DNA from: Rhizorhabdus phycosphaerae
GTDB lineage: Bacteria > Pseudomonadota > Alphaproteobacteria > Sphingomonadales > Sphingomonadaceae
Direction of reading: 5' to 3'
DNA: 64,000 bases
NCBI RefSeq assembly: GCF_011044255.1
Contig: NZ_CP049107.1
Location: 3,159,001 to 3,223,000 of the forward strand
This document shows positions 1-64,000 of the stretch, piece by piece (position 1 is the stretch's first letter; the number at the start of each line of letters is the position of its first letter). The notes beneath the pieces were generated by a model, which did not search any database, had not been told where the DNA came from, and worked only from the letters and a program-made list of their open reading frames with translations. The translations under genes were made by a program, and so were the position numbers.

Positions 1-881
1 CCGATATCCGCGATGGCGGGTCTTCCGCCGCCGATCACGATCGGCGCGGTGTAGATCAGCAACCGGTCGACGAGGTTGGAATGCAGGAAGGCGGCGGCGG
101 TCGCGGCCCCGCCTTCGACGAACAGGTGGTCGACCCCGTCCAGCGCGGCGATCGCTTCCGGACGGTCGATGGCGGTCCAGTCGTCCGGGGCTGCGCCATG
201 CGTCAGAAGCAGCCGCTTGGGACTCCGGTCAGCGAGTCCCGGCAGCCGCACGTCCAGGCGTGGCGCGTCGGCATCGAAGGTCCCACGGCCGACGAGAATC
301 GCCTCGTGACGGCTGCGTTCGACATGGCAATGGGCACGGGCGGCGCTGCCGGTGATCCATTGGCTGCGGCCGTCGGCCAGCGCGATGCATCCGTCGAGCG
401 AGGTTGCGAGCTTGAGCGTGACATGCGGGCGGGCCGATGCCTGGCGGGTGAGGAAGCCGGCCATGGATCGGCGTGCCTCATCGGCCGCGATCCCTGCGGT
501 TACCTCTATGCCGGTGGCCTCGAGCCGGGCGATGCCGCGGCCATTGGTGCGCGGGTCGGGATCGGTCAGCGCGATCACGACGCGTCCGGGGGCGGCGGCC
601 GCGAGCAGGTCGGCACAGGCCGGACCGCGCTCCGACATATGGGCGCAGGGCTCCAGCGTGACATAGGCGGTCGCCCCTGCGACGCTGCCTGCCATGGCCA
701 GTGCCTGTGCCTCGGCATGGGGGCGGCCGCCGGCCTCGGTGATCCCGCGGCCGATGACGCGTCCGTCACGCACGATCACGCAGCCGACATTGGGATTGGG
801 CGCGGTCCGTCCCCGGCTGCGTCCGGCGAGCGCGATCGCCGCCATCATCCATCGCCGGTCCTCGTCGCGGGACAGGATCAA
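1..881 (-). CDS. ribD: Riboflavin biosynthesis protein RibD, 3' end cut by the window
   Basis: Bifunctional cytosolic enzyme of riboflavin synthesis: an N-terminal pyrimidine deaminase followed by a reductase. The deaminase half is complete. The PNPNVGCVIV segment, the HAE zinc/catalytic motif and two downstream cysteines (EPCAH, then GPAC) are all visible. The reductase half (VTLKLATSLDG, then LFVEGGAATAAAFL) runs off the left edge. The usual PCxHxGxxPPC stretch reads PCAHMSERGPAC, which keeps the cysteines but not the usual spacing residues. The chosen start is a TTG overlapping the TGA of the upstream gene, because the DEDRRWMMAAIAL segment aligns with the beginning of known RibD proteins. 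Two ATG codons at 843-848 would give a shorter form. The upstream 124-codon frame and ribD are probably cotranscribed. Confidence 0.93.
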   Translation of the reverse strand, partial: MILSRDEDRRWMMAAIALAGRSRGRTAPNPNVGCVIVRDGRVIGRGITEAGGRPHAEAQALAMAGSVAGATAYVTLEPCAHMSERGPACADLLAAAAPGRVVIALTDPDPRTNGRGIARLEATGIEVTAGIAADEARRSMAGFLTRQASARPHVTLKLATSLDGCIALADGRSQWITGSAARAHCHVERSRHEAILVGRGTFDADAPRLDVRLPGLADRSPKRLLLTHGAAPDDWTAIDRPEAIAALDGVDHLFVEGGAATAAAFLHSNLVDRLLIYTAPIVIGGGRPAIADI

Positions 882-1201
882 TAGTCGATGCCCAGCTTGT
901 CGGCGACGCGCCGATATTCGTCCTGCTTCGCCTTGCGCTGGGCATCGCGGACCTTCTGGTCGGCGATGTTCTGCTTCTCGATCTCGGCATCGGTGCGTGT
1001 GGAAGGCCAGCTTTCGACGAAGATGACCTGCGCCTTGGGCTTGTCGGTCTTCGAATCGACGTAGAAGCCCCAGACGATGATCATCGGCATCAGGCCCGAG
1101 ATCGCCGCGATCATCAGCTTGTGGCGGTTCTGCTGATTCAGGAAAGCCTTGAGATCGGCGAGAAAGGCGCGCGGGGTCGAAGGGCGGGGGAAAATGGCCA
1201 T
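878..1201 (-). CDS. Small single-span membrane protein of unknown function
   Basis: A 107-residue protein with one hydrophobic segment (about residues 32-48) and a highly charged C-terminal tail rich in Lys, Arg, Glu and Asp (about residues 60-107). I do not recognise a named family. The start at 1201 was preferred over an upstream in-frame ATG at 1252 because the extra 17 residues look non-coding. Its TGA overlaps the proposed TTG start of ribD, so the two are likely translated together. Function is unknown; a membrane-anchored cytoplasmic coiled tail is the most that can be said. Confidence 0.7.
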   Translation of the reverse strand: MAIFPRPSTPRAFLADLKAFLNQQNRHKLMIAAISGLMPMIIVWGFYVDSKTDKPKAQVIFVESWPSTRTDAEIEKQNIADQKVRDAQRKAKQDEYRRVADKLGIDY

Positions 1202-1281
1202 GGTGCCCAAGATAGGCGAGGACGCCCCGCCGCGCCAGTCCGGCGCCCGCAAGGGCAGGCGCCGGAGCCGGGATCGGCGGC

Positions 1282-1914
1282 TCAGCTCTCCAGCTTGAAC
1301 CGCACTGTCATGGTGCGCCAGCTTTCCGTCGGGACTCCGTCGCGCGTCGCGGGGCGGAAGCGCCAGGCGCGCAGGGCATGGTCGCGCGTCGCCTCGAAGA
1401 AGCCGGCATGCGTCGCATTGACCAGTTCGACCTGCTTCACCCGGCCGTCGGTGCCGATCAGCACGCGCACCGTGGCGCTGCCCTCAATGTCGGCTCGGGC
1501 GAGAGCCGAGGGATAGCCCGGCTGGAACCGCGCGGCGACGCCGGGGTCGATCGTCGCAGCGACGAAGACCGGTGCGGCGGGCAAGCTGGACGGAAGCTGC
1601 TGGGGAAGGGTCGGCTCGACCTGGGGAAGCGGCTCGAGCTGGACGGGTCGGGCGATTGCCGACAGGTCGACCAGTGGCGCGACCTTCTGTGGCTGCGTTT
1701 CCTTCGGCGACGCCTTTGGCGGCGGCGGTACTTCACGCGTCGGTGGCGGCGGCGCCTCGATGCTCTCCACCACGGTCGGGAGATAGACGATCCGGGTGAA
1801 GCTCTCCGGCGGGGCCAGTATCAGGGCTGCGAGGACCGCGGCATGGCCGGCGATGACGAGGCCGAGGCCAAGGGGACGGGATTTGCGTTCGGTAAGATAA
1901 CCTCCGTTGGTCAT
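1282..1914 (-). CDS. Energy transducer TonB-family protein
   Basis: A 210-residue protein with the three-part TonB layout. There is an N-terminal membrane anchor (about residues 17-36), then a proline-rich periplasmic linker (about 50-120, with PPPP and KASPKETQPQK stretches). A C-terminal TonB domain follows (about 130-210), with the pattern SALARADIEGSATVRVLIG ... ALRAWRFRPA. The family couples the ExbB-ExbD proton-driven motor to outer-membrane receptors, which are abundant in sphingomonads. No exbB or exbD lies nearby. Upstream is the repeat-rich stretch at 1.9-2.7 kb, so its promoter lies close to or within that region. Confidence 0.88.
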   Translation of the reverse strand: MTNGGYLTERKSRPLGLGLVIAGHAAVLAALILAPPESFTRIVYLPTVVESIEAPPPPTREVPPPPKASPKETQPQKVAPLVDLSAIARPVQLEPLPQVEPTLPQQLPSSLPAAPVFVAATIDPGVAARFQPGYPSALARADIEGSATVRVLIGTDGRVKQVELVNATHAGFFEATRDHALRAWRFRPATRDGVPTESWRTMTVRFKLES

Positions 1915-2045
1915 GGCTGACTCCTACTCCGAGCGTGGCCGGATGTGTCTCCGACTCACTGGCGTAACAGTACATCATCACGCGGTGCGGCGGTTGCGGA
2001 ATCTGGTCCGGATCGGACCTTTTTGATGATGGGTCCGGAGCATAG

Positions 2046-2072
2046 GGATTCCCGCCTTTGCGGGAATGACGG
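2046..2072. repeat. Single inverted palindrome of the dispersed repeat family
   Basis: Contains ATTCCCGC and GCGGGAAT separated by CTTT (2048-2067), followed by GACGG. It is half of the paired palindrome seen in full at 2168-2264 and 2414-2511. The stretch 1915-2705 holds no convincing gene other than the start of the small ORF at 2706; it is built of these palindromes and rplT-like fragments. Confidence 0.85.
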
Positions 2073-2090
2073 CGGGAGGACTGGCCCATA

Positions 2091-2138
2091 TGCATCGCGA
2101 GAGCGGTCAGAATGTGCCGGTCCAGTTCGACGCCGGCC
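2091..2138 (-). pseudogene. Decayed fragment of the rplT 3' end (copy B)
   Basis: Read on the minus strand, this 48-base stretch matches 15230-15277 inside rplT at 41 of 48 positions in my hand alignment, with the first 21 bases identical. Conceptual translation gives AGVELDRHILTALAMH against [16 protein letters not shown] in L20. It lies between a single palindrome and a full palindrome pair. It is too short to encode anything itself and looks like a captured gene piece carried by the repeat. Confidence 0.8.
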
Positions 2139-2167
2139 GACTGTTGGCTGTCGGCCCAACACCCCCT

Positions 2168-2264
2168 CCCGTCATCCCCGCGAAGGCGGGGATCCATAAC
2201 CTCCGAACAGCAAGAGGCTCGAGCGTCAGAGAATATGGATTCCCGTCTGCGCGGGAATGACGGG
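2168..2264. repeat. Composite repeat, full palindrome pair (copy 1)
   Basis: About 97 bases. The left palindrome is GTCATCCCCGCG-AAGG-CGGGGATCC. A central 40-base spacer contains CATAACCTCCGAAC and AGAGAATATGG. The right palindrome is GGATTCCCGTCTGCGCGGGAATGAC in the opposite orientation. The same layout recurs at 2414, 15442 and 15674, the latter two in reverse orientation. Each palindrome could fold into an RNA or DNA hairpin. Confidence 0.9.
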
Positions 2265-2286
2265 GTATGGATGGGGAGCCGATGCT

Positions 2287-2338
2287 CTCGCGAATCGCGA
2301 GGTCGGTCTGGACGTGCCGGTCCCGTTTGGCGCCGGTC
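2287..2338 (-). pseudogene. Decayed fragment of the rplT 3' end (copy C)
   Basis: On the minus strand this stretch matches the same part of rplT as copy B, at about 42 of 52 positions in a hand alignment. Conceptual translation PTGAKRDRHVQTDLAIRE parallels [18 protein letters not shown]. It lies between two full palindrome pairs. Copies B and C differ from each other and from rplT, so they are not a recent tandem duplication. Confidence 0.7.
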
Positions 2339-2413
2339 GGCTTCGCCCGATCTCTGCCACCGGCCAGGACGCGGGCCACCGGCTGGCTGCCGGCTGCCGG
2401 CCCATTACCCCCT

Positions 2414-2511
2414 CCCGTCATCCCCGCGAATGCGGGGATCCATAACCTCCGAACCGCAGGAGGCTCGGGCTTCAGAGAATATGGATTCCCGCCTTCGCGG
2501 GAATGACGGGG
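2414..2511. repeat. Composite repeat, full palindrome pair (copy 2)
   Basis: About 98 bases with the same architecture and orientation as the copy at 2168. The left palindrome is GTCATCCCCGCG-AATG-CGGGGATCC, the spacer contains CATAACCTCCGAACCGCAGG, and the right palindrome is GGATTCCCGCCTTCGCGGGAATGAC. Spacer and palindromes are nearly identical to copy 1, which suggests recent spread or gene conversion. Confidence 0.9.
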
Positions 2512-2705
2512 TGTGGGAAGGGCGCGCGCTTATCGGGCCGATGTGCCGGACCTTGGCAAATTTTCCGACAAGATGGTATTTTGTTCGGAAACACCGGGCC
2601 AGGATCGGGATTTTCACGCCGATTTTCTTGGCTGCGAGGATTTGGCACGCCTCATGCAACGCTTCAGGCATCCGGCCGAGGGGGCCGCACAAAGGGAGCC
2701 AGACC

Positions 2706-2873
2706 ATGTTCGACACCAACACCGAGATCAGCGACGCACGGCGTTTCCTGCTCGCGGCCGGCGGTGCGCTGCTCTTCAGCCTCGCCTGCCTGGCGACCGC
2801 TCTGGGGCCGGCGAATGCGAACTGCTTCTGCTCCGCGACGACTGTTTCGGCAGACCGCCCCGTCCTCCTCTGA
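2706..2873 (+). CDS. Small membrane protein, 55 residues
   Basis: Begins MFDTNTEISDARRF and has one hydrophobic segment (about residues 16-35) ending in a small cysteine-containing tail. A Shine-Dalgarno sequence (AGGGAGCC) precedes the ATG. I know no function, but small proteins of this kind occur in sphingomonads. It lies 28 bases upstream of the PspC-like gene on the same strand, so the two probably form an operon and may both act at the inner membrane. Confidence 0.65.
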   Translation: MFDTNTEISDARRFLLAAGGALLFSLACLATALGPANANCFCSATTVSADRPVLL

Positions 2874-2901
2874 CCGACCTCAAGCCGCGAAGGAAATTGC
2901 C

Positions 2902-3102
2902 ATGTCCGTCCGTACCGAACGCTTCCGCCTCAACAAGAGCCAGGGCAAGATCATGGGCGTGTGCGCCGGTCTTGCCGACTATAGCGGGATCGATCTTGCG
3001 CTGATCCGGATCGCAGCGGTGCTGCTGACGCTGTGCGGCGTGGGCTCGACGATCCTGCTCTATCTGCTGGTCGGACTGATCGCGCCGTCGAACCGCTTCT
3101 GA
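2902..3102 (+). CDS. PspC-domain membrane protein
   Basis: A 66-residue protein consisting almost entirely of a PspC domain. It has a basic N-terminus (RLNKSQGKIMGVCAGLADY), then a membrane span (about residues 32-62) ending in APSNRF. PspC proteins sense inner-membrane stress with PspA and PspB in enterobacteria. No pspA or pspB is present here, so only a general membrane-stress role can be inferred. The ATG is preceded by AAGGAAATTGCC. The small gene at 2706 is its likely operon partner. Confidence 0.85.
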   Translation: MSVRTERFRLNKSQGKIMGVCAGLADYSGIDLALIRIAAVLLTLCGVGSTILLYLLVGLIAPSNRF

Positions 3103-3123
3103 CACGCATCGCGCCGGCGGGGC

Positions 3124-4455
3124 TCAGGCTCCGGCGGCGCGCAGCCGCGCGATCGCCCGATCGCGGCCGATCAGCGGCAGCAGAGCGTTCATGTCGGGCC
3201 CATGCTCGCGCCCGGTCAACGCCAGACGCAGCGGAAGGAACAGCGCCTTGCCCTTGCGCCCGGTGGCAGCGTTCAGCTGACCGGTCAGCACTTTCCAGAC
3301 GCCGGCGTCCCACGCGACATTCTCCGCCATCTCGGCGGCCTGGAGCACGAAGGCGCGATCCTCTTCACCCAGCACGGTTTGCACCTCGCCCTCGACAACG
3401 CTCCACCAGTCCGCGGCGTCCGAAAGCCGTGTCAGATTGGGCCGGATCGCTTCCCAGGCCCCCGCATCCATGCCGGCCGGCAGGCGATCCGCCACCTGCT
3501 CATGGTCGAGCAGGTGCAGGATTCGGGCGTTGAGCGCCTTCAACTCATCGAGATCGAAGCGTGCCGGCGCCCGGCCGAAACGGGCGAAGTCGAAGTCCGC
3601 GAACAGAGCCTGCGGCGAGGCGACAGGCTCGACCGGCAGGCTGGTGCCGATCCGGGCGAGCAGTGCGATCAGGGCGATCGGCTCGATCCCTTCCTCGCGA
3701 AACGCATCGCAGCCGAGTGAGCCCAGCCGCTTGGACAGCTTGCCCTCGCTGCCCACCAGCAGCGCTTCATGCGCGAAGGCAGGCGGCGTCGCACCGAGCG
3801 CCGCAAACATCTGCAGTTGCAGCCCGGTATTGGTGACATGATCCTCGCCGCGCACGACATGGGTGATGCCCATGTCGATGTCGTCGATCGCGCTGGGCAG
3901 CATATAGAGCCAGCTGCCGTCGGCGCGGCGGATCACCGGATCCGACAGGCGGCTGGGGTCCAGATGCTGCGGTCCCCGGATCAGGTCGTCCCACCGGATC
4001 GGTTCGTCATGATCGAGCAGGAAGCGCCAATGGGGGCGATGGCCCTCGGCCTCCAGGGCGGCCCTCTGCGCGTCGTCCAGCTGGAGCGCGGCGCGGTCGT
4101 AGATCGGCGGCAAGCCGCGCCCGGCGAGAATCTTGCGCTTGAGCTCGAGCTCTTCCGCTGTCTCATAGCAGGGATAGACCCGTCCCTGCGCGCGAAGCTC
4201 CTCGAAGCGGCGTTCATAAAGCGCGAACCGGTCCGACTGCCGCGCCTCATTGTCCGGGGACAGGCCCAGCCAGGCGAGGTCTTCGCGGATCGCGACGGCG
4301 TTCTCGTCGGTCGACCGTTCGGCGTCGGTATCGTCGAGCCGCAGCAGGAAGCGACCCCCGTTGGCGCGCGCCCACATCCAGTTGTGGAGCGCGGTGCGGA
4401 TGTTGCCGACATGCAGCCGGCCGGTGGGGGAGGGAGCGAAGCGGGTGACGACCAT
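3124..4455 (-). CDS. gltX: Glutamyl-tRNA synthetase
   Basis: A class I aminoacyl-tRNA synthetase of 443 residues. The HIGH-type signature is HVGN (residues 15-18) within FAPSPTGRLHVGNIRTAL, and the KMSKS-type loop is KLSKR (239-243). A helical anticodon-binding region follows. Alphaproteobacteria often carry two GluRS paralogues, one charging tRNA-Glu and the other tRNA-Gln for the GatCAB route. Which one this is cannot be settled here. The start at 4455 fits the family, with the conserved FAPSPTG at residues 6-12. It is transcribed divergently from prs. Confidence 0.95.
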   Translation of the reverse strand: MVVTRFAPSPTGRLHVGNIRTALHNWMWARANGGRFLLRLDDTDAERSTDENAVAIREDLAWLGLSPDNEARQSDRFALYERRFEELRAQGRVYPCYETAEELELKRKILAGRGLPPIYDRAALQLDDAQRAALEAEGHRPHWRFLLDHDEPIRWDDLIRGPQHLDPSRLSDPVIRRADGSWLYMLPSAIDDIDMGITHVVRGEDHVTNTGLQLQMFAALGATPPAFAHEALLVGSEGKLSKRLGSLGCDAFREEGIEPIALIALLARIGTSLPVEPVASPQALFADFDFARFGRAPARFDLDELKALNARILHLLDHEQVADRLPAGMDAGAWEAIRPNLTRLSDAADWWSVVEGEVQTVLGEEDRAFVLQAAEMAENVAWDAGVWKVLTGQLNAATGRKGKALFLPLRLALTGREHGPDMNALLPLIGRDRAIARLRAAGA

Positions 4456-4566
4456 GGGCGGCTCTTAGGCGGATATCATCGCTTCAGCCACCCTCTTCCC
4501 CCACGGGCACCTTGCGACTAAGAGCCCCCGAGTCTTCCGCCACAGCGCCCGAACGGGGATAGATAT

Positions 4567-5502
4567 ATGAAGCTTCTGACCGGCAATTCGAACCAGCCGC
4601 TCGCCAAGGCGATCGCCTCCTATCTCGAACTGCCGTTGACGGAGGCGAGCGTCCGCCGCTTCGCCGACGAAGAGGTTTTCGTCGAGATCCATGAGAATGT
4701 GCGCGGCGAAGATGTGTTCGTGATCCAGTCGACCGGCTATCCGGCGAACGACAATCTGATGGAATTGCTGATCTGCATCGACGCGCTGAAGCGCGCGTCG
4801 GCCAAGCGGATCACGGCCGTCATTCCCTATTTCGGCTATGCCCGCCAAGATCGTAAACCCGGCCCGCGCACGCCGATTTCGGCCAAGCTGGTGGCCAACC
4901 TGCTTGAGACCGCCGGCGCCAACCGCGTCCTGTCGGTCGACCTTCATGCCGGGCAGATCCAGGGTTTCTTCGATATCCCGACCGACAATCTCTATGCCGC
5001 GCCGGTCATGTCGGCCGACATCCACGCCCGCTTCGCCGGCCGCAACCTGATGGTCGTATCGCCCGACGTCGGCGGCGTGGTCCGAGCGCGCGCGCTGTCC
5101 AAACGGCTCGACAACGCCCCGCTGGCGATCGTCGACAAGCGCCGCGAGCGGCCCGGCGAATCGGAAGTGATGAATATAATCGGCGACGTGTCGGGACGCT
5201 TCTGCATCCTCGTCGACGACATCGTCGATTCGGCCGGAACGCTCTGCAACGCCGCCGCCGCGCTGCGCAAGGCGGGGGCCGAGGACGTCGTCGCCTATGT
5301 CAGCCATGGCGTGCTGTCGGGCGGCGCCGTCGCCCGCGTCGAGAAGTCGGAGCTGCTCGAACTGGTCATCACCGATTCGATCGGGGCGACCCCGGCGGTG
5401 GCGGAGGCGACCAAGATCCGCCACCTCACCATCGCGCCGCTGCTCGGCGAGGCGATCAAGCGCATCGCCGATGAGAGCTCGGTTTCCAGCCTGTTCGACT
5501 GA
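4567..5502 (+). CDS. prs: Ribose-phosphate pyrophosphokinase
   Basis: Makes PRPP from ribose 5-phosphate and ATP, supplying purine, pyrimidine, histidine and NAD synthesis. The 311-residue protein has the full family layout: [14 protein letters not shown] at the N-terminus, the flexible-loop region [19 protein letters not shown], and the PRPP loop [25 protein letters not shown] precedes the ATG. About 125 bases separate it from the next gene on the strand, in which I see no clear terminator. Confidence 0.97.
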
Positions 5503-5629
5503 TCAGTCGGCGCTTTCGACGTTGCCACCGATAGCGCCGATTCGGATCATTACGTAGCTCGTCCCACCACGCGCTTTTGCATAGACTGATCACTCGTTCG
5601 CCATTCCGTAGCGGATGAGGGGGGTGTCT

Positions 5630-7150
5630 ATGCGGGAGCGATCCTGCCTGTCTTCATCAGGGCGTCCGCGCGGGGCGGGACGCCTGATAGCGGTTCTGCT
5701 TGCGGCGGCGATGATCCCGACCGCGGTCTATGCGGAGACCGATCTCCTGCCGATGCTGAGGCAGGCCAGCGAACGCGCCGCGGCCGACGACTGCCCTGGC
5801 GCGCTGAAGCTTTTCGACAAGGCCGTTCGTGATCCGGGTTTTCCGGCGCTGGAGCCCTCCGTGCGATTGTCCACCGCACAATTGGGCGCGAGTTGTGCCA
5901 GGACGATTTCGGACGACGAGGCGCTGCGGCGCTATGTGCTGGTTGGCAGCCCGCTCGATACCGCGATTGGTTCCCTGTGGGGGCTGCGGCTCTGGCTGGA
6001 TCTGAAGCGCAGCGATGTGGCCGAAGCGGTCGCGACCCTGGAGGGTATGGCCGCCACAAATCCGGCGGCGCTGGATGCGATGCCGACGGACTCGATAGAC
6101 GAAATCCACAGACTGGCGACGCTGTCCGGCAAGGTCGATCTGCTCGATCGACTGCTCGTCATTCTTACGGCGCCGACCTATCACCCCAATGATCCGATCT
6201 GGAGCGCAGACTATTATCTGTTCCAGCGGGCCGAGAGGCTGGCGGAGGCGGGGCAGCAAAGTGCGGCAGGAGACCTGCTGCAGCGGATCTCGGAGGGCGA
6301 TCTGCTGATGCGCGCGGCCATTCATCCTCGCCTGCGGGCGCTGCTTCCGGCCGACACCGATTTCCGCGCGGCGCGGGAGCGCGAACTGGAGCGGTCGCGC
6401 GAAATCGCTGCAAGTCATATGCATTCGCTCGGTGCGGTCATCGCCATCGCGCGCAATCTGCGGGAGCTCGGCCGCTTCGAGGAGGCGGTCGTCACGCTGG
6501 AGGCCTTCACGCCAGAGGGAACGCTGGCAGACTCCTATCACGATCGTGCGGAGCAACTCCCCTGGTTCTGGGACGAAATGGCCCGTAATCTTCGGGGGTT
6601 GGGGCGAGCCGAACAGGCAGTTGTCGCGCTGACCCGTGGCGCGCAGCTTCCGGAAAATGGCGGCCCCAATGTGAGCCAGAGGATCAACCTTATCTTCCTC
6701 CATGTCCGCTACGGCCAGCCGGCCGCAGCCCTTGCGATGGCGGACGGGTTGGGACGAGGGGGAGAAGGTCTCAGTCCGTTCGGCGCCATGGAATTGCGGG
6801 CCGGCCAAGGCTGCGCCAGAGCGCTGTCCGGAGATGGCGCTGGACTGGCCGACGACATCGGTTACGCCAGGGCTCATTCCACCGAGCATTCGCTCGCTCT
6901 CCTGCATCTGCTTGCCTGTGCCGGGAATCTGGACGCAGCCGCTGCGGCCCTCGTGACCGCGCTCGACAATCCCGAGACACGCGCAGCTATGTTGCTGTTG
7001 CTGAGCGACTATGACCCCCTTCCGGTATCGATGCCGTTGCTGCCGCTCGAGAAGGCGCTGCCTGCGCTGAAACAACGACCGGACATTCAGGCGGCCATCC
7101 AGCGCGCGGGCGGAACGCGGCGCTTTCCCCTGCAGGCGGACGAGCTATGA
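5630..7150 (+). CDS. Secreted helical-repeat (TPR-like) protein
   Basis: A 506-residue protein with an N-terminal signal peptide ending near AVYAE. The rest is alpha-helical, with repeated patterns typical of tetratricopeptide-like folds, for example ALRRYVLVGS, NLRELGRFEEAVVTLEAF and NLRGLGRAEQAVVALTRG. No catalytic motif is seen. The ATG at 5630 was chosen over one at 5615 because AGGGGGG lies just upstream of it. Its stop overlaps the start of the DUF3857/transglutaminase-like gene by 4 bases, so the two are translationally coupled and probably act together in the periplasm. Partner or substrate is unknown. Confidence 0.82.
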   Translation: MRERSCLSSSGRPRGAGRLIAVLLAAAMIPTAVYAETDLLPMLRQASERAAADDCPGALKLFDKAVRDPGFPALEPSVRLSTAQLGASCARTISDDEALRRYVLVGSPLDTAIGSLWGLRLWLDLKRSDVAEAVATLEGMAATNPAALDAMPTDSIDEIHRLATLSGKVDLLDRLLVILTAPTYHPNDPIWSADYYLFQRAERLAEAGQQSAAGDLLQRISEGDLLMRAAIHPRLRALLPADTDFRAARERELERSREIAASHMHSLGAVIAIARNLRELGRFEEAVVTLEAFTPEGTLADSYHDRAEQLPWFWDEMARNLRGLGRAEQAVVALTRGAQLPENGGPNVSQRINLIFLHVRYGQPAAALAMADGLGRGGEGLSPFGAMELRAGQGCARALSGDGAGLADDIGYARAHSTEHSLALLHLLACAGNLDAAAAALVTALDNPETRAAMLLLLSDYDPLPVSMPLLPLEKALPALKQRPDIQAAIQRAGGTRRFPLQADEL

Positions 7151-9222
7151 GCCGAGTGCACCTGACCTTTGTCGCTGTTGCCGTCGCGGCAAGCAGCTTG
7201 TGGGATCTCCCTGCGCAGGCGGCGCCCACCAGCGCCGACCTGTCCTATGCTCCGGCGGCAAGCTGGGTCACGCCGCCGCCGCCGCCGACCACCGGTCGCG
7301 CGCCTGCGGATGCCGCCTACCGGGTGGTGTATCAGGATGGGCAAGTGCGGATCACCGACCAGGGCGAGGAGACGTACAGCGCCTATCGGGTAAAGATACT
7401 GAAGTCCGATGGGCTGAGTTTCGGCAAGATGTCCCTCGAGTGGAACCCCGCGAGCGGGAGCGCCACCGTCCACACGGCCCGTCTGATCCGTAACGGACAG
7501 ATCGTCGATCTTCTCAAGACGAACCGCTTTCAGGTCCTCCAGCGGGAGGATGGCCTCGAAGAATCGATGCTCGACGGCATGTTGACGGCGGTGTTGCAGG
7601 CACCGGGGCTTCGCATCGGTGATGAGGTCGAGTTCGCCTATACGACGACCGATCGCGACCCTACGCTGGGCGAACATGGTTTCGGCTTCGGTTCGATGAT
7701 GGACGAAGCCATGCCCGGCGCCTTCCGTTTCGCCCTGCGCTGGTCCAACGGTCGGCCGATGCGCTGGCAGGCGTCGCGCGATCTGCCACAGGCGGTGCCG
7801 GTGAAGACGGCGACCGAGACGATGATCAGCTATGAGCTGCGCGATCCGTCCGGGGTGATCCTCAACGACGGCGCGCCGGGTCGCTACAATATTCGTCGGA
7901 CGATCGGCTATAGCGAGTTCAGGGACTGGCGCGACGTGTCGCGGCGCATGGCGCCGCTCTATGAGGCGATATCGGTCATTCCCGCGGGATCGCCGCTCCA
8001 GGCCGAGGTCGCCCGCATCGCGACGGCGACCCGGGATCCGGGCGAACGCGCGCAGGCGGCGTTGCGCCTGGTGCAGGACGAGATTCGCTATGTCTATGTC
8101 GGGCTAGACGGCGGCAATTTCCGGCCCGCCCCGGTCGCCGAGACCTGGGAGCGCCGCTTCGGCGACTGCAAGGCAAAGACGGTCCTGCTGATTGCCCTGC
8201 TGCGTGCTTTGGAGATCGAGGCCGAGCCGGTCCTTGTCAGCATAGATGACGATGATGGCCTCGATCAGTTTCTGCCGAGCCCGGCCCTGTTCGACCATGT
8301 GCTGGTGCGGGCGCGTATCGGTGGCGCCGCCTATTTCCTTGATGGGACGCGGTGGGGCGACCGTCATCTCGATCAGCTTCCCCAGCCCGAGTTTCACTGG
8401 GCTTTGCCGGTGCGCGCTGTCGGCGCCGATCTGGAACCGGTTACCTCCAAAGCGCCCGACTGGCCCGAGCCGCTCGAACTGGTCGAAATCGACGCCTCGG
8501 CCGGGCCGGGCGGGCTGGCCCGGCTGAAGGCGCGAACGCATTACCGGGGAGAGGCCGCGCTCGACATGCTCTCGCGTCTCTCCGGGGGCGACGAAGCAGC
8601 CAATGACCGGTCGCTGAAGAGCTCGTGGCAGGATGCCTTCGCCTGGCTTGCTACGTCGTCGGTGTCGTGGAGCTATGACGAGCGAGGCAATATTCTCACC
8701 ATGCGCGTGGAAGGGCAGGGGCACCCGACATGGGAGCAGGTCTCGGGCGCCGAACCCATGCTGGAAATCCCCTGGGTCGGCTTCCAGGCGCCGAAGGCCC
8801 GGCGCCGGCCGCACCCGCAGGATCGGAGCCTTCCCTGGACGACCGAAGGCCCCTTTTTCTCCTGCAGCGTGACGAGCATCAGGCTGCCGCCCGAGGAGCC
8901 GGCCTGGCACTGGGCCAGCAGCGCGCTGCCGATGCGAACCCAGCTGGGAGAGAATCTCTACTGGCGGCGGACCGACGTTCGCGACGGGGTCATGACGGTG
9001 GTCGCCAGCCATCGCGTCGAGCAGGAAGAGGTCACGGCCGAGCAAGTCGCTACGATGAACGCTTATCTGTCGGGCTTTGACGACAATGTGCCCTTCGCTT
9101 TCAAGGCCGCAGGTCGACGAACGCGCGAAGCCGATAATGGGCCGCCACTGCCGACGGCGGGCGACGCGCGCTGGGACCAGGACCAGTCGGCCTGCATGCC
9201 GCCGCGACGTTCGGCAGATTAG
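7147..9222 (+). CDS. DUF3857 and transglutaminase-like domain protein, periplasmic
   Basis: A 691-residue protein with a signal peptide ending near AQAAP. A DUF3857 beta domain (about residues 60-240) precedes a transglutaminase-like domain (about 270-420). The expected catalytic triad is visible: C341 in RFGDCKAKT, H384 in FDHVLV and D399 in FLDGTRWGD. Such proteins are common in sphingomonads and Bacteroidetes; substrates are mostly unknown, and a peptidase or amidase role on cell-envelope material is possible. It starts within the stop codon of the helical-repeat gene, which implies coupled expression. Confidence 0.88.
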   Translation: MSRVHLTFVAVAVAASSLWDLPAQAAPTSADLSYAPAASWVTPPPPPTTGRAPADAAYRVVYQDGQVRITDQGEETYSAYRVKILKSDGLSFGKMSLEWNPASGSATVHTARLIRNGQIVDLLKTNRFQVLQREDGLEESMLDGMLTAVLQAPGLRIGDEVEFAYTTTDRDPTLGEHGFGFGSMMDEAMPGAFRFALRWSNGRPMRWQASRDLPQAVPVKTATETMISYELRDPSGVILNDGAPGRYNIRRTIGYSEFRDWRDVSRRMAPLYEAISVIPAGSPLQAEVARIATATRDPGERAQAALRLVQDEIRYVYVGLDGGNFRPAPVAETWERRFGDCKAKTVLLIALLRALEIEAEPVLVSIDDDDGLDQFLPSPALFDHVLVRARIGGAAYFLDGTRWGDRHLDQLPQPEFHWALPVRAVGADLEPVTSKAPDWPEPLELVEIDASAGPGGLARLKARTHYRGEAALDMLSRLSGGDEAANDRSLKSSWQDAFAWLATSSVSWSYDERGNILTMRVEGQGHPTWEQVSGAEPMLEIPWVGFQAPKARRRPHPQDRSLPWTTEGPFFSCSVTSIRLPPEEPAWHWASSALPMRTQLGENLYWRRTDVRDGVMTVVASHRVEQEEVTAEQVATMNAYLSGFDDNVPFAFKAAGRRTREADNGPPLPTAGDARWDQDQSACMPPRRSAD

Positions 9223-9231
9223 GTTCGACGC

Positions 9232-9624
9232 CTAGCTGTAGGGCCCGTCGACCAAGCGCTGCGATATCCACCAGATATTGCCGTGCCGATCGCGAACCCC
9301 GCCCTGCCGGTCGCCATAGGGCATGTTGGCGACCTCCATTTCCAGCCGGCCGCCGGCCGCCACTGCGCGCGCGACGCTGGCGTCTGCATTGTCGACATAG
9401 AGATAATAGGAGGCCGGCATGGCGGGCCAGTCGGCGCTGGCCTCGCTGAGCATGATGCAGGCGCTGCCGATCCGGACCTGCGCATTGGCGATGCACCCGT
9501 CGGGCCTGTGGACCACATCGACCACCTCGCCGCCCAGGCCATCGGTCAGAAAAGCGAGCAGGGCGTCGGCATCCTCGGCGAACATATAGGGCGTTACGGT
9601 GGCGAAGCCTGGTGGCGTGGTCAT
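9232..9624 (-). CDS. VOC-family (glyoxalase-like) protein
   Basis: A 130-residue protein of the vicinal oxygen chelate fold, close to the PhnB/YdcJ-like group. The pattern is VTPYMFAEDADALLAFLTDGLGGE, later YLYVDNADASVARAVAAGG, then DRQGGVRDRHGNIWWISQ. The metal-binding residues typical of glyoxalase I are not all evident, so an enzymatic role is uncertain. GGAGAAGGGCC precedes the ATG. It is convergent with the preceding gene and lies 50 bases beyond the start side of the RTX gene's 3' end. Confidence 0.85.
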   Translation of the reverse strand: MTTPPGFATVTPYMFAEDADALLAFLTDGLGGEVVDVVHRPDGCIANAQVRIGSACIMLSEASADWPAMPASYYLYVDNADASVARAVAAGGRLEMEVANMPYGDRQGGVRDRHGNIWWISQRLVDGPYS

Positions 9625-9674
9625 GGCCCTTCTCCATTCCGTTCGTCAGAGAGGCGGGTGCGCTGCCCTTTGCC

Positions 9675-11435
9675 TCAGCCGAAGTCGCTGCTGTCGATCG
9701 TCGCTGCGCTGACCCCGCTGATGGCGAAGGAGGCGGTAATGATGTCGCTGGCGCCCGAGCCATTGTAGAACAAATAGGTGTCTGCACCGACCTGTAGCGC
9801 GGCGACCTCTGCAGTCGCTGCAGTGCCGTTCAGAAGGGCCTGTGCCGCCACCCGGGCCGCCGCGAAGGTTGCATAGGACTCCGTCGCGTGCAGCACGTCC
9901 CCGCTCGACGGGGTGAAGCCCAGCCTGAGCGTGTCGATGCCGTCCGAAAAGTCGAGGATCGTTGTGAACAGGCCTGATGCATCGATGCCCGCTGCGTCCG
10001 ATGCCGAAAGATCGAAACGATCGGCGCCCTGACCTCCGGTCATTATGTCGACCCCGGCCCCGGCGACCAGCGTGTCATTGCCGAGATCCCCGGACATGAT
10101 GTCGTTGCCGGCCCCGCCGGTCAGCAGGTCATTACCCTGTCCCCCGCGAAGAATATCATTGCCTTCGCCGCCCAGGATCGTGTCGTCGCCCTTGTTGCCG
10201 TTGATCTCGTCAGGTCCGCTGCCGCCGTCGATCAGGTCGTTCCCCGCCCCGCCGCGCAGGCGATCGCTGCCATTGCCGCCAAAGATCGTGTCGGCACCGC
10301 CATTTCCGTTCACATAATCCGAACCATCGCCCGCATCGAGCCAGTCGCCCTGGTCTGTTTCGCTGCCATCCCGTGCAAAGCCCCAGATATGATCATTGCC
10401 GTTGCCGGCCATGATGGTGTCGCTTCCGGAGTCTTCCAGCGTGTCGATGTCGCCTTCGATCCAGTCATGACCATCGCCACCCTGAAGAAGGTCGTCGCCG
10501 CGCTCACCCGACAGTTCGTCGTTACCAGCATCGCCAGACAGGCTGTCATTCCCGGCGCCGCCAGTGAGAATGTCATCGCCGCCAGCGCCATGGACCTCGA
10601 TGCCAAAATCGCTCAGGCTGCCGCCCGCGCTGATGTAATTATCATCTTCGTTGCCGCGAACGACGGTGCTGATCCCGGCTCCGCGAAAGTAAACAGCGCC
10701 GATACCGGAGAAGCGCAGGGTTGTGGCTCCCAGGGTCCCGAGCCCATTCGCGAGATCGATCATAACAGCGCGGCCGGCTATGGCGGCGGCCTCCAATATT
10801 AGGCCGTTGGATCCATCGGTGCTGCCGGTAATGCGAATATCGTCAGCATTGCCCGACAGCTTCGCTATCGTGAAGCTGTCGGAGCCTCCGCCGCCCGTCA
10901 CGCTGTCGCTACCGCCGTTTAGTGTGATCGATTCCGAAGCCGCGCTTCCGATGATCGTATCATCGCCCGAGCCCGTGGATATACGCCCCTGGCTGGTGCT
11001 ATGTACCAGGAGCGGTTTGGTCCAGTTCGGCAGAGCCAATGTTGAAAATTGCGGTCCAAGGACGAAGCTCTCGATGCCGACCCCACGCTCCACGATGGTG
11101 TGGTAGGAAAATAGCCCGTCGAAATACTTGATAGCGAAAATGCCCGCCGCGGAATCCAGCTCCGTGATGATCGTCGCCTGCGTCGAACCGCTCAGGTCGA
11201 GCGTGTCGTTGCCTAGCCCACCGTCGATCGTCGAGCGAACTTCGACCGACTCGACGCGCACAATGCGGATGAGATCGTCGCCATCGTCGCCGAAAATCTC
11301 GTTAACGCCGCCCTGCCCATCGATCGTGTCGTTACCACCGCCGCCGCGGATTAAGTCGGCGCCGCCCACCCCTAGACCATCGGAATCGTCGCCCAGCAGG
11401 AAATCGGGGCCTGCTGTTCCGTTGATCGTCGCCAT
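9675..11435 (-). CDS. RTX-type calcium-binding repeat protein
   Basis: A 586-residue acidic protein rich in the nonapeptide GGxGxDxLx. One set of repeats lies near the N-terminus (GGADLIRGGGGNDTIDGQGG) and a large array at about residues 285-470 (for example GGAGNDSLSGDAGNDELSGE). There is no N-terminal signal peptide. The C-terminal region (about 475-586, GADRFDLSASDA ... ILDFSDGIDTLRL) resembles the M10/serralysin C-terminal module, which fits export by a type I system. No peptidase motif or type I transporter gene is seen in the window, so its activity is unknown. GGAGACC precedes the ATG. Confidence 0.9.
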   Translation of the reverse strand: MATINGTAGPDFLLGDDSDGLGVGGADLIRGGGGNDTIDGQGGVNEIFGDDGDDLIRIVRVESVEVRSTIDGGLGNDTLDLSGSTQATIITELDSAAGIFAIKYFDGLFSYHTIVERGVGIESFVLGPQFSTLALPNWTKPLLVHSTSQGRISTGSGDDTIIGSAASESITLNGGSDSVTGGGGSDSFTIAKLSGNADDIRITGSTDGSNGLILEAAAIAGRAVMIDLANGLGTLGATTLRFSGIGAVYFRGAGISTVVRGNEDDNYISAGGSLSDFGIEVHGAGGDDILTGGAGNDSLSGDAGNDELSGERGDDLLQGGDGHDWIEGDIDTLEDSGSDTIMAGNGNDHIWGFARDGSETDQGDWLDAGDGSDYVNGNGGADTIFGGNGSDRLRGGAGNDLIDGGSGPDEINGNKGDDTILGGEGNDILRGGQGNDLLTGGAGNDIMSGDLGNDTLVAGAGVDIMTGGQGADRFDLSASDAAGIDASGLFTTILDFSDGIDTLRLGFTPSSGDVLHATESYATFAAARVAAQALLNGTAATAEVAALQVGADTYLFYNGSGASDIITASFAISGVSAATIDSSDFG

Positions 11436-11526
11436 GCCAGGGTCTCCAGTAAGCAGGTTTTCTACGCTCCCCAGCCTACGCAGGGTGGCTCCCTGCTTCT
11501 ACGCCGTAAAGATCCGAAATGGCGTG

Positions 11527-11540
11527 ATTCCGATCGGAAT
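11527..11540. promoter_or_regulatory. Perfect 14-base palindrome between divergent genes
   Basis: ATTCCGATCGGAAT is its own reverse complement. It lies in the 211-base gap between the RTX gene (minus) and hisN (plus), 92 bases from the RTX start and 107 bases from the hisN start. A second inverted repeat, GCAGGG and CCCTGC with a 5-base loop, lies at 11480-11496. Operator function is an inference from symmetry and position only. Confidence 0.35.
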
Positions 11541-11646
11541 GGGCCACCGCGATGCGCAGGAGGCATCGCGCCTTTGAAGCCCGGCAGACGGCTCTCCTGC
11601 GTGCAAAGCGCTTCCGTCCTGCCCGCTCCGGGTTTAGGTCGCTGTC

Positions 11647-12411
11647 ATGACCGAAGACGATATCCGCCTTGCCGAGCGGCTGGCCGAGGCGGCCGGTGCC
11701 GCCATTCGCCCCTTCTTCCGCGCACGGTTCGACCGTGAGACCAAGGCCGATGCGTCGCCCGTGACCGAGGCCGATCGCGCGTCGGAGGCGGCGATGCGGG
11801 CGATTCTGGCGGTCGAGCGGCCGCAGGACGGGATTATCGGGGAGGAATATGGGCGCGAGCGCGAGGATGCCGAGCGGGTCTGGGTGCTCGACCCTATTGA
11901 CGGCACGCGCGCCTTCGTTGCCGGACGCCCGCTGTTCGGGACGCTGATCGCGCTGGTGGAGGCAAACCGGCCGGTTCTGGGCGTGATCGACCAGCCGATC
12001 ATCGGTGACCGCTGGGTCGGCGCGGCGGGCAAGCCGACCCTGTTCAACGGCGCCGTCGCCACCACCCGAAGCTGCGCGCGGCTCGACGCGGCGCATATCG
12101 GCACCACCTCACCGGCGGCCTTCCCCGCGGGTGACCTCGATCGCTTTCTGCGAGCGAGTGCTGCGGCGGGGGACACGCTCTGGGGCGGCGACTGCCATAA
12201 CTACGGGCTGGTCGCGTCGGGCCATCTCGATGCAGTGATCGAATCGGGGCTCAAGCTCTATGATTTCGCCGCGCTGATTCCCGTCGTCGAAGGCGCGGGC
12301 GGGCGGATGACCGACTGGCAGGGCCGGCCCCTCGACGCCGACAGCCCCGGCGAGGTCATCGCCGCCGGTGACGCACGCCTGATCGAGGCGATAGCCGCGC
12401 ATCTGAACTGA
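11647..12411 (+). CDS. hisN: Histidinol-phosphatase, inositol-monophosphatase type
   Basis: A 254-residue member of the inositol monophosphatase superfamily. The metal-binding motifs are GEEYG (about residue 74) and WVLDPIDGTRAFV (about residues 81-93), with the C-terminal LKLYDFAALIPVVEGAGG. In many Alphaproteobacteria without a HisB phosphatase domain, this subgroup performs the histidinol-phosphate phosphatase step of histidine synthesis. The TRAF segment after DPIDG fits the HisN subgroup, but a related inositol or sugar phosphatase cannot be excluded. No other his gene lies in the window. Confidence 0.85.
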   Translation: MTEDDIRLAERLAEAAGAAIRPFFRARFDRETKADASPVTEADRASEAAMRAILAVERPQDGIIGEEYGREREDAERVWVLDPIDGTRAFVAGRPLFGTLIALVEANRPVLGVIDQPIIGDRWVGAAGKPTLFNGAVATTRSCARLDAAHIGTTSPAAFPAGDLDRFLRASAAAGDTLWGGDCHNYGLVASGHLDAVIESGLKLYDFAALIPVVEGAGGRMTDWQGRPLDADSPGEVIAAGDARLIEAIAAHLN

Positions 12412-12427
12412 GGCGCGCGTAACGGCG

Positions 12428-14569
12428 TCAATCTATCAGCGACTTGGCCAGCGATTTGGGCTGTTTCCGGTCGCCGGCCTGTTTCGCATTGTCGCGCTCA
12501 TTGCCGATGTCCTTGCGCGCCTTGCCCTTGGCGGTGCGCATCGCGCTGGCGCGCGCGCCGTCGAGGATCGGGCCGCAGGCGGCGGCCTTGGCGTCGCCCG
12601 GGTCGACGAAGGCCAACAGCGCCGCAAAGGGCGTGGCAACCGCGCCCAGCGCAATAGCCGTGCCGCCACGTGCCAGAAGCTCGGGGCTGATCACGTCGAT
12701 GCCGGGCTGGGCGAAATAGCCCTTGATGCCGACCGGAGACTGTCCGGAGAACAGGCTGAACTTCTTGCTGTCCGCGCGGAAGTTCATGTCCAGCGACTCG
12801 TCCTTGAAGCTGAAGCCGCCCTTGGCGACCATCACATTCTTGCTCGTGTCGATGAGCACGGGATCGGCGGCCGCCACGCCGTTGCGGACGGTGAAGGCGA
12901 TCAGGCCGCAGTTGATCTCCACCGGCTTCTTGAGTTTGTCCTCGAACATCTTCTGGACGAAGGTGCCGATGTCGAACTCGGACAGCTGGACATATTGGGT
13001 CCAGAAGGTGCCCTTCGGCAGAATGAAGGCGATACGGCCATTCGACGTCCCCAGCGAATCGCGCAGCGTGTCGCCGGTGCCGCGCAGCTTGATCCGTGCC
13101 TTGACGGTGCCGGTGGTGCCATTGTCGGATACCCCGAAGCCGGCGAGCAGCTTGCCCATCGGTGTCGGCGAGAGGCGAATGTCGTAATCGGTCACGACGG
13201 CGGGATTGCGCGCGTCGATGACGATGTCGGAGCCAAGATGGCCGCCGGCGATGTCGAAGCTGAAGGGCGACAGCCTGAGCAGGCTCTTGTCGAGATCGAA
13301 GACCAGGCTGACATTGCTGATCGGGAATTTCGGGTTCCGGAAATCCTTCACCTTGTAGAGGATATGGGCGTCGAAGCCCCGGATGGATTCGATCCGCAGC
13401 GGCGCATCCGGCAGAAGGTGCGGAGTGGAACCTGCCTGCTTGACCGCCGCCTGTACCCCCTTCGTCGCCAGCGCCTGCGGATCATAGCCGATGAACGGGC
13501 CGACATCGATGATGTCGACCAGATTGGACTCCAGCGCCGCATCGATGAACACGCGATCCTTGGGCAGGCTGATCGTCATGCGGCCATGCAGGTCGCTCGC
13601 GCCGTAGCGCCCGTTGAGCCGGGTAAAGCGCCACTCGCCACCGACTTTGGTCAGCTTCGACGTGAAGGCATAGGCGCGGGTGTCGGGCGCCGCGACGCCC
13701 AGGAGATCGAACAGCAGCCGGATATTGGGACCGCGCACCTTCAGGTTCAGGTCGGATCCTTCTATCTGGGTCGCGGCGGGAAGCCGGCCGTCGACATCCA
13801 TGCGGGTCTGGCCCTGCCGGGCGTGCATCTCGAAAAGCGTCGGGCCGAAGCGGACGGTCGCATTGGGCGACAGGATCGAGCCATCGACGGTGAAGGGACG
13901 GTTTCTGAGCGTGCCGGTGCCGGTGAAGGGCACGCGGCCATCGATGCGCTCGCCGCCCGCCGCGATGTCGCCAACCTTGATGTCGGTCTTCAGATAGAGT
14001 TGCGGATCGACGAATCGAACTTCGGTGTTCGTGACTTTCGCCCGCCCGATGACCGGCCATTGGAACGGCTCGCCCTTCTTGTCCGGATCGCCGAAGGTCC
14101 ATGTGTTCCGGCGTTGGCCGTCCCACTCGGCATCCACTTTGCCGCCATCGAGTATGAGCCATTCCGCCCGGCGCTTGCCGAAGATCAGCGCGATGGTCTC
14201 GATCCGTGCGGAAATGTGGCGCGCCTCGAAGAAATTGGGCCGCGCTGCCCAGGCCGGATTGGACAGGGTGAGCCCTTCGGCGAGAAAGCGCGTGTCGATG
14301 ATGTCGAAATAGAGCTGGAAGTCGCCCGCGACCTTCACCGTCCGACCACTGGCGCTGCTGGCGAGCGATTCGAACGGGCGCTTCAGGAAGCGGCCCTTGG
14401 TGATGTAGAGGACCAGCCAGGCGAGTACGATCAGGAGGAGGATCGCGCCAAGCACGCGGGCGGCCGTCCGCGCGATGCGAAGCCTGCTCCGATGCCGTTC
14501 GGCAGGCGTCCGGCGTTCGGTGCGCGGGGCTGGCGCGGGGTCTGCCTCGGGGCTGGGATCGGAAACCAT
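12428..14569 (-). CDS. AsmA-family inner-membrane/periplasmic protein
   Basis: A 713-residue protein with a proline/arginine-rich cytoplasmic N-terminus, one membrane span (about residues 36-54) and a long periplasmic beta-rich AsmA region. The early signature is FLKRPFESLASSASGRTVKVAGD, followed by the DGGKVDAEWDGQRRNTWTF segment and a conserved C-terminal AsmA portion around residues 450-620. AsmA-like proteins are thought to move or organise lipids between the membranes. The tail after about residue 650 is charged and of low complexity. It is convergent with hisN, with only 16 bases between them. Confidence 0.92.
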   Translation of the reverse strand: MVSDPSPEADPAPAPRTERRTPAERHRSRLRIARTAARVLGAILLLIVLAWLVLYITKGRFLKRPFESLASSASGRTVKVAGDFQLYFDIIDTRFLAEGLTLSNPAWAARPNFFEARHISARIETIALIFGKRRAEWLILDGGKVDAEWDGQRRNTWTFGDPDKKGEPFQWPVIGRAKVTNTEVRFVDPQLYLKTDIKVGDIAAGGERIDGRVPFTGTGTLRNRPFTVDGSILSPNATVRFGPTLFEMHARQGQTRMDVDGRLPAATQIEGSDLNLKVRGPNIRLLFDLLGVAAPDTRAYAFTSKLTKVGGEWRFTRLNGRYGASDLHGRMTISLPKDRVFIDAALESNLVDIIDVGPFIGYDPQALATKGVQAAVKQAGSTPHLLPDAPLRIESIRGFDAHILYKVKDFRNPKFPISNVSLVFDLDKSLLRLSPFSFDIAGGHLGSDIVIDARNPAVVTDYDIRLSPTPMGKLLAGFGVSDNGTTGTVKARIKLRGTGDTLRDSLGTSNGRIAFILPKGTFWTQYVQLSEFDIGTFVQKMFEDKLKKPVEINCGLIAFTVRNGVAAADPVLIDTSKNVMVAKGGFSFKDESLDMNFRADSKKFSLFSGQSPVGIKGYFAQPGIDVISPELLARGGTAIALGAVATPFAALLAFVDPGDAKAAACGPILDGARASAMRTAKGKARKDIGNERDNAKQAGDRKQPKSLAKSLID

Positions 14570-14757
14570 GACCAGCTAGAACCGTCGATCGGAAGCCGTG
14601 GTTCCCTGGCCGGTACGAGCCCTCCAAGCCGGAGCGCTATCCGGCTTGCATTCCGTGCCTGCGCTGATTATAGGCCCGCGCTTCCGCGATTTGATGGACG
14701 GCCCGGCTGTATGGGCTGCCGTGGCTGTCCCCAAACGTCGCACATCAGGAGACGAAA

Positions 14758-14961
14758 ATGCCCAAACTCAAGACCAAGAGCGGCGTCAAAAAGCGCTTCA
14801 AGCTCACGGCCACCGGCAAGGTGAAGCACGGCGTCGCCGGCAAGCGTCACCGGCTGATCAGCCACAATTCCAAATATATCCGCACCAATCGCGGCACCAC
14901 TGTTCTCGCCGACGCCGATACGGTGCGGGTGAAGCTGTGGGCCCCGTACGGCCTGAACTGA
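14758..14961 (+). CDS. rpmI: 50S ribosomal protein L35
   Basis: A 67-residue, strongly basic protein beginning [21 protein letters not shown], the L35 signature. AGGAGACGAAA precedes the ATG. It is followed 14 bases later by rplT, the usual pairing. infC, which often precedes rpmI, is not upstream here: the AsmA gene is divergent. A possible weak sigma-70 promoter lies at 14646-14674 (TTGCAT, 17 bases, TATAGG). Autoregulation by L20 is known in some bacteria, but I see no recognisable leader structure. Confidence 0.97.
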
Positions 14962-14975
14962 GGGAGGACCGCTAA

Positions 14976-15353
14976 ATGGCACGCGTCAAGCGCGGTACGA
15001 CCACCCACGCCAAGCATAAGCGCATTCTTGGCGCGGCGAAGGGTTATTATGGCCGCCGTAAGAACACCATCCGCATCGCTCGCCAGGCCGTCGAAAAGGC
15101 CGGGCAATATGCCTATCGCGACCGCAAGGTTAAGAAGCGCTCGTTCCGCGCGCTGTGGATCCAGCGTATCAACGCTGCGGTCCGCGCCGAGGGCCTGACC
15201 TATGGCGTCTTCATGCATGGGCTGAAGCTGGCCGGCGTCGAACTGGACCGGAAGGTCCTGGCCGACCTCGCGATGCACGAGGGCGAGGCTTTCAAGGGCA
15301 TCATCGCCCAGGCGAAGGCCGCTCTCCCCGAAGACGCCCGCGTCGCGGCGTAA
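14976..15353 (+). CDS. rplT: 50S ribosomal protein L20
   Basis: A 125-residue basic protein with the family pattern [29 protein letters not shown] and the C-terminal [20 protein letters not shown]. It binds 23S rRNA early in 50S assembly. GGAGGACCGCTAA precedes the ATG. It is the parent of three decayed fragments: its 3' part (about 15214-15285) recurs at 15587-15654 on the same strand and at 2091-2138 and 2287-2338 on the other. A strong terminator follows. Confidence 0.98.
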
Positions 15354-15375
15354 GTCTTCGGACATGAACCAGAAG

Positions 15376-15410
15376 GGGCGCGGTGGCGAAGGTCACCGCG
15401 CCCTTTTTGT
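15376..15410 (+). terminator. Rho-independent terminator of rpmI-rplT
   Basis: A perfect 10-base stem, GGGCGCGGTG (15376-15385) with CACCGCGCCC (15394-15403), has an 8-base loop. It is followed directly by TTTTTGTTTTG. It lies 23 bases after the rplT stop. Confidence 0.92.
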
Positions 15411-15441
15411 TTTGGGTCGAGCGCGTCGTCTTCCGTCAACA

Positions 15442-15538
15442 CCCGTCATTTCCGCGAAGGCGGGAATCCCTATGCGTTGACGTCCGAGCCTCTTGCGGTT
15501 CGGAGGTTATGGATCCCCGCCTACGCGGGGATGACGGG
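15442..15538. repeat. Composite repeat, full palindrome pair (copy 3, reverse orientation)
   Basis: About 97 bases. It begins CCGTCATTTCCGCGAAGGCGGGAATCC. The spacer contains GAGCCTCTTGCGGTTCGGAGG, the reverse complement of the spacer of copies 1 and 2. It ends GGATCCCCGCCTACGCGGGGATGAC. One base in the first palindrome breaks symmetry. It lies just behind the rplT terminator. Confidence 0.9.
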
Positions 15539-15586
15539 AGGGGGCGATGGACAAGCTGCCGGGGGCTGCATTCTGGGCGGTGGCAG

Positions 15587-15654
15587 GCATGGGTCGAAGC
15601 TGGACGGCATCGAACCGGACCGAGGGCTGACCGACCCGGCAATGCACGGGGGCG
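15587..15654 (+). pseudogene. Decayed fragment of the rplT 3' end (copy A)
   Basis: The stretch from GCATGGGTCGAAGCTGG to ATGCACGGGGGCG aligns with rplT 15215-15285 at about 80% identity with two short gaps. It is on the same strand as rplT and sits between palindrome pairs 3 and 4. The gaps break the reading frame. It is therefore a decayed partial duplicate rather than a second L20 gene. Confidence 0.75.
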
Positions 15655-15673
15655 TCGGATTCTTTCCCCATTT

Positions 15674-15767
15674 CGTCATTCCCGCGCAGGCGGGAATCTA
15701 TATGCTGTGAAGCCTGAGCCTCTTGCGGTGCCGGCGTGTGGATCCCCGCCTGCGCGCGGATGACGGG
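15674..15767. repeat. Composite repeat, full palindrome pair (copy 4, reverse orientation)
   Basis: About 94 bases. The left palindrome is GTCATTCCCGCGCAGGCGGGAAT and the right GGATCCCCGCCTGCGCGCGGATGAC, with spacer GAGCCTCTTGCGGTGCCGG. The spacer is more diverged than in the other copies. The GIY-YIG start codon lies 12 bases beyond its right end. Confidence 0.88.
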
Positions 15768-15778
15768 AGAGGAGGCGG

Positions 15779-16093
15779 ATGGAGAAGCAGCCGGCCGTCT
15801 ACATTCTCGCCAGTGCAAGACATGGCACGCTCTACATCGGAGTGACCTCCGATCTGCTTGGGCGGGTGCATCAGCACCGGGAAAGCTTGATCAAAGGCTT
15901 CTCCAGCCGCTACGGGGTCTCGCGCCTCGTACATTATGAGTGCTTCGACGACATGATCTCCGCGATCACGCGGGAGAAGCAGCTCAAGAAATGGCGGCGG
16001 GACTGGAAGCTCAATCTGATCGAGGCGTCCAATCCTGGTTGGGATGATCTGGCAGAAGGCCTTGGCCTCGGTCCTGCCATCCCGAAGCGTTAG
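15779..16093 (+). CDS. GIY-YIG endonuclease-family protein, inside the repeat array
   Basis: A 104-residue single-domain GIY-YIG protein of the URI/UvrC-like group. The two signature strands are VYIL (residues 7-10) and LYIG (18-21). The expected R29 and the metal-binding E66 (in TREKQLKKW) are present, so it may be an active nuclease. The gene lies between palindrome pair 4 and a single palindrome. Its TAG stop is the first part of the repeat sequence TAGAGAATATGG, which reads CAGAGAATATGG in the other copies. This, and its place between rplT and pheS, suggest it arrived with the repeat. It has no obvious Shine-Dalgarno sequence. Confidence 0.88.
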
Positions 16094-16125
16094 AGAATAT
16101 GGATTCCCGCCTCCGCGGGAATGAC
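16091..16125. repeat. Half repeat behind the GIY-YIG gene
   Basis: TAGAGAATATGG followed by GGATTCCCGCCTCCGCGGGAATGAC matches the right half of copies 1 and 2. It begins within the GIY-YIG stop codon and ends 12 bases before the pheS start. Confidence 0.88.
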
Positions 16126-16137
16126 AAGGGTGGGTCA

Positions 16138-17220
16138 GTGACAAACGAACAGGATCAGTCGCTTTCGGAGATCGCATCGGCGGCGACGCTGGCCGATCTG
16201 GAGGCGATTCGCGTGCGGACGCTGGGCAAGTCGGGGACGATCACCGCGCTGCTCAAGACGCTCGGCGGGATGACTCCCGAACAGCGTCAGGCCGAAGGGC
16301 CGCGCATCCATGCGTTGCGTGAGGCCGTCACCGCTGCGATCGCCGACCGCAAGGCTGCGCTTGAAAGCGCCGCACTCGAGGCGCGGCTCGCCACCGAAAA
16401 ACTCGACATGAGCCTGCCGGTGTCCGCAGGATCGCAGGGCTCGGTCCACCCGGTCGCGCAGGTCATGGACGAACTCGCCGAGATCTTCGCCGACCTCGGA
16501 TTTGCCGTGGCGACCGGCCCCGAGATCGAGGACGACTGGCACAATTTCACCGCGCTCAACATCCCCGAGACCCATCCGGCGCGGGCGATGCACGACACCT
16601 TCTACTTCCCTGACGGCGAGGACGGGCGGAAGATGCTGCTGCGCACGCACACCTCGCCGGTCCAGATCCGGACGATGATGACGCAGGAACCGCCGATCCG
16701 CATCATCGCGCCCGGCCGCACCTATCGTTCCGATTCCGATGCGACCCACACGCCGATGTTCCATCAGGTTGAAGGTCTGGTGATCGATCGCGGCATCCAC
16801 ATGGGCCATCTGAAGTGGACGCTGGAGACCTTCGTGAAGGCCTTCTTCGAGCGCGACGATATCGTGCTGCGCCTGCGGCCGAGCTTCTTCCCCTTCACCG
16901 AACCGTCGGCCGAGGTCGATGTCGGCTTCACCTGGGAAAAGGGCCGCCGCGTGATCGGTGGCGATCCGTCCGCGGCCAATGGCGGCTGGATGGAGATTCT
17001 CGGCTCCGGCATGGTCCACCCGCGCGTGATCGCGGCGTGCGGCCTCGATCCGGACGAGTGGCAGGGCTTTGCCTTTGGCTGCGGCATCGACCGGCTGGCG
17101 ATGCTCAAATATGGGATGGACGATTTGCGCGCCTTCTTCGACGGCGACCTGCGCTGGCTCAAACATTATGGCTTTGCGGCCCTCGACGTACCCACGCTGT
17201 CGGGAGGAGTGGGCGCATGA
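16138..17220 (+). CDS. pheS: Phenylalanyl-tRNA synthetase alpha subunit
   Basis: Catalytic subunit of the alpha2-beta2 enzyme. Class II motifs are clear: motif 1 in [19 protein letters not shown], motif 2 in [12 protein letters not shown] with the [18 protein letters not shown] region, and motif 3 in [14 protein letters not shown]. The N-terminal helical arm is present. The start is GTG at 16138: AGGGTGGG lies upstream, and the longer frame from 16099 would begin MDSRLRGND, which is translated repeat. The protein has 360 residues. Its stop overlaps the pheT start by 4 bases. Confidence 0.96.
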
Positions 17221-19592
17221 AGTTCACCCTGAGCTGGCTCAAGGAGCACCTCGAGACCGAAGCGAGCCTGTCGGCGATCGTCGACGGTCTGACCAAGGTC
17301 GGCCTCGAGGTCGAGGGTGTCGAGGACCCGACCGAGAAGCTGGGTGCGTTTCGCATCGCACGCGTGCTGAGCGCCGCGCCGCACCCGCAGGCTGACAAGC
17401 TGCAGATCCTGTCGGTCGATGTCGGACAGGACGCGCCGCTGCAGGTCGTCTGCGGCGCGCCGAACGCGCGCGCAGGTCTGGTCGGCGTGCTCGGGCAACC
17501 GGGCGACTATGTGCCCGGCCTGGACGTGACGTTGAAGATCGCGGCGATCCGCGGGGTCGAATCGCGCGGCATGATGTGCTCGATGCGCGAGCTGGAACTT
17601 GGCGAGTCGCATGACGGCATCATCGAACTGCCAGCCGATGCACCGGTTGGCGCGGTCTATGTCGACTGGGCCGGCCTCGCCGATCCGGTGATCGACATCG
17701 CGATCACGCCGAACCGGCAGGACTGCATGGGCGTGCGCGGCGTCGCCCGCGATCTGGCCGCAGCCGGCCTCGGCACGCTCAAGCCGCTCAACATACCGAG
17801 CATCGCCGGGCAGGGCGAATGCCCGATCGAGATCCGCACCGACGACCCAGAGGGCTGTCCGGCCTTCTTCGGTCGCGTGGTGCGCGGCGTCGTCAACGGC
17901 GACAGTCCCGAATGGATGGCCAAGCGGCTGAAGGCGGTCGGACAGCGGCCGATCTCGGCGCTGGTGGACATCACCAACTATGTGATGCTCGACCATGGCC
18001 GCCCGCTGCATGTCTATGACCTCGCGAAGCTGCAAGGCCCGCTGGTGGCGCGCAAGGCGAAGCCCGGCGAACAGGTGCTGGCCCTGAACGAGAAGAGCTA
18101 CACGCTCGACGAGACGATGACGGTCATCGCCGACGCCAACGGTGCTGACGACATTGCCGGGATCATGGGCGGGGAGAAGACCGGGGTCACCGGCGCGACC
18201 ACCGACGTGCTGATCGAATGCGCCTATTTCACGCCGGAGGCGGTCGCTCGCACCGGCCAGAAGCTGGGCATCACCTCGGACGCGCGCACCCGGTTCGAAC
18301 GCGGCGTCGATCCGCAGTTCCTCGCCAATGGCCTTGCGATCGCCACCAAGCTGGTGGTCGAGCTGTGCGGTGGGACGCCGACGCAGGTCGTCGAGGCGGG
18401 CACGCCGCCATCGGGGACCAAGGCGCTGCGCTATGATCCGACGCTCACCGAGAAGCTCGCCGGCCTGCATGTCGAGGTCGATCGCCAGCGTTCCATCCTC
18501 ACCTCGCTGGGCTTCGGGATCGACGCGGTCTGGAATGTGTCGGTACCGAGCTGGCGCCGCGACGTCGATGGCCCGGCCGACCTGGTCGAGGAAGTCGTCC
18601 GGATCGTCGGCATCGACAACATTCCATCGACGCCGCTGCCGCGTGCCGAGGGTGTGGCCCGTCCGACGGCGACCCTGCTCCAGAAGGTCGAGCGCCGTGC
18701 GCGCCGCACCGCTGCGGCGCGTGGCCTGAACGAGGCCGTCACCTGGAGCTTCATCAGCGAGGCCGAGGCAGCGCCCTTCGGTGGCGGCGCCTGGACGCTC
18801 GCGAACCCGATCAGCGAGGATCTCAAGGTCATGCGGCCGTCGCTGCTGCCGGGGCTGATCGCCGCCGCGCGCCGCAACGCCGATCGGGGTGCGGGAAGCA
18901 TCCGCCTGTTCGAGATCGGCCGCCGCTATCTGGCGGGTAGCGAGGGTCTGACTCTCGGCTTCCTGCTTGCTGGTGACCGCGCGGCACGCGACTGGCGTAC
19001 GGGCAAGGCCCAGCCTTTCGACGCCTTCGACGCCAAGGCGGAGGCCGTCGCGTTGCTCGGCGCGATCGGTGCTCCGGTCGACCGGGTCCAGCTGTACGAA
19101 GCGCAGGCGAGCGGCATCTATCACCCGGGCCGCTCTGGCTCGCTGCGTCTCGGCCCCAAGACCGTGCTGGCCGAGTTTGGCGAACTTCATCCTGCGATCG
19201 CCAAGGCGTTCGACATCGATGGCGTCGTCGTGGCGGGGGAGATCTTTCTCGACGCAGTGCCCGCAAAGCGCGGCGGAAGCGATCATATGCGCGACGCCTA
19301 TGCACCGCCGCCGCTCCAGCCGGTAAGGCGCGACTTCGCCTTCCTCATGGCGGCGGACAAAGCCGGCGACGATCTGCTGCGTGCGGTGCGTGGCGCCGAC
19401 AAGGCGGCGATCGTCGATGCGCGGCTGTTCGACGTCTTCCAAGGCCAGGGCGTTGCCGAAGGCGAGAAGTCGGTGGCGATCGAAGTGGTGCTGCAGCCGT
19501 CGGACAAGAGCTTCACCGATGCCGATCTGCAGGGAATCTCCGAGCGCATCGTCGCTGCCGCCGCCAAACAGGGGGCGCGGCTGCGCGGATAG
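17217..19592 (+). CDS. pheT: Phenylalanyl-tRNA synthetase beta subunit
   Basis: A 791-residue partner of PheS. Domain order fits the family. [13 protein letters not shown] opens the protein. A tRNA-binding EMAP-like domain follows (about residues 40-150, [16 protein letters not shown]), then B3/B4 editing and B5 domains (about 200-480, including [17 protein letters not shown]). A catalytic-like core and a C-terminal anticodon-binding FDX-ACB domain (about 700-790, [10 protein letters not shown]) complete it. The ATG overlaps the pheS TGA. No strong terminator follows. Confidence 0.97.
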
Positions 19593-19719
19593 AAATGGGC
19601 GCATTTCACGATATGTAGCCGCTTTGTAGCGGTGATGTGTCGCGTCCGACATCGTTCGGAAATTGCCTGAAACCTCCTCTGCCTAAGCGGTGTCCCACCG
19701 CCCCAGCAGAGGATTTTTC

Positions 19720-22700
19720 ATGCCCGATCGTTTGCCCCGCCGTCCCGTCGCCATCCACGACCGCAGGCGATCGGCGGGATTGGGGCTCGCCGCGCTTGCA
19801 GCGGGTTTGAGCGCTGCCTCGGCGCAGGCCGATCCGCTAAGCGTTTCGTCCGCGCGGACGACGGCGGTCACCACCGCGAGTGCCGCGAACGACAGCGCGG
19901 GCGACATCAGCGTCACTAGCGCCGGGTCGATCATCGTAGAGGACGAGGGGCCGGCGGTCCTCGTCAACAGCGACAACAGCGTCACGAACGAGGGGACTAT
20001 CGGTTCCAGCGCCTCGACGGGAGCCACTGCGCTTCTGGTCGACGCTTCCGGCGGACGGTCCGCGACGATTACCAATGACGGGACCATCAGTGTCACGGGG
20101 TCCGAGGGCAGCGACAATTATGGCATCCGCATCGTGGGCGACCTGTTCACCGGATCGCTGCTCGGCTCGACCGATGGCAGCGTCACGGTCGGCGGCACGA
20201 ATTCGCACGCCGTTTCGATCGAGGCGCCTCTGGTGGGAGACATCGGCCTCAGCAACCTGATCGTCACCGGCGCCGACTCGGTCGCATTGGGAATCTATGC
20301 CCCCGTAACAGGCGACATCACGCTGGATGGCAGCAGCTATGCTTCGGCGGCCAACGCCACGGGCGTGCTCATCGCGGCCCCGCTGGACGGCACGCTGACG
20401 GTGCAGGGGACCGTCAGTGCAGGCCAGTCGTCGGGTACCGGGACGGACAGCGACGGCAACACCGTGAGCATCTACGCGGCTTCCGGCACGGTCGTGCAGA
20501 TCTCGGCAGATGTGACGGGCGGCTTCGTCAACGACCGCTATTATGAAAGCTCGGCAGGCGAGCGTGTAGGCGACACGGCTGTGTCGAGCTCGGACACGCT
20601 GATCGCCGGTGCGCTCGTTGGAACGAACGGAAGCACCGCCCTGCTGGTGACCCCGGTCGAGGGCAGTACCACCGACATTCTGATCTCTGCGGTCGGGGAG
20701 AATGGTACCGATGATGGCTATGGTATCGTGAACCGTTCGGCGATCAGTGGGGCCGGAACCGAATATGGCTATTCGGTGACGAGCGTCCGTATCGCCGGGA
20801 CCGATGACGCGGCAGTCTCCGTCGAGGGTGGGCTGATCAACCAGAGCAACGGGACGATCACCGCATCGGTGCGCGCGGCAACCGCCATCGCCCTCGAAGT
20901 GGGCTCGGCAGCGACGGTGCCGGAAATCGTCAATCAGGGATCGATCACGGCCACCGATTCGACCGTGGAAAGCGATGTGACATCGGTCGCGCAGGCCATC
21001 GTCCTGCGTGCGGGCTCTACGGTGAACCGGCTCGTAAACAGTGGCGCCATCGGTGCAATCACCAGCAGCGCTGACAGCGGGAGCGCGACGGCAATTCTGG
21101 ACGAAGGCGGCACGATCGGATCGATCGTCAACAGCGGAACGATTTCGGCGAGTGGTGCGGAGGCTGTCGCGATCGATCTGAGCGCCGGAACGCAGGCGGT
21201 GACCGTCTCCAACAGCGGAAACATCATCGGCGACATACGCTTCGGATCGGGCGATTCGACCTATAGCGCCAGTTCGGGAAAGCTGACGGGGGCCATCGCC
21301 TTCGGCAGCGGCGACAACCTGTTGTCGCTGTCGGGCACGACCAGCTTCACCAACAGCCTCACCATCGGCACCGGTGGGACATTGGCGGTGACCCTGAGCG
21401 ACAGCGCGACGCTCGACCTCGGGACGTCAGCCCCGCTGCTGTCGTCCCTGTCGGCCTCCGGCAGTTCGCAGCTCGTCATTCCGATCGCCACTGGCAGTCT
21501 GGGCGTGAACGTGACCGGAACGGCCAGCTTCCTGGGAGACAGTCGGATCAGCCTCTACATTACCGATCAGCCCGGTTCCGCACCGATTCAGGTGCTGACG
21601 GCGGGCGGGGGAATTGCCACCGACCATCTCTCGACCCTGATCAGCCAGGATTCGCTGCCTTATCTCTACACGCTCAGCGACTATGGGATCAGCAACGGGA
21701 CTTTGAGCATCACGCTTCACCAGCGCACCGGAAGCGAGGCCGGTTTCGCGCCCGGTGTTGCCGCCCTGTTCGACCAGTCGATGGTCGCGTTCGGCAACGG
21801 TACCACCTTCCGGACCATCGCCAACCTGCCCGACCAGGCATCGGTGCGGGCGGCCTATCGCCAGATCATTCCCGCCGGCTATGGGTCGATGCCGATCCGG
21901 CTGGCGCAGGCCGTCACGGCCGGCGCCAGCGGTGCGGTACGGGGGCGGCTCGATACGCTGGCGGCCATGGAACCGTGGCGCGAATCCGACGCGATCGGCT
22001 TCACGCCCTGGATTCAGCAAAGCGCGAACCTGCTGCGGCAGCGGGATAAACTCGACGATCCCGGCTTCGAGAGCGATCGCTATACATTATCCTTCGGTGC
22101 GGATTATGCGCTTACCCGCTCGCTCACTGTCGGATTGGCATCCACCTTCGCCTGGGACGACGTCCGGATCGACGGCATGACAGCAGTGTCGAACAAGCCG
22201 TTCAGCGTGAACTCGAAGCTGGTCGACGTCTATGCCGGTTGGCACGGCGGGCCCTTTTTCGCCCAGCTTTCGGCCGGCTATGGCTGGACCAGCTATGATT
22301 TTCAGCGCGAGATTACCATCGGCGACATATTGGCGACCCAATCTTCGCGCTGGTCAGGAAAGATCCTGTCGAGCGATGCCGTGGTCGGCGCACGCTTTTC
22401 TCTCGGTCGCTTCTCCATCGAGCCATCGAACAGCCTTTCCTATACGCGGCTTCGTCAGGGCGGCTACACGATGAGCGGTGGCGGCGACCTCGACCTTTCG
22501 GTCCGTGGGCGCACCGATAAGGCGCTGCTGGAAAACGTCCGACTGGCTGTCGGCTATGACGTGCCGCTGGGCGAGGAGCAGGCGATTGGTTTCAATCTGC
22601 GCGGAGGATATTCGCTGCAACTCGACCGATCCGTATCGGCGCTGTCGGCACAGTTTCTGGCGGGGGGCAGTGCCTTCGACATGACCAGTGCCCGGCTCGG

Positions 22701-22836
22701 GGGAAGCTCGGTGCAGGCGGGGGCAGGCTTGAGCTTCCGGACACCCGGATTTCTCGTGTCGCTAGCCGGCGATCGGCGCGAAGAGAGCGGCTACAGCGAT
22801 ACGGCTTTCACGCTGGCGGCGCGGCTGGCCTTCTGA
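19720..22836 (+). CDS. Autotransporter with beta-helical passenger
   Basis: A 1038-residue type V secreted protein. An extended signal region (about residues 1-40) is followed by a passenger rich in Ser, Thr, Gly and Asn. Recurring VNSGTI and TNDGTISVTG motifs in the passenger indicate a right-handed beta-helix. The C-terminal autotransporter barrel spans about 740-1038, beginning near GFAPGVAALFDQSM and ending in the aromatic signature LAARLAF. No protease triad is apparent, so adhesin or surface-layer function is possible. AGAGGATTTTTC precedes the chosen ATG; an upstream in-frame ATG at 19690 lacks such a site. Confidence 0.92.
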   Translation: MPDRLPRRPVAIHDRRRSAGLGLAALAAGLSAASAQADPLSVSSARTTAVTTASAANDSAGDISVTSAGSIIVEDEGPAVLVNSDNSVTNEGTIGSSASTGATALLVDASGGRSATITNDGTISVTGSEGSDNYGIRIVGDLFTGSLLGSTDGSVTVGGTNSHAVSIEAPLVGDIGLSNLIVTGADSVALGIYAPVTGDITLDGSSYASAANATGVLIAAPLDGTLTVQGTVSAGQSSGTGTDSDGNTVSIYAASGTVVQISADVTGGFVNDRYYESSAGERVGDTAVSSSDTLIAGALVGTNGSTALLVTPVEGSTTDILISAVGENGTDDGYGIVNRSAISGAGTEYGYSVTSVRIAGTDDAAVSVEGGLINQSNGTITASVRAATAIALEVGSAATVPEIVNQGSITATDSTVESDVTSVAQAIVLRAGSTVNRLVNSGAIGAITSSADSGSATAILDEGGTIGSIVNSGTISASGAEAVAIDLSAGTQAVTVSNSGNIIGDIRFGSGDSTYSASSGKLTGAIAFGSGDNLLSLSGTTSFTNSLTIGTGGTLAVTLSDSATLDLGTSAPLLSSLSASGSSQLVIPIATGSLGVNVTGTASFLGDSRISLYITDQPGSAPIQVLTAGGGIATDHLSTLISQDSLPYLYTLSDYGISNGTLSITLHQRTGSEAGFAPGVAALFDQSMVAFGNGTTFRTIANLPDQASVRAAYRQIIPAGYGSMPIRLAQAVTAGASGAVRGRLDTLAAMEPWRESDAIGFTPWIQQSANLLRQRDKLDDPGFESDRYTLSFGADYALTRSLTVGLASTFAWDDVRIDGMTAVSNKPFSVNSKLVDVYAGWHGGPFFAQLSAGYGWTSYDFQREITIGDILATQSSRWSGKILSSDAVVGARFSLGRFSIEPSNSLSYTRLRQGGYTMSGGGDLDLSVRGRTDKALLENVRLAVGYDVPLGEEQAIGFNLRGGYSLQLDRSVSALSAQFLAGGSAFDMTSARLGGSSVQAGAGLSFRTPGFLVSLAGDRREESGYSDTAFTLAARLAF

Positions 22837-22842
22837 TCGTGG

Positions 22843-23478
22843 TCAGAGTGGCTGTTTCACTGACGCGGCGCGCGCGGAATAGCTGTGCCAGGTGAAGATG
22901 GCCGCCGCGCCACGGTGCGGACGCCAGGCCTCGGCCAGTCGCCGGGTCTCGCGTTCCGACGGGCGCTCCGGCAGGCCGAGCAGGCGGCCGGTCTCTATCT
23001 GTACGGCGAGGTCGCCGGCGGGCCAGATATCGGGGCGCCCCTCGGCGAACAAAAGGTAGATTTCCGCCGACCAGCGCCCAATGCCCTTGATCGCTGTCAT
23101 CTGGGCAATCGCTTCCTCGTCCTCCTCGGGGAGCCGCGTGAAGTCGATCCGGCCGTCGGCCACATGCTCGGCAAGGCTGCGTGCATAGGCAACCTTCTGA
23201 CGCGACAGACCGGCGAGGCGCAGCATCTCGTCCGACGCCGCTGCGACGCGCTCCGGAGCGAGACCTCCACCGACAACGGTTTCAAGCTTCGACCAGATCG
23301 CGTTGGCGGCCGCGACGCTGACCTGTTGCCCGACGATCGTGCGCAACAGCGTCTGATAGCCGCGCTCGCGGATGCGCGGTTCGGGATAGCCTATCGCGGC
23401 GATCATCCGGGCAAAGGCGGGCTCCAGCGCCGCCAGTGCATCCAGGCCTTGTTGCAATTGCACCGCGGAAAGGCTCAT
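22843..23478 (-). CDS. DNA-3-methyladenine glycosylase, AlkA/HhH-GPD type
   Basis: A 211-residue base-excision repair enzyme of the HhH-GPD superfamily. It has LLRTIVGQQVSVAAANAIWSK, the helix-hairpin-helix AIKGIGRWSAE (about residues 129-139) and the expected catalytic aspartate D156 in PAGDLAVQ. It removes alkylated purines from DNA. No iron-sulfur cysteines are present, which fits AlkA rather than Nth. AGGAACCGAA precedes the ATG at 23478; a longer frame from 23541 adds an unlikely extension. It is divergent from the ferredoxin gene and convergent with the autotransporter. Confidence 0.9.
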   Translation of the reverse strand: MSLSAVQLQQGLDALAALEPAFARMIAAIGYPEPRIRERGYQTLLRTIVGQQVSVAAANAIWSKLETVVGGGLAPERVAAASDEMLRLAGLSRQKVAYARSLAEHVADGRIDFTRLPEEDEEAIAQMTAIKGIGRWSAEIYLLFAEGRPDIWPAGDLAVQIETGRLLGLPERPSERETRRLAEAWRPHRGAAAIFTWHSYSARAASVKQPL

Positions 23479-23559
23479 TTCGGTTCCTGCTCTTGATTTC
23501 GCTAGGGTTGCGCGACATAGCCGCGCCAAATCCGCAGTCATATTGTCGGGGGAGTGCTA

Positions 23560-23877
23560 ATGCCCAAGTTGGTTGTCGTCACGCGCGAGGGTGAAGAGTC
23601 GGTGCTCGATGCCGAGGCCGGCCTGTCGGTCATGGAAGTCATCCGCGACGCGGGAATCGACGAGCTTCTGGCGCTCTGCGGCGGTTGCTGCTCCTGCGCC
23701 ACCTGTCATGTCTATGTCGATCCGGCATTTGTCGGCGTCCTTCCCGAGATGAGCGATGACGAGAACGACCTGCTCGACAGCAGCGATCATCGCGACGAGC
23801 GTTCGCGCCTGTCGTGCCAGATCGCGATGAGCGACGAGCTCGACGGCCTGACGGTCACCATCGCACCCGAGGATTGA
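23560..23877 (+). CDS. 2Fe-2S ferredoxin
   Basis: A 105-residue adrenodoxin/putidaredoxin-type ferredoxin. The cluster ligands are in [17 protein letters not shown] and the later SCQI, matching CX5CX2C plus a distal cysteine. The acidic segment [10 protein letters not shown] is typical of the interaction surface with a reductase or P450. No P450 or ferredoxin reductase lies nearby, so it may serve iron-sulfur assembly or another oxygenase. GGGGGA precedes the ATG. A stem-loop terminator follows the stop. Confidence 0.93.
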
Positions 23878-23885
23878 TCTGTTGG

Positions 23886-23906
23886 GGACCGGGCGTCGCC
23901 CGGTCC
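23886..23906 (+). terminator. Stem-loop after the ferredoxin gene
   Basis: GGACCGGGC and GCCCGGTCC form a perfect 9-base stem with a 3-base loop, 8 bases after the ferredoxin stop. The downstream tract TCCCGTTTCTT is only moderately T-rich. It may also serve the convergent rlmB transcript. Confidence 0.55.
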
Positions 23907-23958
23907 TCCCGTTTCTTGCTGCGTTGAGCACCGGCGCCGCGCTTTACGGCGGCCCGCC

Positions 23959-24702
23959 TCAGCCTCGCGTGGCGATCGCGTAGAGCGCGATCGCGGCCGC
24001 GTTGGAGATGTTCAGACTCTCGACGCGCGGACTGATCGGCAGCTTCGCCAGCTCGTCGCAATGCGCCTCGGTGTTCTGGCGCATGCCTTCGCCCTCTGCT
24101 CCCAGCACGACCGCGATGCGGGCATTGCCCATCACGTCGCCCAGCGTCGCCTTGGCATGGCCGGTCAGGCCGACCCGCCAGAATCCGGCTTCGGCAATTT
24201 CTTCGAGCGCGCGCGCGAGGTTGACGACGCGGACCCAGGGCACCAGCTCCAGCGCCCCTGACGCCGCGCGCGCCAGCGCGCCCGATTCGGGCGGGGCGTG
24301 ACGATCCTGGGTAATGATGCCGAGCGCATCGAATGCCGCGGCGGAGCGAAGCACCGCGCCGACATTGTGCGGATCGGTGACCTGATCGAGGACGATCAGC
24401 GGCCGGCGGTCGTCGCGCCCCTCGTCGAGCAGATCGCCGAGCCAGATTTCGGGCAGCGGATCGACCTCGATCACCAGCCCCTGATGCGGCGCGTCATGCG
24501 GCACCAGTCGGCCGAGATCGGCGACGTCGGCAAAGGTGACGGGTAGCGACGACGGCAGGTCGAGCGCGGCGACGGCCTCGCGCGTACCCCACAGCCTTTT
24601 CACCGTCCGTTGCGGATTGGCGAGTGCCGCTGTGACGGCATGACGACCCCAGAAGCGGGGACGGTTCGACGGGGACTGGGATGGGCGGTGGCCTCTGCGC
24701 AT
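23959..24702 (-). CDS. rlmB: 23S rRNA (guanosine-2'-O-)-methyltransferase RlmB-like (SpoU family)
   Basis: A 247-residue SPOUT methyltransferase. An N-terminal substrate-binding domain opens with WGRHAVTAALANPQR. The SpoU motifs follow: LDQVTDPHNVGAVLRSAAAF, VVLGAEGEGM and SLNISNAAAIALYA. RlmB methylates G2251 in the peptidyl-transferase P loop; the exact target here is inferred from family similarity. It lies divergent from tRNA-Tyr, as is common in related genomes. It begins with a basic, low-complexity tail (MRRGHRPSQSPSNRPR). Confidence 0.93.
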   Translation of the reverse strand: MRRGHRPSQSPSNRPRFWGRHAVTAALANPQRTVKRLWGTREAVAALDLPSSLPVTFADVADLGRLVPHDAPHQGLVIEVDPLPEIWLGDLLDEGRDDRRPLIVLDQVTDPHNVGAVLRSAAAFDALGIITQDRHAPPESGALARAASGALELVPWVRVVNLARALEEIAEAGFWRVGLTGHAKATLGDVMGNARIAVVLGAEGEGMRQNTEAHCDELAKLPISPRVESLNISNAAAIALYAIATRG

Positions 24703-24773
24703 GGCATTGCCTTAGCGATCAGGCAGCGGTTCATGCAAGCATGCCGAAAGGCGAGATTTTTGCGCAGCGGGCG

Positions 24774-24802
24774 TTGACAGCGTCGCTGCGAGACGCCATG
24801 GA
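24774..24802 (+). promoter_or_regulatory. Possible sigma-70 promoter of tRNA-Tyr
   Basis: A consensus TTGACA at 24774-24779 is followed after 17 bases by CATGGA, a weak -10 element. The tRNA begins 24 bases further on. The -35 match is exact; the -10 is poor, so confidence is limited. Confidence 0.4.
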
Positions 24803-24825
24803 GCCGCCTCGCTTCAGGCGCCTCC

Positions 24826-24911
24826 GGAGGGGTGGCCGAGTGGTTAAAGGCAGCAGACTGTAAATCTGCCCGTGCAAGCGTACGCTGGTTCGAATCCAGC
24901 CCCCTCCACCA
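24826..24911 (+). tRNA. tRNA-Tyr (anticodon GTA), CCA encoded
   Basis: The acceptor stem GGAGGGG pairs with CCCCTCC, followed by discriminator A and an encoded CCA. The anticodon arm reads CAGACTGTAAATCTG with GTA in the loop. A class II variable arm and the T arm (GCTGGTTCGAATCCAGC) are present. A spurious antisense frame with the tell-tale sequence GLDSNQRTLARADL covers it. Confidence 0.98.
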
Positions 24912-25026
24912 TCTTCCCTCGAAACCTTTTTCTGAGCCGGTCCTAAGAGCCTGGTCTGTGCCTCTCGGCATGTTCGATCGCGCCCATGGATTGACCTTGC
25001 GCGGCGCGCGCGTGCAAGGAGCCGCC

Positions 25027-26685
25027 ATGCGTATAGCCTTCACCTGCGAACCCGATGCCTATCTGACCGAAGGGCGGACGATGATGGGGCGCCGCGCCGC
25101 TGGCGCAGCCTTTCTCCGCGCCGCGGTCGAAGCCATGCCGCCCGAACAGCCCTTCATTCTCTACGGTGGCAAGCGCGCGGGTGCGGCCGAGATCGCCAAA
25201 GCGATCGATGCGGTGACGCCCGGCCGTCAGATCCAGTGGATCGCGGGCAACCGGACGGACCAGCTTGCACAGGTCGGAACGCTGTTCCGGCTGGACCCCG
25301 GCCTGGGCACGGACGCGCGTCTGCGGTTGCGCGACAACCCGCTTGCTTACAGCCTGTGCGGGATAACCCACACCCTTTCCTCGCTGCGCGCGCAGGAGAT
25401 CATGACGGGCTATGTCACCGAGCCACTGATGGAGTGGGACGCGCTGATCTGCACGTCCACTGCGGCGCTCGACGTCGTCCGCACGTCGATCGAGGCGGCG
25501 ATCGATTATCATCGCTGGCGCATGGGTGCCGATGTCCGCCCGGATCTGCCGATGTTCCCGGTGATTCCGCTGGGCGTCCACGCGGACATGTTTGCGCCGT
25601 CCACGTCGCGACGGGCTGCGGCGCGATCGCGGCTGGGCCTGTCGGACGACGAGGTGGTGGTGCTTTACGCCGGGCGTCTGTCCTTCGCGACGAAGGCGCA
25701 TCCCTATCCCATGTATCGCGCCGTTGAGGCCGCGATCCGGCGAACCGGCAAGCGCCTCGTGCTTGTCCAGGCGGGGCAGTCCGCCACCACGTCGGCCGAT
25801 GAAGCGGTCCGCGCGGCTGCCGGAAAATATGCGCCTTCCGCGCGGCATATCTTCGTCGATGGCGCAGACGACGACCAATATTTCGGTGCATTTCAGGCGG
25901 CCGACATTTTCATGTCGCTGGCCGATAATGTGCAGGAAACGTTCGGGATCACTCCGCTCGAGGCGATGGCGGCCGCGCTCCCCGTGATCGTCAGCGACTG
26001 GAACGGCTACAAGGATACAGTGCGTCAGGGCGTGGATGGTTTCCGGATTACCAGCTGGGCGCCGGGCCCCGGTGCCGGGGCCGAACTCGCCCAGCGCTTC
26101 GAGGTGGACAAGGCCTATGAGCATTTCTGCGGCCGTGTCGCGGCAGCCATATCCTTTGACCATCAGGAATTGGCCGACCGGCTGGAAACGCTGGTGAACG
26201 ATCCGGACCTCCGCCGCCGGATGGGCGACGCTGGGCGAAGCCGCGCGGAACAGGACTATGACTGGGCCGGGATCTATCGCCGTTACGTCGAATTGTGGGG
26301 CGAACAGACTCAGCGACGCAGCAAGGGCATCTTGTCGGCCAAGATTCCGTCACGACCGGCGATGCACCCGGGCAGTCTGGACGGATATCACCTGTTCCAG
26401 ACCTATCCGACGCATCTGATGAGGCCGGACACGATCGTTTCGCTGGTGCCGGATATGTCCGGGGACATGCGCTCGAAGGTGCTGGGCGAGATTTTGTTCG
26501 CGCATATAGAGCTGCCGGGCGACCAGGCGCGCAAAATGCTGGAAATCCTGGCGGCGCGGTCGCTGTCGCTTGCCGAACTCGGCAAGGCGATGAAGCTGGA
26601 TGGGCATGCCGTGGCGCTGGTAGCGGGCAAGCTCGCGAAAATGGATCTCGTCCGGCTTACTCCTAGTAAAGCCGGGACGAATTAG
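25027..26685 (+). CDS. GT4-family glycosyltransferase with C-terminal extension
   Basis: A 552-residue GT-B enzyme. The GT4 half includes VIPLGVHADMF, VVVLYAGRLSFATKAHP and the nucleotide-sugar motif ETFGITPLEAMAAALPVIVSDW, with the expected Glu-x7-Glu (about residues 305-320). After the GT fold, roughly 100 further residues (about 450-552) end in a short helical segment, LSLAELGKAMKLDGHAVALVAGKLAKMDLVRL, which resembles a winged helix. Donor and acceptor are unknown. AAGGAGCC precedes the ATG; the frame extends upstream through tRNA-Tyr but that part is not coding. No other sugar gene is adjacent. Confidence 0.88.
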   Translation: MRIAFTCEPDAYLTEGRTMMGRRAAGAAFLRAAVEAMPPEQPFILYGGKRAGAAEIAKAIDAVTPGRQIQWIAGNRTDQLAQVGTLFRLDPGLGTDARLRLRDNPLAYSLCGITHTLSSLRAQEIMTGYVTEPLMEWDALICTSTAALDVVRTSIEAAIDYHRWRMGADVRPDLPMFPVIPLGVHADMFAPSTSRRAAARSRLGLSDDEVVVLYAGRLSFATKAHPYPMYRAVEAAIRRTGKRLVLVQAGQSATTSADEAVRAAAGKYAPSARHIFVDGADDDQYFGAFQAADIFMSLADNVQETFGITPLEAMAAALPVIVSDWNGYKDTVRQGVDGFRITSWAPGPGAGAELAQRFEVDKAYEHFCGRVAAAISFDHQELADRLETLVNDPDLRRRMGDAGRSRAEQDYDWAGIYRRYVELWGEQTQRRSKGILSAKIPSRPAMHPGSLDGYHLFQTYPTHLMRPDTIVSLVPDMSGDMRSKVLGEILFAHIELPGDQARKMLEILAARSLSLAELGKAMKLDGHAVALVAGKLAKMDLVRLTPSKAGTN

Positions 26686-26731
26686 GCGGATGGGTCGGCA
26701 GGACGATGTCGGTCGCCCTGCCGTGCCCCGC

Positions 26732-27097
26732 TTATTTCAGCGACAGGATATAGTCGGCGATCTGGGCGGCCATCGTCGGATTCTTGAGTCCGCCGAACGG
26801 CATGCGCGTTCCTGGCACCACCTTCTGCGGCTGCTGGATGAAAGCGATCAGATTGTCGCGCGTCCACACGACCTTCGACGCTTTCATTGCCGGCGAGAAG
26901 GCGAAGCCCGGGACGTCACCGGCCTTCGTGCCGCCGATGCCCCAGAGATTCGGGCCGATGCCGTTCGGCGCGCCCTTGTCGACCTTGTGGCAGGCGCCGC
27001 AGACGCCGAACGCGGGCGGTTTCGGCAGTGGCGCGGCGCTGGCGGCGGTCGCAATGGTCAGAGTGGCGATCGAGGCAATGACCGAGCGAAGAAGCAT
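26732..27097 (-). CDS. Periplasmic class I cytochrome c
   Basis: A 121-residue protein with a signal peptide ending near ATAASAAP. It has one haem-attachment site (CGACHKV) and a probable axial methionine in GTRMPFGGL. The segment [13 protein letters not shown] is typical of mitochondrial-type cytochrome c. It carries electrons in the periplasm, with oxidase or reductase partners not evident here. The start at 27097 is preceded by AAGGG and gives a clean signal peptide; longer frames do not. Confidence 0.93.
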
Positions 27098-27357
27098 CTG
27101 TGACCCTTTCGATACGCCGGACCTCTGCTGACGGTTCTCGGCGAGCGTCGATGATCTATTGCGGTGCAGGGTCTGTCGCAAGGCTGAACGGAGGTGCATT
27201 CGCGCCCGTGCCCTTAACTTCGATTGATTCGCCGCCGTTTTTATACATAGATGCTCTCGTGGCGGACCTCGTTGGGGGAGGATTCGCCGAAGCCGACGGC
27301 GGTTGCTGCCAAAACAACATTTGCCGGCGTGGCCATGATGTCGAAGGGGGTCGCTTT

Positions 27358-27636
27358 GTGATCAGGTCGGAATTGGTTCAGATGTTGGCGCAGGAGAATC
27401 CGGATCTTTCGCCCAAGGAGGTCGAGAAGATCGTTTCCACGCTGTTCGATGCCATCAGCAAGCGGCTGGCCGAGGGCGGCCGGGTGGAACTGCGCGGGTT
27501 CGGTGCCTTTTCGACGCGCTCGCGAAGCGAGCGGGTGGGACGCAACCCGCGTACCGGCGACACGGTGCCCGTGTCGGCCAAGCGGGTTCCCTATTTCAAG
27601 CCCGGCAAAGAGATGCGCGAGCGGCTCAACGTCTGA
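27358..27636 (+). CDS. ihfB: Integration host factor beta subunit
   Basis: A 92-residue DNA-bending protein of the HU/IHF family. It begins with [25 protein letters not shown]. The DNA-binding arm and C-terminus read [23 protein letters not shown] and [16 protein letters not shown], which fit IHF-beta rather than HU. The GTG start at 27358 is preceded by AAGGGGG and matches the usual N-terminus. A promoter with TTCGAT (27219) and TATACA (27242), 17 bases apart, is possible. Confidence 0.95.
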
Positions 27637-27697
27637 TCGCGATACGAAACGCTCTTGGCGCCTCGGCGCCCGCTGGCTATTCAGCGCGCTCCATGCT

Positions 27698-28015
27698 GCG
27701 GGCGTGGCGAAACTGGTAGACGCAACGGACTTGAAGTCACATCGAGTGCCCGCAGGGAAACCCGCGGTGCAGAACTGCTCAAATTCGGGGAACCCTTCTT
27801 CCTGGCGATCCCGAGCCAAGCCGGCGCGCTGCGCCGGAAGGTGTAGAGACTAGACGGGCAGCGCCTACATCCGCGCGCGGGCATCTGCGTGCGGACAGGG
27901 CGAAGGTATAGTCCAGACCACGAACGCTCTCCGGGGCGGCGGCGAAAGCCGAAGTGGTATGAAAATCCGTAAGGTCGCGAGACCTGTGGGGGTTCGATTC
28001 CCCCCGCCCGCACCA
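27698..28015 (+). tRNA. tRNA-Leu (anticodon TAA), split by a group I intron, CCA encoded
   Basis: Exons are 27698-27732 and 27962-28015. GCGGGCG pairs with CGCCCGC, followed by A and CCA. Joining the exons restores an anticodon arm ACGGA-CTTAAAA-TCCGT with anticodon TAA. The long variable arm and T arm (GGGGGTTCGATTCCCCC) are normal. The intron enters between anticodon bases 34 and 35. Tools that do not model introns would miss this gene or report a wrong anticodon such as TGA. Confidence 0.95.
27733..27961 (+). ncRNA. Group I intron (IC3-like) in tRNA-Leu(UAA)
   Basis: The intron is 229 bases long, ends in G, and carries no ORF of significance. The 5' exon ACTT pairs with GAGT at 27743-27746, placing the expected U-G pair at the splice site (P1). 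Core segments match the cyanobacterial tRNA-Leu intron as I remember it: AAATTCGGGGAA, GATCCCGAGCCAAGCC, CGGAAGGTGTAGAGACT and AGACGGG. P7 can form from GACTA (27848-27852) and TAGTC (27909-27913). A P8 hairpin is visible around 27868-27895. It is probably self-splicing. Confidence 0.93.
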
Positions 28016-28223
28016 CATCCCCCGCAGGTATTTACCGGTACTTGGGCTGGCGGCCGTCTAGCAGCGACCCGCGCCAGGGAGCCGGCCAAATGTTAGCTTG
28101 TGCAAAGTGCGAGGCTTTTTCGGCTTTTTATATTTCGTCCGGCAGGATTTTGAGGCACTTGTCATAGGATTGCCGGGGGTTCGGATCCGCGGGGGGCAGC
28201 GGACCAGGGAGCGACGAAAGACT

Positions 28224-28250
28224 ATGACGTGCAGGATAGGCGCAGCGTGA
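28224..28250 (+). other. Possible 8-codon upstream ORF before the export gene
   Basis: ATG at 28224 opens an 8-codon frame whose TGA (28248-28250) overlaps a GTG at 28247 in the frame of the polysaccharide export gene. AGGGAG lies upstream at a somewhat long distance. Coupled re-initiation is possible but unproven. The remaining 28016-28223 stretch holds no recognised feature. Confidence 0.25.
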
Positions 28251-28894
28251 AGGGGTCAGGCCGCACGATCGCCTTCGTCGTTGGGCTGGCCGCCCTGCCG
28301 GTCGCCTCGGCAGCGCCGGCGCAGACCGCTGATGCCGTCTCCGCCCTGACCGGTTCGGCTGCGGTATCGGCGCCTTCGCCAGGGGCTCTGAAGCCTTATC
28401 GGATCAATCCGGGCGACGAGATCGAAATCTACGTGTGGGGCGATGAACGTCTCCAGCGCGTGCTGAAGGTCCTGCCGGATGGCAGCGTTTCCTTTCCGCT
28501 GGTGGGACGGATCGACGCGCTCAACAAGCTGCCCACGGACCTCGAGGGCGTGATCGCCGCCGGCCTGTCGGACCAATATCGCAACAGCGTCCCGCGTGTG
28601 ACGGTCTCGGTCAAGAATCCGAGCGGGTTGAGCTTTTCGGTTGCCGGGAAGGTACGGCAGCCGGGGGCGTTCCAGCCGGGCCATTATGTCAACGTGCTCG
28701 AGGCGATCAGCGTGGCCGGGGGGCCGACCGAATTCGCCGATCTGAGCAAGGTGAAAATCTACAGGAAGCAGGGGGCACAGATCCAGGTGATCGACGTCAG
28801 ACTCGACACGGCGATGAAGGGTTCTCCGTCGCAGACCGACTTGCGCGGCGCGATCATCGAATTGCAGAGCGGCGATACGGTGGTCGTTCCATGA
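28247..28894 (+). CDS. Polysaccharide biosynthesis/export protein (outer-membrane, GumB/SpsD-like)
   Basis: A protein of about 215 residues with a signal peptide (ending near APAQT) and no lipobox cysteine. The export domain begins KPYRINPGDEIEIYVWGDERLQRVLKVLPDGSVSFPLVG (written in two conserved halves). A SLBB-like segment follows: FSVAGKVRQPGAF and YVNVLEAISVAGGPTEFADLSKVKIYRK. The family forms the outer-membrane channel for capsule or exopolysaccharide. The start is uncertain: GTG at 28229 or 28247. The latter overlaps the stop of a tiny upstream frame. It is the first gene of a five-gene export operon and overlaps the next by 4 bases. Confidence 0.9.
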   Translation: MKGSGRTIAFVVGLAALPVASAAPAQTADAVSALTGSAAVSAPSPGALKPYRINPGDEIEIYVWGDERLQRVLKVLPDGSVSFPLVGRIDALNKLPTDLEGVIAAGLSDQYRNSVPRVTVSVKNPSGLSFSVAGKVRQPGAFQPGHYVNVLEAISVAGGPTEFADLSKVKIYRKQGAQIQVIDVRLDTAMKGSPSQTDLRGAIIELQSGDTVVVP

Positions 28895-30060
28895 GCCGCT
28901 GGGGGGGCAGGGTCGCGCTGTTGGGGGCGATACTGGTAACGGGAGCAGCGACGCCGGTGCTCGCCAAGACGAGCTTCTCGATCGAGACCGATTATCGCCT
29001 CGGCTATGATGCCAATCCCTTCCTGTCCGCCGGCAGCGATGTCTCGGCGACCTATATCGAGACGTCGGTGGCGCCCCGGCTGACGATCCAGACCGCCAAG
29101 GGGCAGACCTCTGCCACCGGGCATTTCGACCGGACCGGCTATCTGAGCAATTATGGCAAGAACGACGCTTACGGCGCCGAACTTACCACGCAGCAGCGGG
29201 TCACGACCAAGCTGACGGTGTTCGGTGCGCTGCGCTACGACAGCGAGGTGATCGGCCAGGGGCGGGACGACGTGACCGGCGACCCGATCGACGCGCCCGA
29301 CGTGAACCTGATCGGCCTTCGCCGCCGGTCCAACACCTATGCGGCCAGCGGCGGCTGGCAATATCAGGCCACCCCCAAGGACCAGATCAGCGCCGATGGC
29401 GGCTTTACCGCCACCCGCTTCGCCAACGGTCCGGGAGGCGCCGATTCCAACAACTATGGCGGCCGCGTCGGTTGGAAGCACGCGATCAACGCGAAGACCA
29501 AGGTCGGCGTCAGCGGTTCGATCTACCGCATCGATTACGACACGGCGGGGCTGAACACGCTGATCATGCAGCCGCAGCTGACCTTCTCGACGGTACTCAG
29601 CCCGACCTGGACGGTCGATGCGTCATTGGGCATGTCGTTCAGCAAGCTCAATCTTCCCGGCATCGCTCCATCGATCAATACGAGCGGGCTCGCGGGCTCG
29701 CTTCAGCTGTGCCACACCGGCCGCCGTACCAATCTCTGCCTGGTCGCCGACCGGTCTGTCAGCGCGTCGGGTGCGGGCAGCACCGTCGAGCGCACGCAGG
29801 TCGGGGTCAATTATCGGCACACGCTGAACGAGCGGCTCACCTTCCTGTGGAACGGCAGCTATTCGCGCAGCGAGGGCCAGGCGGGGCTGCTCGACACACG
29901 GCAGTTCGTTTCCGGCCGCGGTGGGCTCGAATGGCAGTTCAAGCGCGGTCTCAGGATCGGTGCCGAGGGCTATTATCGCGACATTTTCGGCCAGGGCTTC
30001 CCGGTGAAGGCCGATATCGGCGGCGATATCTATGCGACGATCCAGCTGGCGAAGCGCTGA
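28891..30060 (+). CDS. Outer-membrane beta-barrel protein of the export operon
   Basis: A 389-residue protein with a signal peptide (ending near PVLAK). Its alternating aromatic and polar pattern is that of a beta-barrel porin (BBP2-like), including DYRLGYDANPFL, GHFDRTGYLSNYG and FLWNGSYSRSEG. It ends in a strand close to YATIQLAKR. Proteins of this kind accompany exopolysaccharide export genes, where they may assist secretion or surface anchoring. It overlaps the export gene (ATGA) and is followed 1 base later by the chain-length gene, so expression is coupled. Confidence 0.85.
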   Translation: MSRWGGRVALLGAILVTGAATPVLAKTSFSIETDYRLGYDANPFLSAGSDVSATYIETSVAPRLTIQTAKGQTSATGHFDRTGYLSNYGKNDAYGAELTTQQRVTTKLTVFGALRYDSEVIGQGRDDVTGDPIDAPDVNLIGLRRRSNTYAASGGWQYQATPKDQISADGGFTATRFANGPGGADSNNYGGRVGWKHAINAKTKVGVSGSIYRIDYDTAGLNTLIMQPQLTFSTVLSPTWTVDASLGMSFSKLNLPGIAPSINTSGLAGSLQLCHTGRRTNLCLVADRSVSASGAGSTVERTQVGVNYRHTLNERLTFLWNGSYSRSEGQAGLLDTRQFVSGRGGLEWQFKRGLRIGAEGYYRDIFGQGFPVKADIGGDIYATIQLAKR

Positions 30061-30061
30061 A

Positions 30062-31534
30062 ATGGATGAAAATGCCGATCCGGCGACGTTGAATGAGGTC
30101 GAACTGTCGGACGGGCTACTCGCCTATCTGCCGCAGATCCTCGCCCAGCGCCGCTGGCTCGTCGTCATCCCGTTCTTCGTCAGCACGGCGACGGGCATCG
30201 GCCTGGCCTATGGCCTGCCCGCTGCCTATCAATCCTCGGCCACAGTCGTGGTCGAGTCCAAGGAGCTGCCCGAAGCGATCGCCGCAACGGCGGTGAACGA
30301 CCTGATCGACCAGCGCATCGCCCGCATCAAGCAGCAGATATTGAGCCGCCCGGGCCTGATCGAGATCATCCAGCAAAACGACCTCTACCAGGCCGAAAGG
30401 CGGAAGCGCTCGCTGTCGACGATCATCGACATGATGCGCAAGGCGACGGCCATTACCCCGGTGACGGCAGACATCGACAAGCTCGCCGAGCGTCGCGGTA
30501 CATCCAGCACGATCGCCTTTGCCGTAACCTTCACCTATTCGGACCCAGCCAAGGCACAGGCCGTCACGCAGCAGTTCACCGAAAAGCTGCTCAAGCTCGA
30601 CAGCACGCAGCTCGCGGCGCAGGCGGATGCGACGGTCGGCTTCCTGCGCGACCAGGCCGGGCAGATACAGGGACAGATCGCCGAGCTGGAAGGGCGGATG
30701 GCCGACATCAAGGGACGTAACGGTCTCGCCCTGTCGCGGATCGGGGGCTTTATCCCGTCGACGGCCAATTATGACGTCCAGATCGCGCAACTGCAGCGCG
30801 AGAACACCGAGCTTCAGGGACGGCTCAACAGCGGGAGCACCAATGCGGACGAGCGCGTCTCCCAGGCCGAGGCCGCGCTCGCTGCCGCCCAGGCGCTGTT
30901 TTCGGACAACCATCCCGACGTCATCGCCGCAAAGCAGAAGCTGACCGAGGCGCGGGCCGCCGCCCGGGCCAATATGGGGCCGCGCAATAATCCGGCGATA
31001 AGCGCGCAGATTGCAGCGAACAACCGGACGATCGCCTCGCTGAACACGGCCAAGTCCGCGGACATGTCGCGCGCTAATGCGGCGGTCGTCGCGCAGAGCG
31101 GAGCCCCGCTGATCGAGGAGAGCATTCGCCAGCTCGAGGCCAAGGCCGATGGACTGCGCGCCAATTACGAGCGGATATCGGGCAATCTCCTGGCTGCCGA
31201 GGCTGCCCAGAAGATGGCCGAAGAACAGCGCGGGGAGCGGCTCGTTCTCGTCGATCCCCCGACGATGCCGGATGAGCCCAACTCGCCCAACCGCGGCCTG
31301 CTGATCGTCGGGGGGCTGTCGGTGGGAATTGCCATGGGCCTCGGCCTCGCGCTGCTCGTGGAATTGATGCGCCGCCCCATTCGCGGCGCGGCCACGCTGC
31401 AGCAGATGCTCGGCGTCGGACCCCTTGTGGTGATTCCGACCCTCAAGCCTAAGGGCAAGGGGGGACGGGGCCGGAAGAAGGCGAAGGCGGGCAGGGGGAT
31501 TCTCCGCCGACGCGACAAGGCAAAGGCGGTATGA
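30062..31534 (+). CDS. Polysaccharide chain-length determinant (Wzz/GumC N-part, SpsC-like)
   Basis: A 490-residue polysaccharide co-polymerase without a kinase domain. The first membrane span is about residues 35-55 (LVVIPFFVSTATGIGLAYG). A long periplasmic coiled-coil region follows (about 180-370, with many Ala/Gln heptads), then a GNVR-like segment and a proline-rich stretch PPTMPDEPNSPNRG. The second span is about 420-442. A basic cytoplasmic tail ends the protein. The partner kinase is a separate protein encoded immediately downstream with a 4-base overlap, as in sphingan clusters. It sets polymer length and links polymerase to the exporter. Confidence 0.92.
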   Translation: MDENADPATLNEVELSDGLLAYLPQILAQRRWLVVIPFFVSTATGIGLAYGLPAAYQSSATVVVESKELPEAIAATAVNDLIDQRIARIKQQILSRPGLIEIIQQNDLYQAERRKRSLSTIIDMMRKATAITPVTADIDKLAERRGTSSTIAFAVTFTYSDPAKAQAVTQQFTEKLLKLDSTQLAAQADATVGFLRDQAGQIQGQIAELEGRMADIKGRNGLALSRIGGFIPSTANYDVQIAQLQRENTELQGRLNSGSTNADERVSQAEAALAAAQALFSDNHPDVIAAKQKLTEARAAARANMGPRNNPAISAQIAANNRTIASLNTAKSADMSRANAAVVAQSGAPLIEESIRQLEAKADGLRANYERISGNLLAAEAAQKMAEEQRGERLVLVDPPTMPDEPNSPNRGLLIVGGLSVGIAMGLGLALLVELMRRPIRGAATLQQMLGVGPLVVIPTLKPKGKGGRGRKKAKAGRGILRRRDKAKAV

Positions 31535-32316
31535 ACGTCCCGACGACCCCAGGCATCGACGAGGCCCTCCCCGCGGTAACCCCCGAGGAGCCGCTCCGCA
31601 GCTTCGAGCAACTGCGCGAGGGCGGAATCTATGGCTTCGACAGCCGCGATATTCGTTCGCGGCCCTTCACGCTGCTGCGCGCGCAGGTGCTGCGCATTGC
31701 GCGCTCGCGCGGCTGGCGGATCATCGGCATCACCTCGCCGACGCCCAAGGTCGGAAAGAGCTTCGTCGCCTCCAACCTCGCGGCGGCGCTGGCCCGCTCG
31801 CCCGACCTGCACACCTATTTGTTCGATTTCGACCTGCGGCGATCGACGATCGCCAAGAATTTCCGCCTGACCGGGCAGCATGGGGTTTCCCATTTCCTGG
31901 ACGGAACGATCAACGATCTGCGGCAGGTGGCACGGACGATACCGAACGAACAGCTGACGATCTTTCCGAGCTATCCCAATGCGGGTGCGTCCGACGAGCT
32001 GGTGGCCTCGACGCGGATGGATTCGCTGATAGCCGCGATGCGACAGCTGCCCGACAACAGCCTGTGCTTGTGCGATCTGCCGCCGGTTTTCGCGAATGAC
32101 GATGCGGTGGTGATCAGTCAGAAGATCGATGCCTTCCTGATGATCGTCGAGGACGGCGTGACGACGCGAAAGCAGATCCGCGACAGTTTTCGCCTGCTCG
32201 CGCCGGCGCCCTGCATCGGCACGGTGCTCAACCGCTACAGCGCAGGGCTCACCGCCGACGACTATGGCTATGGCTATGGCCAGGAAAAGCGGTACGGCAG
32301 CTATTATAACGACTGA
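31531..32316 (+). CDS. Bacterial tyrosine kinase (BY-kinase, CpsD/SpsE-like)
   Basis: A 261-residue cytoplasmic P-loop protein. Walker A is SPTPKVGKS (69-77), with PKVGKS where PGEGKS is usual. Walker A' is LFDFDLRR (97-104) and Walker B includes D182 in CLCDLPP. The C-terminus carries a tyrosine cluster (Y245, Y247, Y249, Y255, Y258, Y259), the expected autophosphorylation tail. It should pair with the upstream chain-length protein and control export by cyclic phosphorylation. The atypical P-loop keeps the Lys and Ser that contact phosphate, so activity is still likely. Confidence 0.9.
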   Translation: MNVPTTPGIDEALPAVTPEEPLRSFEQLREGGIYGFDSRDIRSRPFTLLRAQVLRIARSRGWRIIGITSPTPKVGKSFVASNLAAALARSPDLHTYLFDFDLRRSTIAKNFRLTGQHGVSHFLDGTINDLRQVARTIPNEQLTIFPSYPNAGASDELVASTRMDSLIAAMRQLPDNSLCLCDLPPVFANDDAVVISQKIDAFLMIVEDGVTTRKQIRDSFRLLAPAPCIGTVLNRYSAGLTADDYGYGYGQEKRYGSYYND

Positions 32317-32361
32317 GGCGCTGGGGAGCGCCGTTCCGGTCAGGTTGAGGGGGGACAGCGC

Positions 32362-33156
32362 GTGAAGCTTCGATCGGCAATGGCGAGGACGGGCGCGCTC
32401 GTGGCCCTTGCGGGGGCCGCGGTCATGGTCGGCGCGCAGGCGGGGCCGGCACCGTTTCTGGATGCTGGCTATCTCACGCTGGTCGATGTCGTCCCGCCGG
32501 CACCGATCCCTCAGGAGCCTCGGGGACAGGCCGACCGCGATGTGCACAAGGCCACCCGCGCGCTGGAGAATAGCGAGCGCTGGAGCATGGCGGTGGCCGA
32601 TCAGGCCGGCGATGCCGCCAGCATGATGCGTGCCTTCGGCTGTGCCGCCCGGCTTTCGATCACGCCGCAGACGGCGCCGCGTACGGCGGCGCTGATCGAA
32701 CGCGCTTCGCGGGACGTGGTGCGCGAGGCCAACGAACTGCGCGCCTATTACAAGCGCCGCCGCCTCTTGCTGACCGAATCGGGCGCCACCTGCGTCGTTC
32801 CGGACGATTCGCTGCGGATGAGCTACGACTATCCCTCGGCCGATGCCGCACGGGGGTGGAGCTGGGCCTTGATCCTGGCCGAAATCCTGCACGAGCGAGC
32901 CGCGCCTATCCTCGCGCGGGGGCGAGCTTATGGTGAGAGCGGCGTCGTCTGCGGTACTCACAGCATGAGCGCGGTGGAGGCCGGCCGGCTGACCGCGTCG
33001 ACGACCCTGGCGGTCGTTCGCACCGAGCAGTCTTATGCGGATGGGGTGGTTGCGGCGCGCAACGAGCTTACTGCGCTGCAGCGTAGTGGGGCGATGCCTT
33101 CCGCCCAGAGTTGCGCATCCGAGGAACTTCTCGTCACGCAGCCGATATTTCGCTGA
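32362..33156 (+). CDS. Class A acid phosphatase (PAP2) homologue, probably inactive
   Basis: A 264-residue protein with a signal peptide (ending near AQAGP) and the overall pattern of class A non-specific acid phosphatases. The segment ARGWSWALILAEILHERAAPILARGRAYGES is very family-like. Key residues have been lost, however. The GSYPSGHT motif reads YDYPSADA (156-163), replacing the catalytic His with Asp. GESRVICG reads GESGVVCG (Arg to Gly at 194). The Asp after the nucleophile H200 is A204. The K-x6-RP motif lacks its proline. It ends the export operon, 45 bases behind the kinase gene. A binding or structural role is more likely than catalysis. Confidence 0.85.
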   Translation: MKLRSAMARTGALVALAGAAVMVGAQAGPAPFLDAGYLTLVDVVPPAPIPQEPRGQADRDVHKATRALENSERWSMAVADQAGDAASMMRAFGCAARLSITPQTAPRTAALIERASRDVVREANELRAYYKRRRLLLTESGATCVVPDDSLRMSYDYPSADAARGWSWALILAEILHERAAPILARGRAYGESGVVCGTHSMSAVEAGRLTASTTLAVVRTEQSYADGVVAARNELTALQRSGAMPSAQSCASEELLVTQPIFR

Positions 33157-33173
33157 TCCGATAAGCCTCCAGG

Positions 33174-33207
33174 CAAAAGAAAAGGCCGCGCCCGAAAGCG
33201 CGGCCTT
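33174..33207 (-). terminator. Terminator between convergent genes
   Basis: AAGGCCGCGC (33182-33191) and GCGCGGCCTT (33198-33207) form a perfect 10-base stem with loop CCGAAA. On the minus strand it is followed by a T-rich tract (CTTTTCTTTTG), so it ends the small lipoprotein transcript. It may also serve the export operon on the plus strand, where the T tract is weak. Confidence 0.88.
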
Positions 33208-33249
33208 CCCTGTTCGATAGCCGCAGTCGCCGAAGCGACCGCGTGCGAA

Positions 33250-33444
33250 TTACATCGCGTTCGAAGCGTTGTCCGCCGGAGCAGCCATGTTCGAGTCAGC
33301 CATCGCAGCGTTGGTGTCGACGACGGCGTCAGCAGCGTTCTCGACGACCGCGGTGTTGTTCTCGGCAGCGGGGGCTTCCTTCTTGCAGGCAGCCAGCGAG
33401 AGCGAAGCAACGGCGATGAGCGAAAGGGCAACGATCTTCTTCAT
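33250..33444 (-). CDS. Small lipoprotein, Ala/Asn/Asp-rich
   Basis: A 64-residue protein with a clear lipoprotein signal (lipobox LAAC, cysteine 20) and a mature part dominated by Ala, Asn, Asp and Val (for example AAMADSNMAAPADNASNAM). Function is unknown; it could be a periplasmic or outer-membrane spacer. GGAG precedes the ATG, and the gene stands alone with its own terminator. A long frame extending upstream to 33858 is not coding. Confidence 0.82.
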   Translation of the reverse strand: MKKIVALSLIAVASLSLAACKKEAPAAENNTAVVENAADAVVDTNAAMADSNMAAPADNASNAM

Positions 33445-33583
33445 GATCGAATTCTCCGGAAGTGGATTAAAAAGAGAGTGGCTCGAACGATTTCCAATCA
33501 CGTTCAGGCTTGTTTCCCCCCGAAACAGGCGGGGACTTCTTACCGTTTTGCGCAGTGCGATGCAATGTCTCTTGTTCCGGTAG

Positions 33584-34471
33584 TTAATCAGGCTGTTTTT
33601 CCGGCTCCGAAACGGTCTCGGGGGCCGGTGCCGTAACGGTCGGCGCTGCGCCGTCGCCTGCCGGATCGGGGGTGCCGAGGCCGGCATCGGCATCGGCGGC
33701 ACCCAGCGCGTCTGCGGCCGGGAGCCCCGCGTCGGTGTCGGCGCCCGCGCTGAAATTGTCTTCCTGGTCAAGAATCTCCGCTCGACGACGCTGGAGATAG
33801 GCCGACCGCGTCGCCGCATAGGGATCGAGCGTCGATGCGAGGAAGTTGTCGGCGCCACTCTCGATCAGGCCATCGCGGATGCTGATCACCTGACTCGCGG
33901 TCAGCGCGAGCTGCGATCCCTTCGGCAGGTCGCATTCGCGGGTGCACACACGGTAGGGGTCGAGGAACCAGGCGCTGCCAGTTCCGACGCCGTCGCGCAG
34001 CGTCGAAGGGCCGAGCAGCGGGAGCATCAGATAAGGACCGCCATTCGCACCCCACGCCGCGAGGGTCTGACCGAAGTCCTCGTCGGCGCGCTTGATCCCC
34101 ATCCGGCTGGCCTGATCGAACAATCCTGCGACGCCGATGGTGCTGTTGACCAGGAAGCGGCCCACATTGCGCGCGGCTCGGTCGCCCTTGCCCTGCAGGA
34201 TATTGTTGATGAAGGAAAAGGGCTCGCCGACATTGGCGAAGAAGTTGCGGATGCCATCGCGGGCCGGCTTCGGCGCGACGCCGCGATAAACCTGTGTCAC
34301 AGGCTTCACGAGAATCTTGTCGGCCCCGCGATTGACCGAGAACACGGCGCGATTGAACCCCTCGAGCGGGTCCTTTTCAGCAAGCCTGTCCGTCCCGACG
34401 CGCGTCGAGGTGCAGGCGGAAAGCAGCAGGCCCAGGGCTGCGACGCCCGCAATCCGTGCCGATGAACGCAT
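33584..34471 (-). CDS. mlaA: MlaA-family outer-membrane lipoprotein
   Basis: A 295-residue lipoprotein (lipobox LLSAC, cysteine at about residue 20) with the VacJ/MlaA domain. The pattern is DPLEGFNRAVFSVNRGADK, then FANVGEPFSFINNILQGK and GPYLMLPLLGPSTLRDGVG. MlaA removes misplaced phospholipids from the outer leaflet and passes them to the Mla pathway. The C-terminal 60 residues are a low-complexity Ala/Asp/Pro tail not seen in the enterobacterial protein. No other mla gene is adjacent. AAAGGGAAATC precedes the ATG. It is divergent from sahR. Confidence 0.93.
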   Translation of the reverse strand: MRSSARIAGVAALGLLLSACTSTRVGTDRLAEKDPLEGFNRAVFSVNRGADKILVKPVTQVYRGVAPKPARDGIRNFFANVGEPFSFINNILQGKGDRAARNVGRFLVNSTIGVAGLFDQASRMGIKRADEDFGQTLAAWGANGGPYLMLPLLGPSTLRDGVGTGSAWFLDPYRVCTRECDLPKGSQLALTASQVISIRDGLIESGADNFLASTLDPYAATRSAYLQRRRAEILDQEDNFSAGADTDAGLPAADALGAADADAGLGTPDPAGDGAAPTVTAPAPETVSEPEKQPD

Positions 34472-34590
34472 GATCGATTTCCCTTTCGGGCGGCTGGCCC
34501 GTTGGCGGTGAGACTCGTGGAGTCCCGCGAAGTTCCCTGTCGCGACGGCATGCCGCGCACTGTGCCGGGGGGCAAGCGCCTTGACCGCAT

Positions 34591-34606
34591 ATAAAGATTT
34601 CTTTAT
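34591..34606. promoter_or_regulatory. Candidate SahR operator over the sahR start
   Basis: ATAAAGA-TT-TCTTTAT is a perfect 7+7 inverted repeat with a 2-base centre. It overlaps the first two bases of the ATG at 34605. A second perfect palindrome, GCATATATGC, lies at 34611-34620. ArsR-family dimers bind sites of this form. Position implies autoregulation of the whole methionine operon, and it could affect the divergent mlaA gene. Confidence 0.6.
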
Positions 34607-35576
34607 GTCTGCATATATGCCGCTCGACGCATTGGCCATCTTCCGGGCGCTTGCCGACCCGACCCGTCTTCGCATCTTCCATCTGCTACGCGCGATGGAG
34701 CTGTCGATCGGCGAGCTGGCACAGGTTCTGGGACAAAGCCAGCCACGGGTTTCACGACATGTGAAGATATTGACCGATGCCGGCCTGGCCGAACGGCGCA
34801 AGGAGGGCAGCTGGGTCTTCCTCGGGCTGGGTCAGGAACAGGCGGTCGCGCCGCTCTTCGCCGCCATGGACGGCTGGAGCGATGAGAGCGAAGCGGCCTG
34901 GATCGCAACCGATCGTGCGCGGCTGACGGCCGTGCGGGCGGATCGTGCGGCGGCGGCGGCGCGCTACTTCGCCGAACATGCCGAGGAATGGGACGCGATT
35001 CGTTCGCTCCACGTGCCGGAAAGCGCCGTCGAAGGGCGGATCCTGTCCATCCTGTCGGGCGCCCCGGTCGGCCGACTCGTCGATATCGGGACGGGTACGG
35101 GGCGGATGATCGAACTGATCGGCGCGCGCGCGAGCTCGGCCATGGGGATCGACCGCAGTCCCGAAATGCTCCGGCTTGCGCGCGTGAAGCTGGCCGAGGC
35201 CGGACTCGACGGGGCCGATCTGCGCCAGGGCGACATGTATGCATTGCCGCTGGCCGACGGCATGGCGGACCTCGTCCTGCTCCATCAGGTTCTGCATTTC
35301 GCACAGCATCCGTCGGCAGCGATAGCCGAATGCGCGCGACTCCTGTCGCCGGGCGGCCGGCTGCTCATCGTCGATTTCGCCAGTCACGATCTCGAGGAGC
35401 TTCGCACCCGCGACGCCCATGCGCGTCTCGGCTTTACGGATGATCAGATTGGCGGCTGGTTCGGGTCGGCCGGTCTCGGTCTCGATCGCGTCGAGGAACT
35501 GGTCGGCGACGCGCTGACGGTCAAACTCTGGTTGGGCGTGCGCAGTCAGCGCGCGCAGTTGAAGGTAGCATCATGA
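34605..35576 (+). CDS. sahR: SahR-type regulator: ArsR HTH fused to a methyltransferase-like domain
   Basis: A 323-residue protein. An ArsR winged helix (about residues 5-90: FRALADPTRLRIFHLL, then QSQPRVSRHVKILTDAGL) is joined to a class I SAM-methyltransferase fold with motif I LVDIGTGTGRMIEL (about residues 155-168). SahR proteins of this form repress methionine-cycle genes in response to S-adenosylhomocysteine. The downstream metF overlaps by 4 bases, followed by both metH genes, which supports the assignment. The start could be 34605 or 34617; both lie at a palindrome, with no strong Shine-Dalgarno sequence. Confidence 0.87.
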   Translation: MSAYMPLDALAIFRALADPTRLRIFHLLRAMELSIGELAQVLGQSQPRVSRHVKILTDAGLAERRKEGSWVFLGLGQEQAVAPLFAAMDGWSDESEAAWIATDRARLTAVRADRAAAAARYFAEHAEEWDAIRSLHVPESAVEGRILSILSGAPVGRLVDIGTGTGRMIELIGARASSAMGIDRSPEMLRLARVKLAEAGLDGADLRQGDMYALPLADGMADLVLLHQVLHFAQHPSAAIAECARLLSPGGRLLIVDFASHDLEELRTRDAHARLGFTDDQIGGWFGSAGLGLDRVEELVGDALTVKLWLGVRSQRAQLKVAS

Positions 35577-36517
35577 GCACTGTTCCATTCAGTCAGCTCG
35601 AGGAAGCCCGCCGGGCCCTCGACACGCCGCTGTTCGCCGACCTCGCCGGCGATGCCGCCGTCTCCTTCGAATTCTTCCCGCCTAAGACCGAGAAGATGGA
35701 GGAGAGCCTGTGGGCCGCGATCCAGACGCTGGCCCCGCTCAACCCCCGCTTCGTCTCGGTGACGTACGGCGCCGGCGGATCGACGCGCGAGCGGACGCAC
35801 CAGACGGTCGAACGGATCGTCGCCGAGACCGGCATTCCGGCGGCCGCACATCTGACCTGCGTCGAGGCAAGCAAGGCCGATATCGAGGAAATCGCGCGGG
35901 CCTATTGGTCGGCCGGCGTCCGCCACATCGTCGCGCTGCGGGGTGACCCGCCGACGCAGGGTGCCAGCTTCGCGCCGCACCCCGATGGCTATCGCAACGC
36001 CGCCGAGCTGGTCGCCGGGCTCAAGGCGATCCACCCGTTCGAGATTTCGGTCGCGGCCTATCCCGAGAGCCACCCCGAAGCGGTCAGCCTGGAAAGCGAC
36101 CTCGCCAATCTGAAGGCGAAGTTCGACGCAGGCGCGACGCGCGCGATCACCCAGTTCTTCTTCTCGCCCGAGACTTTCTTCCGCTTTTGCGACAAGGCGC
36201 GCGCCGCTGGAATCGAGGGCGAGATCGTGCCGGGCATCCTGCCGGTGTCGAACGTCGCTCAGACGCGCAAATTCGCTGCGATGTGCGGGGCGGCCATCCC
36301 CGCCTGGATGGACCGGCTGTTCGAAGGCCTCGACGATCATCCCGCCGCGCGGCAGCTTGTCGCGGCTACGGTCGCGGCCGAGATGTGCCGCCGCCTCTAT
36401 GCCGGCGGGGTCCGCGAATTTCACTTCTACACGCTCAACCGGGCGGAACTGGCTTTCTCGATCTGCCATCTCCTCGGGCTGCGCGCCAAGGGCGCCGGCC
36501 TCGAGGCGGCGGCCTGA
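35573..36517 (+). CDS. metF: Methylenetetrahydrofolate reductase
   Basis: A 314-residue flavoprotein that reduces 5,10-methylene-THF to 5-methyl-THF, the methyl donor for MetH. The family pattern is present: VSFEFFPPKTEKMEESLW, VTYGAGGSTRERT, HLTCVEASKADI and the ALRGDPPTQG segment, ending with GVREFHFYTLNRAEL. It lies within the sahR-metF-metH operon, overlapping sahR by 4 bases. It is followed 21 bases later by the first metH gene, which has GGGGGAC upstream. Confidence 0.96.
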   Translation: MSTVPFSQLEEARRALDTPLFADLAGDAAVSFEFFPPKTEKMEESLWAAIQTLAPLNPRFVSVTYGAGGSTRERTHQTVERIVAETGIPAAAHLTCVEASKADIEEIARAYWSAGVRHIVALRGDPPTQGASFAPHPDGYRNAAELVAGLKAIHPFEISVAAYPESHPEAVSLESDLANLKAKFDAGATRAITQFFFSPETFFRFCDKARAAGIEGEIVPGILPVSNVAQTRKFAAMCGAAIPAWMDRLFEGLDDHPAARQLVAATVAAEMCRRLYAGGVREFHFYTLNRAELAFSICHLLGLRAKGAGLEAAA

Positions 36518-36538
36518 GACCGGGACGGGGGACAAGAC

Positions 36539-37594
36539 ATGCATAAATCAGAAGCCGCTGCGATCTTCCGCGACCAGGCCCGCCAGCGCATCCTGCTCAC
36601 CGACGGCGCCTTCGGCACGATGATCCAGAGCTACAAGCTGCAGGAAGCCGACTATCGCGGCGACCTCGACCTGCCCTGCGACCAGAAGGGCAATAACGAC
36701 CTTCTGGTGCTGACCCGGCCCGACGTGATTGACGCGATCACGCGGCAATATCTGGACGCGGGGTCGGATATCGTATCGACCAACACTTTCAACGCGAACA
36801 TCATCAGCCAGGGCGATTATGACGCGGTCCATCTCGTCCGCGACATGAACGTGGCGGCGGCATCGATCGCACGAAAGGCGGCCGACGATTATGCCGCGCG
36901 CGATGGTCGCCCGCGCTTCGTCGCCGGCGCGATCGGGCCGACCAACAAGACGCTGTCGTTGTCGCCCGACGTCAACGATCCCGGCTATCGCGCGATCGAT
37001 TTCGACACGATGCGCGACGTCTATCAGGACCAGGTCGCGGGGCTGCTCGACGGCGGCTGCGACTTCATTCTGATCGAGACGGTGTTCGATACGCTCAACG
37101 CCAAGGCTGCGATCATGGCCGTGCTGGACGAGCAGGTGAAGCGCGGCACCGAGATTCCGATCATGCTGTCGATGACCATCACCGACATGTCGGGCCGCAA
37201 TCTCTCGGGCCATTCGGTCGAGGCCTTCTGGCATTCGGTGCGCCATGCGCATCCCCTGACGATCGGGCTCAACTGCGCCTTCGGTGCCGACCTGCTGCGC
37301 CCGCATGTCCAGGTGCTGTCCGCAATGGCCGACACGCTGGTCATGATCTACCCCAATGCGGGCCTGCCCAACGATCTGGGCCAATATGACGAGCAGCCCG
37401 CGACCACGGGGGGCTTCATCGGGGAATGGGCGGATCAGGCGCTGGTCAACGTCGTCGGCGGCTGCTGCGGTTCGACGCCCGCGCACATCGCGGCGATGGC
37501 GGCGGCGGTAAAGGGCAAGCCGCCGCGCGAACCGCATGTGCATGACCACTACACCCGGCTCGCCGGGCTCGATCCGATGACGATGGTGGCCTGA
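36539..37594 (+). CDS. metH: Methionine synthase, homocysteine-binding subunit (split MetH, N-part)
   Basis: A 351-residue protein equal to the N-terminal module of cobalamin-dependent methionine synthase. Zinc ligands are C246 (GLNCAFG), C309 and C310 (VGGCCGSTPAH). The start region LLTDGAFGTMIQSYKL is typical. It activates homocysteine for methyl transfer from the cobalamin protein encoded 92 bases downstream. The split has been seen in other Alphaproteobacteria. The intervening stretch carries no frameshifted continuation, so this is a true gene division rather than a broken gene. Confidence 0.93.
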   Translation: MHKSEAAAIFRDQARQRILLTDGAFGTMIQSYKLQEADYRGDLDLPCDQKGNNDLLVLTRPDVIDAITRQYLDAGSDIVSTNTFNANIISQGDYDAVHLVRDMNVAAASIARKAADDYAARDGRPRFVAGAIGPTNKTLSLSPDVNDPGYRAIDFDTMRDVYQDQVAGLLDGGCDFILIETVFDTLNAKAAIMAVLDEQVKRGTEIPIMLSMTITDMSGRNLSGHSVEAFWHSVRHAHPLTIGLNCAFGADLLRPHVQVLSAMADTLVMIYPNAGLPNDLGQYDEQPATTGGFIGEWADQALVNVVGGCCGSTPAHIAAMAAAVKGKPPREPHVHDHYTRLAGLDPMTMVA

Positions 37595-37686
37595 CCGCCG
37601 CCTTCCCGCTCTGTGGCCGGATAACGGCCTGTTGAAGATTTCCCGCGATACGCCTCGCTGACCGACGATCTGGAAGACCCGATAGC

Positions 37687-40284
<2,598 letters not shown>

Positions 40285-40352
40285 CGGCGGGGGCGATCGC
40301 ACCCGACAAGACGCTAAGCATATCCTCACGCTTGGGGCGTTAGGGAGCCGCG

Positions 40353-41357
40353 ATGCGCCACGTCAGTCTGTTCGTCCTGCTCAGCCTTTCCGGTCCTGCC
40401 TTCGGTCTGCCCTTCACGATCGAGCAGAACGGGCAGTCCTTCGCGAGCCTTGCAGCAGCGGTGGCTGCGGTCGGCGACGACAGCGCGACGATCCTGATCG
40501 CACCGGGGCGCTATTCGGACTGCGCGGTCCAGCAGGCGGGGCGGATCACCTACCGCGCCATACGCCCGCTCTCGGCGATCTTCGACGGCGGGATATGCGA
40601 AGGCAAGGCCGCGCTCGTGCTGCGCGGCCGCGAGTCCCGGATCGAGGGCCTCCTTTTCGAGAATATGAATGTCCCCGAAGGCAATGGCGCCGGTATCCGC
40701 ATCGAGAAGGGGAACCTGACCGTCGTCGGCAGCCTGTTCCGCAATTCCGAACAGGGCATCCTCGGTGCCGACGATCCCGGCTCCTCGATCCTGATCGACC
40801 GCTCGACATTCTCCGGCCTGGGCCGCTGCGATCGCGGGCTGGCCTGCGCCCATTCACTCTATCTGGGTGCCTACCGGGCAGTCACCGTTCGACGCAGCCG
40901 ATTCGAGCGAGGGCGCGGGGGCCATTATGTGAAGAGCCGCGCCCGCATCATAGAGATCGCCGACAGCAGCTTCGACGATACCGAAGGTCGCGCCACCAAC
41001 TACATGATCGACCTGCCCGAAGGCGCGTCGGGCCGGATCCTGCGCAATGTGATGGTGCAGGGGGTGGACAAGGAAAATCGCTCGGCCTTCATCGCGGTGT
41101 CGGCCGAAGGCCGGGTCAACCCGTCGTCAGGACTGGTCGTCGCCCGGAACCACGCCTCGCAGGTGCGCGAGGCGAACTGGCCCACGAGCCTGGTCGCCGA
41201 CTGGACCGGCAGCGTGAGGAATGTGGTGGACAATGTCTCGATCGGCAGGATCGAGCGCCTGCAGGTAATGGGTGTCGAGGACGGAAGCCTCCGCGCGCGC
41301 ACCTATCGCTGGTTCTATCGCCTGGCAGCGGGGATCAAGCACCGCCTGTTCGACTGA
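40353..41357 (+). CDS. Secreted right-handed beta-helix protein
   Basis: A 334-residue protein with a signal peptide (ending near GPAFG). Its repeats are typical of a parallel beta-helix, with ladder-like turns such as GLLFENMNVPEGNGAGIRIE, VGSLFRNSEQGILG and VRRSRFERGRGGHYVKS. No polysaccharide lyase or esterase motif is clear. It may bind or process a polysaccharide. AGGGAGCCGCG precedes the ATG. It follows metH by 68 bases but is probably a separate unit, and is convergent with the phosphatase gene. Confidence 0.82.
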   Translation: MRHVSLFVLLSLSGPAFGLPFTIEQNGQSFASLAAAVAAVGDDSATILIAPGRYSDCAVQQAGRITYRAIRPLSAIFDGGICEGKAALVLRGRESRIEGLLFENMNVPEGNGAGIRIEKGNLTVVGSLFRNSEQGILGADDPGSSILIDRSTFSGLGRCDRGLACAHSLYLGAYRAVTVRRSRFERGRGGHYVKSRARIIEIADSSFDDTEGRATNYMIDLPEGASGRILRNVMVQGVDKENRSAFIAVSAEGRVNPSSGLVVARNHASQVREANWPTSLVADWTGSVRNVVDNVSIGRIERLQVMGVEDGSLRARTYRWFYRLAAGIKHRLFD

Positions 41358-41371
41358 CCGACAGCGGCCCC

Positions 41372-43021
41372 TTATCTGGGGCAGTTGCCGCCCAGGTCGA
41401 GGCAGCGCCCATCCACGGAGACCGGCGGCTTTACCCCGACGATGCCGGCGAGGGTGGGGGCGATGTCGACCACCTCGGCGCTGACCTTGCGATCTTCCCT
41501 GGGCGCGCCAGGCCACCAGAACAGGATCGGCACCTGCCGGTCATGGTCCCACGGCGTGCCATGGCCAGCGACCGTATCGCCCGCCTTTTGCGGCCGACCG
41601 AAGGAGGTGCGCTCGCGGAAGACCACCATGATGTCGCCAGAACGCTCGCGATCATAGCTGAGCCGCAGTCGCTGCAGCAGCGTCATCATCTCGGGCGGGG
41701 TGCCGATCGGGACCGAAGCCGCCTCGACTTCGGGCCCGGTATAGGCCTCGACCACCTCCGGCTGCTGCCGGATCCAGGCCAGCGCGGCTGTCCGGATGGC
41801 GACGCGCTTCGCCTCGTCGTCCATCGCCTTGATGTAAATCTGGGTCGGATCGCCACCGAGAAGCGGCGACTCGGTCAGCTTCAGCTCGCTCTTCAGCGCG
41901 GCGTCGAGTCGGCCGAGGAAGGCGCGCGAATCGAGCCTGCTCGCCTTCGCGTCATGCTCATGCTCGCGCTCGGCGGCATCGGTCGCGCCATGGTCTGCGG
42001 TCAGCACGACGACGAACGGCACTTTCTGCGCCTCGACCGCCTTGAGCAGCCGGCCGATCGTCGCGTCGAGGGCCGCCTGCTGCGCGCACATTTCCGCGCC
42101 GCCGTTGCCGAAGCGGTGACCGACATAGTCGGTCGCCGACAGGCTCACGGTCAGGACATCGGTCTTCGGACCCTGCCCCAGCTTCTCGCGCGCAAGGATC
42201 TGCGTGGCGAAATCGACGGCGAGCGAATCATAGAGGGGCGAAGCGCGCAGCGAACCTTGGAAAGCCCTGGTCGAAAGGAAGTCCTTCGCCTTGAGCGAGT
42301 CCGTTTCCGCTTCAGGCGGCACCCGGCCGGAGACGTCGATGTCGCCGAAATGATGCGCCTTCTGAAGTGCCGCGCAGCGCTTGGGCAGTTTCGGCCAGAG
42401 CTTGGGCGGGCGCTTCGCCCATCGCGCCAGAAGTGCCGCATCGAACGCGGCGGCAGGGGCGGTGACCGCTTCGGTCGTCGGGCCCGCATAGGGCGACGTG
42501 ACGAAGCCCTTGCCGTCCGCCCACCAATAGACGCCATCGGCGGTCTTGCCGGCCATGGTGATCGCGCCCCGATCCTTGCCCGACACGGCGAAGACGCGGG
42601 CGCCCGGCTCGGCTGCCTTGGTCCAGTCGCCCAGGGTCGTCGCGCGAATGTTCTGATGCCCTCTCGCATCCGGATCCGACTGGCCCGGAACGGCAAGGCA
42701 ATAGACGCTCTTGCCGGTCTTCCGGTCGATCCAGTCATTGGCGATGATACCCGTATTGGTCGGATATCGGCCGGTCAGGATCGCCGAATGGCCCGGGCAG
42801 GTCTCGGTCGCCGCCTGGCTGTGATAGGCGACGGGATAGGCGATCCCGCCCGCAAGCGTCCTGAGGCCCGCGACGTAGCTGTCGCGATAGCGCTGGAAGA
42901 CCTCGGACGAGAACTGGTCCACCGAGATGGCGACGATCAGCTTGGGCTTCGGCGGCGGTGCCGCCTGTGCCGAGGTGGCGGCAGTTGCGAGAAGGGCGGC
43001 AGCGAGAAGCGAGGTCTTCAT
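41372..43021 (-). CDS. PhoK-like alkaline phosphatase, secreted
   Basis: A 549-residue protein with a signal peptide (ending near SAQAAP). It strongly resembles the Sphingomonas alkaline phosphatase PhoK/SPAP: KLIVAISVDQFSSEVFQRY, then AATETCPGHSAILTG with probable nucleophile T74, LSATDYVGHRFG, VVLTADHGATD, and the C-terminal VDGRCLDLGGNC. It removes phosphate from monoesters at alkaline pH using zinc and calcium. The usual PhoB box cannot be identified with confidence upstream. The ATG at 43021 gives a good signal peptide. It is convergent with the beta-helix gene. Confidence 0.92.
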   Translation of the reverse strand: MKTSLLAAALLATAATSAQAAPPPKPKLIVAISVDQFSSEVFQRYRDSYVAGLRTLAGGIAYPVAYHSQAATETCPGHSAILTGRYPTNTGIIANDWIDRKTGKSVYCLAVPGQSDPDARGHQNIRATTLGDWTKAAEPGARVFAVSGKDRGAITMAGKTADGVYWWADGKGFVTSPYAGPTTEAVTAPAAAFDAALLARWAKRPPKLWPKLPKRCAALQKAHHFGDIDVSGRVPPEAETDSLKAKDFLSTRAFQGSLRASPLYDSLAVDFATQILAREKLGQGPKTDVLTVSLSATDYVGHRFGNGGAEMCAQQAALDATIGRLLKAVEAQKVPFVVVLTADHGATDAAEREHEHDAKASRLDSRAFLGRLDAALKSELKLTESPLLGGDPTQIYIKAMDDEAKRVAIRTAALAWIRQQPEVVEAYTGPEVEAASVPIGTPPEMMTLLQRLRLSYDRERSGDIMVVFRERTSFGRPQKAGDTVAGHGTPWDHDRQVPILFWWPGAPREDRKVSAEVVDIAPTLAGIVGVKPPVSVDGRCLDLGGNCPR

Positions 43022-43103
43022 GGGTGTCCGATACTCGTCAGGTCGGAAGGACGGCCGGTCATTGCCCGGCATATGTTACAATATGAAACGCGCGAACCGG
43101 TGA

Positions 43104-44768
43104 TCAGGGGGCAGTCCAGGCCCGCTTGCCGGCAATCCAGGTTTCGACAGCCCTGGTGCTGCGCAGGTCGGCGACCCCCGCTGTGAAGATGTCGCGGTCG
43201 AGGATCACGAAGTCCGCAAAATGGCCGGGAGCGAGCGAGCCGATCCGGTCCTCGGCGAAGCCGGCGAAGGCGGCGGTCGCAGTGAAGGCGCGCACGGCCT
43301 CGGCGATGCTGATCGCCTGCTGTGGCTGCCACCCGCCGGGGGGCTGGCCCGAAGGATCCTCGCGGCTGACGGCGGCGGCAAGAGCGGGGAAGGGATTGGG
43401 GCTTTCGACCGGGTAGTCCGACCCGAAAGCGAGGGGCACCTTGTTGTCGAGCATCGTCTTCCAGGCATAGGCCCCGCCGAGCCGGCCGGATCCCAGCCGC
43501 GCTTCGGCCATGACATGGTCCGACGTCTGGTGAACGGGCTGCATCGAGGCGATGATGCCGTTCTTCGCAAAACGCGGCAGGTCCGACGGATCGACGATCT
43601 GCGCATGTTCGATTCGCCAGCGGCGATCGCCCTTGTAGGTGTCGGACAATTCCTCGATCGCGCCGAGCACCTGTTCGTTGGCGGCGTCGCCGATCGCATG
43701 GACGGCGGTCTGGAAGCCGTCCATCGCCGCGCGGCTCATCAGGTTGCGGAGCTTAGCGTCCTCGAGGAAACGAAGGCCCTTCTGGCCCGGTGCGTCGGCA
43801 TAGGGCGCCTTCAACCAGGCGCCGCGCGAGCCGAGCGCGCCATCGTCATACAGTTTTACGCCGATCATCCGCAGCCGCCCGTCATAGAGCCAGGGCGTCG
43901 GGCCGGTGCCCGCGACCGCGAGCAGGGCGGGTATCCCGCCGGCATAGGAAATGATCCGAACCTTGAGCCTGCCGGCATCGCCGGCGCGGCGCATGGTCAG
44001 CCAGTCGTCGGGCGAGGTGCCCATGTCGGCGGTCGCGGTGATGCCATAGCCGAGCAGAATGTTCTGCGCCTTGGCGAGTGCTGCGTCGCGCTCGCGTGGC
44101 AGCATGGCGGGCACCACCGCCATGATCAGCTGCTGCGCCGAATCGACGAACACGCCCGTAGGCTGTCCCTTCGCGTCGCGCTCGATCCGCCCGCCCGGCG
44201 GATCCTTGGTCGCGGCGCTGATGCCGGCCGCAGCCATCGCCGCGCTGTTGGCGAGCAGGGCGTGGCCGTCGACGCGGTCGAGCACGACCGGCCGGCCAGG
44301 TGTCACCGCATCGATGTCGGCCGCCGTCGGGAAGCGACCGAGCTGCCAGCGCTCCTGATTCCAGCCGCCGCCGCGTATCCAGAGCGGCGTGGGACGGTCG
44401 GCCGCATAGCGCCGCAGCGCCTCCTGCGCTTCCGCAAGGCTCTTCGTGCCGGAGAGATCCAGTGACAGCGCGGCTTCGCCCAGTCCCATGACATGACCAT
44501 GGGCATCGATCAGGCCGGGGATGATCGTCCTGCCCTTGGCGTCGAGGCGGAAGTCGAGCCGCTCGGGCCGCTTGTCACCGCGTTCGAGAAGCTTCGCGAC
44601 GCGCCCCTGACCGTCGATCAGCAGGCCGTCGAAGCGGACAAGCCGTCCCTTGTCGTCGAACGTATAGCCGTTCGCATTGTCGATCAGCCCGTCGGCCAGC
44701 GCAGGCGTGGCGATCAGGGCCAGCGCCGCCAGGGCGATCCGGCCAACGCCGGCGAGGCGCGCGATCAT
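43104..44768 (-). CDS. Periplasmic amidohydrolase, YtcJ-like
   Basis: A 554-residue metal-dependent hydrolase of the amidohydrolase superfamily. It has a signal peptide ending at ALADG. Metal ligands include LIDAHGHV (about residues 92-99), the later VHAIGDAANEQVL, RIEHAQIV and the GSDYPVESPNPF segment. The family acts on amide or imine substrates; the substrate is unknown. Its ATG overlaps the stop of the upstream dehydrogenase gene by 4 bases, so the two are co-expressed, although one is secreted and the other cytosolic. Confidence 0.9.
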   Translation of the reverse strand: MIARLAGVGRIALAALALIATPALADGLIDNANGYTFDDKGRLVRFDGLLIDGQGRVAKLLERGDKRPERLDFRLDAKGRTIIPGLIDAHGHVMGLGEAALSLDLSGTKSLAEAQEALRRYAADRPTPLWIRGGGWNQERWQLGRFPTAADIDAVTPGRPVVLDRVDGHALLANSAAMAAAGISAATKDPPGGRIERDAKGQPTGVFVDSAQQLIMAVVPAMLPRERDAALAKAQNILLGYGITATADMGTSPDDWLTMRRAGDAGRLKVRIISYAGGIPALLAVAGTGPTPWLYDGRLRMIGVKLYDDGALGSRGAWLKAPYADAPGQKGLRFLEDAKLRNLMSRAAMDGFQTAVHAIGDAANEQVLGAIEELSDTYKGDRRWRIEHAQIVDPSDLPRFAKNGIIASMQPVHQTSDHVMAEARLGSGRLGGAYAWKTMLDNKVPLAFGSDYPVESPNPFPALAAAVSREDPSGQPPGGWQPQQAISIAEAVRAFTATAAFAGFAEDRIGSLAPGHFADFVILDRDIFTAGVADLRSTRAVETWIAGKRAWTAP

Positions 44769-45634
44769 GTGCGCGGCAGTCGCTTGACCACGGAGGAGAT
44801 GTCGAGCCGGCCGCAGCCCAATGCCTGCGTCTCGGCATAGAATTGGTCGGCGAGCGCGGCGAAGGGCAGGGCTGCGCCGTTGGAACGCGCTTCCTCGATC
44901 GCGATGCCAAGATCCTTGCGCATCCAGTCGACCGCGAAACCGAAGTCGAAGCTCTCCTCCGACATCGTCTTCCAGCGGTTGACCATATACCAGCTGGCCG
45001 CCGCGCCGCCCGAGATCGCCTCGAACACCCGGTCGAGGTCGAGATCGGCATTCTGCGCGAAACGCAGCGCTTCCGCTGCGCTCTGCATGGCGCCGGCGAT
45101 GCAGATCTGGTTGACCATCTTGGTGGTCTGCCCTGCACCTGGGCCGCCGATATGGACGATCCGCGAGGAATAGGCCTGCATCAGGGGGATGGCGGCCTCG
45201 ACCGCCTTGTCCGAGCCGCCGCACATGATCGCCAGCGTGCCTGCCTCGGCACCCGACTGTCCGCCCGAAACCGGCGCATCGACCACAAGCAGGCCGCGGT
45301 CACGGCCCTCGACCGCCAGTTGGCGGGCGATGCGCGCCGACGCGGTCGTGTGGTCGACGTAAAGCGCGCCCTTCTTCATCGCGCGGAAGCAGCCATCGCT
45401 GCGCAGCGTCACCGTTTCCAGGTCGCCGTCTGCGCCGACGCAGGAGAAGACCGCGTCGGCATCCTCCGCGGCAGCCGCGGGGGTCGGCGCGAGCCGCCCG
45501 CCATGCTTTTCCACCCAGGCCTCGGCCTTGGCACGCGTGCGGTTGTAGACGGTGACATCATGGCCTGCGGCCGCGAGATGTCGTGCGATGGGGGCGCCCA
45601 TAGCGCCCAGCCCGAGAAAGCTCACCTTTGCCAT
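44765..45634 (-). CDS. NAD(P)-dependent beta-hydroxyacid dehydrogenase (HIBADH family)
   Basis: A 289-residue oxidoreductase with the N-terminal Rossmann motif GLGAMGAPIARHLAAAG and NRTRAKAEAW. It has the substrate-binding VSGGQSGAEAGTL and the catalytic lysine in GAGQTTKMVNQ. The family includes 3-hydroxyisobutyrate dehydrogenase and tartronate semialdehyde reductase; the exact substrate cannot be read from sequence. It is followed directly by the amidohydrolase gene with a 4-base overlap and is divergent from the threonine ammonia-lyase gene. Confidence 0.92.
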   Translation of the reverse strand: MAKVSFLGLGAMGAPIARHLAAAGHDVTVYNRTRAKAEAWVEKHGGRLAPTPAAAAEDADAVFSCVGADGDLETVTLRSDGCFRAMKKGALYVDHTTASARIARQLAVEGRDRGLLVVDAPVSGGQSGAEAGTLAIMCGGSDKAVEAAIPLMQAYSSRIVHIGGPGAGQTTKMVNQICIAGAMQSAAEALRFAQNADLDLDRVFEAISGGAAASWYMVNRWKTMSEESFDFGFAVDWMRKDLGIAIEEARSNGAALPFAALADQFYAETQALGCGRLDISSVVKRLPRT

Positions 45635-45693
45635 GGATGCATCGCATAAGGCGGAATCGGAGCCCGCGCTAGGAGTCTGCTGCGCAATCGTCT

Positions 45694-46956
45694 ATGGGCC
45701 GCGACACCATGGCTACCTTGCAGAGCAGCAGCGACGCGCACGGCGTCCCCGTCACTTTCGAAGATGTTCTCGCGGCGCACGCCCGGATCGCGCCCTCGAT
45801 CGTCCGGACGCCGATCATGCACAGCCGCACGCTCAGCCGGATTACCGGCGCCAATGTCTGGCTGAAGTTCGAGAATCTCCAGTTCACCGCCGCTTACAAG
45901 GAGCGTGGCGCGCTCAATAAGCTCAGCCTGCTCGACGAGGAACAGCGCCAGCGCGGCGTGATCGCCGCCTCGGCGGGCAATCACGCGCAGGGTCTGGCCT
46001 ATCACGGTGCGCGCCTCGGCATTCCGGTGACCATCGTCATGCCCAAGCCCACGCCGACGGTGAAGGTCCAGCAGACCGAAGGCCATGGTGCACGCGTCAT
46101 CCTGTCTGGCGAGCGCTTCGACGATGCCTATGAGGCTGCCTGCACGCTGGCGGAGCAGGAAGGCCTGACCTTCGTCCATCCGTTCGACGATGCGGATGTG
46201 ATAGCGGGCCAGGGCACGGTGACGCTCGAGATGATCGAGGACGCGCCCGAGATCGACACGCTGATCGTGCCGATCGGCGGCGGCGGCCTGATCTCGGGCG
46301 CGGCCGTCGTGGCCCGCGCGACGGGCCGCCCGATCCAGGTGGTCGGCGTCCAGGCCGAGCTCTATCCGTCGATGTATGCCCGGATAAAGGGCGTGACCCT
46401 GCCCTGCGAGGGCGACACGCTGGCGGAGGGCATCGCGGTCAAGCAGCCGGGCGCGCTGACGTCGAGAATCGTCAAGGCGCTGGTCGACGACATCGTGCTC
46501 GTCGCCGAACGCGATCTCGAGACGTCGGTATCGATGCTGCTCCAGATCGAGAAGACGGTGGTCGAAGGTGCCGGCGCGGCGGGTCTCGCGGCGCTGCTCG
46601 CGCATCCCGAGCGGTTCAAGGGCCGCAATGTCGGCATCATCCTGTGCGGCGGCAATATCGATACCCGGCTGCTCGCCAATGTGCTGCTGCGCGATCTCGC
46701 CCGCTCGGGCCGGCTGGCGCGTCTGCGGATTCGCCTCCAGGACCGGCCCGGCGCGCTCTTCCATGTCGCCCGCGTGTTCGACGAGCAGCAGGTCAATATC
46801 GTCGAGGTGTACCACCAGCGCGTCTTCACGACGCTGCCGGCCAAGGGACTGATCGCGGATATCGAATGCGAAACCCGCGACGCGCAGCATCTCGACCGGC
46901 TGCTCCAGGCGCTGCGCCACGAAGGTTATGAGGTGACGCCGATCGAGGCGGCCTGA
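45694..46956 (+). CDS. ilvA: Threonine ammonia-lyase
   Basis: A 420-residue PLP enzyme of the fold-type II family that converts threonine to 2-oxobutanoate. The PLP lysine is K69 in FTAAYKERGALNKL. The glycine loop IASAGNHAQGLAYHG (approximate) and the GGGGLISG phosphate loop are present. A single C-terminal ACT-like domain (about residues 340-420, RLRIRLQDRPGALFHVARVF) indicates regulation by an amino acid. Its length suits either biosynthetic IlvA or catabolic TdcB with ACT. An alternative start is the ATG at 45709; neither has a strong ribosome-binding site. Confidence 0.93.
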   Translation: MGRDTMATLQSSSDAHGVPVTFEDVLAAHARIAPSIVRTPIMHSRTLSRITGANVWLKFENLQFTAAYKERGALNKLSLLDEEQRQRGVIAASAGNHAQGLAYHGARLGIPVTIVMPKPTPTVKVQQTEGHGARVILSGERFDDAYEAACTLAEQEGLTFVHPFDDADVIAGQGTVTLEMIEDAPEIDTLIVPIGGGGLISGAAVVARATGRPIQVVGVQAELYPSMYARIKGVTLPCEGDTLAEGIAVKQPGALTSRIVKALVDDIVLVAERDLETSVSMLLQIEKTVVEGAGAAGLAALLAHPERFKGRNVGIILCGGNIDTRLLANVLLRDLARSGRLARLRIRLQDRPGALFHVARVFDEQQVNIVEVYHQRVFTTLPAKGLIADIECETRDAQHLDRLLQALRHEGYEVTPIEAA

Positions 46957-47092
46957 GCGTTTCGCCTTTCGGCGGAGGCGATGGTCAACATAGCCGAAAG
47001 AATCGAGGTTAATGCTCTTTTCATGACGTTCGTGCGTAGGCATAGTCCGATTCGACCAAGGCGCACGCACTGACAGGGGGCATGCTTTCGAA

Positions 47093-47887
47093 ATGACGGC
47101 ACAGTTTCGCTTCCCCCGTTTCTTCGTGACCACGCCGGGTCCCTGTCCCTATCTGCCGGGCCGGACCGAGCGGAAGGTGTTCACCGAATTGTCGGGCCCG
47201 AACGCGGCCGATCTCAACGATGCGCTGGGCCGGATCGGCTTTCGCCGCAGCCAGGGTGTCGCCTATCGGCCGAGCTGCGTCGATTGCCAGGCCTGCGTTT
47301 CGGTTCGCGTCGTCGCGGCGGAGTTCAAGCCCAACGCCAGCCAGCGCAAGCTGATGCGCCGCCACGCCGATCTCGAGGTCAGCGTGTGCAAGCCCTGGAC
47401 GACCGAGGAGCAGTTCGCGCTGCTGCGCCGCTATCTCAAGGTTCGCCACCCGGGCGGTGGCATGGCGCAGATGGACGAGCTGGATTTCGCCGATATGGTC
47501 GAGCAGACCCCGGTGAAGACCAATGTCGTCGAATATCGCGAGCCGTCGGTCGACGGGCGACCCGGTCGCCTCGTCGGTGCCTGCCTCACGGACATCCAGG
47601 CCGACGGGCTGTCGATGGTCTACAGCTTCTTCGAAACCGAAGATGAGCAGCGGCCGGGTCTCGGTACCTTCATCATTCTCGAGCATATTCGCCGCGCGGT
47701 TGAGACCGGGCTGCCCTATGTCTATCTGGGCTACTGGGTCGAGGGATCGCCGCGTATGCAGTACAAGACCCGCTTCCAGCCGCTCGAACGGCTCTCGGCC
47801 GGCGGGTGGCACCGGTTCGATGCGCCGCCAGCCGTCGAGCAGCCGACCGCCTTTCCCGCGCCGTCCAAGCTCAGCCAGCTGATCTGA
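47093..47887 (+). CDS. bpt: Aspartate/glutamate leucyl- or arginyl-transferase (Bpt/Ate type)
   Basis: A 264-residue enzyme that adds an amino acid from aminoacyl-tRNA to protein N-termini beginning with Asp or Glu, marking them for N-end-rule degradation by ClpAP. The family signature is present: [18 protein letters not shown], then [23 protein letters not shown] with the conserved cysteines, and [20 protein letters not shown]. Bpt (leucyl) is usual in Alphaproteobacteria. A short inverted repeat follows and may terminate transcription. Confidence 0.93.
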
Positions 47888-47891
47888 CCGC

Positions 47892-47913
47892 GACGGGGCG
47901 GTGATGCCCCGTC
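47892..47913. terminator. Possible bidirectional terminator
   Basis: GACGGGGC and GCCCCGTC form an 8-base stem with a 6-base loop between the convergent bpt and dehydrogenase genes. Neither side has a T-run. Confidence 0.4.
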
Positions 47914-47924
47914 CAGCAATCCCG

Positions 47925-49283
47925 TCAGGGTTTGGCCATGCCTACGGCCGTCGCGGTCACGCGCCAGACCTTGCCGCCGACATCGTCGGTGACCAGAAGC
48001 CCGCCCCGCTTCCCGACTGCCACGGCGACCGGCCGGCCGCGCGCCTCCTCCGACGGAGAGAGGAATCCGGTCAGCACATCCCGTGGTTTGCCCATCGGCT
48101 TGCCCTGCGCGAAGGGCACGAACACCAGCTTGTAGCCTGACCGCGGACGGCGGTTCCACGAGCCATGTTCGGCGATGAAGGCGCCGCTGGCATAAGCTGG
48201 ACCGAGGATCGCGTCCTTGGCGAAGGTCATGCCGAGTGCTGCCACATGGGGGCCGAGCGCATAATCGGGGCGGATGACATAGGACTGAAGGTCCTGCTCC
48301 GGCTCGGGCACGCGCTTGTCGATATAACCGCCCCAATAATACCAGGGCCAGCCATAGAAGCCGCCAAGCTGCACCTCGGTCAGATAGTCGGGGACGAGGT
48401 CCGAACCGATCATGTCGCGCTCGTTGACCGTCGTCCACAGGTCGCCCGTGCCGGGTTCGAAGGCGAGACCGTTGGGATTGCGCAGGCCGTAGGCGAAGAT
48501 GCGATCCTTGCCCGAGGGCAGCTCGATCTGGAGGATGGCGGCGCGCTTCTGCTCGAGATCCATGCCGCGTTCGCCGATGTTCGAGGCGGAGCCGACCGCA
48601 ACGTAGATCGACTTGTTGTCGGGCGCGAGCAGCAGGTTGCGCGCCCAGTGGTTATAGCCACCGGGAAGCTTCGCGACCGTCACCGGCTTGGCGTCGATCC
48701 TGGTCTGACCGGGCTGGAAGGGCACACGCACCAGCGCGTCGGTATTGCCGATATAGAGCTGGCCATCCGCCCAGGCCATGCCGCTGGGCGAGTTCAGGCC
48801 GGAGATCAGCACTGTCTTCAGTTCGGCCTTGCCATCGCCATCGGCATCGCGGAGCAGGATGATGCGGTTGGGCGAGGGCAACCCGGCGCCGGCGCGCGCC
48901 ATCATCTTGTTCATGACGAAGCCGGTGACGCCGCCCCCGCCATTATCATCGTCGCGCGGCGGAGAATTGCTTTCGCTAATCAGCACGTCGCCATTGGGCA
49001 GGACGTAGATCCAGCGTGGATGGTCGAGACCTTCCGCGAAGGGGGCAACCGAAAGCCCGGCGGCGGCCGTCGGCTTCTCGCCCGCCTTCCAGCCCACGGC
49101 CTTGGCGACCGCGATCGTGGGGATCAGCTGTTCCTTGGGGTCGACCAGCTTGGGCCGGGTACCCACTACGGCTGCGAAGTCGACCGTCGCGCTCTCGTCG
49201 GTCGCCATCACATAGACGCCCACCCCGGCGGCGATAAGCGCGACGAGCGGCAGGGATAGCAGGATTTTCTTCTTCGTTGTCAT
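47925..49283 (-). CDS. Membrane-anchored PQQ-type sugar (sorbosone-like) dehydrogenase
   Basis: A 452-residue protein with an N-terminal membrane anchor or uncleaved signal (about residues 6-26) and a six-bladed beta-propeller of the glucose/sorbosone dehydrogenase family. Typical segments are FAEGLDHPRWIYVLPNGDVL, DGKAELKTVLISGLNSPSGMAW, FAYGLRNPNGLAFEPGTGDLW, ERDMIGSDLVPDY and GAFIAEHGSWNR. It probably oxidises an aldose in the periplasm using PQQ. No PQQ synthesis genes are seen, so the cofactor may be imported. GGAGAGGCC precedes the ATG. Confidence 0.9.
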   Translation of the reverse strand: MTTKKKILLSLPLVALIAAGVGVYVMATDESATVDFAAVVGTRPKLVDPKEQLIPTIAVAKAVGWKAGEKPTAAAGLSVAPFAEGLDHPRWIYVLPNGDVLISESNSPPRDDDNGGGGVTGFVMNKMMARAGAGLPSPNRIILLRDADGDGKAELKTVLISGLNSPSGMAWADGQLYIGNTDALVRVPFQPGQTRIDAKPVTVAKLPGGYNHWARNLLLAPDNKSIYVAVGSASNIGERGMDLEQKRAAILQIELPSGKDRIFAYGLRNPNGLAFEPGTGDLWTTVNERDMIGSDLVPDYLTEVQLGGFYGWPWYYWGGYIDKRVPEPEQDLQSYVIRPDYALGPHVAALGMTFAKDAILGPAYASGAFIAEHGSWNRRPRSGYKLVFVPFAQGKPMGKPRDVLTGFLSPSEEARGRPVAVAVGKRGGLLVTDDVGGKVWRVTATAVGMAKP

Positions 49284-49350
49284 CTGGCCTCTCCGGCGAT
49301 CGTTCCGTGTCCTCAACGCATATCAGGGAAAAAGGTCGCCTCTCCGCGCC

Positions 49351-50247
49351 TCAGTCCTGATCGGCCGTCTCGGGAAGCGGCGGATGGAGCAGGAGCTTCT
49401 TCACCCGCCGTTCGTCGGCATCGGCGATTTCGAGTCGCCAGCCGCTGGGATGCTCCAATATCTCGCCGGGCAGGGGCACATGGCCGGCCAGCGACGAGGC
49501 GAGGCCGCCCAGAGTTTCGACATCGTCGTCGATGTCGGCGAGGCGGGGATCGATCAGCCGCGCGACATCCTCGAGCTCGGCGCGCGCATCGGCCGACCAG
49601 ATCGCATCGCCGAGCGGGATCAGGAGGTCTTCTTCCTTCTCGTCATGCTCGTCTTCGATGTCGCCGACGATTTCCTCGACCAGATCCTCGATCGTCACGA
49701 GCCCGTCGGTTCCGCTATATTCGTTCAGCACGATCGCCAGATGCGTCCGCGTCTCGCGCATCTCTGCCAGCAGGTCGATGATGCGCATCGAGGAAGGCAC
49801 ATAGCGGGGCTGCCGGATGAGTCCGGCGATCGAGTCCGGACGCGGCGCGCCGGTGGCGACGATGCGGAAGACGTCCTTCACATGGACCATGCCGATCACA
49901 TGGTCGAGGTCGTCGGCGAAGACCGGAAGCCGGCTGTGCTCGGCCTCGGCGAAGCGCGCCACGAGGTCGTCGAAGCCGATCGTCTCGGGCACGGCAATGA
50001 TGTCGCCGCGGGGCACGCCGATGTCGCCCACGGTGCGTTCGCCGAAATGGAGGATGTTGCGGAGCATTTCGCGCTCCGCATGGGAGAGGTCGTCGTCATC
50101 CTCGCTGCCGTCGCCGGCATGCTCCTCGATAACTTCCTCGATCTGGTCGCGCAGGCTCGGCTCCTGCTCTGGCGCAAAGAGCGCGCGGAGCCCGCGCCAC
50201 CATCGTCCGCCGCTGTCTGCGGCGCTGCTACTACTGTCGTCTGGCAT
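49351..50247 (-). CDS. corC: CorC/HlyC-family protein with paired CBS domains
   Basis: A 298-residue cytoplasmic protein. A charged N-terminal helix region (EEVIEEHAGDGSEDDDDLSHAE) is followed by two CBS domains (about residues 80-200: GVPRGDIIAVPE, HSRLPVFADDLDHVIGMVHVKD, VPSSMRIIDLLAEMRETRTHLAIVLNEY) and a CorC/HlyC C-terminal domain. It belongs to the conserved alphaproteobacterial block with ybeY, phoH and miaB, where it usually follows ybeY directly. Here a GMC oxidoreductase gene on the opposite strand separates them. AAAGAAAGACG precedes the ATG; the longer frame to 50427 is not convincing. Confidence 0.93.
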   Translation of the reverse strand: MPDDSSSSAADSGGRWWRGLRALFAPEQEPSLRDQIEEVIEEHAGDGSEDDDDLSHAEREMLRNILHFGERTVGDIGVPRGDIIAVPETIGFDDLVARFAEAEHSRLPVFADDLDHVIGMVHVKDVFRIVATGAPRPDSIAGLIRQPRYVPSSMRIIDLLAEMRETRTHLAIVLNEYSGTDGLVTIEDLVEEIVGDIEDEHDEKEEDLLIPLGDAIWSADARAELEDVARLIDPRLADIDDDVETLGGLASSLAGHVPLPGEILEHPSGWRLEIADADERRVKKLLLHPPLPETADQD

Positions 50248-50465
50248 CGTCTTTCTTTGTGCCGTCCCGCATATATGTTTCGCTGACTGAAATAGGCGGG
50301 GCGGTGCAATCTCCGCAAGCTCCCTTACTCCTGCGAAATGATTATCTCGTAATTTCATGGGAATAGTCAGAATTAAAGGCGTCGCTGGTGCGTATTTCCA
50401 GCATGACCATCGCCTCCTCCCGCCCATCCTTCCGGCAGTGTCGGGTCCGCAGGAGGGGCTGACCG

Positions 50466-52109
50466 ATGCGATTCGATCTCGCCGAGGGCGGTCCGGACGG
50501 CATTGCCGCCGATGTCGCGATCATCGGTGCCGGCGCGGCGGGGCTTTCGCTTGCGCGGCGTCTGCTCGCAGCCGGTGCATCGGTTGCGATCCTGGAAAGC
50601 GGTGGCTTCGATCATGAAGCGTCCACTGCGGACCTGAATGCGGGCCGCTCGGTCGGCCTGGATTATTATGCGTTGAGGGATGCGCGCCTGCGCTTCTTCG
50701 GCGGGACCACCGCGATCTGGGGTGGCCGCTGCGCGACGCTCGATCCGATCGATTTCGAGCGGCGGCCGTGGGTCGCCCATTCGGGCTGGCCCATCACGCA
50801 CGAGGACCTGGCACCTTATTATGCGCAGGCCCGCCGCACCTTCGGCTTGCCCGGGGAGCCGCCATCGGCCCAAGCCTTGCTGGGTAAGAGGCTGCCCGCC
50901 TTCGATCCTGAAGAATTGGCGACGCCGCTCTGGTGTTTCGACGAGCGGTTCGATCGCTTCAGCCGCAAGAACAGCGCCGATCTTCTCGATCATCCCCGCT
51001 GCACGGTGGTCACCCATGCCACGGTGCGGGAGATCGTCGCGGCGTCGTCCGGGCGCGCAGTCGAGCGGCTCAGCCTGCGCAGCCTCTCGGGCAACCGCAT
51101 GACGGTGAGCGCGCGGCAGTTCGTGCTGGCCGCCGGCGGTATCGAGAATCCCAGATTGCTGCTGGCATCCCGGTCGGTCATGCCCCGGGGCCTCGGCAAC
51201 GACCATGATCTGGTCGGACGCTATTTCATGGAGCATCCGCACGCGCGCGGCGGGCGGATCGTCGGCGGCGCCAGTTGGAAGCTTCTCGACCTGTTTGGTC
51301 GCAAGCGATCCGGCAGGCTGTCCTTCGCGCCGCTCCTGGCCCCCGGCGTGGCCTTGCAGCGGCGCGCGGGACTGCTCAACACATCGCTGACAATCGCCTG
51401 TCGGCGTCGGGCCGATGGCCGGCAGGCCCTGTTGATGGCAGCGTATGAGAGGATGAAGCATGGGACGGCCCCGACGGCGCGTGGCCGCGGCCTGTGGAAG
51501 ACGCTCAAGAGGGCCGTCAACGCCGCGCAACAGGTCGTCGATCCGGCGCGTCCCTGGCTACAGGAAAGGCTGGGTCTCGGGGAAATATCGCTGGTGGTGC
51601 GTGCCGAGCAGGCGCCCAATCCGGACAGCCGCATACGCCTCGGGGCAGAGCTGGATGCTTTGGGCATGCCCCGGCCAGTGCTCGACTGGCGAACCAGTCC
51701 GATCGATGTCGACAGCGTCGGGGGCCTTGTATCCGCGCTCGACCGCGAGCTTCGTCGGCTCGCCATGGGGCGTGTCGAAGCAGCCCCCTGGCTCGGCGAT
51801 CCGTCGCGGCGCTGGCAGACCGATCCGTTGATCAGCACCCATGCTATCGGCGGTTATCATCATATGGGGACGACGCGCATGTCCGACAGCCCGCGCGATG
51901 GCGTCACCGACGCCACCGGGCGGGTGCATGGCCTGGACAATCTCTACGTCGCGGGCAGCTCGCTTTTCCCGACCTCGGGCTGGGCCAATCCGACGCTGAC
52001 GATCGTGGCGCTGGCGCTGCGCACGGCAGACCATATCGCAGCTCGGCTGCGCAGAACCGAGGGGGCGACGATCATTCCCGCCGAAGGGCGCTACGCGCGT
52101 CGTCAGTAA
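50466..52109 (+). CDS. GMC-family FAD oxidoreductase
   Basis: A 547-residue flavoprotein. The FAD Rossmann motif is DVAIIGAGAAGLSLARRLL (about residues 16-34). A GMC-type substrate region with FGGTTAIWGGRCATLDP follows. The C-terminal signature GGYHHMGTTRM and YVAGSSLFPTSGWANPTLT carries the expected catalytic His and Asn. The substrate is unknown; relatives act on alcohols and sugars. No signal peptide is visible. AGGAGGGGCTG precedes the ATG. It stands alone, inserted between ybeY and corC on the opposite strand, and is the one gene that interrupts an otherwise conserved gene block. Confidence 0.9.
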   Translation: MRFDLAEGGPDGIAADVAIIGAGAAGLSLARRLLAAGASVAILESGGFDHEASTADLNAGRSVGLDYYALRDARLRFFGGTTAIWGGRCATLDPIDFERRPWVAHSGWPITHEDLAPYYAQARRTFGLPGEPPSAQALLGKRLPAFDPEELATPLWCFDERFDRFSRKNSADLLDHPRCTVVTHATVREIVAASSGRAVERLSLRSLSGNRMTVSARQFVLAAGGIENPRLLLASRSVMPRGLGNDHDLVGRYFMEHPHARGGRIVGGASWKLLDLFGRKRSGRLSFAPLLAPGVALQRRAGLLNTSLTIACRRRADGRQALLMAAYERMKHGTAPTARGRGLWKTLKRAVNAAQQVVDPARPWLQERLGLGEISLVVRAEQAPNPDSRIRLGAELDALGMPRPVLDWRTSPIDVDSVGGLVSALDRELRRLAMGRVEAAPWLGDPSRRWQTDPLISTHAIGGYHHMGTTRMSDSPRDGVTDATGRVHGLDNLYVAGSSLFPTSGWANPTLTIVALALRTADHIAARLRRTEGATIIPAEGRYARRQ

Positions 52110-52159
52110 TCGGCGATGGATCGGGGGCTCAACCTGGCATCGGCCGGGAAGGCGAAATC

Positions 52160-52669
52160 TCAGTCTTCCCTGATTGCATAAGGATCAGCGATGCCAAGCT
52201 TGGCCAGCGCGATCTTCTCGAGATCCTCCATCGCTTCGGCCTCGTCGTCCTCGAGATGGTCGTAGCCAATCAGATGGAGCGTGCCGTGGACGATCAGATG
52301 GGTGGCATGCTCGGCCGGCGCCACGCCTTTCTCGGCAGCCTCGCGTTCGCAGACGCCGCGTGCGAGAATGATGTCGCCGAGCAGCACTTCCCCGTCGTCG
52401 CTGTTGTCGAGCGTCTCGATCAGGTCCGGCTGGACCATCGGGAAGCTCAGCACATTGGTCGGCTTGTCCTTCTGCCGATATTGCCGGTTCAGCGCGTGGA
52501 CCTCGTCATCGTCGGCCAGCCGCACCGAAATTTCGACGGTGAAGGGCGCATTGAGCAGCCCGGCATGGGGCGAGATCGACAGCGCCGCTGTGACGGCCTC
52601 GATCGCCAGGGCTTCCCAGTCGGTGTCTTCGCCCCAGCTTTCTTCCGCCTGCACGGCTACGTCCATCAT
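52160..52669 (-). CDS. ybeY: Endoribonuclease YbeY
   Basis: A 169-residue zinc-dependent RNase involved in 16S rRNA 3'-end maturation and ribosome quality control. The metal-binding motif HLIVHGTLHLIGYDH is intact (about residues 124-138). The N-terminal RLADDDEVHALNRQYRQKDKPTNVLSFP is typical of the family. Its ATG overlaps the phoH stop codon, so the two are translated together. A second ATG three bases later is equally possible as start. Confidence 0.96.
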   Translation of the reverse strand: MMDVAVQAEESWGEDTDWEALAIEAVTAALSISPHAGLLNAPFTVEISVRLADDDEVHALNRQYRQKDKPTNVLSFPMVQPDLIETLDNSDDGEVLLGDIILARGVCEREAAEKGVAPAEHATHLIVHGTLHLIGYDHLEDDEAEAMEDLEKIALAKLGIADPYAIRED

Positions 52670-53664
52670 GCGGCGTCGGGCCCTTCATAGGCTTCGACGA
52701 TCCGGCCGACGATCGGGTGGCGGACGACATCGGCGGCTCCGAAGCGGATGGTCGCGATGCCGTCGATGCCTTCGAGCCGGCCGACCGCATCGGCCAGACC
52801 CGACTTACCGATATCGGGAAGGTCGATCTGCCGAGGGTCACCGCACACGACCATCCGGCTGTTCTGGCCGAAGCGGGTCAGGAACATCTTCATCTGCGCC
52901 GGCGTCGTGTTCTGCGCCTCGTCGAGGATGACGAAGGCGTCGGATAGCGTGCGTCCGCGCATGAAGGCGATCGGGGCGATCTCTATCTCGCCCGAGGCGA
53001 TGCGCCGCTCGACCTGTTCGGTTGGGAGCATGTCGTAGAGCGCGTCGTAAAGCGGGCGGAGATAGGGATCGACCTTCTCCTTCATGTCGCCCGGCAGGAA
53101 GCCCAGCCGCTCGCCCGCCTCGACGGCGGGGCGCGACAGGATCAGGCGGTCGACCGTACCCTGGATCAGCTGCTGGACGGCCTGCGCGACCGCCAGATAG
53201 GTCTTGCCGGTGCCTGCCGGCCCGAGCGCGAAGATGATGTCGGAGCGGTTGAGCGCTTCCATATACCGGATCTGCGTCGCGGAGCGCGGAACGATCGTCT
53301 TCTTGCGCGTGCGGATCATCACCTTGGGAGGATCGGACACGTCGTTGCGGATGATGCCGTCCAATGTGGGCTCGGCCGACATGGCGATCACGGCCTCGAC
53401 AGCGCCGCTGTCAATATCCTGACCCTTCACGATTCGGTTGTAGAGCCCAGTGAGCACCTCGCGCGCCCGGCCTGCAGCTTCCGCCTCGCCCTCTATCTGC
53501 AGCTTGTTGCCCCTCGCCGCGATATAGACTCCCAGACGATTTTCGATCGCCACCAGATTCTGGTCGAACTCGCCGAACAATCGGCCAAGCAACTGGGGTT
53601 TATCGAAGATGATCTCGAGCCGGGCGCGATCTCCGGCCTGCGCTGGGACTGGCTTGCGCGACAT
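52666..53664 (-). CDS. phoH: PhoH-like ATPase
   Basis: A 332-residue protein. An N-terminal KH-like segment (about residues 15-75, DKPQLLGRLFGEFDQNLVAIENRL) precedes the PhoH P-loop domain. Walker A is LGPAGTGKTYLAVAQAV and Walker B FVILDEAQNTTPAQ. PhoH-like proteins associated with YbeY are thought to act in RNA metabolism as a helicase or ATPase; their adjacency here supports this. It precedes ybeY with overlapping stop and start, and follows miaB after a gap of 167 bases that holds no other recognised feature. Confidence 0.95.
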   Translation of the reverse strand: MSRKPVPAQAGDRARLEIIFDKPQLLGRLFGEFDQNLVAIENRLGVYIAARGNKLQIEGEAEAAGRAREVLTGLYNRIVKGQDIDSGAVEAVIAMSAEPTLDGIIRNDVSDPPKVMIRTRKKTIVPRSATQIRYMEALNRSDIIFALGPAGTGKTYLAVAQAVQQLIQGTVDRLILSRPAVEAGERLGFLPGDMKEKVDPYLRPLYDALYDMLPTEQVERRIASGEIEIAPIAFMRGRTLSDAFVILDEAQNTTPAQMKMFLTRFGQNSRMVVCGDPRQIDLPDIGKSGLADAVGRLEGIDGIATIRFGAADVVRHPIVGRIVEAYEGPDAA

Positions 53665-53831
53665 AAGAGGCGGTGCGTTCCTTTCCTCTGACCACTCGGA
53701 CGGCGATCGTCCGGTGACAACGATCCTACGCGCATTTGGACCCGTGCGAAGGGGGAAAGCGGAGGAACAGCCGACTTATCCACTGCGGATGTGGCTTTTA
53801 TGTTGCGGTCGTCAGCGGAGACGTCGCTAGC

Positions 53832-55187
53832 TCAAGCGGCAGCGCGTTCGCGATCCACGAGTTCTCCCATCAGGCTGTTGGGACCAGCTGATACGATGTC
53901 GACCGTGACCATGTCCCCGATCGCGGCGTCCGCTTCGACGATCACCGACTGCAGCCAGGGCGACTTGCCGATAAGCTGCCCCGGCTTCTTGCCGTCACGC
54001 TCGAGCAGGACGTCGCAGCGCTTGCCGACGCTGGCGAGGTTGAACCCGTGCTGCTGCTCGTTGAGCAGCGCCTGAAGCCGCTGGAGCCGCTCGTCCATCA
54101 CCTCTGCAGGGATCTGGTCGGCCATCGTCGCAGCAGGGGTGCCGGCCCGGGGGCTATATTTGAAGCTGAAGGCCTGCGCGTGGCCAACCGCCCGGACGAT
54201 CGCCAGCGTGGCCTCGAAATCCTCTTCTGTCTCGCCGGGAAAGCCGACGATGAAGTCGCCCGAGATCGCGATGTCGGGCCGGGCGGCGCGGACACGGTCG
54301 ATCAGGTCCAGATAGGAGCGCGAATCATGGCTGCGGTTCATCGCGCGCAATATGCGATCCGATCCCGCTTGCACCGGCAGGTGCAGGAAGGGCATGAGCT
54401 TTCCGACGTCCCGATGCGCCGCGATCAGGCCGTCGCTCATGTCGTTCGGATGGCTGGTCGTGTAGCGGATGCGGGCGAGGCCGGGCAGCGCGTCGAGCGC
54501 CTCGATCAGCCCTTCCAAGCCGCGCCTGCGCCCCGCTTCGTCCTCGCCGGTCCAGGCGTTGACGTTTTGGCCGAGCAGGGTGATCTCGCGCGCGCCGGCA
54601 TCCACGAGCGCGCGCGCCTCGTCGACGATCGCCGACCATGGACGCGATATCTCTGCGCCACGCGTATAGGGCACGACGCAATAGGTGCAGAATTTGTCGC
54701 AGCCCTCCTGCACCGTCAGGAACGACGTCGGTCCCTGGCGCCTGCGCTTCGGCAAGGCGTCGAACTTCGAATTGGCCGGCATGTCGGTATCGATGGCGCG
54801 CCGGCCCGCGACCGCATCGGCGACCAGTTGCGGCAGGTTATGATAGGCCTGGGGGCCTACGACGATGTCCACCGCCGGTGCCCGGCGCGGAATCTCGCCG
54901 CCTTCGGCCTGCGCGACGCAGCCGGCCACCGCGATCATAGGCTTTTCCCGGGGCTGCTCGTCGCTGGCTGCCCGCTTCACGATCCGGCCGATGTCCGAAT
55001 AGACCTTCTCGGCGGCCTTTTCGCGGATGTGGCAGGTGTTGAGGACGATCAGGTCCGCTTCGTCGGGATTGTCGGTCGCGGACATGCCGTCCGCCTCCAG
55101 CAGTTCGGACATGCGTGCGCCGTCATAGACGTTCATCTGGCAGCCGAAAGACTTGACGTGAAAGCGCTTGGGGATCGTGCGGGACAT
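53832..55187 (-). CDS. miaB: tRNA-2-methylthio-N6-isopentenyladenosine synthase MiaB
   Basis: A 451-residue radical SAM methylthiotransferase that modifies A37 of tRNAs reading UNN codons. The N-terminal UPF0004 domain has FGCQMNVYD and NTCHIREKA plus a third cysteine (VAGCVAQ). The radical SAM CxxxCxxC motif is in [19 protein letters not shown]-terminal TRAM domain ends the protein. Start at 55187 ([16 protein letters not shown]) or 12 bases upstream at 55199; both are plausible. It is part of the fur-plsC-miaB-phoH-ybeY series, all on the minus strand. Confidence 0.95.
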
Positions 55188-55206
55188 GGCCGCGCCCATA
55201 GCGGAA

Positions 55207-55929
55207 CTAGGCCGTTGGCGCCAGCGCGGCTGCGATCGCTGCCTGGGCCTGGGCCGCGAGCGCCTTGCGATCGGTCGAGGGGGCGAGCGGCGGCAGGAAA
55301 CGCAGGGTGCAGCGCAGACTGCCACGCCGCGCCAGAACCTTCCGCGCATTCGGTCCGAGATTCTCGTCGCCCGTCCAGCAGATGTCGCGGGCGGCCGGGC
55401 CATAGTCGATCGCCACCGGCTGGACGCGCACGCCCGCCGGGGCCGGTGCTACCGAGGCGAACAGAGCCGGGCGAAAGGGAAAGAGGGTGACGCCATCATT
55501 GGTGGTGCCCTCCGGAAACAGCGTCACCGCTCGGTGCTCGATCAGCGCGCGACCGAGTTGATCGACCTGTCCGTGCGCGGCCCGGCGGCTCTCGCGATTG
55601 ATGAAAACGGTATCGCCGATCGCAGCGAGCATGCCCACCAGCGGCCAGCCGCGCACATCGTCCTTCGACACGAAGGCCGTGCGCGTCGCACCGCCCAGCG
55701 CCAATATGTCGAGCCAACTGAGATGATTGGCGACGTAGAGCACGTCATGGCCCAGCGGACGTCCCTCGACATGGACATCCAGCCCCATCGCCTCGCCGAA
55801 CCATTGAAGGAAGAAGCGCGTCCAGCCGATCCGCTTGCGCACCGGCCAGGTCAGCACATAGCCGGTCAGGCAGAAGCCCAGGACGAACAGCCCGGTCGAA
55901 ACGCGGGCGATCGTTCTGCCGTCGGCCAT
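55207..55929 (-). CDS. plsC: 1-acyl-sn-glycerol-3-phosphate acyltransferase
   Basis: A 240-residue membrane-associated acyltransferase. An N-terminal span (about residues 10-28) precedes the catalytic HX4D motif NHLSWLDI and the substrate motif [10 protein letters not shown]. It acylates lysophosphatidic acid in phospholipid synthesis. The position between fur and miaB is conserved in Alphaproteobacteria. It starts just 2 bases after the fur stop and runs into miaB with a short gap, suggesting one transcript. Confidence 0.92.
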
Positions 55930-55931
55930 GC

Positions 55932-56354
55932 TTATTTGGGACGCTGGGCCGAAACGCCGTATAGTTCGAGGCGGTGATCGACCAGCCGGAAGCCCAGCTT
56001 CTCGGCGATCTTGCGCTGCAGTTCCTCGAGGTCGCGGTCGACGAACTCGATCACCTCACCGGTTTCCACATTGATCAGATGGTCGTGGTGGGTTTCCGGC
56101 GCAGCCTCGTACCGGGCGCGGCCGTCACCGAAATCATGCCGCTCGAGAATGCCGGCATCCTCGAAAAGCCGGACCGTGCGATAGACAGTGGCGATCGAGA
56201 TGCCGGGGTCGATCGTGGCGGCACGCTGGTGCAGCAGCTCGACGTCGGGATGGTCCTCTGCGTCGGACAGAACGCGTGCGATGACGCGGCGCTGCTCGGT
56301 GATCCGGAGGCCCTTGTCCGCGCAGAGCTGCTCGATGTCGATCCTGTTAGGCAT
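55932..56354 (-). CDS. fur: Ferric uptake regulator, Fur family
   Basis: A 140-residue metal-dependent repressor. The N-terminal winged helix reads CADKGLRITEQRRVIARVLSDAEDHPDV, followed by SIATVYRTVRLFEDAGI as recognition region. The metal-binding segment is ETHHDHLINVETGEVIEF. The classical C-terminal CxxC pairs of E. coli Fur are absent, as is frequent in Alphaproteobacteria, where homologues may respond to manganese (Mur). It leads into plsC and miaB. No Fur box is apparent upstream by eye. Confidence 0.92.
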   Translation of the reverse strand: MPNRIDIEQLCADKGLRITEQRRVIARVLSDAEDHPDVELLHQRAATIDPGISIATVYRTVRLFEDAGILERHDFGDGRARYEAAPETHHDHLINVETGEVIEFVDRDLEELQRKIAEKLGFRLVDHRLELYGVSAQRPK

Positions 56355-56402
56355 GGGGCCTTGTTACTCATATTGCGGTTGCGAAAACAAGATGCGGGTC
56401 GC

Positions 56403-56445
56403 CGAAAAGACAATGGGAGGGCAACCCCATGGGGCGCCCTCCCAT
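56403..56445 (-). terminator. Terminator of mucR
   Basis: ATGGGAGGGC (56413-56422) pairs with GCCCTCCCAT (56436-56445), a perfect 10-base stem with an inner CCCC/GGGG pairing. On the minus strand it is followed by TGTCTTTTC. It lies 19 bases past the mucR stop. Confidence 0.85.
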
Positions 56446-56464
56446 ATCGAGTCCGGCGGACGGA

Positions 56465-56878
56465 TCAGCGCGAGCGGCGCTTGGTGCCCAGGCCGATCTT
56501 CTTTGCGAGCGAACGGCGCTGCTCGGCATAATTGGGGGCGACCATCGGATAGTCGGCGGGCAGGTTCCACTTGGCGCGGTACTGCTCGGGGGTCATCTGA
56601 TAATGAGTCATCAGGTGACGCTTCAGCATCTTGAGCTTCTTACCGTCCTCAAGGCACACGATATAGTCGGGCTTGATCGACGAACGGATCGAAACCGCAG
56701 GCTCCTGCTTGATCTCAGGCTCGACGATTTCTTCGCCCAGGCCTGCGAGAGCGTTGTGGACGTTCTGAATCAGGAGGGGCAGATCCGAAACGGCGACGCT
56801 GTTGTTGCTGACATGCGCCGAGACGATGTCCGCGGTAAGCGCGATCAGAGTTTCAGAAAGACCGTTATTGTCCGACAT
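56465..56878 (-). CDS. mucR: MucR/Ros-family transcriptional regulator
   Basis: A 137-residue regulator beginning MSDNNGLSETLIALTADIVSAHVSNN, the usual N-terminus. The zinc-binding and DNA-contact region is YIVCLEDGKKLKMLKRHLMTHYQMTPEQYRAKWNLPADYPMVAPNYAEQR, seen here in its normal order. MucR proteins control exopolysaccharide, motility and cell-cycle genes in Alphaproteobacteria and bind AT-rich DNA. It lies 2 kb from the start of the Wzy/Wzx region. GAAGG precedes the ATG at 56878. A strong terminator follows. Confidence 0.95.
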   Translation of the reverse strand: MSDNNGLSETLIALTADIVSAHVSNNSVAVSDLPLLIQNVHNALAGLGEEIVEPEIKQEPAVSIRSSIKPDYIVCLEDGKKLKMLKRHLMTHYQMTPEQYRAKWNLPADYPMVAPNYAEQRRSLAKKIGLGTKRRSR

Positions 56879-57012
56879 GAGTTGACCTTCACAGGAAAGA
56901 GAATGACGAATCCGAGTTGGCAATGCCGCCCCGAGAGCATTGACTGCGCCGGCTCTGCGTCACTTTGACGCGGTTTGCAACGTAAATGTAGTCGGGAAGA
57001 TATAGGGCCGAG

Positions 57013-57474
57013 TCAAACCGAACATGAAAGGGTCAAGGCATCGTGAACCTGCCCGTCGATTCCGTGGTAGTACCCTGGACGGCGCCCGATCTGAACGAAG
57101 CCTGCTCTTTTATACAATTCGATTGCAGGATTATTATAGCGCACTTCAAGATGCAAAGTGGCGCCATTGCGATCTCGTAACAACCGGCGCGTATGCGCTA
57201 TGAGGGCGAGGGCAACCCCGGTGCGCCGGTGCGCGGGTGCGACCGCGAGCAGCAGCAGTTCGGCCTCGTCCGCAACCTGGCGAACGAGGGCAAAGCCCGC
57301 TGGCGTTCCGTCGCAGCTGGCCAGCGACAGCCAGGTGCCGGGCAAAGTGAGCATCGACACCGTCTGGGCTTCATTCCACGCTTCGCCATAGCCGGGATCG
57401 AAGGCCGCGTTCATGACGGCCATGACCGGACCGAGCTCCCCGGGGCCCACCTCGGCGATGCTCAGGCCAGCCAC
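57013..57474 (-). CDS. rimI: Ribosomal-protein-alanine N-acetyltransferase RimI-like (GNAT)
   Basis: A GNAT acetyltransferase of about 153 residues. The acetyl-CoA loop is visible in LLAVAPAHRRTGVALALIAHTRRLL, and the C-terminal part reads LEVRYNNPAIELYKRAGFVQIGRRPGYY, close to RimI. RimI acetylates the N-terminus of ribosomal protein S18. The proposed start is a GTG 1 base after the tsaB stop, which gives a normal length. Pairing with tsaB is conserved in many bacteria. Confidence 0.9.
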   Translation of the reverse strand: MAGLSIAEVGPGELGPVMAVMNAAFDPGYGEAWNEAQTVSMLTLPGTWLSLASCDGTPAGFALVRQVADEAELLLLAVAPAHRRTGVALALIAHTRRLLRDRNGATLHLEVRYNNPAIELYKRAGFVQIGRRPGYYHGIDGQVHDALTLSCSV

Positions 57475-57475
57475 G

Positions 57476-58087
57476 TCAGACGGCTGCCGGCTTGGCGTCC
57501 GCACCGCGCCCGTAGATCGGACTGGGCGGTAGGGTCGCAAGCCCAGCCAGTCGCATCGCATCGGCCGCGCGGGGCAGGCGCGGGTGCGCGGTCCCATGGC
57601 CGCGAAGCTCGACCAGCCGCTCGGACGCCGAGCCGAAGACATGGTCGGCCGCCATGGCGCGTGCCGCCTCCTCGGGTGCAAGAGAGGCAAGTTCGGACGT
57701 CGGACGCAAGGGATCGCAGGCAAAGGCCTGGACGAAGAGTTCGCCATGGCCGCCGATTATGGCAATGGCGAGCTCCTGCGCGATGGAGACTCCGGTGGAG
57801 GCGATGACGGCCATCGACGAATAGCCGTGCACCGGCACATCCCAGCCCAGCGCCAGGGCTCGGGCTGCCGCCAGCCCGACGCGAACGCCGGTGAAGCTGC
57901 CCGGGCCGCAGTCGACCAACAGTCTGTCGGCCCGGCCGCCATCGGGTAGCGATGCGATCATCGGCATCAGCCGTTCGGCATGCCCACGGCCGACTTCCTC
58001 ATGAACCTCCGCCAGAAGCAGGTCTGCGTCGAACAGGGCCACCGAGCAGGCGGCGGTCGCGGTGTCGATGACCAGCGTGCGGGGCAT
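57476..58087 (-). CDS. tsaB: tRNA threonylcarbamoyladenosine biosynthesis protein TsaB
   Basis: A 203-residue ASKHA-fold protein that partners TsaD and TsaE in forming t6A37 on ANN-decoding tRNAs. It begins MPRTLVIDTATAACSVALFD and has LLVDCGPGSFTGVRVGLAAARALALGW, the family signature. The start at 58087 matches the conserved N-terminus; an upstream extension to 58129 does not. It lies 7 bases downstream of nfuA and directly upstream of rimI, all in one direction. Confidence 0.95.
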   Translation of the reverse strand: MPRTLVIDTATAACSVALFDADLLLAEVHEEVGRGHAERLMPMIASLPDGGRADRLLVDCGPGSFTGVRVGLAAARALALGWDVPVHGYSSMAVIASTGVSIAQELAIAIIGGHGELFVQAFACDPLRPTSELASLAPEEAARAMAADHVFGSASERLVELRGHGTAHPRLPRAADAMRLAGLATLPPSPIYGRGADAKPAAV

Positions 58088-58094
58088 GGGGCGA

Positions 58095-58676
58095 TCAGGC
58101 CGCCCGGACCTCGGTAACCTCGGGGACATAATGCTTGAGCAGCGTCTCGATACCCTGCTTCAGAGTCGCGCTGGACGAGGGGCAGCCCGAACAGGCGCCC
58201 TGCATGGCGAGATAGACCGTACCGCGCTGGAAGCCGCGATAGACGATGTCGCCGCCGTCGCGGGCCACGGCAGGACGAACGCGCGTCTCGATCAGATCCT
58301 TGATCTGCGCGACGATGTCGGCGTCGGCAGGATCGTCGTTGAAGCTCTCGTCAGCGCCGATGGCGATGTCGGCCGCAGTGCCGGGTCGGAAGAGAGGGGC
58401 CTCGGCCGAGAAGTGATCGAGCAGCACGCCCAGGACCTGCGGCTTGAGGTCGCGCCAGTCTGCGCCTTCGGCGGCGGTGACCGAAACGAAGTCCTGACCG
58501 AAGAAGACCCCGGTGACATCGCCCAGCGAAAAGAGGGCCTCGGCCAAAGGCGAGGCGCCTGCTTCCTCCGGATCGGCGAAGTCGCGCGTTCCGGCCGTCA
58601 TGACGGCGCGGCCCGGCAGGAATTTCAGCGTCGCCGGATTGGGCGTGGTTTCTGTCTCGATCAGCATGTCCGCCAT
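58095..58676 (-). CDS. NifU-family iron-sulfur scaffold/carrier protein (Nfu)
   Basis: A 193-residue protein with an N-terminal Nfu domain (IETETTPNPATLKFLPGRAV) and a C-terminal NifU domain (ARDGGDIVYRGF ... GACSGCPSSSATLKQGIE). The two cysteines of CxxC bind a 4Fe-4S cluster for delivery to client enzymes. MiaB, encoded 3 kb away on the same strand, is a plausible client. Start at 58676 or at the internal ATG at 58667. Its upstream region (58677-58799) is divergent with wzy and holds no clear promoter. Confidence 0.94.
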   Translation of the reverse strand: MADMLIETETTPNPATLKFLPGRAVMTAGTRDFADPEEAGASPLAEALFSLGDVTGVFFGQDFVSVTAAEGADWRDLKPQVLGVLLDHFSAEAPLFRPGTAADIAIGADESFNDDPADADIVAQIKDLIETRVRPAVARDGGDIVYRGFQRGTVYLAMQGACSGCPSSSATLKQGIETLLKHYVPEVTEVRAA

Positions 58677-58799
58677 TTGGGGGCAGTTGGCCGGTGGATC
58701 AAGGCATTCCTTCTTTACCTGTGGCGCATTGAGCTTGATTAAGGCTGCGGCGGGCGGTTCGCACGGTGCGACGCCGAAGCTGGGTCATGTCGGGGGGCG

Positions 58800-60296
58800 A
58801 TGTTTCTCTGGAAGAATGCGGTAGTGCTGATCATATTGCTGGGAGCCGTGACGCTCCCGGCATCGATGCTCGTGCGCGCTCGCTGGGAGAAGCTCTACCT
58901 CGCCCGGCTGTTCTGCTGCGCTACCATCGCAGTCTGCCTCGCGCTCAGCGCCTTGCCGATGATCGCAACGCAGATCGGCTATCTTCTGCTGCTCACCGCC
59001 TGCTTCGATCGACGGCTGCCGATGGCGGCGACCTATCTCTTCTTTCTGCTGTGGACTCCTGCGGCGGGCTCCCTCCTGGCGGTGTCGGGCGCCTATATTG
59101 CGCCGATCACCCCGTTCCTCACCTTCTCCGGCGCGCTTCTGCTCGGCTATCTCCTGCACCCTGAAAGCCATCAGAAGCGCACATGGGTGGCGAGCGACCT
59201 GGCTGTCCTCGGCTTCACGCTGATCTATTGCTTCTGCATGTCGCTGCGGGACACGCCCACGGGTGTCGCGCGGACGGTGGTCACCTTCCTGGTGCCTTAT
59301 GTGCTCAGCTACCAGATAGTGTCGCGCGTCAGGATTGGTTCGCCCGAGATCGTCCTGCGCCTGTTCGTGGTCGCAGCCGCCGCAGCCGGGCTGCTCTGTC
59401 TGTTCGAGAGTCTGCGGCACTGGCCGCTCTACGCCGGGATCATGGGCGTCAAGAACGACATCTGGACGGTCGATGCGCCGCGCACCTGGCTCGAGCGCGG
59501 CGGGATCGCGCGCGCCTATGGCCCCTTCGCACATCCGCTAACCGGAGGTGCGATGCTGGGGCTTGCCGCCGTGGCGGCATGGGGCCTGTCGCGGATCCGC
59601 GGTGTGTCGGGGCCGCTGGCGCTGCTCGGAGCGCTGATCCTCGTCGGCCTCGGCGCGACCTTGTCGCGGTCGGGTCTGGTCGCGGTCGCGGTGGGGCTGA
59701 TGGTCTTCCAGTTCCTGCGGGGGCGTTACCTGCTCGCCATATTGGTGCCGCTCGCCGGGCTCGTCATCGTCTTCGGCCTGCCGATCCTCGGCGGCGAAGA
59801 CGCGCGCTTCAACGCAGCCTATCGCATCGGGCTGCTGAGCGGCGTGCCCCGAGCGCTGGGTGGGCATTTGTGGTTCGGCTACCGCGAAGCCGTGGCGCAG
59901 GGAATGCTCGACAGCTTCATCCAGGGGCAGGGCATCGTCGACCTGGTCAACGCCTATCTGGCGCTGCTGGTGGAAGGTGGCCTCGTGACGGTCATCGCCT
60001 TCCTGCTGTTCATCCTGTCGGCCTATCCCCATTATCGCGCGATCAAGCGCCTCCAGCCCGACCGCGAGCAGTTGATCTTTGCGCAGGTGCTGATCTCGAT
60101 CCACAGCGCGACGGCGGTTTCGCTGGCGCTGCTCAGCAGCTGGGTCGCCCCGATGCAGCTCAGCTTCATCATGGTCGCGCTGCTGGTCGCCTTGCGCACC
60201 CAACTGACCGCGGACCGCGCCGCGTCGCGCGCCCGGCCTGCGCTCGTCGCCACGGCGCCGGAAGAGTTCGGCGAAAGGCTGCCGGTGCTGCGATGA
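58800..60296 (+). CDS. O-antigen ligase/Wzy-like polysaccharide polymerase
   Basis: A 498-residue integral membrane protein with about 11-12 predicted spans. The long periplasmic loop typical of Wzy/WaaL lies between the spans of about residues 340-405. It contains GVPRALGGHLWFGYREAVAQGML and the region DLVNAYLALLVEGG, a common Wzy_C-like pattern. It should polymerise exopolysaccharide repeat units in the periplasm. GGGGGGCG precedes the ATG. The flippase gene overlaps its stop by 4 bases, so polymerase and flippase are coupled. Confidence 0.87.
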   Translation: MFLWKNAVVLIILLGAVTLPASMLVRARWEKLYLARLFCCATIAVCLALSALPMIATQIGYLLLLTACFDRRLPMAATYLFFLLWTPAAGSLLAVSGAYIAPITPFLTFSGALLLGYLLHPESHQKRTWVASDLAVLGFTLIYCFCMSLRDTPTGVARTVVTFLVPYVLSYQIVSRVRIGSPEIVLRLFVVAAAAAGLLCLFESLRHWPLYAGIMGVKNDIWTVDAPRTWLERGGIARAYGPFAHPLTGGAMLGLAAVAAWGLSRIRGVSGPLALLGALILVGLGATLSRSGLVAVAVGLMVFQFLRGRYLLAILVPLAGLVIVFGLPILGGEDARFNAAYRIGLLSGVPRALGGHLWFGYREAVAQGMLDSFIQGQGIVDLVNAYLALLVEGGLVTVIAFLLFILSAYPHYRAIKRLQPDREQLIFAQVLISIHSATAVSLALLSSWVAPMQLSFIMVALLVALRTQLTADRAASRARPALVATAPEEFGERLPVLR

Positions 60297-61675
60297 GCGC
60301 CCGGGGAAGAGGCCTGCCTCCGCGGCTGAGCGGCATTGCCGCACGGCTGTTGGACGGTCCCGGCCGGATGGTGTTCGCCTTCACCCTGGCCACCATGATA
60401 TTGCGGCTGGGGGGGAATATCGTCCTCACCCGCCTGCTCAGTCCCGAGGCCTTCGGGGTCGTCGGGGTGATCACCTCGACGATGATCATCCTGGCGATGC
60501 TATCCGACCTCGGCGTCTTCGACTTCGTGATCCGGCATGAGAAGGGCGCCGACCGCCATTTTCTCGACGTGATCTGGTCGATCCGGCTGGGGCAGGGGGC
60601 GTTGCAGGCCGGAGCCATGCTCGCCGGCGCCTGGCCGATTGCCCTGCTGCTCGGCAAGCCGGAACTTGCCTGGCCGATCGCCGCGACCGCGCCACTTTTC
60701 CTGATCAACGCGCTCTGCCCGATGAGCCTGCTGCTGGCCCAGCGCGAGGGCCGCGTGCGGGCAAGCTGCACCGTCGAGCTGGCCGCGCTCGTCGTCCAGA
60801 TCGCGTCCAATCTGCTCCTGTCGCTGGTCATGCCCGACTATCGGTCGTTGATCGTCGGGCTCTACGTCAGCGGCCTCGCCCGCATGCTGTTCACCCTGGC
60901 GTTGGTCGGTGGCGGGTCGCGGCTCGCCTGGGACCGCCGGCTCGCGCGTGAGTTCTTTGGCTTCTCGCGGTGGATCATGGCGTCGACGCTCGTGACACTG
61001 GCGATGACCCAGTTCGACAAGGTGCTGTTCGCGCGCCTTTTCTCCGTTGCCGATTTCGGTGTGTACATGGTGCCGGCCAATCTGGCGGTCGCCTTCCAGC
61101 CCTTTGGCCGCAACTATGTGGAGCGCTATTTCTTTCCGCTGGTGTCGCGCAGCTGGAAGGCGGCACCCGACAGCCTGCGGTCGATCTTCTACGCGGCGCG
61201 GCGGCGGCAATATCTGGTGCTCTTCGCAGGGCTCGGCTTCGCCATCGGCGTTGCCCCCGCGCTGTTCCGGCTGCTGTTCGATCATCGCTACGAATATGGC
61301 TGGGTCTATCTCAGCATTCTCTTGCTGCGCATCGCCTTCGATCTCGATTCCTTCACCAATCTCCAGACGCTGCTCGCCATCGGCCATGCGCGCGTCATGT
61401 TCATCGCCAATCTGCTGCGTCTCGCCCTGTTCTTGCTGCTGGTCGCCGTGGGCTATGCGCCGCTCGGTACGATCGCTCTTCCGCTCGCGCTGGTCGGCGG
61501 CGAACTCGCGGGCGTGCTGTACACTCTGCCGCTGCTCCGGCGGCACGGGCTGTTCGATGCCGGGGAACATGCGCTCTATTATGGGGTGCTGATCCTCGCC
61601 GCCTTGCCTGCGGCGGCATTCAGCCAGATAGTCGCGCCGCAGGTGGTGGCGGCAGGCCTGCGGGTGATCGGCTGA
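60293..61675 (+). CDS. Polysaccharide flippase, Wzx/MATE-like
   Basis: A 460-residue membrane protein of the MOP exporter superfamily. The N-terminal pattern ARLLDGPGRMVFAFTLATMILRLGGNIVLTRLLSPEAFGVVGV is cut by several hydrophobic spans, and about 12-14 spans are expected. It moves lipid-linked repeat units across the inner membrane for Wzy-dependent polymerisation. Its ATG overlaps the wzy stop. The two glycosyltransferase genes follow on the opposite strand, with a 4-base gap to the first. Confidence 0.88.
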   Translation: MSARGRGLPPRLSGIAARLLDGPGRMVFAFTLATMILRLGGNIVLTRLLSPEAFGVVGVITSTMIILAMLSDLGVFDFVIRHEKGADRHFLDVIWSIRLGQGALQAGAMLAGAWPIALLLGKPELAWPIAATAPLFLINALCPMSLLLAQREGRVRASCTVELAALVVQIASNLLLSLVMPDYRSLIVGLYVSGLARMLFTLALVGGGSRLAWDRRLAREFFGFSRWIMASTLVTLAMTQFDKVLFARLFSVADFGVYMVPANLAVAFQPFGRNYVERYFFPLVSRSWKAAPDSLRSIFYAARRRQYLVLFAGLGFAIGVAPALFRLLFDHRYEYGWVYLSILLLRIAFDLDSFTNLQTLLAIGHARVMFIANLLRLALFLLLVAVGYAPLGTIALPLALVGGELAGVLYTLPLLRRHGLFDAGEHALYYGVLILAALPAAAFSQIVAPQVVAAGLRVIG

Positions 61676-61679
61676 CGCC

Positions 61680-62831
61680 TCAGTCGCGCGGCGTGCGCTT
61701 CCACAGCCGCTCGGGGGCAAGGATTGCACGCAGGTAGATCGGCAGCTTCCAGAGCATATAGGCGGGTGCCAGAAGCAGCTGCGCCGGGCCGACCTGCCCG
61801 CGGCCGAAGCGCCACCAGCTAAGCAGGACGAGCGCCGCTGCGGCTGCCAGTGACAGGCTGAGCAAAAGCAGGGGGAGAGTGGAGGCGCCAAAGGCGGCCA
61901 GTGTCGCCGACGCCAGCAGCGCCGCTGCGGATAACAGCCCGAGCAGGGCAAGCGGCGGAACGCACAGATGCAGTGCGAGCCACATCTGCCGCCAGTCTCC
62001 CGACAGCAGTAACGGCGGCACATGCCGCGCCGCGCCGCGCAGGAATCCCTGCTCCCAGCGGGTCCTCTGACCGAGGGTCGCTACGCGCCCGCCCGGATCG
62101 GACCAGGTGGTCACGAGGGGAAGGAAGCCGGGGGCCATGCCGAGCTGCGCGAGCGCGATCCCCATCGTCAGATCCTCGGCCAGATCGCCCGTGTCGAGCG
62201 GGGCCGCCTCGAAGCAGCGCCACGGCAAGGCCATTCCCGATCCCGTAAGCAGCGCCGGTGCGCCGATGCGCGCGAGTCCGCGCTGCCGCACCAGATTGCG
62301 CAACAGCAGCGCGAAGCCGGACACAGCAACGAGCGGGCCCCTGTGGTCGGCGGGCCGAAACAGATAGGCGGACTGCACCGGCCGGTTCAGCGCTGCGGCA
62401 GCGCCAGCAAGGCGCGACAGGCCATCGCCCTCGACGTCGCAGTCCGCGTCGAGCACGACCACGAGCGCGGGCGGTGCAGCCCGCAGATGCCGGCGGGCAA
62501 AGCCGAGGGCGTGCCCCTTCCCCCGCTGCGCCTCGTCCTGCCGCTCGATGACTTCGGCACCGGCCGCGCGGGCGCACCCGGCGGTGGCGTCGGAGCAGTT
62601 GTCGGCGACGACGAGGATCGCGGCGTCGGCTGGCGCTGCCATGCGGGCGGCCTGCACGGTGCGCGCAATCCGCGCCTCCTCATCGTGGGCGGGGATCAGG
62701 ATGGTCAGCTCGGCCGGCCTGGTCGAGGGCAGCGCGGCACAGCGCATCTGTGCCGCGCCGAGCTCGATCGCCAGGATCGTGGTGGCGAGCAGCGGCGGTA
62801 GCACCGCGATCCAGGCCAGGGCGTCGATCAT
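61680..62831 (-). CDS. Membrane glycosyltransferase, GT2 family
   Basis: A 383-residue GT2 protein. An N-terminal span (about residues 5-25) precedes the GT-A domain: LTILIPAHDEEARIARTV, VVADNCSDAT, the DxD motif LDADCDVEGD, the catalytic acid in GDLAEDLTMG, and the QRTRWEQGFL motif. Three or more C-terminal spans follow. The Q-x-x-R-W motif fits processive or membrane-embedded enzymes that make polysaccharide. Its start overlaps the stop of the next GT2 gene by 4 bases. Confidence 0.9.
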   Translation of the reverse strand: MIDALAWIAVLPPLLATTILAIELGAAQMRCAALPSTRPAELTILIPAHDEEARIARTVQAARMAAPADAAILVVADNCSDATAGCARAAGAEVIERQDEAQRGKGHALGFARRHLRAAPPALVVVLDADCDVEGDGLSRLAGAAAALNRPVQSAYLFRPADHRGPLVAVSGFALLLRNLVRQRGLARIGAPALLTGSGMALPWRCFEAAPLDTGDLAEDLTMGIALAQLGMAPGFLPLVTTWSDPGGRVATLGQRTRWEQGFLRGAARHVPPLLLSGDWRQMWLALHLCVPPLALLGLLSAAALLASATLAAFGASTLPLLLLSLSLAAAAALVLLSWWRFGRGQVGPAQLLLAPAYMLWKLPIYLRAILAPERLWKRTPRD

Positions 62832-63832
62832 GAGCGCTTATACTCGATCAGGGGTGGCGGCCGGCCTTGCCGTCGGTTCCGCCAGTAGGAAAGCAGCCCC
62901 ACCATCTCCGCATATTTGCCGAGGGCCAGAAACAGAGCGAAGACAGGGCCCCGGTGGACGCCGTGGCGTATCGTCTCGCGCACCGCCATGCGGGCGAGGT
63001 TCAGCCCCAGCAGCGCGAGCGCGACCGCGGCACCCGCGATCCAGCGCCGGTCGATCAGGACTGCCAGTGCCAGACTTGTCAGGATGACGAGCGGAATCAT
63101 GCCGCCCCAGAAGATGATCCGCGCCCGGCTGCGGCCATAAGCGTGGAGCGTCGAACCGGGATGCCGGTCCACCAATTCCGCGAAAGCGTGGCCGGCGCGC
63201 ATCGTCCGACGCCACCATTGGCGGAAGCGGACCATGTCGCCGTCATGCACCGCCATGGGTGCGTCGAGGCACAGGATGTTCCAGCCGGCCATGCGCAGGC
63301 GCAGTGCGAAGTCCGGATCCTCCCCGGCGATCATGTCGTCCCGATAGCCTCCGGCCTGCCGGATCGCGTCGACGCGCAGCAGCACGCTCCCCCCGAATAT
63401 TCGGGCCGGCCCGGCCGGCACGTCCCACTCCTGGTCGAGCATCCAGCCATAGATGGAGGACCGGGTCTCCCGTTCGCGCAGGCGCCCGAAGACTGCACCC
63501 AGGTCCGTGTCCCGATCGAGCCTTTCCGTCGCCAGCGCGATCCAGCCGGGTTCGAGGGCCGAGTCCCCGTCCAGCACCTGGACATAGCGGACGGCGGGAT
63601 CGGCCAGCATGTGGGACAGGCCTGCATTCCGGCCGCGCGCCGCGGAAAATCCCGTCTCAGGCGAGAGCTCGATGACATCGATGCCGGCCCGCCTTGCGGC
63701 GTCTGCGCTGCCGTCGACCGAACCGGAGTCGACATAGACGCTGCGCCATCCCGCGATGGACGCCAGGCTGGGTAGCAGCCTCGCGCCTTCGTTTCGGCCG
63801 ATCACCACGATCGCGACATCGGTCCGAACCAT
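62828..63832 (-). CDS. Glycosyltransferase, GT2 family
   Basis: A 334-residue GT2 enzyme with the GT-A start VAIVVIGRNEGARLLPSL, VYVDSGSVDGSADAARRAG and the metal-binding LDGDSALEPGW. The segment GGSVLLRVDAIRQAGGYRDDMIAGEDPDFALRLRMAGW is typical of GT2. Two or three C-terminal membrane spans (about residues 240-310) suggest attachment to the inner membrane. It is the first gene of a minus-strand pair with the preceding entry, divergent from the lipoprotein gene at 63907. Confidence 0.91.
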   Translation of the reverse strand: MVRTDVAIVVIGRNEGARLLPSLASIAGWRSVYVDSGSVDGSADAARRAGIDVIELSPETGFSAARGRNAGLSHMLADPAVRYVQVLDGDSALEPGWIALATERLDRDTDLGAVFGRLRERETRSSIYGWMLDQEWDVPAGPARIFGGSVLLRVDAIRQAGGYRDDMIAGEDPDFALRLRMAGWNILCLDAPMAVHDGDMVRFRQWWRRTMRAGHAFAELVDRHPGSTLHAYGRSRARIIFWGGMIPLVILTSLALAVLIDRRWIAGAAVALALLGLNLARMAVRETIRHGVHRGPVFALFLALGKYAEMVGLLSYWRNRRQGRPPPLIEYKRS

Positions 63833-63906
63833 AGTTTACGCTTTGCCCTATTGATCGCTACGGGTTGCCGGTCTGTAATCGGTGCGAAAAGGATGGCTGG
63901 CAAGAG

Positions 63907-64000
63907 ATGGCTTTCGGGACGGCTCGCATCATCGCGGCGGCCTTGCTGCTGCCGACGACGCTTGTCGCCTGCGGTTCGGCCGAGGAAAAAGCCTCCAAGG
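63907..64000 (+). CDS. Lipoprotein, 5' end only
   Basis: The first 31 codons of a lipoprotein gene cut by the window edge: a signal sequence with lipobox LVAC, followed by GSAEEKASK. In related polysaccharide clusters, lipoproteins that begin this way tend to be TPR-repeat proteins, but that cannot be judged from the fragment. AAGAG precedes the ATG. Confidence 0.6.
   Translation, partial: MAFGTARIIAAALLLPTTLVACGSAEEKASK

Follow-up and report, generated by a model that had tools for sequence, protein, structure and literature searches.

Introns of tRNA-Leu(UAA) genes are a textbook case for the age of introns, one argued mostly from cyanobacteria and plastids, in which the intron sits after U34. 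A tRNA-Leu(UAA) gene that appears to be interrupted at the same position lies in a stretch of 64,000 nucleotides from the genome of the sphingomonad Rhizorhabdus phycosphaerae (contig NZ_CP049107.1, positions 3,159,001 to 3,223,000; hereafter the window), which raises the question of whether this gene is indeed split by a group I intron and, if so, by which route the intron came to reside there. Judging from the gene's letters, predicted fold and relatives, a small group I intron almost certainly splits it after U34, and catalysis and splicing are predicted for this intron. The kind of intron is already known, and the locus is a genuine case: the group I intron is conserved, and the tRNA gene that holds it would otherwise be missing.

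Architecture of the split tRNA-Leu(UAA) gene

The gene and its upstream neighbor, which served as a syntenic anchor, comprise the following features.

27358..27636, + strand: HU/IHF-family gene, just upstream, syntenic anchor (PF00216, E 2.1e-31; synteny)
27698..28015, + strand: tRNA-Leu(UAA) gene, complete, 318 nt with CCA
27698..27732, + strand: 5' exon, last base U34 (sequence, spliced cloverleaf)
27733..27961, + strand: 229-nt group I intron, its last base (27961) the terminal (omega) G (RF00028, model R1, covariation)
27962..28015, + strand: 3' exon with AAAA (35-38), stem, long variable arm, T arm, acceptor and CCA (sequence, cloverleaf)

The two exons, GCGGGCG...CUU (27698-27732) and AAAAUCCGU...CGCCCGCACCA (27962-28015), together give a tRNA-Leu with the anticodon UAA, and the spliced cloverleaf possesses a 7-bp acceptor stem, a long variable arm, A73 and the CCA end. 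Its anticodon loop reads CUUAAAA, which sets the anticodon as UAA, on an anticodon stem of ACGGA/UCCGU. Under the rules of an exon-final U, an intron-final G, a 7-base loop and a 5-bp stem, a single junction fits the window; the coordinates of the gene, the site after base 34, the length of 229 bases and the final G given in the first-pass annotation were all correct as judged by the sequence and the spliced cloverleaf.

An antisense ORF of 111 aa (27681-28016, minus strand) spans the entire tRNA gene and is likely spurious. Neither this ORF nor two further ORFs that overlap the intron matched Pfam at E<=0.01, and no homing-enzyme frame was recognized in the intron by this search of the three overlapping ORFs. 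Downstream of the tRNA gene, polysaccharide export (Poly_export, SLBB) and weakly Wzz-like genes occupy 28229-31534.

Secondary structure and covariation of the intron

The helices were drawn by hand on the window sequence (74 pairs) and counted on 15 intron-bearing rows including the window. In addition, a core model, R1, which contains P3, P4, P6 and P8 but not P7, was built from 8 rows and collected 102 intron cores from 100 chosen loci. The helices of the window intron, all on the + strand, are given below.

27730..27746, +: P1, exon CUU (27730-27732) with the guide GAG (27744-27746); 3 pairs in 15/15 rows
27750..27767, +: P2, GAAA tetraloop at 27757-27760, one A/C mismatch in the window; 91.4% paired, two-sided changes in 4/7 pairs
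27775..27861, +: P3 (27775-27780 with 27856-27861); invariant in 15 rows, two-sided changes in 4/6 pairs in 102 rows
27784..27815, +: P4 (27784-27789 with 27810-27815); 95.8% paired, two-sided changes in 2/6 pairs in 102 rows
27793..27805, +: P5 as first drawn; 44.4% of cells paired, 1/3 pairs holds up
27821..27837, +: P6 hairpin; 88.4% paired, two-sided changes in 3/6 pairs (15 rows)
27848..27913, +: P7, guanosine-site helix (27848-27852 with 27909-27913), crossing P3
27862..27902, +: P8 (27862-27865 with 27899-27902) and its extension; two-sided changes in 3/4 pairs in 102 rows
27917..27958, +: P9 (27917-27921 with 27954-27958); P9 and P9a 98.7% and 100% paired, two-sided changes in 1/9 pairs
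27940-27951, +: P9a hairpin CGGC-GAAA-GCCG, within the P9 region

In the 15 rows, 95.7% of the cells of the 74-pair structure are paired, and 12 of the 74 pairs show two-sided changes. When the structure was slid along the alignment, 34-43% of cells were paired and at most four pairs had two-sided changes, a control that favors the drawn structure because this structure was drawn on the window. In four of five measures, no shuffle out of 500 came up to the observed value; in the fifth, the number of further pair types, 19 of 500 did. Among the 102 cores, whose alignment is fitted to R1 and so favors P3, P4, P6 and P8, 98.5% of cells are paired and two-sided changes occur in 13 of 23 pairs. P3 and P7 are invariant in the 15 rows, so that alignment is uninformative on them; in the 102 rows, P7 is 99.6% paired with two-sided changes in 3/5 pairs, although it lies outside the R1 model. 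The pairings of P1, P7 and P8 that had been noted in the first-pass annotation are borne out by the alignments (three pairs in every one of the 15 rows for P1, and the values above for P7 and P8). The core helices P3, P4, P6, P7 and P8 are all present with P3 and P7 crossing, and each of the 15 rows has the P1 U-G pair that lies at the 5' splice site, together with the terminal G. The core strings of the window intron presumably resemble those of the IC3 subgroup. A UC stands 5' of the guide in the window, as in 17 of 124 introns, and UU in 95 of these 124, a set that was not deduplicated and includes the genome itself twice (L001, L021) and other repeats, e.g., L007/L116; with these letters, a P10 pairing of the guide with the 3' exon would be weak here.

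Detection by tRNA and intron models

The split gene escapes routine tools. With default settings, ARAGORN reported one tRNA in the window, a tRNA-Tyr, and not the tRNA-Leu(UAA), and the Rfam models at their gathering scores likewise returned tRNA-Tyr alone; the earlier claim that the gene would be overlooked without an intron model is therefore confirmed. When introns were allowed, ARAGORN found the gene and named it tRNA-Ser(GGA) because the junction was shifted; this identity was rejected, since the junction is misplaced and the sole junction that meets the rules gives Leu(UAA). The genome seems to lack a UUA-reading tRNA because the finder and the Rfam cut-off miss or misname the split gene. 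The Rfam group I model, which had been proposed as a check, does match the locus at a relaxed threshold (RF00028, 27723-27935, 29.8 bits, E 8.7e-6 in 501 bases), but the score stays under the gathering score of 50, which is a detection cut-off and not a trait. Across the 4.33-Mb genome, this locus is the only RF00028 match at E<=10 (E 1.8e-5), and one of 14 loci of relatives (L015) reaches the gathering score, with 13 of 14 below it. Model R1 gave 148.6 bits on the window intron, which is among R1's own sequences. Matches to tmRNA, permuted tmRNA and plastid ycf2 in the same stretch were rejected, as they lie below their respective cut-offs; the tmRNA matches are read as the 3' half of the tRNA-Leu(UAA) gene. 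According to a part of PMC8450103, tRNAscan-SE 2.0 was not designed for such introns, which its authors met in fMet and Ile2 genes.

Copy number and proposed splicing

A search of the genome with RF00005 found 43 tRNAs, in which the Leu anticodons are CAA, CAG, GAG and UAG. A second tRNA-Leu(UAA) gene, the observation to which the first-pass annotation had tied the fate of its reading, was not among these 43, in a search from which the rRNA operons were apparently masked. The census also lacks tRNA-Ile(GAU) and tRNA-Ala(UGC), and a pattern search for tRNA-Ile found nothing; these two are missing probably because the rRNA operons are masked, as is suggested by a masked stretch at one tRNA-Met locus. 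Since the census is incomplete, the window gene is likely, rather than proven, to be the sole tRNA-Leu(UAA) copy, and a hidden second copy is unlikely.

In the proposed mechanism, the transcript would fold P3-P8 round the P7 guanosine site, and a guanosine may attack behind the U of the P1 U-G pair. The freed 5' exon could then attack behind the terminal G, and exon joining would restore the loop CUUAAAA and thereby a tRNA that reads UUA. Alternatively, the tRNA gene may have decayed and its intron be dead, in which case UUA would be read by the product of another, unseen tRNA gene. Such a gene could have escaped the incomplete census, and UUA is rare, with 8 of 943 leucine codons in an ORF-based estimate from 22 long ORFs of the window, which have GC-rich third positions. 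Yet the cloverleaf and the intron core are intact, full-length homologues with compensatory changes exist in 11 of 13 congeners, and no other UAA tRNA is among the 43 found, so that decay is scarcely credible, and a working split gene is the preferred reading.

Distribution within the genus and the family

The close-relative set comprised 60 genomes, namely the genome itself, 13 congeners, 22 other members of the family and 24 others of the order. A full-length intron homologue was found in 15 of the 60: the genome itself, 11/13 congeners, 3/22 family members and 0/24 other order members; the assembly of G005, one of the two congeners without a homologue, is 82% complete. The HU/IHF gene was matched in 58/60 genomes, and the best 30 loci, all within the family, were examined. 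tRNA-Leu(UAA) lies behind the HU/IHF gene in 25 of these 30 loci, 14 with the intron and 11 without it, and the flank is devoid of tRNA-Leu(UAA) in the other five; G025 carries its intron elsewhere. In the HU/IHF tree, the intronless congener G007 is nested in the intron-bearing genus (97/90 and 95/89), and at least three changes of the intron trait are needed. The tRNA-Leu(UAA) of G007 also differs in the variable arm and the T stem, so G007 may just as well have had the entire gene replaced as have lost only the intron. In a tree of the 102 cores, the introns of the genus form one clade of 12 rows (99/96), in which the window pairs with G008 (100/99). Vertical inheritance of the intron within the genus is thus supported by the sequences; the intron would have been present in the genus for a long time and been lost or replaced there at least once, and beyond the genus the same site may have been gained and lost repeatedly.

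Related introns in other bacteria, phages and tRNAs

Strict filters, by which weak matches are lost, were applied in the surveys of class, order and phylum. Within the window's class, R1 matched 49 of 385 genomes, and the best match, read in 30 genomes, lay in Leu(UAA) in 18 (the genome itself included), Arg(CCU) in 6, Lys(CUU) in 3, Lys(UUU) in 1 and Thr(GGU) in 2; some of these host tRNAs were assigned by eye, and the count for Leu(UAA) is at least 18/385. In the order, 14 of 296 genomes matched (Leu(UAA) 11, Lys(UUU) 2, Arg(UCU) 1). The phylum survey gave 28 matches in 299 genomes; Leu(UAA) is the host in no fewer than 12 of these, each of the 12 from the window's class, and a survey of the phylum round the acidobacterial genome L099 gave 14 in 247, at least five with Leu(UAA), the central genome included.

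Named genomes were further scanned for the 3' splice region, which yielded at least 118 stretches, and an interrupted tRNA-Leu(UAA) was confirmed by script in at least 91. The scan pattern required GAAAATCCGT and so favored one exon type, other types occurring among the intron-bearing loci; the script required G before the 3' exon, and the terminal G of the scanned rows therefore lends no independent support. The confirmed hosts include Bradyrhizobium, Caulobacter, Brevundimonas, Sphingobium, Reyranella, Methylocystis, Sphingomonas echinoides, S. populi, S. canadensis, several Acidobacteria, Candidatus Binatus, a Roseateles MAG (betaproteobacterium) and Tahibacter (gammaproteobacterium). Among the 27 stretches beyond the 91, L208 is read as the same gene and L142 is probably the same gene. 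The rarity in Proteobacteria that the first-pass annotation had implied is not supported, as introns at this site are scattered in Alphaproteobacteria and occur also in a beta- and a gammaproteobacterium; relatives of the intron are spread among many bacteria of soils and waters and are found even on plasmids from hospitals, and the cyanobacterial framing of the intron needs changing.

Related introns were also observed in tRNA-Lys(CUU) (L082, L084, L089, L335), Lys(UUU) (L221, L222, L090), Thr(GGU) (L091, L092), Arg(UCU) (L225, L333, L336) and Asn(GUU) (L329-L331). A cyanobacterial tRNA-Lys(CUU) case has a much shorter insert, as described in an excerpt of PMC5733544. L324 and L325 are tRNA genes with a CAU anticodon and ~600-nt inserts containing the same core. 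On single 8-kb stretches, two cores were seen in L126 (1801-1949 and 4933-5082), both in tRNA-Leu(UAA) genes, and in L095 (5588-5715 and 6086-6221), where the second seems cut off at its 3' side. ARAGORN returned no tRNA for the R1-matched loci L311, L314-L317, L318, L323, L327, L328 and L334. Of 11 viral contigs that matched the 3' splice pattern, an interrupted tRNA-Leu(UAA) was confirmed in L235 alone, a 490-kb contig; L237 has the core motif and no recognized tRNA. In Gordonia phage Daredevil (L243:1380-1670, approximately), a gene read by eye as tRNA-Lys(UUU)-like, near integrase and HNH endonuclease genes, carries a related intron after U34. The phage introns known at the date of PMC3984707 were all in protein genes, according to the portion of that article available.

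Comparison with known tRNA introns

Vepritskiy et al. (2002) reportedly found a tRNA-Leu(UAA) intron of 231 nt in a subsurface Pseudomonas isolate, the first outside cyanobacteria; the tRNA is the same and the length about the same, and the host is a gammaproteobacterium. The tRNA-Ile(CAU) intron of Azoarcus differs in host tRNA and position; like the window intron, it has the core strings GAGCCAAG and GAAGGTGTAGAGACTAGACGG, and its P2 is likewise capped by GAAA. Crystal structures of the Azoarcus intron are mentioned in a section of PMC3984707, and an archaeal survey has been published (PMC6125680). Agrobacterium and Bartonella (BbgpI), from the same bacterial class as the window, carry introns in tRNA-Arg(CCU); these alphaproteobacterial introns are matched by the same core model, but they reside in another tRNA and are inserted after base 36, not after base 34 as here. 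Passages of PMC7717549 describe the Bartonella intron BbgpI as self-splicing and its gene as unannotated, and state that tRNAscan-SE finds this tRNA-Arg(CCU) gene only once it is spliced in silico. The cyanobacterial and plastid intron has the same host gene (partial texts of PMC4476775 and PMC5733544), a comparison by gene and site, and its host phylum differs; a search of viral contigs for cyanobacterial intron letters gave no match; introns of Leu(UAA) and fMet genes in cyanobacteria are reported in part of PMC5733544. A literature search naming Sphingomonas, conducted largely outside the subscription journals, found no title on this intron.

Copies on plasmids

Queried with the intron region in a distant search, PLSDB returned 1276 records, and a near search with one plasmid gene gave 1280; 1257 of 72,556 plasmids hold at least 80% of that gene, with Escherichia (493), Klebsiella (365), Salmonella (117) and others as hosts. 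Complete E. coli genomes gave a match in 635 of 5426 (at least 80% of the query in 624), and 81 of 670 matching places are chromosomal. The intron-bearing tRNA-Leu(UAA) copies inspected are as follows.

L240:3962-4255: intron-bearing tRNA-Leu(UAA) copy
L239:3958-4254 (approximately): intron-bearing tRNA-Leu(UAA) copy
L290:5001-5297: intron-bearing tRNA-Leu(UAA) copy
L291:3501-3797: intron-bearing tRNA-Leu(UAA) copy
L292:3501-3797: intron-bearing tRNA-Leu(UAA) copy

An aac(3)-II gene lies within ~1.4 kb in all five inspected stretches (IId; predicted in pieces in two records), a neighbor named 'AAA family ATPase' in three of five and an upstream DUF3883 gene in three of five; the ATPase is presumably tmrB. 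In the two plasmid copies read in letters, the exons and the intron look complete. No annotated feature lay under the match in any of the 15 RefSeq E. coli records listed, two of which were also inspected in detail and show none; the PLSDB gene table has no RNA genes and is therefore silent on the annotation of the plasmid gene. The best chromosomal matches to the plasmid gene, among the genomes of the window's class that were searched, are 85% and 86%, the latter in an alphaproteobacterium. In the core tree, the two plasmid copies sit in a group of 17 rows (92/98) that is mostly alphaproteobacterial with two Burkholderiales. These observations suggest that plasmids can carry a tRNA gene as a whole, intron included, from host to host.

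Ancestry of the intron

The core tree rests on 124 columns, with 35 of 99 inner branches open and the bootstrap not settled, and for this reason deep transfers are not settled by it. Five of seven Lys rows (100/99) and four of six Arg(CCU) rows (99/96) form groups of their own, and Leu introns of different classes and phyla are intermixed with weak support. One explanation is that the intron already occupied this site in an ancestor shared by Cyanobacteria and Proteobacteria, and that most lineages have since lost it. The same gene and the same position are in agreement with this, as is a core common to the site introns of Alphaproteobacteria, Acidobacteria and Candidatus Binatus; G007 suggests that loss or replacement does occur, and a test at the 0.05 level does not reject one clade for all 28 sphingomonad rows (p-AU 0.058, and 0.23 without the aberrant L220). 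However, the intron is patchy even inside one genus and one family, phyla intermix in the core tree, though weakly supported, and intron-bearing genes are seen on plasmids, so ancient inheritance appears unlikely. A mobile intron that homes by an endonuclease could account for the patchy distribution and the several host tRNAs, but the intron has just 229 nt, and the three overlapping ORFs are devoid of a Pfam match; homing is improbable, although an enzyme encoded elsewhere might serve it.

Returning to movement of whole genes, it is possible, though rather doubtful, that tRNA-Leu(UAA) is a general hot spot for one bacterial intron lineage, which spreads when recombination and plasmids carry entire intron-bearing tRNA genes. 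The intron of cyanobacteria and plastids would then belong to this lineage as one of its branches, and in clinical Enterobacteriaceae the lineage may now ride along with a gentamicin-resistance module, functional yet unannotated, and supply an extra splicing tRNA. Examples are numerous in Proteobacteria and Acidobacteria, and intron-bearing and intronless alleles occur at one syntenic position, which makes gain, loss and transfer directly testable; as the plasmid copies show, such a tRNA gene does travel in one piece with its intron.
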